A DNA stretch of 64,000 nucleotides from Ceratodon purpureus (Eukaryota > Streptophyta > Bryopsida > Pseudoditrichales > Ditrichaceae), in NCBI GenBank assembly GCA_014871385.1, contig CM026426.1, forward strand, positions 90,130,893-90,194,892, in the 5' to 3' direction. The notes beneath the pieces were generated by a model. That model did no database searches and was not told the origin of the DNA. It saw only the letters and a list, made by a program, of their open reading frames with translations. Positions 1 through 64,000 of the stretch are shown in pieces (the first letter of the stretch is position 1; every line of letters starts with the position of its first letter). A program made the position numbers and the translations under genes.

Positions 1-330
1 TTAAAAATCAAACAATTTATATCTACATGATAACATATAAAACTTAAAAACTATACACATAACTATAATTTTGTATTTGAAATATACATTATTTAAATTT
101 ATATATATAAATTAGTATTAAATATATTCGTTCCTATTGATGTTCTATATAAATATATATATAAATAAATATATATATTTATATATATATAAATTTATAC
201 ATTAATATATATATAATTAGACATATATTTATCTAATTTTATTTATATATTAATTTAACTATTTATATTTGTAATTTTACATATATATATTTATATATTT
301 GTATAAATTTATACATACATATCTATATTA
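1..330. other. A+T-rich spacer, no gene seen
   Basis: Very A+T-rich sequence with many short TA runs. No reading frame of interest and no RNA gene recognised. Confidence 0.6.
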
Positions 331-431
331 CAAATGAGCAGGGATGTCCCAAACGACGGTTCCGCGGTGGAATCCATGGAGGAAACAAACCGAGTTGCGG
401 TCAATGTGCTCAAAGGCACGAGTCCCACTAG

Positions 432-507
<76 letters not shown>
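432..507. repeat. (TA)n microsatellite
   Basis: About 75 bp of nearly uninterrupted TA dinucleotides. Frames through it read as alternating Tyr-Ile and are not genes. A short stretch of normal composition (about 334-430) borders it on the left; the right side (508-740) is again AT-rich. Confidence 0.95.
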
Positions 508-510
<3 letters not shown>

Positions 511-1147
511 CTGTATAAATATGTATATGTGTAAATTTAGATTCATGTGTTTGACATGTATAAATTACATATGAGGACATGAATTAAACAGCATATTAGT
601 ATTTTTAATAATTCATAATTATACGATGTAAATTTTTAAAAATTGAATATATTACAAATAAATATATAATTATAACGCATTACTCATTATATATTATACG
701 TATTAATTAGTGATTCATATATGAAGCTTTTATAGTTATTTATAAATGGTAGGGCCCACCCTAGCCCTTGCCCTTACAGACATATGGGGCATAATTGTAA
801 TGACCGGGTCTCCTGGCATGGTCTTATTGGACAGGTGTATTTTTTTTATTTTTTTTTTTCTATCATTCCTTTCTCATGTAAAGTGGGTGTCATACTAATT
901 AGAATGTGCATAGACTTTAAGCAATCCAATTTACCGTGCCTGGAGTTTGGGATTGCGTAGCGTATCAGCTCCTTTTTTTATAATTTTAATCGTATGTATA
1001 ACCGTTACTAGAAATATTAATTTCTACAACTTGAAGGAAGACCGACATTGGAATACATTGTTGTAAATATGAAACTTCGCTACTTAAGGTATTAGTTGAT
1101 AGAAACATGCCCAATATAAGTGGAGGACGATGGTATTCTTGTTTTCC

Positions 1148-1232
<85 letters not shown>
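1148..1232. repeat. (TA)n microsatellite
   Basis: About 85 bp of TA dinucleotides with one CA interruption near the start. It lies directly left of a stretch of normal composition (1240-1618). Confidence 0.95.
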
Positions 1233-1237
<5 letters not shown>

Positions 1238-1239
1238 GG

Positions 1240-2690
1240 TGCCTACGAAGATAATGAACTATATCCAGAAGACTCCGAGTTCATGGTACCTATGGTATTT
1301 TCACCTTCGGAGGTGGATTCTACTGCTTCAGAATCAACGTATATACTTGCTTTTGGGCGGCGCTTGATTTCTTCAGCTTGGTTTTCCGGTGATACTTGGA
1401 GGGCAAGGTATGAAGCATGTGCATACCCTACCTCGGGAGGAAGTGAGAACGTCGGTGAAGGACTTCTCATAAAATTAGGATCTGCAAAGAACGGAATCAT
1501 TCTGGGCCGAATTGCTGCAGAGAGGGTCAATGACTTAGCATTATTGTATCAAGAGATTTCACACAGAAGACCAAAGCTATCTTGTGATATTAATTCAGTT
1601 GAACTCGTTTGTAGATAGTGAATGGATTATAATACTCCTAAGAGCAGACATGATGTAAAATCGGGGAGCGTATACTGGTACGTATCTGCTCTTTTCTGTA
1701 TTCTCGATGATCTAATTCCTTTTGTAAAATTAAGGTGAACAAATGTTATATTATATAACTGTCAACGACTTATGAGCAAATTGTCTAATTGAATGGCAGT
1801 TGTGGAAGGCAGACCCAAACAAGTGTCACAACTCTCCTCAGACAGCGAGCCAGACAAGGAGATGATTGGACTCTCAGACTAAGATGTAATCTCAACAAAA
1901 CCACTTCTAAACTGCAACGGACAACATATACTCAAGAAAGAGAATTGCTCTAGAGACGGGGAGAGACCAATGTAGAGAAATATTGGCCAAGCCCAAACTT
2001 TGATAATCTACTTTCTGTGGAGATTGTGGGGACAACAGCGAGGGCACAGAAATCTAGGGAGTAAGCGGGAATCGAACCAGCTCGTCTATCGACTTGTTCG
2101 GGTGAGACATAGTCACAAGGGCCGAGAACTAAGTTTCAAAATCAAAAGAATACGCGACCCTTCGAAGTACGCAGCCAACCAAGCTGCCTCTGGTGACTGG
2201 CCAGGCCTCACAACGACATTTTCGCTTAATACCAATGCTATCACGCAGTAAACGTTCCAACTACGGACTAGTGTTGTCTCAGTATGATAGCTACAGAACA
2301 AGGAAACCCATTTTTAGGTTACAAAATCTGAAAGCATCCACCACTTGAGGGTACAAGTCGAGAAGGAAACAGTCGTCCCTGCAGAGGGACTGTGAGGATG
2401 ATGTGTCTGTTTTATCAGTGGCAATTGTTGGAGTCTAAGTTCAGGAGCTAAGTTCAAAATAACAGAGATTCCAAGCGTCCTCTCAGCAATGTCATTCAAT
2501 GTGAGTAAATCTGGTGAGTTGCATGGATAAATCAACTATATTAGATAAAGAAAATAAATTAGGATTGCAAATTTACTGATATAGTAGCTGTAATTCGAGC
2601 CACACTGACCATGTATTTAAACATTCAGAGCCACGAGGATGACCATAATCTGAGTAGGTTGCCAACAAAATCCAAAGGAAAACGAAGAAA
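1240..2690. other. Spacer with an uncertain open frame (1240-1618)
   Basis: An open frame covers about 125 codons on the plus strand from the microsatellite to a stop at 1616-1618, and a 95-codon frame lies opposite it (1530-1243). I recognise neither product and cannot decide the coding strand; the acidic, Ser-rich minus frame looks slightly more like protein. From 1620 to 2690 I see only short frames, possibly 3' flanking sequence of the methyltransferase-like gene that ends at 2706. Confidence 0.2.
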
Positions 2691-3152
2691 GGTTGACACT
2701 AAAGTTCAAGGGCTAGGGGTACTGTCCATACCACGACGATTCTTCTGTTTCTGAGCATCTACTGGCTGGATTAGCGACTTGAGTATAGCGTCGTATATGT
2801 CGCTGAATTCTTCAATGCCAAAAAAGTGGCGCCCTGAAGCTCGGCTCACCAAAAGAGATGCCCCTGTAGAGGAACTGAGATCGACTATTATGTCTCCTGG
2901 GTTTGAGCACCTGTCAATCAGAATTTGAAAGAAAGTATAGGACTTCTCATGGGGACCACGCCATGGATTCCCGCGTTTGTCCATGGACGGTTTTTCCACA
3001 TAGTTGGTGAATGTAAGGTACCTCATCGGATCATCTGCGGTATTGGCCAGCAACGGATCAGCATTCAACTTAAATGGAATTGGCAATCTCTCCCACTGCT
3101 TGTCCTTGAGTTGTCCCGTTTTGACTAAGAGGACCGCCGAGAAATTGAATGT

Positions 3153-4651
3153 CTGAAACCAACAACATGTCCACCGTCAGTTTACAACATTTCCACCGTC
3201 ACCATCCTATTCAATCATGAGCAATGGCTTAAAACATGGTCAGAAACACTTCAACTGTCACATTTAAACTTGATAGAAGAGGCAATACGTGACTTAAGCC
3301 AAGCTTCACACCGCTTGAACGAACCAAAATGTCACACATGTTATGCCTGATCCGATTGTTAATTCAAATGCTCCACACAATTTCAAAGGCTCCAGAAGTT
3401 AAAATGCTTGCAAGAGTGGCACTGCCTCTATAGATGCAATTCAAATCCAGCCCAGACTTGTAGAGTGACGATTTAGGTATGCAGACTCGAACTCAATATA
3501 ACCAATGCTGACAAGCCACCTACACTGAGATTACATTCCGGCCCACTCTTGTGCAACAATTCACATCAAGATCCCATCAGAAACAAAGCCTCTTTCCATC
3601 TTATACCACAGCCTCGACATGAACAGGATGATCTAGTGAGGTTTATAATGATCCCAATGCATCACCTCTTCACTTGGTAAACACAAACCCCCAAGCAGAG
3701 ACGTCACTTCTCTCCAACAAATGCATGGTATAAGAAAACAGAAGACCAGGAAGCTTATTAAAAAAAAAACGATATGGAACTGAAGAAGATTCCTGGCCAG
3801 CAGGAGGTCGTACGCTAAACTAGAACTCGCTCGAAGACAATAAAGAAAGCTAACTGTACACGAAATTGGTGGAAATACAACTGAAGAGGCGAGCTACAGA
3901 GGTGCCTGTTAGAGCATTGATCCAAGACCAAAATAAAATTAAAGAGAAATCTCGCTCAGCCAATCAACGCTCCGTCACAACTCAAATAATTACACAAAAA
4001 AACAAAACGCTATCAACTGAACTCATTAACAGACCGCGCTCTATGGACCAGCATTAGAGACTGAAGTAACGAAACACAATAAAACCCTATGTAACGGAAA
4101 AGAACGCATGATCGCTCCAAACCAGCAGCAGATTATTGCTTATTCAGGGCTTGTTGAAATTCATCATTGGAGACATGAAAAGAAATAACTCGCTCTGGAG
4201 CTACCTTCATCTACCTAATGCCATCTGTTACTCCCTCGAAACAAAACATTAGTAGTTGAAATTACCGGGGACAGAGATGACTTAGATAGAAAATGTAAGG
4301 GTGAGCAACGAAACGGGCGTTCTGTATAGAACAGCCTCTCAACGGTCAGGCCATGCGACCCTCCCATACAACAAAATAGGCGTTCTGTACAGAACAGCCT
4401 CTGGACAGTCCCCATGCGACCCTCCCATACATCAATGAGCTCTGACAAGAGCATGATATGCGAGGAGTAGCGTAAACTTTCGGCCACTCACAAGCCGTCT
4501 TGGCCATACAAAGTCTGATTCGGTACCACAGCAATCCATTAAAGTTAAAGACTAAAATAAATTTGGACCATGTCATTACCAAAGTGGTCTGCAAGCACAT
4601 GAAACACATGCACATAAGATGGATTCCATGCAAGGTAGGAGTCTGACATAC
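3153..4651 (-). other. Large intron of the methyltransferase-like gene
   Basis: Starts with GTATGTC and ends with TTGGTTTCAG (minus strand). No internal gene is convincing. It holds the duplicated palindromic unit at 4315-4431. Confidence 0.55.
4315..4431. repeat. Tandem duplication of a ~55-bp palindromic unit
   Basis: Two copies (4315-4370 and 4378-4431) share GCGTTCTGTA(T/C)AGAACAG, a near-perfect palindrome, followed by CATGCGACCCTCCCATACA. Related imperfect palindromes of the form GTTCGG-CA-(G/T)AAC occur at about 6572-6590, 7720-7738 and 7783-7800, all within this gene region. Confidence 0.7.
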
Positions 4652-6714
4652 CATCATGCCCTAATAGGCTGGGTGCGTAAGGGGCTCGGACTGGTGAACT
4701 TGCCACTCACACTTGATTTTCAGTTTGTATTTTAAAACCCAATGTAGTAGCTCGTGACTCAATCCCATAGGCATCAGAACCAGGATAACACCATCATCGT
4801 GTAGATAGTCATTGGCAAACTCAAATCGCGACGAGTACCAATTCCTGATAGAACCATCCAGAGAATTTCACACGGGTATGCTATCTCCGAAACCAGGAAC
4901 AAGTGTTTCAAAAGGTTGGTCAATGATGACGAGGTTTGCTACTGGGAACATGCCTGCCTTTCCATGCAGAAATGTTTCCTCCTCTTCCTTTGCCTGTTAG
5001 AGTTAGATAAAAGTTAGATCATGTAAAACGGAATTTAAATGTTTAAAGAGGTTTAGAATTATGGGGCATTGAGAGGAGTGTACCGTTAATGCAAAATCTT
5101 CAAACGTTGATGCCTCACTTTGGAGAAAATCCCCGACGGAACTGTTAATTACTTGCTCTTGGTACTTCACACCTTCTGGAGCGCGTTGAACAAGAGAGGT
5201 CCGCAAACTTGACAAATAGCCACCTCCAATACTCCTAGTGACATGTGAATGGGATTTGGAGGACCTAGCTTCGGATTGTGCTCCATCCATATCATGCCTG
5301 CCCTTCTTTGAAGATCGTGCCTGCTCATTGTCTGCTCCACTAGCTCGTTTGTTGCCCTTAGCAGGTTCTTTAGCACGTGTTACAATACTTGAAGGAACCG
5401 CTTTCTTACCCGCAAGAGCACCCTCTCTGGATTTTGCCTTGGAGGCCTTTCCGGCTGCGACTTCAAGCTGTGGTGGATGCTCCTCGTTCTCTTTAGCAGC
5501 AGCAATGGGGCGTTGAAACAAGGGCTCTACTGACCTCCTGTATTCAAGCTCATGCGGAGGAGTGTCACTTGGATCAATCTCCAAGTACCAGTGGCATTTG
5601 AATAAATGTTCCTCACTCCAATCCAGTGCTTGGTCAGCGGTGAACATGCTGTCTTCGTTATTGAGGTCAAGCCAACTTGCAAAGCCGGGATGTGTCTCGG
5701 GCACAAGCTTCTCTGCTTGTAAAACATGTGTCCAATAGCTACAATCATGACACAAAATTCTGTTATTATAAGTAAGAGAACCTGAAATGCATGATTGCAA
5801 TTTTCCACTGCTTCATAATCAGTGCAAACAAAAACATAGAGCGGAGGGTAAGAACTCACCGGTAAATGAGGCGATTCATGGCACGTTCGCCATGTGGCTG
5901 CTTCGGGCTTCCCCATTCCGTGGACTTTTGAATCTCCTTGTTGAGAATAGGCTTGTTGAAAGCGTAGTCCCATTGTCTGACTCGATTCGATGCGACGTAG
6001 GCCTCGAATTTTATACTCGGTTTGATATCCGTGATTGCGTAATCACTAACAACATCTGCGTAGAACTCAATAGATTTCACCTTCAACATATGCCAGAACA
6101 CGTATTTATGAAGGTAAGTGTTGAATGTACTGTCATTGAACGGATGAAGGGGAAACTTCTTAAGCTTCCTGTTTGCATCTGATGAGTTCGAGATTCTAAG
6201 AATCCGCTCTTTTTCCGTTGAGGGTATACAAGAAGAAGCCAGGTTCTGTAACTTCTCAATTGTCATTTCTAGGGTCGAGTTCGTCGACCAATGCTTGGCA
6301 ATCTGAATAATATAACAGAAAATGAATTAGTGATACTCGTGACTTAAGCTCTATTGATTAGCTCGACATCATTTAATCTTGTGACATATAACAATGGCTA
6401 TCACCATATTATTCCATTCACTCACGAACGAGTAATCTCAATAGTCACTACAATCAAATTCGCGACTTTAAACTCTAACAAAGACATGAGTCACTCACTG
6501 CACCCGATTATGCAACTCAGTTTCGACCCAAAGTCATACTATGTAGAGCACTCCTTGACGTCATGTGCTGAACGAGCCGTTCGGTGCAGAACACACTTTT
6601 TCAGATTAGTTAGAAACCATGAAACCAGCAACCAGGGAACTGAAGGAGCGACGAGGTGCATATTAAATGTACAATACGATTATCATCAATGAAATAACAT
6701 ACGAAAAGTCAGTG

Positions 6715-7719
6715 CACTACGAGAGCTAACGAAGTGAATACAATTTCAAAACTCGAACAGGTTATTCTACCATCAGGTGATCTACAGCCTATCACAATTT
6801 CTGATCGACATTTGTAAGAAAAGCAAAAAGATGTATAAAGTAGAGATTAAATCTCAGTGAATCTCGTAAGTATATAAAACGTTTCCAGACCTAGAGCAAG
6901 TAAGACTCTGCACAATCAATGTAAGACCTGGATCGATCACCTGACCATGGCTTCAGCTTCCAACAGCTTCCATGTGGGGATCCTCTAGGTGACAAACATA
7001 ATCAAGCATTATGTAACAAGGCCTCATTCCCGAGCAAATTCTCATGGTCCAGGAGATATGACTGAGAAGTCATCTGGATTAATGATGACCTCGGCTACTA
7101 ATGTGAGTGCATGTTTGCCGCAGGCTGAGCATCATAAAGATTTGCCTGCTAGGCTTGAGACGGAAGGAATCGTCAGTGTATTCCAACGTCGCTCAAAAAC
7201 AAATTCTTCTCAGCACGACCTCCATAAAAAACGAAAACGTTGTACTTCAGAAGGAGGTGATTCGGAAGCGTTCAGCCGAAGCTTGTTATGTCCAAGCAGA
7301 TCATCAGCCTAGGTGGCTACCAGAAGGGTGGACATTGGAGATAAGGACTCGTGAGGGGAAGAAAACACCAGCTCGTATCGGAGACAAGGTATTCATATTA
7401 CCATGTTTTTCTTGCTCTATGTGAGGTGAAACATATTTGTCATGACTATAAGGCTAAGGCACTAATTCGGTCCTGGGTTGCTCTTCTATAGAAATATATC
7501 CTAGTACTTAAGAAAGAATGCATGTTGTTTACGTTTGCGTACTCTGGCAGGTTCTAGTGCTCTTACAATGTGTTGACTGTTCCTGTAATTAAGCCAGAAG
7601 ATTGTAGTGGTTTGCTAAATGACAACTACCTCACATGAAGTTGGATGAATCTATTTGGTTGCAGTATTATCATGATCAAAAACGATAGTACCGGCCTGAT
7701 GAATTAGTGTCTTGTAGTG
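6715..7719 (+). mobile_element. CACTA-like element carrying an MBD gene fragment
   Basis: Left end CACTACGAGAG at 6715; right end ...CTTGTAGTG at 7719, giving short imperfect terminal inverted repeats that begin CACTAC(G/A)AGA. Both sides are flanked by GTG (6712-6714 and 7720-7722), the 3-bp target duplication expected for CACTA elements. No transposase inside, so it is non-autonomous. It lies in an intron of the minus-strand methyltransferase-like gene and carries a plus-strand MBD-like gene cut off at the right terminus. TIR identity is short, so the boundaries are probable rather than certain. Confidence 0.5.
6989..7710 (+). pseudogene. Methyl-CpG-binding-domain-like (MBD) gene fragment
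   Basis: After a Lys/Arg-rich segment (KKRKR, about 7230), a frame shift near 7265 leads into PRWLPEGWTLEIRTREGKK, the first strands of an MBD domain (LPxGWxxExRxRxxGK). A donor GACAAG|GTATTC follows. An acceptor (GGTTGCAG, about 7665) opens a second exon reading YYHDQKR, stop, YRPDEL, which matches the next MBD strands (DxYYxxPxGxxFRS). The in-frame TAG, the frame shift and the truncation at the CACTA end make it a pseudogene. Plant MBD proteins read DNA methylation; here the fragment sits inside a mobile element beside a DNA-methyltransferase-like gene. Confidence 0.5.
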
Positions 7720-7958
7720 GTGTTCGGCACATAACACCTCTACTTGGACTACTAGCTATTTTAGAACAATCATGCAAAAAGTCGTGTTCGGCACAGAACA
7801 ACCCTAGGTCGAAAAGCTGAGAGTGGACCCTACGAGTTACACGGGTCACTTCTTCCTTACAGATCGAGTTCATTCATAGTATAAAGAGAACATTTTATAT
7901 GTCTAACTAAGAGAATTCATGGAAGTTTGTATCATGGTATAATTTGAATGAGCATTAC

Positions 7959-8640
7959 CTCGGTCAGAAATAATTTCCCATTTGCAGGATTTGAAATCGT
8001 CAACAACTTGTTAAATGCAAAGGGAGAAGCTTTTTTGTTTTGCTTCCATTGCTCCATTTATTGCTTGTAGCAGTCCATCTGCCGTGCGCCTACGCCGCGG
8101 TACGTCTTCTTCGTATTTTCTCTGACCTTCATCACCAGCCTCCGTGATCTCTTGCTGCAATAAACAATTGAGAAATTGTGAGTCTACAAGAATTGAACTT
8201 CAGTTTGAAACAATATACGATAATGAAACAATGGATGCTGCTTACACTGTAAATGAATCGAGGAACCTTGCTCTTGGTACCGGGTACAACGGCCTTTTCT
8301 TCAAGGGTAGTTCAAGTGACTTCAGTCCCGCAGTCATCTCGTCAGGTAAAAGCACATCCCGAAATTGCTCAAGAGGCAGAGATCCGAGTTTTCGAATACG
8401 GTGCATAGTATGGACTTGGTTCTGCTTCATATGCGAGTTTTCATTCGATTTGTTGATGTCGTGCATAGCAGTTAGTACATCAGTCACGTCCTCTGATGTT
8501 TTGAGTTGAATTGACCTCACCGTGAAATGCCATTCATAATCAGCCTTGTGTGATTTCATTATAAAATCATACCAGGCTACCAGACGATGGTTACCATCCC
8601 ACACGTACCGTGAACCGTCCCACACAAAGCTTTGTGTGGG
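7959..8640 (-). pseudogene. ParB/sulfiredoxin-like N-terminal exons of the methyltransferase gene
   Basis: The frame from 8640 to 8246 contains VWDGNHRLVAW, matching the DG-x-HR-x-x-A signature of ParB/Srx-fold domains, followed by a helical stretch with an INKSN...HTMHRIRKL pattern. The next exon (acceptor before 8154, donor after 7959) encodes a basic, Gln/Glu-rich segment with one in-frame TAA. Upstream of 8640 the frame soon meets a TGA, so the true N-terminus is lost or in an exon I did not find. ParB-type domains fused to N4/N6 methylases are known from bacteria and phages. That these exons belong to the same gene as the methyltransferase exons downstream is my inference from strand, order and splice sites. 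Confidence 0.5.
8619..8640. repeat. Perfect 22-bp palindrome
   Basis: Self-complementary 22-mer centred on AAGCTT, with CCCACAC/GTGTGGG arms. It lies at the upstream edge of the ParB-like exon. The GTGTGGGA-(C/T)GGT motif recurs 20 bp into the exon, so it may have arisen by local duplication. Confidence 0.8.
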
Positions 8641-8789
8641 AATCGGTCACAAGAGACAATTTTGCGGGCCCCTTTCCTCCGCTCGGATTGGTTGATTCCT
8701 CAATGTACCGAGTTCTCTGGGATCAAAAACGACGGGTTTGCTACTAGCGCCAATCCATGCATGATGCAACGCCTAGCTATATATTTCCA

Positions 8790-9719
8790 TGCGTTTCTGT
8801 GAACACACACGAGTTCGATGTTTTTGCCATCAGGAGGAGAGTGTTTGCGGACACAGTCATCTTGCTTCCTCACCTAGTTCCTCAGTTCACATGCGCAGTC
8901 TCCGAAGATTTCTGATTACATGGATTGTATCGCCCAATCTGTTTAAAGCTGAGTTCAAGGCTGCATTGTATGCGAGAATCATACCTTCGACAACGCCCTT
9001 CACATGTTTATTGTGGTTTGTTTTGTTTTTCTGAAGCATCGCTCGTATACTCATTTCAGAAGGTAGTTTTGTAATGTGATGTGGAAGCCTCCCTTCGCTG
9101 AGACGCCATTGTCCATGTTCTGGCGTCGACACATTCGAGACTTGAAGAGTGAGTTGGTCTTTGCCACAGTACTTCTCTAACCTCAATAGTTGCAAGCAAT
9201 GTTCAACAAGCGAAGAGGTCTGTACCGGGAAGATAGCTTGCGCACATACTTTTCTCGCGACTTCAACTCGTTCCTAAGTTCAACAGGGCAGTCTTCAAGG
9301 ATTTATGTTTGCGTGGAGTGTGACGCCCATTATTGGTCGGAGGTGAGTGCAAAACTGCATTGCATGTTCAAATTATACATCCGTAGTCGGCCGTCGCCAG
9401 TTTCTTACAGTTTGTTATGATTTGTGGAAGCATCGCCAACATATTTATTTCCGACAGTCATTGTTTAAGGTGTTGGTTTAGTCCCCCTTCGTTGCAACTT
9501 TTATTGTCCAATATGTTCTGTCCCCGTCAGATTATGCGTCTTGAAATTGCAAAACTTTCAAACTTAACAGAACTTTGAGAGGAATGTCGTCTTTGCCGTT
9601 GTGTCCTCCTAACATGGGTAGATTATGCGTCTGTACAGTGAGCGGGAAATCTATTGCTGAAGAGAGAGGTTGCTCAGATAACTCTCTTGGGTACTCTTTT
9701 TGGTGCTGAGTTCACCCGC
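8790..9719. repeat. Degenerate tandem duplication, ~400-bp unit, third unit interrupted
   Basis: Unit 1 (about 8790-9185) and unit 2 (about 9190-9600) share many collinear blocks, for example GTTCA(A/C)...GCAGTCT, TGGA(T/G)TGT, CTGCATTG, GAAGCATCGC and GGTCTTTGCC. A third, partial unit starts at about 9640 and resumes at 12355 after the CACTA insertion. On the minus strand unit 1 contains a 102-codon open frame (9195-8887) of unknown function, possibly a repeated upstream exon of the ParB-methyltransferase gene. Divergence is high, so the duplication is old. Confidence 0.6.
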
Positions 9720-10020
9720 CACTACAAGGAAAACCCCCTGCCATCAAGAAGAAAACAAGTGAAAATTCTTGGGATCAAGAGCAGACCGCAAACTGACCGC
9801 GAACTGGGGTTCCGCCTGTTCATACCAAGAGAATGGGGGTTTCGATCAACTGAAATGTCTTGTAAAGTAAGAGAGCCTTCCAAGAGTACCATGGGTGGGA
9901 GTCTGAAGAAGAGGTCGTCTCAATTTCATAGATTTCCGTGGCTGGATTTGACACAGGACGCGTACATCATAAAGCCATGTCCGACTTATGGAGATATGGT
10001 TCTGAAATATGCACTAGTAG

Positions 10021-11400
10021 ATGTCACATGATGGAATCTACAACAAAATCGCTCCAAACCCCAAAATTTTCATCAAACCTAAACCTTTCACTCAACATTC
10101 CCCTCCAAAGCTAATCAGCGCCGCCCTTCTCCCGGCAACCATTCGAGTCACCGATGTGTGCATGTGGGAGCCGTATATGTGGATCATGCGCCCGGGAACA
10201 TCCGTCTCTCGGAAGTATGGCTGTCGCACTTTCTACTCTGGGGTTCTTGTTGTTTTTGTTTTTTATTTTGCGATATTTGGTGATTGGAATTTGGGTTTCT
10301 CTTTCTCTGTCTTGATTCTATGATTGTTATTGCAGGCTCAATGCGGGTTTGCAGCTGACGAGTATGTGGAGTGCGAAATGATGGTAATTATTCGATTCGC
10401 CCTCCTTGTTCTTACTCGGATTTCAAGGTCTTCTAGGGTTTAGGGTTTTAAGCGATTCGAAGGGTTTTCCTTGTAGTGGTAGGAGCGGAGGCGAGTTTTG
10501 AAGAGAACGGATGATTTTTTATCCTGTTTGCTAGGGAAGAAAGTGTCGTAGTGGTAGTGCGAAACCCAGGTGTGAAGATGTCTTCCGAAATGCGGTGTAC
10601 GAGTACTGCGGCTTTTAGATGAGAAGAGTGTCGTCGTTCTCGACAATTCTAGCTCGGCAGTTGTAGGGACGTTTCTGTATAGTGTTTGTTTTCGTGCTAA
10701 AATCTGGGGTTTAGTTTGTTAGTGATGAAAGAGGAGAACGTACAATCTTTCCTAACTGATATGCAGTTCATTGAAATCTGTATGGAACAATCGATTGTTG
10801 GTCATGGTAAAGGTGCGGTTCAGGAGACACTGGCAATATAGTTTTGGTCAGCACAAAGTACGTGCTTACAGAACACAACGGAGCGACGCATAGTGGTTCG
10901 AGGAATTTGCAACGGAGAGTTATGTCCAGTATTTCTGAAATAGGACGTGAGAGAGTGACCAACTTTTGGAGGTGTTGCATAATACTGACTCCTGTTATTG
11001 TGGAAAATCGTTGTCGTTGCAGATAGAGTATTCTCATCGATTTGTGTAGACTGGTGTTATCTGTGTCAATATGGCGTATGTAGCGGCGACCGGGGTATTG
11101 TGCGCGCAAACTCCGGCCACGAGCAATATGCATGGAGGATTCTGTTTATTTCACTTTGATCTGATTATTTCGTATTTCTTGTGAGACCATGACAGATGCT
11201 TCGCTATTCGACTAAGTTTTTTCTTTTCTTTTCATATGCAGGAGACAACTTTGTTCTTACAACTGCTGTATAAAAATGAATTTAAGGACCAGCCTTCGAT
11301 TGTCTTAAGGGAAAGTATGAGAGGATGATTATTCATGCTGTTGACAGCGTAGCATATATGAAAAATTATAAGAGTCTTGATACAAACCTAGACCGAGGTA
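10021..11400 (+). other. Exon-like gene fragments inside the CACTA element
   Basis: Two plus-strand segments look like exons. One at about 10336-10383 follows TTATTGCAG and ends at ATG|GTAATT. Another at about 11243-11398 follows TATGCAG and ends at CCGAG|GTATGT; it reads ETTLFLQLLYKNEF and, after a shift, YERMIIHAVDSV. I do not recognise the parent gene. The pattern fits capture of host exons by a CACTA element. Confidence 0.3.
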
Positions 11401-11924
11401 TGTATTCTCAGTCTTACACTACTGTTATTTGTTATTGAGCTATATTTTTTCTTTGCAAGATTGCAGACATGTTGAAATTGACTAGAGTTTTGGAAACCAA
11501 TTTATTATTACATAATGCTTGAGAGGAGGGTGGACTATTTTCTTGTGATAGTGCATGTCGTGGAGGAACTGATTTTCTACGCTCTTGTGAGATTTGACCA
11601 GGTTTATCTCCGGCCTCAAGGTGATTTGCGACTGATCGTTGCACACTTGTTTGTGGTTTCTGCAGGCTTTTCCACGTCCTTGAGAGCCAGGCGCTGTTGA
11701 TAAAGTCACCGGATTAGTTTTTGGAAGGCTACATATCTGATGTATTCAAATTTCGAAGTGTTAATAAATCACCAACTTTGTACAGAATCAATGATCTCAA
11801 CTGTGTACATTTCATGAGTGTTCGGGTACTGTAGATATGCAGCGATCCTAAATGAACATCTGCAGTGGTAGATTCAGCTCCGGGAATAACATGGTGATCA
11901 AGATGCGTTGATCAACTAATTGAA

Positions 11925-12215
11925 CATTTCAGAACCAAACATTTCAGAACCGAACATTTCAGAACTGAACATTTCAGAACCAAACATGCATGTCGAAGTG
12001 AAAAACATCTGTCGCCGCATACTGGACTTAGTATTCGTAGATTTTGGACTTTGATATGTCACTCCCGTGAATCCAAAGTGTAGATCCTACTCCAGTAAAT
12101 ACTTCGATTTCATAGATCCTATTCCAGTAAATACTTCGATGTCATAGATCCTATTCCAGTAAATACTTCAATTTCATAGATCCTATTCCAGTAAATACTT
12201 CGATTTCATAGATCT
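11925..12215. repeat. Subterminal tandem repeats of the CACTA element
   Basis: Four to five copies of GAACATTTCAGAACC(A/G)AAC between about 11920 and 11985, then four copies of a ~34-bp unit containing TAGATCCTA(T/C)TCCAGTAAA between about 12081 and 12215. Direct short repeats near the ends are the usual transposase-binding arrays of CACTA elements. Confidence 0.75.
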
Positions 12216-12969
12216 CACTAAGACAGCAGGGGAGACCAAAGCAAGAGATAACTGTCCACAGTGTCCGAAAACAAGATGTCCGATTCAAGAGGACACAGTA
12301 AGAGATCTCTCTTAAGTTTCTCTTCCTGGGCAGTGCGTTTTCCTTGTAGTGCGCGCAGTCTGTAGCGGTTTTTGATTCCGTGGAGTGCGATGCTGAATTC
12401 TTGCGAAGGTAAGTGCGAGGTTGTATTATCTTGATTTGTGTCAATTATGACTAAAATCCATTCCACCCCGTTGATCACTACTATCTAAAAAAATATTAGG
12501 TAGGTGTCATGGGCTAATCACATTGTGGACAAAAGGGGACAACTACGGGTAGTTGATGCATTGAAATGAAATCCTTTTTCTGGATCTTGTGACCGTTGAT
12601 AGACTACAGTGATTCAATTTCCCGTACTCCGGTTGTTTTTGAAGTTAATATCAGGAATCACATCTTGTCTTCTACCCATGTTTACCGTGCATTGCTTTTA
12701 GAGTACGAGTCCCTCCTAAATGGATAAAGAACTTGGATACAGAATAATAAACTTTTGGATTTTGTTAAGTCGGCAAGTCATTTAAATATTTGTAACAAAT
12801 CATGTGATCGACTTGATGTGTTTGTTACTCTCTAAATTCTAATTTCTTTTTTTTTTTTACTTTTTTTTCTTCGTTTATCTATACCCAGCTTTATGTTACC
12901 TCTCTTGTCAAAGTAGTGAATGAAATTGGACAATGCTTCAAGACTTAATCACTCTAGCTTGATCAGATA

Positions 12970-14650
12970 GCATGAAAGCAGCCAAGTTGGTTTTACGAAT
13001 AAGTATTGACGTCATCGTCAGGTATTTGCTTATGCAGCCAGGATGGACAGACCAGTTTACAAGGGGGAAAGGAAATGGTTCAAACGTGAAAAGGGTCTAC
13101 CACATCGAGGTTTCCTACCTAGTCCAGGGGGTCTTCCGGAGTCGATCGCATCAGAAGAGGAGTGCACAGCAAGATGGGGTGAACGAAAAGGAAAGAACGG
13201 ATACACCATCCCCAAAACTTACGTGAATTACCAAGCATTGAAGACACGATATGAACAGATTCATCAAAGACCGATGGGATCCAGAGTACCCTTGTACTTT
13301 GTGTTGGGGTGGATCGCAGAGGAGAAACACGGAGCTCAAAACATTGACTGGGCTACTTTCGCGACTTGGAAAAGTAACAACCACGATGGTCCATTTGAGG
13401 AATTAAAAGAGAGAACAGCCCGTACGGTTGGGAAGGATTAGGAGCGACTTCTGCAAGGTATTCCAAAGTCAAGGGGTCGTCCTAGTAGGGAATCCAGGAG
13501 CAAGGCAAACGCAAGTAACTACGGTACACCTACAACGCAGTTGGAGGAAGTTTTTTCAGGACAGAGCAATCACATGCAGGTATGGTTTACCATTACCACG
13601 GGACCTAAATAATTTTACTTTTTTTTTCGTTTTCGCATGTGAGGTTGTGCCTAATCAGTGTATAACTCCTGTTTGTTTCACACCTTTGGATTCTCGAAGC
13701 AAGGAATCAATGCTCAAGGATGCCATTCATCGGGTAAAAGAAGATCTGCACTCTCTTTGAAAAGAGACGGAGATCCGAACATAAGTGGCAGACTCAGGAG
13801 AAACCCTCCCCGCCGTTGCACCGCAGCATTTGCAGAGACTACAAGTTCGACGGAGCATTTTGGACCTGGTAGATGGAGTCAGGGGTTTTTGTCTTCCAGT
13901 TGATCTATTTTCTTCGACGTTGTCTGTTGTTACTTGACATATAATTCAAAAATAGTTTGAAGATTTTAGGTTTCAAATGGCCTAATATAAATGATAATTA
14001 ATCCTCATTTTTGTGATTCTAAACGTGAATGTTGCAGAGTCAATCGGCTTCAATCTTAATACGGCAAATAAAAATAGGGACTGTGAGAACGTTGACATTT
14101 CGATATATTTTAATTGACTTAGTTGGATGTCATGACACCCATATCTGTGCAGATGAAGCTAAAGACACTGACATCTACGGCACAGACAAATATCAGATGG
14201 AGAAACCAGACGCCACGAGTACTGGAAAAAGCTGGAGAGGACTGTTCTACATGAATGGATCTCCGGAAAGGAATCAGCCTCTCATGTATCTCAATTCAGT
14301 TAGCCAGTTCGACTTCCGTTGAATATGTTTGGAGTTATTTGTACGGCGACTTCAGCAACTACTAAGAAGATGTGAAATTCAGTTCACTTCGTCACGTTTT
14401 CACTGCTAGTTTACGTGAAGGTTACCGTGCAAATTTATCTCCGACTCAAGAAATAAGTTCCTATGAAGTAGAATGTGGACAACAACGTGGACTATTCTCT
14501 TTTTTCTTTTTATTAAAAAATTATCATATAATATAGTACTCATTGATGTTTCCTTGTGAGACGTTGTTGCAGACGTCAGCAATCCTAATGCAGCGCTGAT
14601 GGAACAGAATGAGGTGGATAAGGCCAATGCGGTGGTCCATGGGGTATTGA
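12970..14650 (+). CDS. Unknown multi-exon gene fragment
   Basis: An exon-like segment opens after TTGCTTATGCAG (about 13038). It contains a 132-codon frame from 13043 to 13441 encoding a basic protein with Trp, Lys and Arg clusters; family not recognised. Later coding-like pieces lie at about 13700-13890, 14150-14322 (after TGTGCAG) and 14572-14650 (after GTTGCAG), the last ending exactly where a CACTA terminus starts at 14651. The insertion may therefore have truncated this gene. Exon joins and function are uncertain. Confidence 0.3.
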
Positions 14651-14680
14651 CACTACTAGAAAAGTTAGCTGGTAATCAAC
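14651..14680 (+). repeat. Left CACTA terminus of the outer element
   Basis: CACTACTAGAAAAGTTAGC preceded by TGA. The motif fits the superfamily terminus and lies beyond the 3' end of the minus-strand TNPA-like gene, as the inner element's terminus does beside its own TNPA-like gene. Confidence 0.55.
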
Positions 14681-14689
14681 TGTTACGGA

Positions 14690-15717
14690 AGGGAATTCTC
14701 TTGATGAAAGTTGTTGACTCGGACTTCTTGATTTGGACATGGGGAAGATTTCTTAGTTGATTCAAAGTACCGGGGCCATGGCGTTCTAGGTCCGCTTGCC
14801 ACATCGACTGGTTCTGCTGACTGGTCTGCCAGGGGGGGCATCTGAGTGTGATGCGATACGTGGCATGTCCTGGAGGATAGATCCCCTGACTTAGGCGGCG
14901 AGAACCGGGCTGACGTCCGGTGTTACGACAATTGGGAGGGTCAGTAACTGATGTGATTGATGATGGCCTCTGCGGTTTATGACAGAGTCTGCTTGGTTGA
15001 CGTCCGGGCCACCTCGGACTTAGGCTGTGCATGTTACCCGGTTGAGGTACCTGATGTAGAGGACGAGGACCGCCCAGATGTTGACATCCGCCTCATGTAT
15101 TGATACCCGGTTTTTTTGGTATCGGGTGATTTCGACGTGTGGCTTGCGATGAACGACATGTGTTGATCAACCTACTGGTTCAGATCTGGCGACGTGTGCG
15201 GACTTGGGAGGTTGTCGGGAATTGGCCACTGAATTCTGGATTGAACACGGTAAAGAGTTCCGTACATTCATGGTTATGCGGTGGCGGTTGAGAAAATGAA
15301 ATGCGTACGCGGAAAATCTAGAGAATAATTACAAAAGTGAAACTGTGCTTTAACTGCAAAACGATACCATGGTAGGCAAATTGATAGGCACATTGATTTA
15401 ATATTAATAGAGCGACATGGAGGCATCCGGCTCAACAACGGACCAGTACAGAATATATTTCAGTGCCATCCAAAATTCGGGTGAATCAAAGTAGGCAATT
15501 TGCGGTGCTGCAACGAGTCCAGATCATGTGATTACATAGAGTGTGTAGCAACTCATTGGTACCAACCGCACAACCTCAACGGTAGTTGCATACTCTGAAT
15601 ATGGTGTTTCACAAGAGACTGCTGATCACAAACAACCTCCGAACACGTAGTCTGTGCAATATAGTCCGACAATGACATCCTAATATTAGTCAGAGGCATA
15701 ATGTTCACGTCCCAGTT
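14690..15717. other. Subterminal region of outer CACTA, no gene
   Basis: G+C-richer than most spacers here. Several open frames on either strand but none resembles a known protein. It lies between the CACTA terminus and the end of the TNPA-like gene. Confidence 0.4.
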
Positions 15718-16341
15718 TCAGAGAAGGAGTACGTTGTGAATTTTGAGGGTGACATTCCGAATCGTAACGCCACCGTTAGTGAATAAAATCCATGCGCTGC
15801 AGTTTATTGGATCGCAACGCCGGGGATCTGAAAACATATTGCCATCTGAGGTAGGAAGCACTCGCCCTTCATGACCTGCATCCAAACTTAAGGCACGGAT
15901 TAGGGTGACATAAGAGGCGGCATGGTGAACTTTGAGGGAATTGACGGCAAACTGTAGATGACGACAGGCGGGACTATGATTCAGGCATGGTTGGGAAGCG
16001 ATCGCATACCCATTTAAGACTGTGAAAATGATCCCAGGGACATTCATGCACTAGTCAGTTCTAACCCGTGGCTCGGAATTCCGGTTGCTTTTCTGCTGCA
16101 CGGGGGCTTGTTGCCGAGGCACCTCTAAGGCTGCCACGGTTGTGTCCTCCACAGGTTGCTGTGCAGTCGGAGCGACCTGAACATGTAGAGCAAATCGTAA
16201 GTATGCATTTACATTACGAAGACAGCCTTCACTATAGATCGGTGAGTGATGTAACTTACCGCCCCTCGAGCTCTAAGGGCATCAATGCTTGTTGACACTG
16301 CCGAGTCCTGACGTGGAGGGGAGAGTGTTTTGGACGTGCAT

Positions 16342-16675
16342 TGTTGGAAATATGTAAAGAAACGATGAATTGAGAAGAAAGAGACAGACTCACAAGATCA
16401 TGCAGACATAGCGCTTCACTACAAGAGTAATATGTTTATTGCTTAAACATTGGCAGTACAAGAGATGATTTCAATAACGCATCATGTCAAGTTTAAGTAG
16501 CTGAGGGATCTTGATCAGTTCGGTAATATAACAACCTAATCATCAGCTACTAATCATCAGCTACTAATCATCAGCTACGTAACTAACTTGATTCTGCACC
16601 GAAATACTCAGATAGTATTTTCTATTTCATATATATGCATACATGGTATGCCGCCATGTCACCGTAATTTCAACA
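16342..16675 (-). repeat. 3' LTR of the defective Copia element
   Basis: 334 bp; on the plus strand TGTTGGAAAT...TTTCAACA. Contains three copies of a 14-bp CTACTAATCATCAG-type microrepeat. On the minus strand it is preceded by the purine-rich CTCAGGGAGGG, the polypurine tract. Confidence 0.9.
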
Positions 16676-16734
16676 CCCTCCCTGAGACCAGTAAGTACTA
16701 GTACGAAGTGGTCTCCAGCATGAGGTGATATGAA

Positions 16735-19290
16735 TTAAGCTGTAGCAGCTGTGGGTATCGGTAGCAAACCAATATAGGTTCGGAGCAAGGAAAAGTGATC
16801 AAAAGGCAATGCTTTCGTAAAGAGATCAGCAAGCTGTTTGAGCGTTGGAATGTACTGAATATCAATAGCACCCGTGCATTGATGCTCCCGAATGAAATGA
16901 AACACAATATTGATATGCTTAGTACGACGGTGGAACTCAGGATTATGCACCAATCTGATGGCACTTTGATTGTCGGAGAAGAGTCGTGTGGCCTGTGACT
17001 GTTCAAAGCGAAGGTTTGAGAGCAAACGGCGATGCCAGATAATATCTTTCGTGGTAGAACCAGCAGGGATATACTCTGCCTCGGTTGTTGAGGTGGCCAC
17101 GCACTGTTGTTTCCGGCTGCACCATGCCACAGGAGCACCGCTAAGTAGGAGAATGGTGCTGGTGCGAGACTTGCGATCGGTGATGTCGCCTGCATAGTCT
17201 GCATCTCCATATCCTTCGAGCAGAAGAGGTCCGTCATGTTGGCCGAAACAAAGCCCGAGGTTCAAAGTACCTGCAAGATAGCGAAAGATCCTCATAACTG
17301 CATGATAATGCGAGTGCTGTGGATTCGCTGTGAACTGAGCCACCATGCTCACAGCATAACTTATGTCAGGTCGACTGAGTGTTTGGGCAAAGAGTAGGCA
17401 TCCCACAGCAGCTGAATAGAGAAATGGAGGCTGAAACGGCTCACTGGTGTCGTCAAGTTTGACATTTGGGTCGGCAGGGGTGCTTAAAGGAGTGCAGTCA
17501 GCAAGTCCAAAGCGTGTCAAAATGCGGCGAAGGTAGATTGCTTGGTGGATAAAAATCCGTCCTTCGGTTGGCAAACAGAAGATGTGCAAGCCAACGTACA
17601 AATCTGCAGATGAACGAGTAATAGCAAAATGGTCCTCTATATATTGAATAAGCTGCTGTAATCGTGTGGGTGAAGAACAGCATGCAAGGCCATCGTCCAC
17701 AAAGAGTGTGACAATGAGGCGTGGCTCATCCTTGGAAATGTAAACACATGGATCCGCCTCGGTAGGAGCAAGATCAAATTTCGCAAGAAACTCATCAACG
17801 ACTGGTTCCAGATACGACCAGATTGCTTAAGGCCATATAAAGTTTTCTGAAGAAGACAAACAAGGGGAGAATCACTCTGGCTTGGTACCTCAAATCCTTA
17901 GGGTTGTAACATATAGATAACGGTATCAAGAATGCCATGGAGAAAAGCTGCCTGGATATCGAACTGGACAATGTCCATGTGCTGCTGAGCGGCAATGGCA
18001 AGCACTGGTATGGATTCATACTTCACAACCAGACTAAAAGTCTGGTCATAGTCTATGCCGTGTTGCTGGGTGTAACCTTTTGCAACAAGGCGTGCCTTGA
18101 ACTTTGCCAGAGATCCGTCAGAGTGTGTTTTCACGCGGTAAACCCATTTGCACTTGACTGGTTTACGATCACATGGCAGAGGCACAAGACGCCAAGTCTT
18201 ATTTTTGAGTAAAGAGTCATACTCGGCTTTCATTGCTGCACGCCATTCGGAGGAGTGCTGGCTAGCAATCGCATCGGCGTACGTATCAGGGTCGTCAGGA
18301 ATATGAGTGCTGGCAACCAGGCCTGCAAAAGCATGGCACGATGTAATCCCGTAAGTGGGTGGGCGCGCTGCGAACGCACGTGGGTCGAGGTGAGTGAGCT
18401 CGAGGTACAGGTGAGATGCATGAGGCAATATTGGCTGATTCCAAAGTGCCGTTGCAATCAAGCATGGTATCCAGCGGCACATCCAGATCATCTTGCATAA
18501 TTTCAGGCATAGTGACTAGTGGCTGAGTGGAGATCGAGGCGTGCTGTGGAGGCAACGGGAAGTCACCAGCTGTAGTAGACGTTGCAGGACCAAAAACGAC
18601 ATCATGGAAAGTGAATAATCCTGAAAAGACTTCCGGCGTTGTTTGACCAGGAACAGAAAATTCGTCAAAAATAACATCACGGCTCACAATAATTCTTTGG
18701 CGCTTAGAATCCCAAAGTCGATAAGCCTTGGTGTCGCTACAGTAGCTAACAAAAATAGTTTTGAAGCTCTTCGGATCCAGCTTGTGCCTGTTCATCTTCG
18801 GGATGTGAGCATATGCAACGCATCCAAAGATGCGTAAATGGGAGACTGAAGGGACGTCGCCTGTCCAAAGCTCATAGGGAGTTTTGTGTGATCGTGTTCG
18901 AGATGCCGTGCGGTTTAGCAGATAGGCGGCTGCTTGGGTTGCTTCTCCCCAGAGGTTGAGTTGGAGCTGCTTAGCATGGAGCATAGTGCGTACACATTCA
19001 ACCAATGTGCGGTTGTCTCGCTCTGCGCTCCCAATTTGCTCAGGAATATATGGAGCTGTTAGCTCGTGGCGAATAAATGAGTCAGTGAGAAACATTCTAA
19101 ACTCTTTGCCTAAAAACTCGCCGTCTCTGTCACTTCGAATCTGCTGAATGTGATTTCCGGTTTGCTGAGGTATAAGCTTGCAAAGTGTTTTGAAACGGTC
19201 CAAAACGTCTGATTTTTGTCTGATGCAGTAGACAAACCGGTAGCCAGAGAAGTCGTCTTTAAATAAAACGAAGTAGCGTGCTTTGTAGTG
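16735..19290 (-). pseudogene. Copia pol remnant (integrase core, RT, RNase H)
   Basis: Frames on the minus strand in pol order. From 19290 to about 18500: integrase core (YFVLFKDDFSGY, then RSDRDGEF and later GYCS-type C-terminal sequence). From 18491 to 17898: reverse transcriptase start (KWVYRVK, ARLVAKGYTQ, DIQAAFLHG) ending in a stop after YMLQP. From about 17720 to 16735: RT with FVDD at about 17700 and RNase H (GDADYAGD, STTEAEY, DNQSAIRL, RTKHI). Frame breaks at about 18300 and 17900-17700 and the lost 5' portion make it inactive. Confidence 0.85.
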
Positions 19291-19300
19291 AAAAAAAAAA

Positions 19301-19515
19301 TGATTAGTAGCTGATGATTAGGTTGTTATATTACCGAACTGATCAAGATCCCTCAGCTACTTAAACTTGACATGATGCGTTATTGAAATCATCTCTTGTA
19401 CTGCCAATGTTTAAGCAATAAACATATTACTCTTGTAGTGAAGCGATGTGTCTGCATGATCTTGTGAGTCTGTCTCTTTCTTCTCAATTCATCGTTTCTT
19501 TACATATTTCCAACA
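19301..19515 (+). repeat. Inverted partial LTR copy
   Basis: 215 bp matching the U5-side two thirds of the LTR but in the opposite orientation to the other two copies, ending TTTCCAACA at 19515. A run of ten A (19291-19300) marks the junction with pol. Confidence 0.9.
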
Positions 19516-19529
19516 GGTTATGGGCCCAC
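19516..19529 (+). promoter_or_regulatory. Primer-binding site for an initiator-tRNA-Met half molecule
   Basis: GGTTATGGGCCCAC directly follows the LTR end. It is complementary to the anticodon stem-loop of plant initiator tRNA-Met (GUGGGCCCAUAACC), not to its 3' end. Internal (half-tRNA) priming is established for Drosophila copia and yeast Ty5. Confidence 0.75.
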
Positions 19530-19650
19530 GCTATGCTAGCACCTGTGCAGGACATAGTGTAGAAATCGAAACTGATTTATCAAGCATATAGTCTGTTTCT
19601 TTTTCTCCACCTACTCCTCCGTATCCTTTCACTGAGAGAAACAAATCATT

Positions 19651-19941
19651 TGAGAAGAAAGAGACAGACTCACAAGATCATGCAGACACAGCGCTTCACT
19701 ACAAGAGTAATATGTTTATTGCTTAAACATTGGCAGTACAAGAGATGATTTCAATAATGCATCATGTCAAGTTTAAGTAGCTGAGGGATCTTGATCAGTT
19801 CATTAATATAACAACCTAATCATCAGCTACTAATCATCAGCTACGTAACTAACTTGATTCTGCACCGAAATACTCAGATAGTATTTTCTATTTCATATAT
19901 ATGCATACATGGTATGCCGCCATGTCACCGTAATTTCAACA
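19651..19941 (-). repeat. Truncated 5' LTR of the defective Copia element
   Basis: About 291 bp in the same orientation as 16342-16675 but lacking the terminal ~28 bp on the left. Only two copies of the CTACTAATCATCAG microrepeat. The right end ...TTTCAACA abuts the TGCAT duplication. Confidence 0.85.
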
Positions 19942-22639
19942 TGCATTTCCTCCTGCGGATGCGTGGTTGCGTCCCTTCGCCGCATTGTGTGGAGCTGTTC
20001 TTCCAGCGTTGCGATGAGCACCTGCCCGTCCGGCGTATCACCCACTCGGCTGAGACAAAGATCTGATATCTGTTTACGGAGATATCTGATAAATTGGAGA
20101 ACAGGGTTCAAGGATAAGACAAGGGGATCTCCCGGTGCCTCATCAGGATCGTGTTCTTCCGGGGCAGGAGAGTGAGACACCAATGGTATGCGGTTCGGTA
20201 AGTCATTGGCGTCCAGAGCTTCTTCGCCAGAATCTTGTTGCGACTATACTGAAAAATTACTCGGGCACCCTCCACCAATGGAACTCGAGGTGCTCCCGGA
20301 TGTCCGCAATGCAGACGTAGACTTTGATCGTTTGGAGGCACCGCGACCCTTGCCCGAGTAGCCCTTATCTCGTGTCATTTCGTCGGAGCTAGAGAACGTT
20401 CCAGCTGCGCCCTTAGTTTTTCCTTGATGCCAACCTCTCCTAAAGGCCCCGTCCTACCCTTCGTGCGCCTGGCATGCATTCGCAAACTTCATCTGCTCCA
20501 ACTTCATGCGAAACTTGTCAGATGCCTTCATCTTCACGAGTTTGCTCCAGGTTGACTCTGGAACCCATCGAGGGCGGTCTTGCTTTGCCTTTATCATCTT
20601 CATTAGCTTGTGCCTGTACGACGAGAGAGCCCCTCCGATTCGGGTTCTCAACCAAGACTGGTTCACATCTGCGCTGTACTCGAAATCTTTGCTCAGTCTC
20701 CACAGCAGAATCTGCATTAGATGGAACAGCCGCTGCCGGATGTCTATGTACGAAGGATCCAATCCACGGACGACTTTCGCTAAGGCGTCGTTCCATATGG
20801 TCTGCCGTCGTCATTGACGTGGACATACTGTGGTTTCTTCCCCTGTGATTCTCGTGACTCTGCTTGCTCCTCCCTCTCCAATTCCCGTTCCCTTCTTTCC
20901 CTTCGTAGAGCGCTCTCCCGTTTTAGAGACATCCCGGACATCAGCCAAGAGCTTCGTTTTCCTGTTGACCCCTGCTCCCGAGGCGCGCTCATGATGCTCT
21001 CCACTTTCTTCACGTGCGAGGTGTCCAAGGATGCGTTTGGGGCGTGCCGGTCTGAAACTCCACAGCGTTTAGCTGGGGGGGTTCCGGGTGAAGGACTTCG
21101 TCGCGCTCCACGGGGTAGACCTTTGTCTTTACGAGAGGACTTCCCATTCTTGCGCTCACCGTGACGGCGATCAGATTCGATGCTCGTATCGAAGTCTCTA
21201 TCCCGAGAATCACGAGAGCGTCTCTGAGATCGTCTTCGACGTCTGGGACTTCTGCGGCTCCTACGCCTTGGTTCAAGGGAGGACGAAGACCTTGAGTAGC
21301 TACGATCCCTGCGACGGCGACCATCGCGGCGACGTCTTCCCTGTATCGTGAAGAGACGATCAGAGGTCATTGGGCCCTCGTTAATTGTGAGTATGACAGC
21401 GCATATGATTACGATGCATTTGCTCATAAACCATGTGAAGGAAATGCGCCATCATGCAAAACCGTTAGCATCAATAATCCGGATTGAAGAGAGGAGCTGC
21501 AGTTCATGACAAATTTCATACGGGGATCATGCATTTCGGTTGAACGTGTGTACCTCTTTGGATTCACGCGAGCGGGTCAGCGAGTGAGTCTCCGAACGAC
21601 GAGGCCTCCTTGATTTACTCGATACCGTGTCCTGGCGGACGAGTCCATCGTCGGATGAGGGAATAAGGTAAGCTTCGTCATAGCCGTTACCCATGCTGGC
21701 GTTTCCTCTCCCTGCCAGTGCGCTTGGTGCACTTGACTGCGAGCGATCACCTGTGCCTTCAATGTTCGCTGCTGGAATTGCCCCGTTCAAGTGGTGTCAA
21801 ACAAACTCAAGATCATCGCCGAGATCACACGTCTCTTGCGCCAGACATTCTGATTCACCTGAAGGCACCAACTCAAATCGCAACGATGATCAGCGGGCCA
21901 CTAGAAGGGTAGACGACAGGTCAGCACCACGATGAGACGAATGTTCGTTGCTTAATAAACCACTTCGTAGAGCATTCACATCATCGGGGGTTAATACGTT
22001 ATACATGCCCGAGGGTTTAGAAAGATCAGCGAAAGTACTATTTAATCGGGACCGCGAGTACAGGCACTATACAATCATAAGTACTACATGAGCAATTAGT
22101 GGGATAGTAAAGACATGCGTAGTGGCGACTGAGAGAGGAGTTAACATTTACCTAAAACACAGAAGGGCTCTTAATTTGGCTACGCGTCAGAGTTCCTTAC
22201 TATCAGGAGTGGTTGTAATGCTGGAATTCAATAGCAAAACATAGACAGTAGGGATAAGTGACCCAGGCTCACCCAGGACCCTAATGACGAAGGTTTCAGA
22301 GGATGTTCACACTGTGACGACATGGAACGGATGCAAGTGCGAAAAAGAGAGTTGAGACGCACCTGGAGGGTCGACACTTTTAGGGGCGGGCGGAGGACAC
22401 TTCCTCGGCGGGAGTAACGGTGAAGTGGACGCCGTGTTCTTCCTAGACGTGGCTGCGTACTCCTGTAAGACCTCTGCGCACGCATCTTGAGGGACTGGAC
22501 TTGACTTTCCGGCCCTGCTTTGCAACGATCCAGCAGTGTCAGAGGACTTCTGTTTCACCTTTCCGTGCTTTGCATCTGTGACAAGAGTAGAGTCTTTGCG
22601 TAACGAGGTAGAGTCTGGGCCGGCCGCCGTCTTCTCCAT

Positions 22640-23738
22640 GGACTTCTTGGTGGCCCATTCCTACGGTGCGCGCTTTGGTTTTCCTCTAGATGCCATGAAT
22701 GAACAGCACCAAAGGGGAGAAGGCAAGCTCCTGAACTCTGTAAGGGAAGAAGTCGGTCTTGACTGTAGTAAAGCGTGATGTGGAGCAACCAATGGAAGCC
22801 AGCAACAAATTCTTTGAATAGATGACGATAGATCCAGAAAATATAAAACAGTGCGGTATGCATAAAGCAATTGGCGATGCGGAGGAATTCCAATTCTACG
22901 ACAACAAGACCTAGCGTAGTAAAGGACCAAATTGGAGGGATTAAACACATTGGGTCAGTGAACAAACCTACAACGACGTGCAACGCCTCACGATCTGAAA
23001 AGCGGAGGTGCTCCTCGCAGGGCCGCAATCTGGAAGAAATGTAGGTACTATAATCAATGGTGGATCAGTGCGGCTCCTGAGGGCCGAGGGAGTGATAAAG
23101 TCTGCATCTGATGTCGGTTGCCTTAGACTTACGGATCTCTACTATACTAGAAACTGGGCGATATGAGAGAAAGCTGCGGGAAGAGTCAGGGAGGAAACAC
23201 GAAGCTGCGACGGTAAGGTGAGGATCAGGAAGACGGCTCTGTGACTGAAGTAACCTAAGAGGAGACCCCACGCAGCCATAGAGGCCTCTGAGACAATCAT
23301 GAGCAAATCCACTAAGTTGATAAAATATGTCTCACACACTACCACAACCAACGGTAGAGAAGGAATTATGGGAGCCTCATGCTAGGGGGTCGATCCAGTC
23401 CATCCAGGTGCCATAGAAGTGCAATTAACGAATGCAATATAAGGTGCACGACGTTTAGTAAGAGGGATGAATAATGTGCGCCGGATGAACTAGGACATGT
23501 ATGGCAATCAACTATGAGTGCATTGTGAAAACCCGCGCCGCCTTCCTCGCTGTTGTGGCTTTTCTGTACTGCCTGATGACGTACCTGACAATGATGAATC
23601 AGAACAGGTTTGAAAGTGGTGTACGGAACCATTACAGAGCGCACCAGGAATGCCATGTCCTCCCTACTCTGGACCCACGTATGGTCCCGTTGCAGAACGA
23701 CTTCAGAGGCTGACGGAAATGCTGTTGGGGGGTGAGGG
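22640..23738. other. Region between TNPA-like gene and ligase-like exon, nothing recognised
   Basis: Short frames on both strands, none convincing. Probably 5' flanking sequence of the two divergent genes. Confidence 0.35.
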
Positions 23739-23889
23739 ATGGAGTGTCATCACGAAATAATTGCGGAGTTGTTTGCGTGCGAACTGTGTCCGATTGAACC
23801 CATGCGAAAGAGGAAGAGAGGTGATCGAAAGCGCTGGAAACGTTCTGTGGTGCCTCGGTGTTTGTCTGGTGCGGAATTAGAGCAAAAAC

Positions 23890-24106
23890 TGTTGAGACAT
23901 TTTCTGTTACCCTTTTCCATCCACAACATTTCATCCTTGTAGATACTGTACAACTACTGGTTACCCAGATTACCGTGTCTTAATTAGACTACCGCAGCTT
24001 AGTATATATTGATCCCTCTCAAGCTGTGTAATCATCGACTTAGTTTTTTCTTCTCTCATTTGGGAGCTAATTTGACATGCTGCATCCGCAGCTCTTTATT
24101 GCAACA
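23890..24106 (+). repeat. 5' LTR of intact Copia element
   Basis: 217 bp, TGTTGAGACA...TTGCAACA, with a TATATATTG sequence (about 24003) as possible promoter. I found no difference from the 3' copy on reading. Confidence 0.97.
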
Positions 24107-24118
24107 TGGTATCAGAGC
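24107..24118 (+). promoter_or_regulatory. Primer-binding site (tRNA-iMet 3' end)
   Basis: TGGTATCAGAGC immediately after the LTR, complementary to the 3' end of plant initiator tRNA-Met. Confidence 0.95.
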
Positions 24119-24214
24119 ATCTGCTCATTAGCTAGATCCTCACTTTTCTGAATACTTTCATCTTTCCTCCCTTTCCTCTCTTATCCTCACTCAACCCTAT
24201 CCTATCTCCACAGT

Positions 24215-27200
24215 ATGGAATCCTCTCTATCAGGTAGAGAGATCCCTGAGAGCACTAAACTCCAAGGCTCATCTAACTATGCCATCTGGGCATACAAGAT
24301 GAAGACTTTGCTTCAGGGAGAGAGACTTTGGCAAGTCGTCTCACCTGAGACTCTATCTAGCTCTCCTGCTTCGTCTTCCACGCACACTGCATCATCACAG
24401 ATCTCCGGCGAGGCAGACTCCGGTGGCGCAGCCGAAGCAAACACTCCTGCGCCGACCAATGCTCCTGCTCCAACCGTTCCTGCCTCAGCCACATCACAAC
24501 CAGCTGTCAACCTCCAGGATCAGAAATTCAAGGCAACCCGCATCATCGTACCTACGGTAAAAGACTCTATCCTACCCCACGTCATGAACATGACGGACCC
24601 TAGACGCATTTGGATAAAATTGAGAGATCTGTATGAATCTAGCAGTATGAATAGACGTCTTAGTCTTAAATCTCAACTTTACAGTTTGAAAATGACTGAG
24701 AAGACTAGCCTAGACTCTCATCTAGCCACTATTAGCACTCTGGTAGGGCAACTTGCAAACATAGGCGTCCTAATCCCAGACGAAGAACTAGTAGACAGAG
24801 TGCTTACCAGTCTTCCACCAAGCTGGGGAATATTCCGCCAGATGATCTCCGGCAGAGAACGCGCTCCCTCCTTCGAGGAGCTTGAAGGATTACTCCTGCA
24901 GGAAGATGGCATCAGATCCAGAGATAGGGAGCACGAGGACAGAGAACAAGCCCTATCTCTACAGCACGACATATTGTTTTCTGGACAGTATGGTGGAAAC
25001 TACAATCGTCGAAATTTCAACTCCAAGTCAAGGGGAAGAAGCTTTACCTCATACCGAGGAGCAAATTCCCCTACTGGTACACGCAGCAACTTTTCAGGCC
25101 CGCGAGGTACCCAAGTTTCTCGACCTCCATATCGCTCCGGCCCTTCTCGAGACTCCACAGATCCTGCTACCTATTGCCATGTCTGTGGAAGCCCGTTCCA
25201 TTGGGCAGATAAGTGTGAAGTCCGCCTACTGAGGGAAAAGGTTCGCGAGCTGGAACTCAGCTCCACCTCTGGCGCAGCTCGCTGGCGTGCTCCTCACTCC
25301 GCAAACCTGTCTGAGCAGCAACAATCAGATAATCAGAAGTCAAACGAAGACATTGCGCTAGCAGAGGTATTCGAAGTCTGTGCTGCAGAGGTGAAGAACC
25401 GTAGTAGTCCCCAAAGCTGGTATTTAGATAGCGGGGCTACAGCCCATGTCACAGGCAATTTGGACTTACTTTCAAACATAGAGAAAGCTCCAAATTCTAG
25501 TGTCACTACAGCAGGTGGAAATTCCCTTCCAATTTCTGGAAAAGGAAGTGCTACGGTTGAGAACAATAAAGCGATTGACAATGTTTATTACGTACCTGGT
25601 ATGGTAAAGAACCTCTTGTCCGTAGGAAAATTTGCAGATTCAGGTTACTACACCTTGTTTGGACCTCGTAACTGCTGGATATTTTCTGCCTCAAATCCCA
25701 GAAAAATCCTCTACACAGGAAGCAGACAAGAACGGAACAGCCTGTACCGATTAGATACTTCTCTCACAGGAAATCGTCAAGTCAATCTACCTCAGCAATC
25801 TGTAAATTTAGCCAGCTCAAGAGATTCGGATGCAAAGCTCTGGCATAAAAGAACGGCTCACCTCAACTTCCAGTCACTCTACAGACTCTCGACTGGAGAA
25901 ATGGCTACTGGAATCCCTCGCCTACCTCTCCTCCGACCCGACTGCGAATCCTGCATCTTCGGTAAACATCACAGGCATCCAATTCCCAAGGTTAGCTTAA
26001 CCCCCACAACTCGACCGCTTCAGTTAATTCACTCAGACTTGTGCGGTCCTCTACCTGCGTCACTATCTGGTTCTCGTTATATCCTAACGTTCATAGATGA
26101 CTATACCAGATACTCTTGGGTTTATTTCTTAAACCTCAAGAGTGAAACTTTTACAACCTTCAAAGACTTCAGACACATGGTAGAAAAGGAGACAGGACAC
26201 AAGCTATCTTGCCTCCGTTCTGACCGCGGAGGAGAATACCAATCATTAGAATTCATTCACTACTGTAGACAGGCTGGAATCAGGAGACACCTAACTGCTG
26301 CCAGGACCCCGCATCAGAATGGTATATCGGAACGCAAAAACAGGTACCTATGTGAGACTATGCGAACCTTACTGTTCAGCTCTAAACTACCGACTCACCT
26401 TTGGGAGGAAGCTGTTCGAACCGCCAATTACATCAGCAATAGAGTTCCTCACAGGGCTTTACACAAAACCACTCCGATTGAGCTGTACACTGGACAGGTA
26501 CCAAATCTCTCAAACCTTCGTGTTTTCGGATGCACAGCCTTTGTCCATCTGCAAAACACAAAGAAGTTAGAACCCAAGGCAACCAGAACTATTCTAGTTG
26601 GTTATGACTCTCAGTCCAAAGCCTATCGTTGCTACGATTATATTTCCAGAAAGATCATAATCTCTAGAGATGTTCAGTTCTTAGAAACGGAAGTAGGCAT
26701 TCCAAATCAACGGGACTTACCTTCACCCGATGATGACTTACTCAGATCCTTCCTTGATTTAAACTCCCTTCCTCCTACACAAACCCCTGCTCCAGACTCT
26801 AGTTCAACACAGCTCTCACCATCCCAGCCGCCTGTCTTCCCAAGCTGTCCCATAACCACAGAAGAAACCTTAGAACCCGAATCAGATTCTCAAGAGGCAA
26901 TAGACACTATCCCCATAACTCAAGTGCCGTTACCTGTACAACCACGGAGATCAACCAGATTCCGAAAACAGAGTGTTAAACTAGACGACTACATACTCAC
27001 CATCACTCCTGATGACTTCGACATTACAATGTCGGAAAACATACAACCTGTACCCTCAGAAAATTTAAGCCTAGAACAAGCTCTATCAAGCCCACACTGG
27101 ACCGAGGCTATGAGGGATGAATTAAAATCCATAGACAAAAATCAAACGTGGAAATTAGTTCACTTACCTAAGGGTAAGAAAACCATTAGTGCTAGGTGGA

Positions 27201-28663
27201 TTTTTAAGACTAAACCTGGACTCAATGGACAGCCCCCAAGACACAAGGCTCGACTGGTTGCACGGGGGTATGAACAAAAGTATGGGATAGATTTCGAAGA
27301 GGTGTTTGCCCCAGTAGTTAAGTGGTCTACAATACGCTCCCTCGCAGCCACAGCTGCAAGACATGGCCACGAGATTCATCATCTGGATGTTAAAACAGCA
27401 TTCTTGTATGGAAATTTAAATGAGGAGGTATACATGGAGCAACCACCAGGTTTCGAGAAAACAGGACAAGAGAATCTAGTATGCAAACTGGAAAAATCAC
27501 TCTATGGACTAAAACAAAGCCCTAGAATGTGGTATGAACGGATAGACACATACCTGAGGTCAATTGGATTAACCCGAAGCCACAGCGATTATAACCTCTA
27601 CTACATTGGAACAGGGGACCATAGAACCATTCTGGTAGTCTACGTCGACGACCTATTTCTCACAGGTCCTGACACAGAACAAATCACTTGGCTTAAACGA
27701 AAACTCAAGGATGAGTTTGATATTACCGACCTAGGGCTCATATCCAAGTACCTTGGCATAGAGTTCAAGACATCCAATCATGGCATTTTCTTAACTCAAC
27801 ACGAATACGCAAAGGACATGCTACAGGAATTCAACATGCAAGATTCCAAAACTGAACATGTACCTCTCCCAGCAGGACTACTCCTCTCATCAGACATGAA
27901 ATCGAAACCTGTCGATGTACATGATTATTGCCGTAGAGTAGGAAAACTCATCTTCCTAACTACGACTCGCCCAGATCTCTCCTTCTCCGTTAGTTCAGTA
28001 TCCAGATACATGGCAGCACCACAGCTCGCACATCTCGAAGCTGTCAACCACATACTACGGTATGTTCACAAAACCTTGGACTATGGACTCCTGTACAAAA
28101 GAAACGAGCACACACAGGTACATGGTTATACGGATGCAGATTGGGCATCCTGCCCCGAGACTCGCAGATCAACAGGAGGCTACTGTTTCATAATGTCAGG
28201 AGCTGCTATAACATGGCAATCGAAAAGACAACAAACTATTGCAAAATCCTCTACCGAGTCTGAGTACATGAGTCTCTCTGCAGCAACAGCTGAAGCCACC
28301 TGGATTAGAAGGCTACTTACCGAAACAGGTACGCTACCATCCACCGAAACTCCTCCTCTCCTCCTGACGTCAGATAGCGATACCATACAGGCAGATTTAA
28401 AACCCTATACACTCACTATACATTGTGACAACCAATCGGCCATAAAATTAGCGAAGAATCCAGTTTTCCACGCAAGAACAAAACACATAGAGGTGCATCA
28501 CCATTTTGTCCGAGAGAAAGTAGAATTAGGTCAAATAAAACTTGATTATGTGTCCACAGACTTACAGCCAGCAGATATTTTCACAAAGAACCTTGGCAGG
28601 ACAAAGTTCGAGCTCCATAGGTCTAACCTCGGACTCACCAGCTATGCCACAATCTCAAACTAA
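24215..28663 (+). CDS. Copia gag-pol polyprotein
   Basis: Single 1482-aa frame, no breaks. Order: Gag (start KLQGSSNYAIWAYKMKTLL, about residues 13-33); CCHC zinc knuckle CHVCGSPFHWADKC (about 321-334); aspartic protease DSGATAHVTG (about 405); integrase with LWHKRTAH and CESC (about 543-580) and catalytic D (about 608), D (DRGGEY, about 670) and E (SERKNR, about 705), then an ARWIFKTK-type RT start; reverse transcriptase with YVDD (about 1143-1146); RNase H with TDADWA, STESEYMSL, CDNQSAIKLAKNP and RTKHIEVHHHF (about 1300-1430). The product assembles particles, copies element RNA to DNA and integrates it. The start Met is 97 bp after the primer site. All catalytic signatures that I checked are present, so it is probably functional. 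Confidence 0.97.
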   Translation: MESSLSGREIPESTKLQGSSNYAIWAYKMKTLLQGERLWQVVSPETLSSSPASSSTHTASSQISGEADSGGAAEANTPAPTNAPAPTVPASATSQPAVNLQDQKFKATRIIVPTVKDSILPHVMNMTDPRRIWIKLRDLYESSSMNRRLSLKSQLYSLKMTEKTSLDSHLATISTLVGQLANIGVLIPDEELVDRVLTSLPPSWGIFRQMISGRERAPSFEELEGLLLQEDGIRSRDREHEDREQALSLQHDILFSGQYGGNYNRRNFNSKSRGRSFTSYRGANSPTGTRSNFSGPRGTQVSRPPYRSGPSRDSTDPATYCHVCGSPFHWADKCEVRLLREKVRELELSSTSGAARWRAPHSANLSEQQQSDNQKSNEDIALAEVFEVCAAEVKNRSSPQSWYLDSGATAHVTGNLDLLSNIEKAPNSSVTTAGGNSLPISGKGSATVENNKAIDNVYYVPGMVKNLLSVGKFADSGYYTLFGPRNCWIFSASNPRKILYTGSRQERNSLYRLDTSLTGNRQVNLPQQSVNLASSRDSDAKLWHKRTAHLNFQSLYRLSTGEMATGIPRLPLLRPDCESCIFGKHHRHPIPKVSLTPTTRPLQLIHSDLCGPLPASLSGSRYILTFIDDYTRYSWVYFLNLKSETFTTFKDFRHMVEKETGHKLSCLRSDRGGEYQSLEFIHYCRQAGIRRHLTAARTPHQNGISERKNRYLCETMRTLLFSSKLPTHLWEEAVRTANYISNRVPHRALHKTTPIELYTGQVPNLSNLRVFGCTAFVHLQNTKKLEPKATRTILVGYDSQSKAYRCYDYISRKIIISRDVQFLETEVGIPNQRDLPSPDDDLLRSFLDLNSLPPTQTPAPDSSSTQLSPSQPPVFPSCPITTEETLEPESDSQEAIDTIPITQVPLPVQPRRSTRFRKQSVKLDDYILTITPDDFDITMSENIQPVPSENLSLEQALSSPHWTEAMRDELKSIDKNQTWKLVHLPKGKKTISARWIFKTKPGLNGQPPRHKARLVARGYEQKYGIDFEEVFAPVVKWSTIRSLAATAARHGHEIHHLDVKTAFLYGNLNEEVYMEQPPGFEKTGQENLVCKLEKSLYGLKQSPRMWYERIDTYLRSIGLTRSHSDYNLYYIGTGDHRTILVVYVDDLFLTGPDTEQITWLKRKLKDEFDITDLGLISKYLGIEFKTSNHGIFLTQHEYAKDMLQEFNMQDSKTEHVPLPAGLLLSSDMKSKPVDVHDYCRRVGKLIFLTTTRPDLSFSVSSVSRYMAAPQLAHLEAVNHILRYVHKTLDYGLLYKRNEHTQVHGYTDADWASCPETRRSTGGYCFIMSGAAITWQSKRQQTIAKSSTESEYMSLSAATAEATWIRRLLTETGTLPSTETPPLLLTSDSDTIQADLKPYTLTIHCDNQSAIKLAKNPVFHARTKHIEVHHHFVREKVELGQIKLDYVSTDLQPADIFTKNLGRTKFELHRSNLGLTSYATISN

Positions 28664-28706
28664 CAGCTCCCAAACCCCTGCTGCCTAGACACACAATTTC
28701 CCACAA

Positions 28707-29430
28707 CTACTCCTCCATAAACTTCATAGCGTCACTATAGGTCTGAAAGCCCTTAAATTCTGCTCCAGAAAAATGCTTTACTTTATCCTCGCACTCCCTC
28801 CAAGTCGTGTAAATCCCTGGTCGAGTGCCTTTCCTCACAGCATAGAATTTCTTGCCTCGATGACCTACTGCCTTCGCGTTAATTTCTGCTAGAGTCATAG
28901 GAGGTGCATCAAACCAGAAATCATCGCAGTGTTCACAGATGGGCTTTCCTCCTCCGATCCTTCCGATGATAGGCCCTCCATCTTCTTTAATTCCTACCAC
29001 TGAAATTAGAAACCCCAATTAGTTTAAAACCCTAATCAGTACTCCAATTATCCTCCACAGTTCTTATTCCCTACCGTATCCTCTCAGCCATAACTCACAA
29101 ACAGAACCGCAGCCCATAGTTTCCCGAGTCACACTCAAACAACCCGAAACTTAGGAAACCCTAGTACTTACCCCCAATTGCAGGCTGCTCGACACTCGCA
29201 ACGACGTCACGACCACGGCGCGCCACCGCAGCATCGACGACGTTGAACAGAGTTACAAATATTTGCTTCAACAACAAGGTGATCGCTCTCAGGCAATCCC
29301 ATGCTGCTTCGCGCTACACACAACTCCAACGAGTCCGATCAATCAGCTCCAAACAATTAGCAATGGAGAAAATCACGCAGATTACACAATCGAATATCAT
29401 CTCACTTACCACAGTGAGACGATCGTCCAT
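28707..29430 (-). CDS. Antisense spliced gene: RNase H1-N / viroplasmin-type hybrid-binding protein
   Basis: Lies inside the intact Copia element, opposite to gag-pol, between pol and the 3' LTR. Exons 29430-29410 (ATG, donor GTG|GTAAGT), 29313-29172 (acceptor TTGTGTGTAG, donor GGGG|GTAAGT) and 28999-28707 (acceptor TTTCTAATTTCAG, stop TAG side at 28707). Lengths 21+142+293 = 456 nt, one open frame of 151 aa across both junctions. Residues 10-35 are hydrophobic/helical (ITLLLKQIFVTLFNVV). Residues 65-80 hold a Gly-rich stretch and CEHC. The C-terminal ~45 residues carry KKFYAVRKGTRPGIYTTW, then EC, V, FSGAEFKGF and a final FMEE: the RNase H1 N-terminal/Cauli_VI domain (FYAVxxGxxPGIYxxWxECxxxVxxFxGAxxKxF), which binds RNA:DNA hybrids. 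No RNase H catalytic domain follows. Domain call is firm; expression and role are inference. Confidence 0.8.
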
Positions 29431-29532
29431 TCCGCGTCAACAACAGCAGCGCCTCTACTTCAACACGGAGACAGCTACCTCGTAAAACCCGCACTTAGAA
29501 AAATGTAATTAGGGATTCGAGCTTCTGAGCTC

Positions 29533-29541
29533 GAGGGGGGG
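29533..29541 (+). other. Polypurine tract
   Basis: GAGGGGGGG immediately before the 3' LTR; primes plus-strand DNA synthesis. Confidence 0.9.
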
Positions 29542-29758
29542 TGTTGAGACATTTTCTGTTACCCTTTTCCATCCACAACATTTCATCCTTGTAGATACTG
29601 TACAACTACTGGTTACCCAGATTACCGTGTCTTAATTAGACTACCGCAGCTTAGTATATATTGATCCCTCTCAAGCTGTGTAATCATCGACTTAGTTTTT
29701 TCTTCTCTCATTTGGGAGCTAATTTGACATGCTGCATCCGCAGCTCTTTATTGCAACA
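29542..29758 (+). repeat. 3' LTR of intact Copia element
   Basis: 217 bp, reads identical to the 5' copy; followed by the AAAAC duplication. Confidence 0.97.
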
Positions 29759-30160
29759 AAAACTTGACGACCTGCTCCTTGAAGTAACGAAGTATCACAA
29801 GAGTCTGCAGTGGTTCAGCTCAGTTGTTCTCTACTTGGCTCCTCCGATCCATAGCACGTAAGTCCCCAATTATCTCCAATGTGCACTAGGTTACCCCACG
29901 ACGATGTCCTGATACTGCGTTTTCCTACGATGCTCCGATCGGTGAGTTATTGAATATGATTTTTTCACCTGCGCACAAACCCAGATTCCCTAGGAGATTG
30001 GTAGGATCACTCTCAGGCGTCTGTTCATAGAAGCTGGGATGCATGGTGCAGCTACCTCAGACACTCTAAACGAGTCCGTGACGCACGTAATTACATATCA
30101 CAAAGACCAGAAGGAGATCCTGCGTCGAGATTGGGTTATCCGAAGGTGAGTTCAGAACTT

Positions 30161-31090
30161 GCAGATTCATGCTGGGTTATGCTAATATGTACGTAGGATT
30201 CGGCTCGACATGTACAGTGCCATTTCTGTTCGTGCTATGTACAGTACTGGTAATTTTGAACCTGAAGGGGAACTTGACTAATCTCATTGCTTGTACAGTC
30301 TCAGAGGGGAGCAAGAGCAAGACATTGTGAAGTTTGGTGGGTGGTGGCATCCTAATCACTACTTCATAAAAGTGGTTTATCAAGACTAGATTGTTGACTG
30401 CTTAGCTGCTGCGAGGGTTCTGCACGTGACGGCTAAAGAGCGGCCCGGGAAATAGGACCGGAGAAACTTAGGGATTAGGGTTAGCTGTGCCCGTAGCTAC
30501 GTGAACGACAGCAAGATTATCGGCGTGCTGAGATATATTTGCCGATGGACTGAGGAGTACCTTAAATCTTCTGCAGCATCAATTCTCGAGGTATGAGATT
30601 GAGCCAGATCTGCGTGTCCTTGTTTTGAACTTGGTCCCGTTGGAGCACAGGCTCTATCTTACTGCTCGTCGTACTATGCATTTGCTCTGTCTCGGTATGT
30701 GTGCCTTGAATTAAATACCAGTTTGTTGTGATAGTCACATACATGACCCTTCAAGAGTATTATTCCTCGTGTTCCCCAAGTTGTCTCGGCTTTGATGTCC
30801 CTGTTGGACCTAATCTGAATTACGGTTTGGGCGTGTAGGAGAACTGTAAGAGAGTCCTCCTGTTATGGAGCGGGACATTAAAAAGACTAAACTGGACGGG
30901 ACAAAGGGGGAGTGAGTCTGCCTTGCGTTTTTAGAACAGCGCCGTCATGTACGGAGTTGAGTTGGGGACTAGGACGAACGACGTGATTGCATACGGAAAA
31001 CTTGGTTTAACATGTAAAGCATTCAGGCCCTACATTAAGGACCCAGCAATGGTCAATATTTTTGCTTACAAAGTCGAGATATTTCTTCAA
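30161..31090. other. Possible further exons of the ligase/BRCT-like fragment
   Basis: A short segment at about 30500-30590 (SKIIGVLRYICRWTEEYLKSS, ending CTCGAG|GTATGAG) looks exon-like on the plus strand and could continue the BRCT-like gene. The rest shows nothing I recognise. Confidence 0.25.
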
Positions 31091-31095
31091 GAATT

Positions 31096-31412
31096 TTACT
31101 GAAGATTTAGAGCGGCATTTTCTATCTCTACGGCAGGTATGTCCCCTTGGGACTTACGGGTGTGGCGTTAATTGTTTAGGTTTATTTCTGATTTGAACTG
31201 TCTACGTATGCGGAATGGAGGTTATTTTTTTGCGTCCTTAAAATCCTATTGCACCCACCGATTGTACAGACGATGTCATGGTGCATGTCGCGAAGAGTAG
31301 CCACTGTTTAACAGCTGTGCATCCAATTTATGGACGGCGGTTCTGATGTGTCCCTGTCATGGGTGTTGCATGGTGAATTTTGGCAGTTGTAATTCAACAT
31401 TGCGACAACAAA
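31096..31412 (+). repeat. Direct duplication, copy 1
   Basis: About 315 bp roughly 85% similar by eye to 33284-33600. Both start GATTT(A/G)GAGCGGCATTTTC, contain CGGCAG|GTATGT-like exon/intron edges and share CATGTCGCGAAGAGTA and GTTTAACAGC blocks. Confidence 0.85.
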
Positions 31413-31589
31413 TATTTCGGAAAGAGGAGCGTCATCATGGCACATGTGGTGTCTAATTGTTAGATCTATTCAATTGGGCATCACGAACCTGTGGTTCCTG
31501 CCGCACTTGTGAGGTAAGTACGCACATGCTCTTGAATTTCATGAAAATGTCTTTGGAGAATGCAACCTAATTTTTGGGTTTTCCTCTTT

Positions 31590-32328
31590 GGGGCCAAGCA
31601 CAATAAAGTGTACCAAAAAAGTGCTTAACTATTTGACAATTTCAGCCCTTCTTATAAACACTCAAGAAAGTGGGATCTAAGTTATGTTGATTCAAAATTT
31701 AGTTATGGATTTCAAAAATAGACTTGATTCTCTTGAACTTCCCAAATGTGCGAGACAAGACATCGAGGTTTAGAAGTGGAACGGATACGGTGAAGCCGGT
31801 TCAAGTGAATGCGGTTATTTGCGAAAGTGAAGAGAATTGTTTATGGATTTTACGAAAGTCACATTTAATTTCGCTGTCCACTCCGTTCTTAATGTACCGT
31901 TCTAGAAATGCGGGGGTTCCAACAGTTTGTACCCATAAAGTGTACCAAAAGTACCGTCGTGACGTTTTCTGGACACTGTTTTGGGCGAAACTTTTGGGGC
32001 TCTTCCCTTCAAATATTGTGGTGTTCGAATGCTCAGAAAATAATTTTCTGATGTTTGCGAATGGTCGGGAAAAAAAAAAGTGAAAAAAGAACATCTTCAT
32101 TTTCATGATTTAGAACTAGCGGTCAAATTAAGTTTCAATTGAAGATGTTTTTTTTATGGAGATGCCTGTAAGATACCTTGTCACACCTCAAAAAGTGACT
32201 AAAATGCTCAAAAACTACACCAAAATGCTCAAAATCAGCTTTGAGCAATAAAAAACAGCACACTTTAAATTCACTTCCTAGTGATCACATGCTGCACTTT
32301 GTGGTACACTTTATTGTGCTCTCCCCCC
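31590..32328. mobile_element. Small TIR element (MITE-like)
   Basis: Inverted termini GCACAATAAAGTGTACCA at 31598-31615 and its complement at 32302-32319, extended outward by G-runs (GGGG at 31590, CCCCCC to 32328) and inward by an AAAGTGC-like block. About 740 bp; a subterminal copy AAAGTGTACCAAAAGT lies at about 31937. Overlapping frames of 119 codons (plus, 31724-32083) and 101 codons (minus) are not recognised. Possible TTT duplications flank it, too short to assign the superfamily. Confidence 0.65.
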
Positions 32329-32399
32329 TTTATTGCACATTTTTTGAACCATATGCCGAGTTAAAGATTACGTTTTTAAATAAGATTCGAAGACTTCTT

Positions 32400-33260
32400 T
32401 CATACTATTAATGACATGTGGAGTAGTTAGTGATTAGTAAGGAGGGAAACCGTAGATATTTGAGAGTAGACAATCGAGGCACTCTCAAGAGTACTAGACT
32501 TGTGGACTTTCTTTAAAAATAATTTGTCATTGACACAGGGTTGCTTGTTTAGCAGGTTTCTAACGTTATGTCTTGAATTTTTTTGAAGGTTTGTTCACGG
32601 ACTCAAGATCAAAACAAGTTAATGCTCTGTAAAAGGTGTGATCATGCACATCATTCTATCTGCTGCAGCCCCCTCTGAAGGTGCAGACAGCTTGAGCTTC
32701 CATCATATTGATATACTTTGCTACTGGCGCTGTTCAGTGTTTAAAAAATAGTGGTCCTTTCATCGAATTGGCAGCTTTCTTACAGCCGAATTGAACAGAA
32801 TTATGTACTGAGCTGTCAAGATCCAGGGGGGCAGTATTTTGATTATGACTAACCATAAGATGCATGGGTGTGGCAGCACAATGCGAAAGGACCTTTCATT
32901 TGTCCCAAACATGTTCGTTGTACAAGCTGCAGCACGACTGTGCCTCGAGGCGGTGTGAGTTCCATGTGAGTTATTGATTCTTTCAAGCATGCTTTTTTAC
33001 TTAACTTGGATCATGAAACAACGTATAACTCATACCATTTCTTACAATCAACAATGACCAGACATGTCTAGCAACTTGCTTATGCAATCTTGCGATCTCA
33101 TATTCTTTTTTTGACAGCAGGGGCTTGATGTAGTATGTGATAAGCTGAAAGCTCCGCATGCGTCGAAAGGAAAGGTTATAGGTTTAGTGCCTCATCTGTT
33201 TGTCTTTTTATTTTTTGCAGGTGGTTCTTGTCGTTTTCATCGTGCAATGCATGTGGAGGG
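32400..33260. other. Spacer, nothing firmly recognised
   Basis: One short exon-like segment at about 33120-33174 (GACAGCAG|GGGCTTGATG...GGAAAG|GTTATA). No assignable product. Confidence 0.3.
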
Positions 33261-33283
33261 CTCTTTACAAGAGTGAAATATTG

Positions 33284-33600
33284 GAAATCTTACTGAAGAT
33301 TTGGAGCGGCATTTTCTATCTGTATGGCAGGTATGTTCCCTTGGGACTTACAGGTGTGGCGTTAATTGTTCAGGTTCATTTCTGATTTGGACTGTCTGTG
33401 TATGCGGAATAGAGGCTACTTTTTTTGCGTCCTTAGAATCCTCCTGCCTCCATCGATTGTACATACGATAAAAAGCTGCATGTCGCGAAGAGTACTCACT
33501 GTTTAACAGCCGTGCATACAATTTATGAACGGCGGTTCTAATGTGGCCATGACGTGGACATTGCATGGTGAATGTTGGCAACTGTAATGCGAGGATGCGG
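33284..33600 (+). repeat. Direct duplication, copy 2
   Basis: Partner of 31096-31412, about 2.19 kb downstream and on the same strand. It lies just 5' of the TNP2 N-terminal exon. Confidence 0.85.
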
Positions 33601-35390
33601 CACCGTAGACTCCCCGCGACGTTTCACATAAAGCGTGGCATAGCGAACCGATTCGGCATTCCTGAATACCCCTATGCTTGTCGGACATGTAGAGGCGCCA
33701 GGATTCAGAGTGCCAAGACTATTTCGAGGCACCACATGAGATATGGCCGCGACCCTTTCTTACCTCACCCGTTGCTGGTAAGCAATTCAGTCTTACATAT
33801 TCCGAACTTGCTCAATGGAATTTCAAGTTCGTAATTGGAAAGCATACAAGCGTCATGATGGACCAAGAACTGGGGAACTGGTGCATGCATAGACAATGTA
33901 CTGACATTTGCATTGCTATGCGCCCCAGGCAGTGGATGGGCACAATTTGCGGGGCCCAGTCAGGAATCTTGACCATTCCGAGGGTGAGGCAAAAGAGGGA
34001 GAATCAGACGATAGGAGCTCGTCCAGTTCTGAGGAAGAAGAGCCAGGGGTGAGAGTAGAGCGGATGGCTTATGATGCATTCAGGAGGGCGGATTCTCTGC
34101 ACCGCGGGGTAGCGGAGGACTTCGGGGTTGAACCGCCAATGCCAGAGGTCGGGGACTTGGAGGCTCACGAGCTTGTCGACTTCGACAATTTGATGAAGGA
34201 GTGTCTCGAGCCGGTCTACGCTGGATCCCGAGAGAGCCGAATGCAGAGTGCCATTATTTTGGTCATGCTCTCCACCGTGTTCGGCGTGTTGGACGTCTTC
34301 CTCACGGCGCTGCTCACTTATCTCTCTTGAACCTTGCTCCCTGTCGAGAACGTTCTGCCGTGGACCACCTACGAGCTGAAGAACATGATAAGGAGAATTG
34401 GACTGGAACGCGAGAGGATTGATACCTGCCCACACGGCCATGTCCTCTTCGAGGGCGACGTGAACAGTGCCCTACTGGCGTGTTTTGTTTGCGAACATCC
34501 ACGCTACGTCCCGGGGTCCTTGTGTGTGCCATACGCAGTGACGAGGTATTTTCCCTTGATACCCAAATTATTACATATCTACAAATGCCCGAAGTTAGCA
34601 GACCTGTTGAAGCACTTCAACAGCGTTAACAAAGGATCCGTGTTGATGAGATCGGTGGCCGATTCCTTTCAATGGAAAGAAGTTTCTCGTATGTATCCTC
34701 ACTTCAGAGACTTGGGAGCCAATCTTTGACTTGGATTGGTTGCGGACGGCGGCTGCCCGCATGGCAACCAGAGCAGTAAGCATTCGACTTAGATCATATT
34801 ACTCGCCATTTATAATTTCCCCGGTTGGCTCCGCACCAAGAAGTTTTTCTTGAATTTGTCGATTCTCATACTCGGGCCGAAGGCGCCAACCTCCAACACA
34901 ATTGATGTGTACCTGAAACCCCTTGTGCGAGAATTCCTGCAGCTCTGAGATAGTGTTCCGGCTCAAAATATGAGCAAAGCTATTGGACAACAGCAGTTCA
35001 CCTTGAGAGCCATGCTCCTTTGGACAGTCTATGATTTTCCTACACTAGGTCTTCTCGCGGGGCAGACAGTGAAGGGATACTAGGCTTGTCCAATTTGTGG
35101 CGGTGATACCTGGTCCAAACACTCCCGAAGTCTAAAGAAGATGGTATATCTTAGAGCCAGGCGATATCTACCACAGGGTCATCGTTTTTTCCGTGCAAAA
35201 GCGGCCTTCGACAATAGTGCCGAGCATAGAGATTTCCGAGACGTCGAAGTGGAGAGGAGTTGATGCGACAGGGAAGAGAACAGAGGGACTGGTTGAGAGA
35301 GGGCGGAGTAGAAGACTTGGACGTTGACCTCGTGAAAGAACATGGTGTGAAACGACTCTGCATTCTTTTCGCCTTGCCATACTAGAAGGT
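33566..35390 (+). pseudogene. CACTA TNP2 transposase, outer element, N-terminal part
   Basis: First exon (to CCGTTGCTG|GTAAGC, 33777) has YACRTCRGARIQ...SRHHMRYGRD, the N-terminal Cys/His segment of plant TNP2. After acceptor CGCCCCAG (33928): acidic Ser/Glu stretch, FGVLDVFLTALLTYLS, then PWTTYELKNMIRRIGL, CPHGHVLF and FPLIPKLLHIYKC (to 34729). Then YNFPGWLRTKKF...VYLKPLV (about 34802-34948), TLRAMLLWTVYDFP (from 34994), ACPICGGDTWS and RARRYLPQGHRFF, and an LPY-stop-K end near 35388 matching LPYW at the exon end of the inner TNP2. In-frame stops (34328, 34727, 34946, about 35060, 35261, about 35385) and at least two shifts show it is dead. It continues at 60880. Confidence 0.85.
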
Positions 35391-35728
35391 GCTTAATTTC
35401 TTCTCACCTCACCTCTTTATCTGTCATGAATATGTTGGATGTTCTCTCGGCCTTGCTTGCACTGCCCGTGTATACCGAGTACTTCTTGATTTAAAGTCGG
35501 TGAAATTATGACTGCCAGTTTCTTTAAGCGATAACATTGTGGCATGCTATCGATGCTGTAAGTGGAGCAAATGCCACCCTCTGTAGGTGGGATCCGTATT
35601 TTCCCTTTTTTCTTTTCATGTTCTTTCGCTTTCCCTCGGTAACACGCAGTAGATTTAATTAAATGAAGTTCCCTTTAGTATCGACTGAGTGGATGAATCA
35701 TAAACGTTAGTAACGATGTTGGTCTTCA

Positions 35729-35771
35729 CACTAGTAGGAATTGTGTCCAAGAGGGTAGTGCAGTAAATGAC
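35729..35771 (+). repeat. Left terminus of composite CACTA element
   Basis: CACTAGTAGGAATTGTGTCC, target triplet TCA at 35726-35728, GTAAATGAC subterminal motif at about 35763. Confidence 0.6.
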
Positions 35772-36239
35772 ATTTTGTCCACACTGGGTCCGAAGTGACT
35801 CTGGAAAAGACTGAATGTCATTTGTAATTTGAGCGCATGGGACTCGCAGTGATGTGTCGCACTGTCGTCAGTTGCAAGGTTTTCCATCGAGGCAGCAGGG
35901 CAGTACCTGTCCACTTCGACGGTACAGTCAGTTTGTGAAATGTACACAGGGACTATGTTTGAGCAGAATGTTCGCACCGGCATGCTTTTCCGATTGAACT
36001 GATGTGGTAGATGCGTCGTACATGTTCTCGCGATGACTCCAGAATGTTCAGACTGTTGATGTCGAACATAAATCTACTACTTGCACCATTCGCCTAGATC
36101 CCGAGACCGGATCGAAAAATCTTCCAACACCAATAATTTCACCAAATCTCTGACGAGTCATAGTTCAATATACCCCAATGTTCATTAATCAGAAGTCCTA
36201 TACCACTACATGGTATCTACGGTTCCTCTGGTGCTTGCG

Positions 36240-37900
36240 TTTGAAGTACCTGATATCCATCGATTAATGTTTGTTTTTTTTTTTTTTTAATTTTTTTTTT
36301 ACTTTTAATCTTTTTTAATTTTATTTCCTCTTTTCTATTTAATTTATATATTTTTTTTTCCTTCTCTAAGTAGAGAACATTATAAAGGTATTTCTCTTTC
36401 AATTGGAGATTCTTACAGAGTACAAATAATATTTTATTTAGAAGAATATATAAAAATGCGATTAAATTAGACGGAAATATGATTGAGATATTTGCATTTG
36501 GAAGGAGATTAACTTGCAAAACATATGAATATATAATGTAGATTCACAATCATTCTATACAATATAATTCCATCTTTTTTTTTAAAAACATTAAAAAAAT
36601 TAAACACCATCAGAGACGTCATTAAATCAGGGGAAACGTGGTCCTCGCCCATCCAGAGATTCCCTGTCCATCTGTTAACAATACAAAAGGATTTCATAAA
36701 ATAAAGTAGACAGAGAAACATAAACTCACTGCAGAGATAATAACTTATTAACTGGATACAACACATAAGTTAAAAAAATGAGTGGTTTTCCATAAATTAC
36801 AATTCAGTTTTTGTACTACTCATTACGAAGATCTACAACTATTCCAAAACAGAGCATCCGAAGTCATCAAATTAGTTATATAATGTGTACATCCCTCTTA
36901 TGTAGAATTATGAATAACATTGTTTCACGAATTATGTTTTCATGAAAAGGTTTCTATAGAGTTTATTATATTAGAAGACAGAAAAAACTTAAAAGGTGAA
37001 AAAAGTAAAACATGAAAGATGAAAACATACATGAAATAAATTTGAATGAATGAGTACTAATAATGTGTTCATGGAAAAAAACAAAGGGAACGTAAATGAC
37101 CCGAAAATGGACAAACATCAAAAAGTCAATACTAATACGTTAAGACAAGATATGTGATGTATTTTGAGAATTTCATTACCACGTAAAGGCGTCACACAAT
37201 GCTGGGGTAATTTATATATTTGATTACAATATCATTAATAAATAATGGTACTAGTATAGGAAATTTTTTGGACGTACGGAAGTTCCAAGTTCTACTACTA
37301 AAAGACTGGATGAAGACTACATCATTCCTCAATAAATTCTATGTAAAAAAACTTATTTCAAAAAAGCACCTACTACAAAGGTTACCAAAATTACCACACA
37401 ATGACAATGAAATGTATAAAATCCAGACATAATAAGCAAAAAGTCAATTTAATTTTAGGTGGAGGCAGATTAATCTGGTGAGTGACTCACGATGTATCCT
37501 ACGTGAACAAACACCATGGGGTAATCTGTGGAAAGATCTACGTATTCGATGTAAAATTACAAGTGCCTTCAAGTACCTCTACAGAGCTAGAAGATCACTG
37601 ACTATACTTCACCGAAGATGAAATCAAAACAATATCTGTTTTCACATGAGAACAATCTGATCTGGATCTTAAATTCAATACACCTCAAAGTACTTTTGAT
37701 TTCAACCTACTGATTGGACTCAATCTTCCCTGATTACCTACGCTTCTGTCTCGTTAACTCCGCCTTGCAAAACGTTTCTCACTGTTACTGACAGTAAACA
37801 AGATGGGACGACTGCTTAGATGGTCAATTTTTTTTCCAAATACATTGTAGAGGATTCCCCACAGCGCAATCTTAGTTTAAGGCTGCCGAGTTTCTTTACT
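36240..37900. other. A+T-rich spacer with poly-T tracts, no gene seen
   Basis: Long T runs near 36270-36360 and many short frames of low complexity. Nothing recognised. Confidence 0.55.
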
Positions 37901-37941
37901 TTCCTCATTACGTTCTGTCCGAGTTGAGGTCGTGAGTTTCT

Positions 37942-38424
37942 GTGATAATCTGCTCTAACCATGGAAAATCTGATCTCCTCATGTGGTTGTCTGCAGTCCA
38001 TTTGCGCAAAGACAAAAATGACATGGTTTTACCAGACGTTCCATGCCTTGGGAGATTACTTGGATTCTCTAACGAGTTTCGTTGGAATTCTTTCTGCCAA
38101 CGTGAAGCTCTGTCTTTGGGGGACGCCTCTGGCTTGCACTTGGCCGAATACCTGCATGAGAAAAAACTCAAGAGCCCCATTCCCGGAAGTCACTCCGAGA
38201 ATCCCATCGTCATTGACGATGACATCTCTGTGAAGGATTCCACCGAGCTTCACCAAGTCGCATCATCCGAGTCCAATTCCTTCTCTGAAGACCTCGGTAG
38301 CAGCCAAGACTCATCCCCTGCATCTGTATTCACACGCAATATTGGATTCTGGGATCAAATATACCTCATCGGTCAACGACAGGCAGAGAGAGAGAGTCGT
38401 CGGAATGAGAGGATCACTTCTTAG
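37942..38424 (+). CDS. Hypothetical acidic, Ser-rich protein
   Basis: Open frame of 160 codons ending TAG at 38424. The C-terminal half is acidic and Ser-rich (IVIDDDISVKDS, SSESNSFSEDLGSSQ) and ends in an Arg/Glu-rich helix. No domain recognised. The start is uncertain: the first Met may lie within an exon that begins upstream. It lies inside the composite CACTA element, left of the internal terminus. Confidence 0.4.
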   Translation: MIICSNHGKSDLLMWLSAVHLRKDKNDMVLPDVPCLGRLLGFSNEFRWNSFCQREALSLGDASGLHLAEYLHEKKLKSPIPGSHSENPIVIDDDISVKDSTELHQVASSESNSFSEDLGSSQDSSPASVFTRNIGFWDQIYLIGQRQAERESRRNERITS

Positions 38425-38449
38425 AGGAGGTAAACTTATTACGAAGACC

Positions 38450-40160
38450 TACCTTTGATAAATTACATTACTTGCTCAATTTCTCCAACTTTTTCACGTT
38501 ATGAATTTATTTATTTTACAGACTGTTGAGTACTTACTTTCCCAGAAAAATGTCTCTCTAATACAAAACTGCATTTCCAGAGTTTACACACGTATGAGGT
38601 GATTGAACACCTGCAATGACATGACAATAATCAGGAGATCAAGCACTCAACAGCCAAGACAGAAGTTACAATTTTCTCCAGGTATGTTTTTGTTGAACTT
38701 ATGGTATTCCTCGATGACGAGTCCAGTCTCCCATGACGCCACCTTTTAAAATACAATGAAATGTATTACGTGTGAGTCGAAGCTTACTCTACCTAAGCTG
38801 TGCGGATCCTTATCGGCCCTTAGAATTTAAACTAACGTACTGATCGAGGACAAGTTGAAATCACATACTTTAAATATCTCGTTCTCTTGGACCACAGAAC
38901 TGGTACCATGAAGAAATGCTACTCCATTCTCATGTTTACAAACTATCTTGAAACCTGAGTTTGTTCAGAACAAGTTTTTGTTACACCGTTGCATATATGG
39001 ACGTATATGCGTTCATTTAGACCAAGGCTTGCACGTACCTTACCCAGATGATATACTTGCGTAGTTTTTGGTAGATTGAATTCTTTAGTAAGCCTTCGGG
39101 TCATGTTTTCATTTGAGATGTAAAAGCTTGTACTCCATCACTCTTATTCTACAATTCGTTGTTGAATTAGTTCTCTCATTCTGATGTTATTTTTTATATT
39201 TTTTTTCAAACATATCTCTACTGCTCTCTAACAAACTCTGTTCTTGATTTTTTCATGTTCGGGGTTAGCTTCCCTCATATGATGTTCATCATTTCACTTC
39301 TTTATCACCTCCACAATCCTGAATATGATTTCATCGACATATAGAATTCGCATATGTTAAACTTAATATAATTTACAGTAGGTCTGCTTCATTAGTTATA
39401 TTGGCAAATGTCCTGCATCTGTAGCAAACATTACATTTTGTTTCTACATACTCATGCAATGAACTGTCATCAGTTACAGTTCACATTTATCCTGTTTCAC
39501 CTTATAAAATCGTAGTGTAAGATACAGTATGAGATTAAATGCACTTACTTCGCAAGAGCATTATTCTCTCCTGGGTCTTGAGCATACCCATCCTTGGTTA
39601 AAGTTCCGTTTATTTTATCATAGAATTCTGAAATCCAGATTTTGTTCATACTTTTCAGACTCTAATACGTCTTAAGCTCATGGTTGCTTCTAAACATAAA
39701 AAACGGTGTCACTATAAGTGTATCCTACCTTACTGGATTAAGAAGAACATGTTTACAAAACCTGTAATTATTATAGTTTAATCCGTCTGTCTATAAAGTT
39801 TTAAACCTCACGGGTTTTACAACTGCCACTAAACTGCTGTTAATAGTGAATGAAGTACGATAGAACACAATCTCTTCAAAGTTCAGTTAGCTATTACAAA
39901 AACGAGAAACAGAGTACGTATTGTTCTACGATAACAGTACTTTCGATCAGTCTCAGCGGAAAAAGACATACCACACCGGAACATAATACGAAACTGGATT
40001 CAGAAATACACTCAAAACTTGAAGTTCCCCAACATGCTAACTCAATCGAATTGAGATCTTACTAGCGGAATATGTAACCAATGCCCAGAAATGCCGCCAT
40101 TCTTTCGGTGTCTTCGTTGCACAGAAGATTCGTTGTAGCATCCACTTCGATAGAATCGGT
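38450..40160. other. Spacer, nothing recognised
   Basis: A+T-rich, no long frame and no repeat of note. Confidence 0.5.
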
Positions 40161-40162
40161 GG

Positions 40163-42346
40163 CTAATTCCCGGACACATCGTCATCTGTGAAATCAGTTC
40201 CAAAAGACAAAACCACGTAGTCAAAAACCTCGTTGCGGTCATCATCAGAGAAGTCCTTGTATTGTATTCGGACTGTGGGAGAAGGAACGAAGGCTCCGAT
40301 CTGTTTTTTAGAAATCATCATCTCATACGTATGGTTACCACTTGCTGGCTTCGCACCTGACCTTGTTTTCTTATGTACTTTACGTGACGGTTTCGGTTGC
40401 GTACGCAATTGCTGAATTCCAGTCTGGACAGCCTCCGCTGCTTGACGCTGTCGGTTTCTTTCCTCCAAATCGGATGCCACCCGGGGTGTGTTGTTATTTG
40501 GTGATGTCTTTTTTTCCTTCGCTCTCAAATCCTCTAACACTACTCGCACTCTCAGGGGGATACGTGGAGAGTAGACTTCTCTGTACAGCAAACTACAGAT
40601 GTCAGAAACCTAATTACAATGTACACTGCATCAATAGAGAAACAACTTTGGCAGATTTCCAAACATCCCAAGAAAGTATATGAGCAAGTCAGTGAAGACT
40701 TTCGGGACTGAAAACAGAGATGTTTTTCCAAATACGGATAAGTACAAAACTTTAGTTATGCAGCCTCTTCGTAAATGTTCTCCATAATCATCCATTACAT
40801 CAGCACCAAATCTCTTAAAATACGAAATTCAATTAAATGCTCATTTCCTCATAGGCTTCAATTAACAGTTACCATTTTCACAAATAAAGTTAATACAACA
40901 GGTTGAATTTCAAACATTCACTGCATCAACGACACTATCGACTGTAGACAAAAAAGGTTTACGATAAAAGTATACTTAGGTTAACTCATACTGTTACCCT
41001 TAGTCTACACAAGATAATCGACTTATTAAGTCATATCTACGCAGAACTCAGAGGATCATTATGAACAGTTCAAAATTCTTTGTATTACGCATATTATAAG
41101 GCATCTAAATATTTCCCACCGAAAGTCCCCACACAGCACTGAAGTACAAATAAATTCCTCTGCATCCTTATCTCACTGTGGATTATAATTTTAAATTTGA
41201 CACATCTTTTCGGATTCTACGTTTCGGATACCTACGTTTCGGATACCTGCGTTTCTTCATATTCTTATTAGACATTAAGGCAAAGTGTACTAAAACAAGG
41301 TTTTCGCACATACATTGAAAAGAATGTGAGAAACCGTACCTGCGAGGGCGTGAAGAACTACCTTCTCCGATGGTAACCCTAGGTGCTGGAGGTGTCGCAT
41401 CCACTCCTTTATTTCGGTCTTCAATTGTTCTGACAGCCGAAACAGGGACATCGAGGTGCTCACTGACCAAGACAGAATTCCATTCTGCCTCGGCGACAGC
41501 CAGGGGTGGACGTCCACGATCGAGAGAAGGGTCTTTGGCATTTGGCGACGCTGGACTCTGATGCGCATGGCTGACCAACTTCACAGCTGCAGGGCGATCT
41601 CTCTGGAGGACGAGGGAGTCCGTGCGAGGACGTGTGGCAGGTTGATTTCCATCAGAGACGGGGGAGTCCTCACAAAGACGACGACGACTAAGGCAATAAG
41701 TATGTTCATTGACTAATTCGGTGCGCGCTTCCGGTGCCGCTACGGGGAGTGCTTCCTCTGGAACAGTAAGAGGATCTGCGACTGCGACGGGATTCTCAGC
41801 GCCTGCGACGGGATTCTGAGCGCCTCGAGTTGATTCGGAACCTGGAGCATTTGAAGCAAATTTGGTAGGAGGGGGAGGAGGCTTCACAGCATTCGCGGTA
41901 GGTGCTGTGGGGGTGTTCCCAGCATTTGATACTCGACGCTCTGCGGCAGGTGCTCGTGGAGGGTGGAATATAGCGCTCGCATTTGCAGCTGCTTGGAACG
42001 ACAGCAATGCCTCCGGTGTCCATTCTCCTCCCCATGTCGGCGACATCAACTTACTAACAGAACGGAAGTCAGGACATTGGAATCCACTAACTTTCTGAAA
42101 CTCGCGTGCTCTAGCAATCCACCTGATTAGGCAACAAACCTCCTTCGGTGCATCTTGTACGTGTTGGTATCGTCCGCCCCGTCGAATTGCAGCGTCCTTC
42201 CAAATTGGAAGATATGATTGTTCGTAATCATCGTGAGCGACACAAAACTCTGCTGGACAAATGTGTTCGCTTGAGCCAGGTGAGCCCTCCGTTGCCGGCA
42301 ACTCCACCTTCACCTTCTGCACGTGTTCGTTACCTTCTGTAGACAT
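40163..42346 (-). CDS. Unknown two-exon gene captured between CACTA termini
   Basis: Exon 1 runs from ATG at 42346 to donor CGCAG|GTACGG at 41340; exon 2 from acceptor TGTAATTAG (about 40611) to a stop at 40163. Together about 480 aa. The N-terminal ~90 residues look folded (YLPIWKDAAIRRGGRYQHV, CCLIRWIARAREF, GGEWTPEALLSFQAA). A long Pro/Ala-rich linker follows, then a basic Gln-rich segment and an acidic end (VRIQYKDFSDDDRNEVFDYV). I do not recognise the family. No stops or shifts in either exon, unlike its neighbours. A CACTA terminus begins 196 bp upstream of the start codon (42542). It could be a host gene or an accessory gene of the element. Confidence 0.55.
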
Positions 42347-42541
42347 GGTGTAGAAAAAAGAGACAATGAACAATAGACTTCCGTATGCGACACTATGAAG
42401 GGAGGAGAAATAGTATGCGACAGTGTAAGAGGAGGGAGTGAGAATCGAGAAGCAGTTTCGGAGTAGGAGAGAGAGAAAGTGGTCTCCGAAAATCACACAA
42501 GCGGAACCAGGGTTTATGGAAAGTTCCAAAAATGCAACAGT

Positions 42542-42590
42542 CACTAGTAGAAAAAACTAATGCATGGGAGTAACTATAAATGCCACTGTA
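42542..42590 (+). repeat. Internal CACTA terminus
   Basis: CACTAGTAGAAAAAACTAATG preceded by AGT. It shares 13 bp with the right end at 59341 and a degenerate TATAAATGCC subterminal motif. The AGT triplet does not match the TCA right of 59341. Confidence 0.75.
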
Positions 42591-42599
42591 ATAACGACA

Positions 42600-44680
42600 A
42601 CAAAAGCTTGGTTCACCATGATTGATGTAATTCCGAGTTGTCTAATTCGTAATAATTTACTCTTGAAGACCCTCATTAATAAGTCCCAAACGCTCTCGGG
42701 TGCCTAATATGCATTTTGAGTTAGGAAGTAGATTTCGATTTATTTATTCTGGAGAAGTTTTGTGCTGAGTCATTTAAATTGGGTAAGAAATATTGTCATC
42801 TGCCTAGCTGGAACAAATATTGATGACTTCGATCCCAGAAATATAATAAAAAATAAATAAATTAATAAATTCATTATATGGGCACAACCTGTACGCATTC
42901 GGAAGCGAATGGGGTTTCTAAAAATAAAATATGGGTTAAATTATACAAAAGATATAAAGTAATATATAATAAGTGAATGAAAACATAAATGATCGAACCC
43001 AAAAATGCTAAAAAAATATAATTAAATTAAAAAATAAATGGAAAAAAACGAAGAAAATAGATTCAAATTCAATTGAACGAACAATACTCTTATGTATGTA
43101 TTTTAAACGAATAATTACTAAATACTCATAGTATTTTCAGAAAACCCGTTTCCCATCAAGAACAAATTTCAGGATTACAATATAAACAAATGACATTCGT
43201 TGTCTAGATGTAGAATATTGAGTACTTTGGAATATTAATGTAGTTTATTCGAAGATATGAAACGTGGATTAATTTACTTATTTCGCTGTAGATCTCTTTT
43301 GCAATATTTGCTAAACTTACAGATTTGACAGAAAATAAATATTCATAAGAAATTTTTTAGAAGACGTTTTTAAAAAAATTAAAAAGTATAATGGAGTACA
43401 AAAAAGCTAAATTACAATAAACTTCTGTACTGAATGAATTACCATATGAAATGCAGGTACTCTTAATTAGGACAAAAAAAATTACCTAAATAAATAAGTA
43501 TGAAAAAATAAAGACACATGTTTAGAACCCCAAAAAATATTTCACCCGATCAAAATAATATCAACTTGCTCTCCAAGAATACAATTCTTTAATCCTCTAT
43601 GAATAATGATGACACCTAGAGGCTAGTCATAACATATGCCTATTACTAAAATAATAAGTTCAGTCTGGTAAACTAAAATTTTATAATAATTTTACCAAAC
43701 ATATACTGAAACAATACAGATACTCCAAATTCTTATACACGTTCATTGGTTATAAAAATTTAAAGATATTTTCCATATATTTATTCCCTTATATACAATT
43801 TTTTAAATTTTATTATTGTAATGATACTGAAAAATCTAAATATATAAACACATCCAATAAAAAAGAGAACTGGGGTTAAGAGAAATGAAAATAAAAAATG
43901 CAATTAAAGAACCAAAAAATGAAATGAAATGAAATTCATGTACGTATGACTGAATTATTACCCACAACCAAACAACAACTCTCCCATTTAACCCTCACAT
44001 CCCATCCCTATCTGAATTATTGGTGTATTCGTAATTATTAAATTATTTTTAAAATTAATTATTTACTTTTTATTAATCGGATTTCAGAGAAGACTAATGT
44101 TTTTTCGATAAATGGATGTTTTAGTGGTGGTAGCCTTCTTCCATATCTGATATGTAATGGTCATAGCCTTCCTCAATATCTACAAATATATGAAAAAATG
44201 AAATATATAACCATATAAATGAGATCTATATAATAGAAAACGAAAAAAGCTAACACTGTTCATCCACGTTTCCTGTTTCCTGTCACGAGTTAGTAGAAAA
44301 TGAAGTTCATCAAATTATGATTAGAATTACCTAGTTATTCGACATCGATTCGAGTTAAATTAATTCGTTCAATATGCGTACAAGACGGGGAATACGAGGC
44401 TTCACCCCACATTGGTATATTGGTGTAACATTTAAAAATTCAATATCCTGTGTCTCCTTTATAAAAATAAATCAGACTAATAAATTATTTTCAGAATGAC
44501 TAACCTTCACATTTAATAACTTAACATATGTAACTTGTCATGTAATGAATTGAGTAAAATTTTGTATGCAAAATTCATACTTTACTGCATATACAAAAAC
44601 AACAATTTCAACTCAAACTGGGGCTGATATTTTGTGGGGAGACATGATACATCTAGTAAAATAAAAAACAAAATTTCTAG
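42600..44680. other. A+T-rich spacer inside CACTA, no gene seen
   Basis: Very A+T-rich with many AAATAAATAAAT-type stretches. No usable frame. Confidence 0.6.
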
Positions 44681-44686
44681 ATCTAA

Positions 44687-45262
44687 TCATTTCTTTCGTT
44701 TGTAAAGAATAAGTTCAGGAAATTTGATCTTCTTCCTGGCCTTCACCTCCAAGTACCGATTACTCCTCAAACGGTACTCCAACATGCATTTCTTCCAACT
44801 AAATGGTAAACTCATGCATTCAGCATATATGGAGTCCAAATCATCATTCGGCCCGAACTCTGCATCATCCGCTGGTTTCTGACACAGAAATTCATCCCAA
44901 GACAGACGTGAGTATGGGATCTCCCTGGCTTCCTCTACGGTCTTAAGGTGTGCCTCGTACGCTCTTTGTTTCTCCTGATCATCAACATCCTGGGATTCAA
45001 AATTTAAATCGTCTGTCCCTACGAAATATCTGCTAGAACTGAACAACTCTCCCGGCTCGTGAGTTTCTGGGCACTGTCGTTTTCGTTTCGGTGAAGTGGC
45101 AGAGCAAATGTCTCTCTCAGAAGACAATGTGCCTATTGAGAACCGTCTGACAATGGATTCACTGAACCCTTCTAGTCGATCATTACTATCAGAGGATATT
45201 CCAAATGATTGCAGAGATAGTTTTCCACATAACAAACTCCCCTGAGATACGGTAGTTGGCAC
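44687..45262 (-). CDS. Unknown 191-aa protein of the inner CACTA element
   Basis: Open frame on the same strand as TNP2 and downstream of it. Contains a KRKRQCPE basic motif, an acidic central part (DDLNFESQDVDDQEK), LSWDEFLCQKPADD, and a Lys/Arg-rich end (EVKARKKIKFPELI). No family recognised. Possibly a third element gene or a passenger. No disabling mutation seen within the frame. Confidence 0.4.
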   Translation of the reverse strand: MPTTVSQGSLLCGKLSLQSFGISSDSNDRLEGFSESIVRRFSIGTLSSERDICSATSPKRKRQCPETHEPGELFSSSRYFVGTDDLNFESQDVDDQEKQRAYEAHLKTVEEAREIPYSRLSWDEFLCQKPADDAEFGPNDDLDSIYAECMSLPFSWKKCMLEYRLRSNRYLEVKARKKIKFPELILYKRKK

Positions 45263-45299
45263 TGAACGGGAACTCTCGGAAACACTGAAATTCTCATTG

Positions 45300-46460
45300 T
45301 CCTCTTCCTCACGACAAAGTTTCTTTCGTTAAATCTCTACTCTCTGTCATTGGGAAGCTACCATAATCTGCCCTGGAATCTAAAATTCAGAGATTGTGCA
45401 ACGACCATAGAGTCTCGACGGTAACGGCAGAAAATCCAAACTACGGTTGCGAACACACTAATCACACAAACGGATAACACATAGCGGGTCTGAATAAATT
45501 ATTGATGTATTTATTCGATGCATTGCGTGCATGGTACACGAAAAAAAGATTAAAAATGTATCACTTGCACTGTCAGTTTTCATTACTCCTCCTGTCTACC
45601 ACACCTTATTAACTTTTCCATATCTGGAAATTATGTGTATGTGAGCATGTGCCACACATTGGTGGAGAAATGTGCACAATCGTCCAAGGGGTACATAGCT
45701 TCACTTAACCATACGGACAGTGACAGTTTCATGACTAGTTATTTTTATCTACAATGAGCATTTAGAACCACATTATTTTGGTACTCCCTAAAAATTAACT
45801 TGTTCTTCAAGAGTACAATTCCTTTCTCTTCTAAGAAGTGATCAAATCATTGAAATATTTATTCTCGTTTTGAAATAAAAGAACAAAATTAACGCAGTTG
45901 AATTTAAAAAATAAATGAAAATAAATTAAATCCAAAAAATGAATAAATAAACAAATAAAATAAAAGATTAATAAATGGAAAACAAAATGAGAAAAGAATA
46001 GCAGTATACGAAACACGTCATCTGATCTCTATATTCTCTATGTATGTCTTTTTCACTAAAAATAATTGTTCACCAGAAAGACTTTTTGAACTAAGTTGTT
46101 AATTTCAGATGCTTTGTGATATATTCATATTTTTTAATTTTATTTTTTTGTATTTTTAAAATATATCCACAACTACTACCTTTTCTGGAGTAAGACGAAT
46201 GTATGTCTTACTAACAAACAAATAATAACCAGTTTAAAACACTTCAGTCTGTAAATGCTACATCCTATTTGTTAATAGCTCAATGAATTGCTCGGTTCAG
46301 GTCCACCCAGAGAAACTCTTGTTCAACTCAAACATCTATTTAGCGATAAAACCTAAGCACCCCATATATACAATTGGATAATCGGATAACAACTGCTAAG
46401 TCAGTGTGTATAAAATACAGAGTACTTACGACTTACCAATATTGGTACCATCCAACCCTC
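45300..46460. other. A+T-rich spacer, nothing recognised
   Basis: No frame or repeat that I can support. Confidence 0.5.
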
Positions 46461-46471
46461 AATATCTTAAA

Positions 46472-49400
46472 CTACTCTGCTACTTTTTTTTTCCCTTTAT
46501 TTTTTTTTGCTCTTCGTAAATTAGACTGAATAGTTCCAACTGCCGGTCTTTGTAATGACCTCCTCCTCTCCGTCACCTCAAAACTTTGTAAGGCAATTGC
46601 ATTCTCAGTGTCGTTGAGAACAATTGCACCGGCGAGATCTGGCTCTGTTGGAGGATTCGTGAATGTGCTGCTCGGTACAGCACCAGCCGACTGATCATTA
46701 GTAGTGATGAAAACATCATCATCCTCTTCAACTTTCCTCCTAGATCTAGCCTCTTTTCGTAATACCACTTTCCACTCTGTTCCAGAGGGGTGCAGATCAT
46801 CATCAGAGAAGAACACTTGTGTACACTGAATAGGGAAGACATAAGGATCAACAGATCTCGGTGTGTTGTGTCTAAAGTTTACTGTGAGAAAACCATCTCC
46901 ATCCTGAACATATGTACTGTTTCCGAAATTGTCTGTCCGTTTCTTCCATGTGCAGGAGAAAATGACAATCGGAGTTTTGATATCACCATAGTCTATAAGA
47001 AGAATATCTTGAAGAATCCCAACGTAGTCCAATCCAGTGCCAGCGGATTGATCGTTTGCCTCCAGACACGCCACCCCGCAGTCATACGTATTAGCAGACC
47101 TCCCTACCTCGTCATCCACTCTCCAATGATTTCCGTACGCCTTCATTTTTGCATAGCGTTTGCAGGTCATGAATGGTGGATTTGATAGTAAAACAGTGTC
47201 AGCTTCGTCTGCATCATTCATGTCCAATTCTTGCGAGTGTAGGGTACGTTGCACCCATGAATCAACGGGTCCAATTTCACCTGCAGTGGATTCCCAAAGT
47301 TCTTCCCATTGCCTGTAACATTCATAGATTTGATGTAAGAACCATGGAACAGTTCTAGAATTAATTACAAGCATAGGAATCTCAGATGATGAATCAAAAG
47401 AAATGTACTTCCTAAATGAACAGTACTAAAAAATATAAAAAGGGCACTCTAAACTGGATTTCGGGTTATCATTCCATATATATCGATCTCCAAAAAAAAA
47501 AATTTGTGTAGGTACCGTTCCGTAATGAAAAAGAAAAAAAAAAAAAAAAAAAGGATAATAAAAAACAAAACCAAATCGAAAACTGACTGATTAATTAATT
47601 ATTATCAAAATATTTGAAGTTTTTATATTCTCGTGAACGTGAAGTTAGCTAAACTAGAAATGATATAAATTAAATAAAATAAAACAGGTGATCAATAATA
47701 AAGAAATATAAGTTTACTGGAAAAATTTGGTAGTCGAATAGAAAAGAGGCAGTAAATATATATATGAAGGAAAATAAAATTTAAAAACGAAGAAACTATT
47801 ATTAGGAAATCAATGAATACCAGAACCATTGAAACAACAAATATCTAGGATTAGTAAGGCTAAGACTATTCAGTCCCTAGTTAAAAAAAGGTACTGTATA
47901 ACCTGAAAAAACAGAAACTTCACTACAATTTACTGTAATAGTATTTTACCTGTCATGATTATATAACTGCAGTTATTTAATGTGTTCAGATAAAATGCTC
48001 ACCCTATTGAAAGAATTTTATACGGTCGTGACACAAAGTGTTCAATCCTAAACCCCGTACAATTTAGATAAAAAAATATGATTTCTGTTCTCATTTAAGT
48101 GCAGCCGACCTCTGTCTCATAATATTAAGTGAGGAAGAGCTCAGAGAAATTAATTTACGTTCTGATCTGCTCAAAGTCATCTATTTCCAAATGGTCACAA
48201 AAATTAAAGGCAGACTGTTTTAAAGATATGTGATGAAGAACATGCAAGAATAGAAAAAATGTGTACGTACCTGTAGTACTAAGCAGTGAGTGTGTTATTT
48301 CTCAAAACAAATTTGTGGATAGCATCCCTTTGTGATCTAGTAAGAACTAAATCGGTATGACCTCCCTCTAGCTCCTTAAATTCGGCACAGTCTTCTGGAT
48401 CGGCATCCCATACACGTCGTCTAACCACGTCAAATCCATGCATGTATGATGTAGCGAATCCCATAGTCTCTTCCAATAAATACCCATGTGCAATAGAGGC
48501 CTCCGGCCGGGCACGATTTTTCACATGATTTTTAAGAGTCATCATCGTCCTTTCAATTGGGTACATCCATCGCACCTGTGTGGGTCCCAAAATGAATAAC
48601 TCTTCTACCAAATGGAATGGAAGATGTGACATTATGTCAAAAAAAGTAGGTGGAAACGTCATTTCCATAAGGCACATTGTGATGGCCACGTCTTCTCGCA
48701 AGTTTTCTTCATACGCAGGATCCCAGACTTTGCAACAGAGTCGCCTGAACAGACGAGATGCTCTCATAATAGCCAATCTGGTATTTGGTTCCATTAGCCC
48801 CCTCAAAGCCAACGGTAATAATGATTGCATAAGTATATGATAGTCGTGTGATTTTAGAGCACCAAATTTTTTTTGACGGATATGTTGACCGATCTCTGAG
48901 CAATACCCGGATGGAACTTTTAACTTCTCTAATCGGGTACAAAATATATCAAACTCCGCGGCTGTTAGAACGTAATTGGCTTTCGGCTTTAACATCCTGG
49001 AAGGGTTTCTAGGATCTCTTGTCATCCATAAATGGGGTCGAATTCCCTCTCTCTGCATATCTCTCCTCACTCTCACACTATCCTTTTCCTTCCATCCACA
49101 TATAGTTTTCAGAATATTCTCTGCAAAATTTTTCTCACAATGCATAATGTCCAGTGTATTACGAATCTCTAAGTGCTGCACATGAAACACAAACATTAAT
49201 TAGTTATCCAACATGACAAGACTATTGTGACTGCATTCTTATACTTAATTTATACATAACTTTGGAGCCATGAAGTTTAAAACAGAATGCCAAAAAAAAT
49301 AAAAGTGCAAGGGGCCACTCACCTCCCAGTAAGGCAACTCAAAAAATATGCTCTCCCTTTTAATACCATATATTTTGGAAGGGTCAGGTGTGAGTTGTCT

Positions 49401-51409
49401 TCGTTCCCGTGTATGGATTGATTCACTATGTTGAGCTTCACCAACTTGTGAATGCGATAAACTTGGATGGTTACGTATTTGATGGGAACTTCGTACTCCA
49501 CCTGCTACAGTTGATGTCCTTCTTTTTTTATTTAAAGGCTCTCTGCTTGCGGACCCTGCATCCTTCCTAGTCCTTTTCTTCCTCAGAAATTCCGTATATT
49601 CTGCTAGAGCCGCACGTTGCTGAGCTAGTGTTTTTGGAATGGGAGCATCTCTTGTTTCGGGTAATCCGTCGAAAAACTTGTTGTATTCGTCTGATCGTAT
49701 GTAATGATCCCTTCTTACCCACCGTCTGGCATCTCTGTATGACATTTTTTTACTCTCAGACATATATTTTCCTCTAAGTTGGTCACCGCACGGTGGGCAC
49801 GCCGTATATTCAAGCTATGAGCAGCGCCAGAAACAGTTCCATAACCTGGGAAGTCGTGAGTTGTATACAAAACCGCTGCTCGTAGCTTGAATATACGCTC
49901 TCTTTCGGGCTTTAACAAGTCGTATGCAGGAACTCCATCCCATAAAACCTTAAGCTCATCGATTAATGGTCTTATCCAAACATCAAAAAATTCAAAAGGA
50001 ACTTGTGATTTTCCAGGAATGATTAAAGCCAGCATGGTAAAAACATTTTTGGTTATTAACCATGGAGGTAGGTTTAGGAAGGTTGTTATTACTGGCCATG
50101 CTGACCATGTGGACTTGTGGAGCTTGAAAGGACATATACCATCACATGAAATATGAATTCGCACGTCTCGTTCATCCCTCCCGAATCCTTGGGTGTCAAA
50201 AATTTGTGGGTCCATATTACCAAATTTTTTCCAGGCCCGCGAATCAGCTGGGTATCTGACCTTCCCATCTCTGCTTGGATTTTCCTTGTGCCATCGCATT
50301 AATTTTGAAAGTACTGGAATTCGATAAAAACGCTGCTACCTAGGCGTGATATGGAATTGGCGAAGTACTTTTAGGGGCCTTGTTCGGTTGAACATGTCTT
50401 TAAACCTTGCAGCTTGACAATGTGGGCAACGGTCTAAATCTTTAGTATTTGCACCGTCAAATAGTGTGCACCCATTTATGCAACCATCTATGTTTTTGAA
50501 ATTAAGTCCCAAACGCTTTGTCAATGTTTTGGCTTGATACAATGATCCTGGTAAGCAATTATCGGGTGGTAAAAGATTTTTCATCGTGGCGAATATGTCA
50601 TCTGCTGCTTTCTCTGTAATTCCCGAATGTGTGGCAACTAAATTTACCATCATTATGGTTGCACCAAGTTTTGTATGTCTTGAACCATTGAATAGTAATT
50701 TCATTGCATCCTCTAGTGCACGAGCATCTTTAATCCTCTCTTCTTCAAGTTCAGTACTGTCCATGTTTATCCTGAGATTGTCATATAAATTTCCATCATT
50801 TTCTTGGGACCCAGATGGTGGTCCTTCTGCATTGGGGGATAAATGGTCATGATGGTGGCGTTGAAAATCAGAATCATGTGTCCCATACTCACTTGGTGCG
50901 AAATTAGGTATATCTTCAGTTTCATTCTGAATACCTGTATTACTAGGTCCACTTTCGTCTTGGTAATTATTTAGCCCAGTTATATTGTCTGAGTCTTCTA
51001 AAGCAGACATTGTAATTTCGTTAATCTTATCCTCTGTCTCGGCAGCTTCCTGTACCTGTTGGTACATGTCTTGTACCATACTACGTATCTGTACTCCAGA
51101 GTCACGTTCCTGGTCATGTTTAGTAGCTGCGGCAACTTTTGCAGCAGCATCAGCTTCCCATTCATCGTCCGACGAATCGTTTTCTTGAGGTCCTCTAGAT
51201 GTTCTACAATCAGATGATCTTCCCCATCGAAGTAAATGCTTCTCGATTTCCTCCAATTTATAAGGCAAACCAACACCTCTATGACGTTAACAAGGACAAC
51301 AAAGTCTTGTTAATCCATAAAGAGCTGCTCGTTCTTTGTCACGAACCCACAATTTATTGTCACGTTCTCTAATTCTTCTCAAATCTGTAAGAGGTAATCT
51401 GTTCGCCAT
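46472..51409 (-). pseudogene. CACTA TNP2 transposase, inner element
   Basis: Exon 1 from ATG at 51409 to donor LPYWE|GTGAGT (49323). N-terminal Cys/His segment (LTRLCCPC, stop, RHRGVGLPYKLEEIEKHLLRWGR); acidic middle; KVLRQFHITPR then MRWHKENPSR; DGICPFKLHKSTWSAWPV, NLPPWL, IRPLIDELKVLWDGV, TTHDFPGYGTVSG; shift near 49812; ACPPCGDQLRGKY, ARRWVRRDHYIR. Exon 2 from 49175: LEIRNTLDIMHCEKN, then the DUF4218 part (GALKSHDYHILMQSLLP, YPIERTMMTLKNHVKNRARPE) to TAG at 48279. Last exon to 46472: YDCGVACLEANDQ, DYVGILQDILLIDYG, CTWKKR, FRHN, VFPIQCTQVFFSDD, WKVVLRKEARS (DUF4216). In-frame stops at 51287-51289, 50336-50338 and 48279-48281 plus one shift; otherwise well preserved. TNP2 is the DDE-type enzyme that cuts CACTA ends. 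Confidence 0.9.
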
Positions 51410-52873
51410 CCTGTACTCCATTCAGATTGTAGTTAATTATTCTAATACTAAAAAATTAAAGATTAGCTTTTAGGATTTCATTTTAAAAATAATGTCACCA
51501 ATAAATCAGAAGTATTTGTTATAAGTATTTTTATACTAGAATGATAAATTACAGCTTTTATGAATGGAAAAGTATTTACGATTCTCTTAAATGTACTAAC
51601 ATTTCACAAATACAAGAATAAGAAATTCACATGTTAACATCAATTGAAAATGACTACCTTGAAGTGCGTCTTTGTATTTTAAAACTGTATTTGATTCACA
51701 CTTAGCTTTTTCACTGATTTTTATTGAAGTAATGCCGACACTCTAAATCAATAAAAAATGAATGCTGACCATACAGAAGATGCAAGCGGTGGATGGTGTA
51801 CTAGATTTTTATGCACAGCAACATGAAGCAGTGAAAGGAAAATAAATATGTAGTCTTAGTGGTGAAAAAAGTGGTCCTTCAAGAATACTATGTCATTTAC
51901 TCTGTTTTATCTTGAAAACGACGTTATGAAATTGAGGAAGTAAATAAAGTAAAATGACTCAAAAAGTGAAAGTAAAAAATAGTGAAATACATTGTACTGT
52001 GAAAGTAAAGAAACTAAAAATTTAAACATATCAAACTAGCTGGAAGTATGTGCTGAAGACATTTTTCCAGAATAAAAAAATAATTGGAAGTGGTGAAATA
52101 CTTACTTTGGACAGCGTTGTTCTATGAAGAGTGTAAACCGAATTAAAGGTTGGTTCCTTTAAAAAATTCGTCGAGTCACATATACTTCTCGTTTATTACA
52201 AAATCGAACAGTGTTTCAGAATGTATGTAAGTACGTTCTCTTGCAGGAGATTACTGAGCAAAAGATAGAGAAAATGAACAATGACAAATATATAAAGTGT
52301 GTTATTGATGAGACAAGTATGATCTGAGTACAGAAGTACTGTTTATATAGTTGTGATTTTCAGAAATTTTTAAGTAAAAGAGAAGGTAGTGAATGTAAAA
52401 ACCAAAAGTGTGGAAAAATTGTAAAAGTAAAATACTTTTTCTTTCAAGTTATTTCTTCGGAAAATGTTTTGAAGCCAAAGGCTGACTGTACAGAGGCAAC
52501 ATATTATTGTAAAGACTACAATATATTTAGAACAGTCGAAGCCCAATGTGTAGAATCATTCGACTTCTGTGTTATTGCATCATCTTTCTGGATCTATTTG
52601 CATATGCAGAGTTCAGTATTACAATTGTAAACTTTCTACAATAGTGATTTGTCCACTACTCCACATATTCATGTGATTTTGTTGCTGAAGATTCATTTTC
52701 GATTAGGATGAGACAATAAATTAATTTAACCGTTATTTTTGTCACTTACAATTATGTGAAAGTACATGAAACTAAAGGGCGACAATGAAGTATGTTTTTC
52801 AATAAATTCATATGAACGAACTTCGAAACAACTTTGGACGGAACTGGTAAGAGTATTTAAAAATGAGTGTACA

Positions 52874-52939
<66 letters not shown>

Positions 52940-53638
52940 TAATACATGTACACACATCAAAAACTACACGACGTTCCAAATTTATGAATTTCAATTTAAA
53001 ACTACGGGGTTCACTACATATTTTTTCCCAAAAAAATAACAGAAGACGAAGAACTTTCGAAATAATTCCATACTTTTGAACCGAAATAAATAATTTGAAA
53101 GATTAAACCGATATAAATAAGTCGTAAAAGTCGGACCAAAATGATTTCCTCATCAACAAATGCTGAAGTAACATGAGTGCGTATATGTAGTTTGTAAGGA
53201 AGTTAGTGAGTACAGTACGCAAGGTATTTCACCCTATTGAGCCTGGAAACACATGTATGTCTTAAAAATCGACGAGGAGATGATAAGTTTTGAAGCAATT
53301 GAAGGAATCCAAAAAGATTAAAAACCAGATTATAAATCTGAAGACAACGAAGAGAAGAACAGAATGACCCCATGTGAACAGGATTAGATACTAATGCGGG
53401 TGTCAGTTGAGTATCAGTGATTGTGCTGAAGATACCCTAAGCACTCCCTCGCAGACATCGACGTCTACCTGAAAGAAAACTGCGAAGGAGTTCAGAAGAG
53501 AAAACGAAATGCTGGAAGGCACAACGTCGTTCAGAAGCAGAATTCAACGTAGCCGAGTTCCACATAGTAGTCGCTGAGTTTGTTTTCCATTTTTCTTAAC
53601 TTAACGAGCTCAAGAGAGTATACAGCGAGTGTTGTACC
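51410..53638. promoter_or_regulatory. Shared 5' region between divergent TNP2 and TNPA-like genes
   Basis: 2.2 kb between two start codons pointing apart. No coding sequence seen. It contains the 60-bp (TA)n tract at 52877-52937. A bidirectional promoter role is inferred from the arrangement only. Confidence 0.35.
52877..52937. repeat. (TA)n microsatellite
   Basis: About 60 bp of TA dinucleotides between the divergent transposase genes. Confidence 0.95.
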
Positions 53639-56600
53639 ATGTCTTGTAACTATGTTGATGAAGTTGGCAGTGATGGAAGTTCGGAGCATGCGAATTCAGA
53701 GAGCAGTAGAGAAGAAGAAAACGAATACGAGTTGCAACGCAGAGCCACAATCGCAAGCAATATGGCTCGTTTCGAGGCCGTGCAAAAGGCCGCCGATGAG
53801 TTGTGAGTATTCCTTATCCTCAGAAACCCTATTTTAGTATAATGTGCATACAGAGGTTGGGTGTATGGGTTTAGGTACTAGATACATATTGTATATCGTA
53901 TGTTGTTCTCCTCGAACTGTGGGCCTTAAATAAGATTAGGGTTGGAACTTCTGTTCATTATCGTAAATTCCAATGTAATATACGAAGTATAGTGCGGCAC
54001 TAACGTTTTCTGTAAGCGATGCTATCGTCCAGTAACTCTGACATTTCACGCGTCAAAAAAACAAGAAAACCGAAGCCCACGAAGCAATCACAGACAAAGC
54101 AGCCTCGTAGCGGGAGAACAATTACAAGAGCGCAGCGGAAGAGGAAAATTGATGACGAGGTGAATGAAGTGGAAGATTCCCAAAGGATCCACGAGGAACA
54201 TAGCGAGCATTTGTCACGCCGAACTGAACGCGGTAACTGTGTAATTTTTACTTGCATTCTAATTCCTCTGCATCTAATTCTGAAAAGCATGTGCATTAGC
54301 TTATTCTAGGGTTTCAGTGCGATGTTCAGTATGGACTTCATATGGGCAAGTGAATTTCAACTCATGTGTGATTTGATTTTATAATTATATACATCTTCAG
54401 CTCGGGGTTCTTCTTTTCAAGAGTCCAGGACATTTATAAAATTTACATTGATGAAGCTGTAAATATAAAACCTTCACCTGAATTATTCGTTTGGGTAAAA
54501 TGCACACTGTAGCGTCTGCATGTTTGTTGATTATGTAGATATATTCTACGACGATGTTATACGATGCAGAATTAATATGTGGGAACCTCAGGCTCCGAGT
54601 CACGAAGGGATAGTAGCAGGAGTTCAGAGGAGAAGACTGAAAACTGTAAAAAACAGAAATAGTCTAACGCCACCGTGGAGAACGAAGGACAATGCAGTCG
54701 TTGGAGAAGTTCAGATTCCAATGAGGGGAAATCTTTACCTCCAGCTTCGCACATGAACAGAGGGTATGCTGAGCGTTTGAATCCACCAACGACGCCGCTT
54801 CAATTCCAGCCACCTGGCAGATGGGCATGGGTTCCTCTTCCTGGTAATCACCAGAACCCAGGTATGTATGATATGCTTTCCGGTTTTCAGCAGGGAATGG
54901 TTCAAGGAAGTTGGCAATGTCCACAACCTGTACAACATCCCGGGACAAACTTGGGGGAGGGTCCGAAAGCAGACTCCACGAAAGCCAGCGATGAGGGTCC
55001 ATCGAAGTCATCCTCCGTGAAAGAAGAATCTGTGAAGCGAAGAATCCGTAGGACAAGAAAAAAGGAAATAGAGGATGAGTCCATACGACGAGAAGATGCG
55101 GGTTTGAGGCCTTACGCAGTTCAGGTACGAGCCTCCGGTATGATTGATGCTGGGTGTAAGGGGCATTTGGAATGGCAGGAATTTGTACGTGATATGACAC
55201 CTCGTATGCTAGACATGAGTGTCGTCAAATACGAGGACCAGCTCGAGAGTTCAAGGAAGATGTTAAGAGAGACGTTGTTTGCGAAGTTTGAATTCTTGGA
55301 CCATAAGGTAACAGAGAGGTCATTCGATACCATGATTAAAACTTGGCTCCGTAGAGACCGGGAACGGATGAAGAGGGTGCATGGTGGGAAAAACAAAGCA
55401 CCAGGTAAATAAAAACAGAATCAGTGGGAGTTCTTGAATGAATACTGGGATTCACCATCTTCTAAAGAGAAATCGGAGAGAATGATGGAGACACGTTGTA
55501 AATTTGTCCACAATCCACGCGCTGGTAGACACGGTTATGCTGGCAAAAATGCCCCGTTGGTAACTTTCTGAACAGTGGTGTTAGATCATGCTTAAAATTT
55601 GAATCTGTTTTACATTTTGTTTGGCAGAGTTTTTTGATTCACCGAAACATTAATTATATTTAGAGTCATACAAATTGTGGTTTCATGTGAGGTTGGATAC
55701 CGGTTTAAATTATGATTTTACAATTTATTTTGAAAATGTCATAATACAGAGAAAGGAGCGCTCAGTTTCTCCAGGTGTTGCTGACCGGGCTGAGGACCTA
55801 CAGGCTTCGAAAGAGAATCCTCTAAGTTCGGTAATGCATATTTACTTGAGTCAACAGGATAGTATCATACTTTCCTACTTTCGAATATTTAGCTCCAGAT
55901 CGCGTACTGATGTTAGTAGTAACACATTATCTTGTAAAACTTGAATTCACATAGTTCTCTGTAATTGGGGAAGTTGTTTTTTAATGCTGAGTTCCACTAT
56001 TTGATATTTGTACGCAATTGCTGGATAAATGATCGTTGGTTGGTTGTGCGAGTGAAATGCAATTGATCTGTATTCGGAAACCATAACTCGGAACAGTCAC
56101 GCTCCCATTACTGTTTGAATTCAATATTCTTTGAATCTTCTATTTTATTTTTTATTGTTTTTTACAGAACATGGAGAAGCAACAGACTTGGAGATTGTCG
56201 ACAATGGAACGAAATCAAGTCGAGACAAATAAGAGGCTGGATGAGAACAACAAGAGACTGAACGATGTTATGAAGAGCAACATGAATTTGCAACAAATGA
56301 TTTTGTCTGTGTTAACTAATTTTTCAGGGACTCAGACAAGGAAAGAGGGGAATTGCCGCCCTCAAGGAAGAGGAGAGACGTCGAAGAATGTACAGGGGCA
56401 CATGGCCGACGTGGACGCAGTCTTAGAAGATAAGGAAAAGAGCGAGACTTGGTGGGACAAAATGTGTGAACAATCTGGTGACGAAGAACTCGTATGCTCC
56501 GGAGAAAAATAAAAGTTTTCTGTATCTGCGAACCGAAGGTCACAGGTGAGTCTTTACGTTCTCAAAGAAGAAAACTCAGCGTAGGTGAATCTAATCTAAA

Positions 56601-58395
56601 CTTCATCCTAAACCAGAACCTCTTTTGATATGTTACATGTTTTTAAAAATGAGTTGTCATTGTCGTAGTAATGGAAAACTTTTTTACCTCTGGATATTCT
56701 GTGGAACTTACAGTGAAAACTTTATGCAGTTCATTGTTTAACTTTTTTCTTTCAACGATTAACGGAAGCTGAGGGATATATGTCTACATGAAATCTGTAC
56801 TCATGGACGATGCAGCTTGTAAATAACCTACGCTAAAAGTATGAGATTAACCGGGGTATTAAGACCGTAACTCATGTTCACTCTCTCTAACGAATAATTG
56901 ATGCACATACTTTTCATTTTATCTGCTGACCAAATGTTGAGAGTAGAGAAATTTCATTATTAACAGGTGTACTTTTTTTTAATTGAACATGTGACAGACA
57001 CAATCGACGAAATCCCGGAATGTAATCCGGGATCAGCGAGCATTATCAGATGCAGATAAGGTAATATGAATTGCTGGTAGTTTGTTCTGTGTTGTCGAAG
57101 TGTGTGTTACCTTAACTGTTCCATGGAAATTACTGGAACTATGAATGTTATGTGCACGCTGTTCATTTTTACATGAACATGTCTAGCAGAGTCGGTACTG
57201 ATAGTTGATATCTTAACGTCGTATGGAAAGAGAAGAAGTGGTAATGTATTGTAGTGACGCTTTGTGTCGTTTGTTGATGAAGTGCTGTGACATTTTTTCA
57301 GACAGTACGCAATAGTAGACGAATGTAAAGGGTTTATTTAGGCATGAATGGTCTGAAATATATACTGAACTCGTAATAAGATTTTTTACGAAATTCACAT
57401 CTATGATCTCTAAGTGGTTGTGAACTTTTCCATTATGTGCGTTTCATTGCATTCAAACTTTGGAGGTTATATGTGTTCTCATTAGGCTTAATATGAATGT
57501 TATGTGCAGGCTCAGACTACGGTGTTAGAGGCGTCGATCTCTGTGCATGGAAGAAAGGTAATTGAAACAAGCTTGGATACTGGCTTCTTGTTACAAGTTC
57601 CGTTTGAGTTCGATATATTTCACTGGGATCTGATGTCTTGTTATATTTTATATATTAGGCGAGCGTAAGCATTTGGTTTCGTCCACTTCAGTGGTTTTCT
57701 TATGTATTACCATAAAAGATTTACTCTGTTCTACGTATGGTTCAGGTTAAGACTTTTTTGTTTTCAGTTTCGTGTTTGGTAATTGTATATTTTGAATTTG
57801 TTATGGACCGGGGAAGCAGTATCGTCAGAGGTAGTGAATGAGAATCTGTGGACTTCATGCGGTTAACAGAAATACAGCGTTACTACACTGTAATTCTACA
57901 TTTCATTCACCGTATTACTGAAACACTTTCTGGAACATGTAACGCAAGTGAGACATTCATCGGAGAAGGAAAGGAAAGCCACAAACACAGAAAAAACTAA
58001 GGTAATTTCATAACACAGAGCACACTAGTATAATCACCTTACAGGACTAGAACCTAAGAATAAGGCCTCTAGTTAGTTTTTTTGTAAAATAAACTAACAC
58101 AACTGTTTTGTTTACTCTCTTTGCGTTGCAGTTTCGGGTAGGGGATAAGGTATGGTTGGGAGACAAAAACGACGGAAGCGTTCGAGTGGCGACAGGAACT
58201 GTCAGAGGTCTTGGAAGACATGGTGTTTTTCATACTCGTCCAATACCAGTGGACTATGTTCGCGTAAATATTGAGGAGGTGTTTTTGAACATTCCTCTTC
58301 TGTTTCCTGTCGAGGATGCTGATCAACTGAATCTGGAGGACGCACGAGGGTCTAGCGTGCTGTGGTATACTGAACTCACCTCAATTATAGAGTAA
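53639..58395 (+). pseudogene. TNPA-like CACTA protein gene, inner element (Transposase_24 / DUF8039-like)
   Basis: Exons with GT-AG edges: 53639-53802 (Met start, acidic), about 54019-54232 (Lys/Arg-rich), about 54575-55557, 55750-55830, 56168 to about 56545, 56998-57060 (21 codons), 57510-57557 (16 codons), 58132-58395. The central exon carries a Pro-rich part, a basic RRIRRTRKK stretch and a Transposase_24-like domain ending WEFLNEYWDSPSSKEKSE...NPRAGRHGYAGK. The 56168 exon is a coiled coil (ERNQVETNKRLDENNKRL). The last exon (FRVGDKVWLGDK ... VDYVRVNIEEV ... DARGSSVLWY) resembles the DUF8039 end. In-frame stops near 54660 (TAG), 55410 (TAA) and 56510 (TAA) suggest decay. Probably binds element ends or regulates TNP2. 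Confidence 0.65.
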
Positions 58396-59319
58396 GTCGA
58401 ATAATTTTCCGTATGTTCTGTGAAATGCGCAATGCTGAGTTCACATGTTGTCGAAATCTAGTAATCTTTCTACTGTTTGATTCATGTATATGTTATGTGA
58501 ACGAGTGGGAGTTCACGTCGTTACAGTAGTGCGATTCGTAGCTGGTTTCATATATATTAGTGCGTGTCATTTACTGTAGCACTTCAGATGTTAGTTCCTG
58601 TGCGATCAATAGGTCAGACTAGAACCAGCGTAAATGTGCAGTAACATTTAGTATTTTACGACGAAGAGGATCTGTACGCAGGTACTATGTATGAAGGCTA
58701 CACTATTTTATATTTGAATATAAATGTATACCTGCATTGCCTTTTTTATGAACATGAGTATCCCAGCATAGCACCACGTGTCTCGAATTGATTGGCATAC
58801 ATTGCATTTGTTTTTATGAATATGTGAATTATTTACTTTCCAAAGTTCTATTTACATTAATTATGAATTAGACACTTGTCAATGTACGAGACGCTGACGA
58901 CATTGAGGACAAAGACTGCTACGAATTTGCAGGTGAAGAGCAGTGAGACACGTGGGTTAACAACGTCGCGGGATTGACGAAAAGCACGGATCCTACATGC
59001 AGTTCTGAAACGCGTATCCGTGGATATGAGTTCGAATCCGTTCATTGACAAGATGTTCGCGAGCCGATCATATTCGCGATGCAGAGAATGCCGGATTCCT
59101 GAGGTTCCCGGTGCGGTTCACGAAGATTGTCATATGTGCGACCTGGTTTCATCTCGGGACGACCGATACCCTCGCAAAAGTGAAAACCTTCGCGGCAAAA
59201 TCAGCCCATAACGACGCTTGCAAATTAATGACAAGTCCGTATGGACAGGAAAATTCCGCGACGTTTTTGTAAGCAGGGAGACCGAAAAGACACCGAACAG
59301 AGTCATTTACAGAGTCTTA

Positions 59320-59341
59320 ATTTCTCGATTTTCTACTAGTG
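59320..59341 (-). repeat. Right terminus of inner CACTA element
   Basis: ...CGATTTTCTACTAGTG followed by TCA. It lies 0.95 kb beyond the TNPA-like stop, the same spacing as at the outer element's left end (1.07 kb). Confidence 0.75.
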
Positions 59342-59399
59342 TCACATTTTTGACATCTAAAAATTTTATGTGAGTTGTACCTCAGGCAAACAATCTGCG

Positions 59400-60485
59400 G
59401 TCTTCTCTGAATTATGCTACACTTTAGTGTAGCAGCAGAGTCATGGTGTTGTTCTGATTCTGCTTCACCGTTTGTAGTACTTCTTTTGCCTGTAGAAACC
59501 CCTGCTTAATTTATAGGCTGAGCGTGTGATTGCCCATGAACTTCTATGATGAATATCACGTAGAAGCCTTTTTTATTTTTCCGTTTCTGGACGTCTCCGC
59601 CTCAAGTATTTATTTCTTTTTTCTTCATTTTTTTCTTTGTTTTAAACGTCTAACAGGCAGTGAACCTGATTCGCCATGTTACGTTATCTACAGTACGCTG
59701 CCGCGGTCGCTTTTGTATTCAGTAGAAGGTGATTCGGGCATGGATTTGTAGTCTTCGTGATCAAAGTCTGCAACTTCGTTTAGCCTGGTTAAATCTGTTA
59801 GTCCACTAGCAGGATTGGTATGTTTAATCTTCTATCTCCACATCAACAGAGTTGGTATGCATAGCAGTAGAGACATGGTCTTGTTCTAATTCTGCACCGT
59901 GCGTTTGCAGTACTTCTTTCGCCTCAAATAACCCCCCCCCCTTCAATTATGGGCAGCGTGTTTAATTTCTAGTGGACCTTTTTGATGAATTGCACGCAGA
60001 AGCCCTTCATTTCTTTTTTTTCCCCATGGCTCCGACTTATTTATTCATTTCTTTTTTACTTCGTATTTTTTTTTTTTGGAAACTTCTAACTCGGAGTGAA
60101 CCTGGTTCATCTTCTTTATTCATTTCTTTTTATCTTTTTTTTTTTTTTTTTTTAAAACTCCTGACTCAAAGTAAACCTGGTTCATCTTCTTTGTTCATTT
60201 ATTTTTATTTTTTATTTTTTATTTTTACACTCCTATCTTGGAGTGAACCTGTGTTATCTTATTCATTCCGTTCTTTTTTTCTTTGTATTTTTTTTTTAAA
60301 AACTTCTAAGTCGGAGTGAACCTAGTTCATCTTACTTATTCATTTATTTATTTTTTAATTTGTATATTTCTTTTACCCTAAACTTCTAACTCAGAGCGAA
60401 CCTGGTTCATCTTGTTTATTCATTTATTTTTTTCTTCGATTTTTTTTTTAAAAACTTCTAACTTGGAGGGAACCTAGTTCATCTA
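59400..60485. repeat. Minisatellite in outer TNP2 intron
   Basis: Six or seven degenerate copies of a ~72-bp unit, each with poly-T, then AACTTCTAACTCGGAGTGAA, CCTGGTTCATCTT and TTATTCATTT (clearest from 60061 to 60480). They are preceded by two longer related units (about 59415-59640 and 59855-60050) sharing a GTTTG(C/T)AGTACTTCTTT(C/T)GCCT block. Confidence 0.85.
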
Positions 60486-60879
60486 GTGATTACATAGTAC
60501 ACTGCCGTGGCTGTTTCTGAATTCAGTGGTCCGGCTCTACGTGTCTGGAATTTTAGTCTTCAGGGTTTTTGTATGCAACTTCTTTCATCCTGGTTAAATC
60601 TATGATGGTCCATCAATAGAATCGGTACATTTAATCTTCCCCTGCCTTGGCCCTACCTCTCGCGTTTGCACAACTTCACTGGTGTTTGCTAGCTTTGAGA
60701 CCTCTTGAGTATGCATGGTAAATCATCCCGCACCCACTGTTTTTAATGTGACTCTCGCCCCCTTCTTATTCTCAGTCCCGAATTATCCTAAAAGTGAACG
60801 ATTCGTCCCCGGTTACTGCTTTGGTTGATGTTTTAAGTAGCTACTGATTGTGGCCCTCGTTTTCAGTGTCTACTTTTCC

Positions 60880-62040
60880 CAAGATCTCCCGGTCAGGAAT
60901 TTAGTAGACGTTATGCATGTCGGAAAAAACGTGGCCCTCAAAACCACGTGACATAGTCAAGATATGCCTAGAAAGTCGGGATCACATGGTACGCTAACTC
61001 TGACTTTAAAAAGGAATGCCATGAAACGGAGCTAAATTTAAGCCCGAGTGGAACTACAAAGCTTGGTCGCTGCCCATGCGCTACACTATCGTAGACCCCG
61101 CTTGGTAATTATATTACTAATTGTCAGGATTCCGTTTAAATTAATTCTTTCACTCTCATGTACTAATCACGCGTTGGTTATTGTTGGCAAACGGTATCAC
61201 CTCCTCGTCGAGGAGCGCAGGCAGGCCCGAGCACGCTGGCGTCGCAGGCAGCATGGGCGTACTATCTTTCCACCCGACTTGGCGGAGCTACCGCCATTCA
61301 GTCATTGGCTTCGGTCTACAGTCGCCGAGGAGAAGGCCGTAGGTGTGGATGTCGACCAGACATTGGACGCTATTTCTAAATTTCCTTCGCGGTTTGCAAC
61401 TGCGTTCCAATCCATTTACACATACGATTACCACTACCGCGTACGCAGCACTGAAAGTCACTTAAAAAACAGTGATTCTGGGCTTACTGCCACCTTTGTG
61501 CGTGAATGTCGTCACGGTTTGCGCGATCAGAACCTAGTCCTGGCACCTGTCAAATAAGTCGGAAACCTGGAAGAAATCATTGAATTAACCTACTCACACG
61601 TTCGCCAAGTGGTTTTCATTGGCACTTGGGTGCGTGCTAACTACAGAGGCAGCTCCGCTACACTGAAGAAGGACAAATTTGGTTTCACAATCGCGAATTT
61701 TGCCCGTTGCCTCCCTTTCGGCCGCAATTCATTCGAGTTCCCATCACAATGCGAGCAGGTCTTTTTTGGACCATGCGCGGAAGCCCCTGGGTGGAAAGTT
61801 GTTGTGCGCACCGAACCTCGTAGCTGCCGGGTGGTCGCTGATAACTCTGACGTCGACAATGGCTTCCTCTTTCGGCAGGGCCGTGATAATGACTTCCGAG
61901 GACTGCAGGTCCCGGACCAAATCAACGAAGAGACGATTACCTCAGTGAATACCGGCAGGGTCGACAGGGTCGCAAACTTTGCAGAAGAGGAACCGGATGC
62001 AGCCAATGACACCTTTGACAACGATCTTGGCGCATCCTGA
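60880..62040 (+). pseudogene. CACTA TNP2 transposase, outer element, C-terminal part (DUF4216)
   Basis: Starts with RNLVDVMHVGKNVALKTT at about 60900, the beginning of the exon that follows LPYW in TNP2. A KFKPEWNYKAWSLPMRY piece follows, but most of the DUF4218 region is absent. Frames 61048-61557 and 61558-62040 are in phase, separated by one TAA (61555-61557). They encode an Arg-rich segment, FATAFQSIYTYDYHYRVRS, SDSGLTATFVRE, NLEEIIELTYSH, VVFIGTWVRANYRG, KKDKFGFTIANFARCLPFG, FPSQCEQVFFG and PGWKVVVRTEPRS, the DUF4216 domain. Stop at 62038-62040. Collinear with 33566-35390 once 35729-59341 is removed. Confidence 0.8.
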
Positions 62041-63845
62041 GAGGAAGATTAGTGGAATACGGTACGCTCTTTCTTGCCTTGTTTCATCTCCTCCCCTCCG
62101 GGACGACCAAAATAGTCACTTGTCTCTATCATCTTCTTCATACTTAATTTCTCGCATCGTCATCCACTAACCGTTGGGGCCTGTGGGCTCCCTGTCATTT
62201 ATGTGCTGATTTCCCTTTTTGTTGACATTTTTTTCTTCTTTTTTCCTGTCCGGTCTCTCCTCTGTGAGTCCGTCGCTTCCTTCCTTAAGCGACTGCACTT
62301 CTCTCCTTTGCCACCGTCAGGCCGGACTCACTCAGTACAGGCTTTGCAGGCATTGTGCGGAGGTTTCTAAAAAACAACTCTCAAGGTCTAAGCGTTTTCA
62401 TCCTCTATCGGTTTAACATGTTTTTCCAGCCCGGCACATCAGTTTCCCGATCACCTCTCCAGTGCAGGGTATGTTTTGTATTTTTACTTAGATTACAAGA
62501 GCGCTGTGCGCGTTGTGGTATGGACTTTAGGATGAACTTACTTCTTTTCTTTTCGGATGTATTTCCCTTTCATATGAATAAATATCACTTGTCTTTATAT
62601 TCTTTACTCAAAATTGCAGTGTTTTTCCTTTTTTTTGGATGTGTGATTGTACTGCCTATTAATCGCTCTAGTGGATAATGAGCACTAAACGTAATTGGTA
62701 CTTGATCCCAGCACCTTGAAGTAATGGATCTCTTACAGTACAGGGTTAATTTTTACCTATCTCACAAAACGCAGTAATGTCAGTCACAGTATACAATGTG
62801 GAGCTTCGTCTTGCAGTTAGCTATATGTGTAGATCCCTTGATGAGTAGAGTAGTCAAGTGCCCCTCCCCCTCTTGAAGAGTATAGTAGTCAAGGGCTCTC
62901 GAGGCAATTGTACTTGCAGGTTTATGACATAGGTCATGCTTCACAAGCTTCATCATTATGTCCTCGGTGAATTGATTAACCAGATTGGATTGATTTGATT
63001 ACTGCTGAGACGCTCATTGTGCAACTAGGATCCTGCTCTCCATGTCATGGTATGATTTTCTTTACTCTCTACGTAGGCCCTAGAGTTTGTTCCAACTAAA
63101 TTACGGTTCCGTTTTTTAAATTTGCTTGACTCAGTGAATGTCCGTTATTAACGTTCCTTCACGTCTCAGCCTTTGGTAGCAGACTTCCTTGCCAGCAACT
63201 GGATTGCGCATTCTCTCCTTCCAGTCCTTTTTTTTTTTTTTACCATTTTTTGATGCTGGTGTTTAGACTGATCACCTTCACGTAGGGCCCCTGTCAGGCT
63301 TAAATCCTGAGGCTAGCATTTTCTGACTCTGTCTTTGCACCTTGCTATCTTCACCATGTTCAGGCTTATTTAGCTTCTTGTTTCCTTTCCACCTTGTACC
63401 TCTTTCTTCATCTAGGCGTCTATCCCATAATTACATTTATTTACTTCCTTGAACTGACGGAAGGGGCGTTGTTTTTTCAGATCCTTCGCGCAGGGGCATC
63501 CAACTTCGGAGATTCCAAGCTTCCAACTGTGTGCCAGATTTGTATCCCGCCTTCATAATTCACGTGATCACCCACAATGCCAAGAGCACCTCGGATGCTA
63601 GGTCACGATGCTGTCTCTGTATATATCATAAAACCCATGGAAGACCGTTTTCTCTCATTGGAAACCCTCTTTTTAGTTCCTCCTAGAAGTTCCCTCCGCT
63701 CTGTCTTGCCTATCCTCTCTCAGTCGTTTCCTCTCCCTGCCCTTTGCCTATTTGTGTAGCCCCTCCCAGCCTCCTGCGTTTGCTGCTTGCTCCCTGTAGC
63801 CTGTATTCTTTGTTCTGTCCCGTTTTACCCTTCCCGGTTGCAGAG
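62041..63845. other. Spacer with pyrimidine-rich tracts
   Basis: No convincing coding sequence. A TATATATCATAAAA sequence at about 63620 and the C/T-rich stretch that follows could be promoter and 5' leader of the frame starting at 63846. No right CACTA terminus for the outer element was found here. Confidence 0.35.
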
Positions 63846-64000
63846 ATGGCGGCTTGGGAGCTGGCTATTCGCAACGGAATTCTCGCCCACTTGTTGCGTC
63901 AACTGACCGAGGGTCCCTCCAGCTACGACGAAGCATGGCTCCACACCCAGGGCCCAGTTCCTCGCCAAACGTGCACTGCCACTGACATCGAGAGAGCGCG
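63846..64000 (+). CDS. Start of an unknown gene, runs off the window
   Basis: ATG at 63846, just after a possible acceptor GGTTGCAG, opens a frame with no stop through 64000 (51 codons). It starts MAAWELAIRNGILAHLLRQL. Product not recognised. G+C content is higher than in the spacers around it. Confidence 0.45.
   Translation, partial: MAAWELAIRNGILAHLLRQLTEGPSSYDEAWLHTQGPVPRQTCTATDIERA

Follow-up and report, generated by a model that had tools for sequence, protein, structure and literature searches.

The window, i.e., the whole 64-kb stretch of DNA that we analyzed, contains a complete Copia element of 5.9 kb at positions 23890-29758. The element is bounded by two 217-bp long terminal repeats (LTRs; TGTTGA...GCAACA) on the plus strand, at 23890-24106 and 29542-29758, and by identical five-base target-site duplications, AAAAC, at 23885-23889 and 29759-29763. 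A primer-binding site (TGGTATCAGAGC, 24107-24118, plus strand), which we take to be of the initiator tRNA-Met type, adjoins the 5' LTR, and a polypurine tract (GAGGGGGGG, 29533-29541, plus strand) adjoins the 3' LTR. A single open gag-pol frame extends on the plus strand from its first ATG at 24215 to 28663 (stop to stop from 24152), with Pfam matches to Retrotran_gag_2 at frame residues 108-259, rve at 620-720, and RVT_2 at 997-1239. This order of domains, namely gag, integrase, and then reverse transcriptase, is that of Ty1/copia elements, as is the structure formed by the LTR pair, the target duplication, the primer-binding site, and the polypurine tract. The initial annotation had described this Copia element as having LTRs of identical sequence and an intact polyprotein, and this was confirmed, the two LTRs being 100% identical and gag-pol being one open frame. 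Taken by itself, the identity of the LTRs suggests no more than a young insertion. Using residues 1 to 480 of the gag-pol frame as the query, we found at least 35 matches among 7983 scored candidates, the best listed being 50% identical. For the three top-ranking relatives listed, the longest contigs measure 4811, 5028, and 235243 bases. An Rfam search of the 64-kb window returned nothing at the gathering threshold.

An 878-bp antisense module (28664-29541, minus strand) separates the stop of pol from the 3' LTR. Here, the initial annotation had placed a three-exon antisense gene of 151 codons, its introns having GTAAGT at the donor and TAG or CAG at the acceptor side. Exon 1 (29410-29430, on the minus strand like all other parts of the gene) encodes MDDRLTV and is followed by an intron of 96 nt (29314-29409, GTAAGT...TAG). 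Exon 2 (29172-29313) encodes an N-terminal stretch, for which a helix was predicted in the homologous protein P0003, and is followed by an intron of 172 nt (29000-29171, GTAAGT...CAG). Exon 3 (28707-28999) encodes a linker, a Cys-x-x-Cys motif, a hybrid-binding domain, and the stop codon. When joined, the three exons give 151 codons plus the stop (152 in all) and contain no internal stop. The hexamer GTAAGT occurs exactly twice on the antisense strand of the module, both times as an intron donor, and is absent from the sense strand of these 878 bp; across the whole window, it was counted 35 times on both strands (12 plus, 23 minus).

We then compared this frame with its protein relatives. Searching 5.8 billion proteins, we obtained 14 matches at an E value of ≤0.001 among 51 candidates. 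The best match, KC19_VG018000 (P0001), an annotated protein of the moss Ceratodon purpureus, showed 73% identity across 92% of the query. By tblastn, P0001 gave two good matches in the window. Residues 8 to 47 fell on 29313-29194, so that this match starts exactly where exon 2 does, whereas residues 61 to 147 fell on 29006-28746, starting seven bases ahead of exon 3. Furthermore, the first seven residues of P0001, MDDRITA, correspond to the MDDRLTV of exon 1. The alignment of P0001 with the window contains an eight-residue gap in the linker, and the annotation of P0001 is without the end of the PF01693 domain. The entire query is also covered by each of two further annotated proteins from Ceratodon, M758_UG231100 (47%) and M758_10G054000 (48%). 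Common to all three are the N-terminal stretch, the Cys-x-x-Cys motif, and the C-terminal domain (cut short in P0001), the first two of which had not been mentioned in the initial annotation. Judged by its nearest named protein relatives, the window probably comes from a moss. The three-exon frame with its donors and acceptors was thus upheld, since the joined exons are open and relatives align across them.

Among the other matches, P0002 (97 residues on a 3239-bp contig) is identical to the window's exon 3 when this is translated from its GTG, and it represents either the same locus or a second copy. P0024, P0025, and P0029 are short proteins from metagenome contigs with the hybrid-binding domain at their end; P0024 and P0025 start with a hydrophobic stretch, and P0024 was listed on 22 contigs, which would be compatible with a repeated element. 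A domain tree of 28 rows (the window and 27 hand-picked relatives) and 48 columns was mostly unresolved, with 4 of 25 inner branches starred. In this tree, the eight moss-type rows needed 2 changes, compared to 7.0 in shuffles, and a single clade of these eight rows appeared in 1% of the bootstrap trees.

The RNase H1-type hybrid-binding domain (PF01693) lies at 28710-28853 on the minus strand and was identified by Pfam, by PDB matches, and by a fold model. Exon 3 matched PF01693 with an E value of 1.6e-19 and 70.3 bits (curated cutoff, 21), as well as PDB chains 1qhk, 3bsu, and 6vrd, which are RNase H1 hybrid-binding domains from yeast and human. A later PDB comparison gave clear matches for the hybrid-binding domain only. 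The initial annotation had assigned this protein an RNase H1-N/viroplasmin-type domain and had proposed a structure prediction. Both the Pfam score and the predicted structure are in good agreement with this assignment: all 48 residues of the modeled exon 3 domain superpose on the human RNase H1 hybrid-binding domain at 0.8 A. In the register of the structural alignment used, the human binding residues W43 and K59 would be retained as W121 and K137, and K60 would be replaced by G. The fold matches also include caulimovirus viroplasmins, PF01693 being shared with P6/TAV.

Upstream of this domain lies the Cys-x-x-Cys motif (CEHC, 28926-28937, minus strand), in which both Cys columns are invariant in all eight rows, including the window. 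An extra Cys pair further upstream is present in P0003, P0004, P0015, and P0016 and absent in P0001, P0017, and P0018. The model that shows the long N-terminal helix is one of the homologue P0003 alone (whole-model pTM, 0.37). Pfam found PF01693 alone in the exon 3 frame, and none of the eight relatives scanned, including the three annotated moss proteins, has a catalytic RNase H domain; an identity as RNase H1 enzyme was rejected on these grounds. A chance frame was ruled out as well, because annotated relatives exist and the PF01693 score is high. The candidate for a sense-strand gene in the module, a 117-residue frame at 29155-29508, had no Pfam match above the cutoff.

The initial annotation had also argued that introns lying antisense survive retrotransposition, and we find this argument sound. 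Since the introns are antisense and no GTAAGT occurs in the sense orientation of the module, the sense genomic RNA is not expected to lose them. The module may, as that annotation further proposed, have been captured as genomic DNA. As for transcription, a TATATA site at 29655-29660 within the 3' LTR can be read on both strands and is a candidate antisense promoter. Between the outer edge of this LTR and the antisense start codon, there are eight ATGs, four of them downstream of TATATA. Because eight ATGs precede the start codon, an antisense mRNA started in the LTR would be poorly translated, which argues against a simple LTR start.

The antisense frame sits between pol and the 3' LTR, i.e., in the position of the plant aORF-3R genes. 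Plant LTR retrotransposons are reported to carry antisense genes at this place rather often, the functions of these genes being unknown (PMC7264820), and the known carriers of antisense additional genes include Grande, RIRE2, Retand, and PvRetro13 (PMC7264820, PMC11963269). The domains named for these genes in the accessible text of both reports are TRP28, SMC, a few other DNA-related ones, or none. For gene23 of Grande, transcription from its own promoter and a nuclear product are reported (PMC7264820). The window gene has the same position and orientation in its element; however, neither an RNase H1 hybrid-binding domain nor a three-exon structure was found in the descriptions of the plant genes within that text (PMC7264820, PMC11963269). 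In addition, Retand is described as a Gypsy element (PMC11963269), whereas the window element is a Copia.

Other systems share single traits with the window gene. HBZ of HTLV-1 is reported to be antisense, spliced, and expressed from the 3' LTR (PMC10186651); the window gene is antisense and has splice sites predicted from its sequence, and it has a different domain, HBZ being a bZIP regulator. Eukaryotic and bacterial RNase H1 have the hybrid-binding domain in common with the window protein, but here the domain is C-terminal, following the N-terminal stretch and the Cys motif, and no catalytic domain was found in exon 3. Caulimovirus P6/TAV has the same Pfam domain and a matching fold, the likeness being compared for the domain alone, but it is the product of a virus gene and has 520 residues (PMC7102451). 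The aRH of Tat-lineage Gypsy elements is likewise a case of an LTR element gaining a second RNase H-related module; it is described as sitting among the polyprotein domains (PMC6317226), whereas the module of the window is antisense and contains a binding domain only. Similarly, capE of Pleurotus Helitrons is reported as a captured PF01693 gene on a mobile element, but its carrier is a fungal DNA transposon (PMC4289320) and not a retroelement. Among the open-license PubMed Central matches listed, as far as their accessible text goes, the combination of Copia, antisense orientation, introns, and a hybrid-binding domain was not found. The window gene would therefore represent a known type, namely, an accessory gene encoded antisense in a plant LTR retrotransposon, in a form with predicted introns and a hybrid-binding domain that appears to be new within the literature searched.

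The ligand of this domain is the RNA:DNA hybrid, and a retrotransposon makes such hybrids in every round. We hypothesize that the antisense protein coats the RNA:cDNA hybrids of the element and so protects them against host RNase H1, a tentative reading to which we give slightly less than an even chance. In this scheme, an antisense transcript, perhaps begun in the 3' LTR, would undergo splicing, and the introns, being antisense to the genomic RNA, would pass the replication cycle unspliced. The N-terminal helix might join several copies of the protein, or else tether it to Gag or to a membrane; if it joins them, it could give a weak single hybrid-binding domain more grip. Once on the RNA:cDNA duplex of reverse transcription, the protein would delay host RNase H1. 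Alternatively, it could keep hybrids, e.g., the polypurine primer, until second-strand synthesis. The wider proposal, i.e., a moss Copia lineage with a standing, spliced antisense shield against RNase H1, formed by an oligomeric hybrid-binding protein that guards RNA:cDNA intermediates, is more doubtful, and we consider it unlikely.

Several observations made elsewhere bear on such a shield. In yeast, elevated Ty1 RNA-cDNA hybrids are reported to have boosted Ty1 mobility in cells without Rnh1 and Rad27, and mobility was boosted in another way in cells without Rnh1 and Rnh201 (PMC7524711). Host RNase H1 can therefore be one brake on an element of the Copia superfamily, not the brake alone, and since a second loss (Rad27 or Rnh201) was needed beside that of Rnh1, a block of RNase H1 by itself might be insufficient. 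A single copy of the human hybrid-binding domain is reported to give a diffuse stain and three copies in tandem to mark foci, and the W43A or KK59/60AA forms gave a diffuse stain again (PMC10639055). By analogy, an oligomerizing N-terminal helix would supply the grip missing in a single domain. In human cells, caulimovirus TAV is reported to lower the S9.6 signal of hybrids (PMC7102451). This effect possibly points in the direction opposite to a shield, the hybrid signal going down and not up, although it may also reflect epitope masking; the aid that the hybrid-binding domain lends to the enzyme within RNase H1 would point the same way. Further points against the shield are the likely replacement of K60 by G, the missing domain end in P0001, the eight upstream ATGs, a helix model that comes from the homologue P0003, and a report of antisense RNA acting in its own right as a hindrance to retrotransposition (PMC12786077).

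Could the gene instead be a passenger, i.e., a host gene or gene fragment caught by one element and without any role in retrotransposition, the moss relatives being ordinary host genes? In line with this, no second element carrying the module was seen among the sequences searched, and no relative was confirmed in four scans of viral_contigs, which is not a plant-genome collection (6, 2, 1, and 70 pattern stretches for P0001, P0126, gag-pol, and alignment A2, respectively; none confirmed). Similarly, a genome_contigs scan gave 15 pattern stretches and one confirmed locus, a match of 17 residues in a bacterial genome. However, all three exons together form an unbroken frame inside an element with identical LTRs. 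Moreover, the locus tags of the Ceratodon relatives, which come from two annotation sets (KC19 and M758), point to U, V, and chromosome 10, and this scatter and the divergence of the relatives are suggestive of mobile genes. We consider the passenger reading possible, but rather unlikely.

That the protein acts in trans as a helper, making up for the absence of a substrate-gripping domain from the Copia RNase H and thereby speeding RNA removal and primer choice, appears quite improbable to us. Such a role would fit with cellular RNase H1, in which the PF01693 domain adjoins the catalytic domain, and with the many among the 120 listed relatives in which PF01693 is combined with PF00075 or PF13456, both RNase H domains. 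The reported lowering of the hybrid signal by TAV would also agree with it (PMC7102451). The antisense frame is nevertheless a separate gene, and no catalytic domain accompanies PF01693, either in exon 3 or in any of the eight relatives. Very improbable is a scenario in which the antisense RNA, and not the protein, pairs with the genomic RNA, thereby curbing copy number or setting off silencing. Ty1 antisense RNA is reported to oppose retrotransposition, and in plants, antisense transcripts might serve as a source for small-RNA silencing (PMC7264820, PMC12786077), but an intact spliced frame of 151 codons and relatives at the protein level would then be left unexplained. Least probable is a P6-like action on the host, through translation, inclusion bodies, or suppression of silencing, as the fold match to caulimovirus viroplasmins is close only over the ~48-residue domain and P6/TAV is reported to have 520 residues (PMC7102451).

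Returning to the shield against RNase H1, the RNA:DNA hybrid is both the ligand of the domain and the central intermediate of reverse transcription. The role of antisense retrotransposon genes is therefore directly testable by binding and transposition assays. If the shield is true, host RNase H1 would be a defense that retroelements answer, and the window gene would be the first case, within the literature searched, of an antisense gene in a retrotransposon whose biochemical function can be read from its product. One survey of moss transposon transcripts is reported to have dropped antisense assemblies as not reflecting genuine element transcription (PMC7466625), and such genes could therefore be overlooked.

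Several other features were observed in the window. A second, broken Copia element lies at 16735-19317 on the minus strand, its RVT_2 match falling in a different frame from its integrase and SH3 matches. It is flanked by short tandem arrays of CTAATCATCAGCTA at 16536-16583 and 19816-19844, which may sit in its LTRs. At 46472-51286 on the minus strand, consecutive frames match Transposase_21 (E value, 6.8e-42), DUF4218, and DUF4216, a row presumably like that of CACTA-type DNA transposons. A weak DUF4216 match below the curated cutoff was seen at 61558-62040 on the plus strand, this domain being also present in the element at 46 to 51 kb. An N6_N4_Mtase (DNA methylase domain) match at 2706-3176 on the minus strand, in what appears to be a plant genome, was likewise below the curated cutoff (E value, 5.8e-5). 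Finally, a tandem array with a period of about 75 and six diverged copies occupies 60036-60484.
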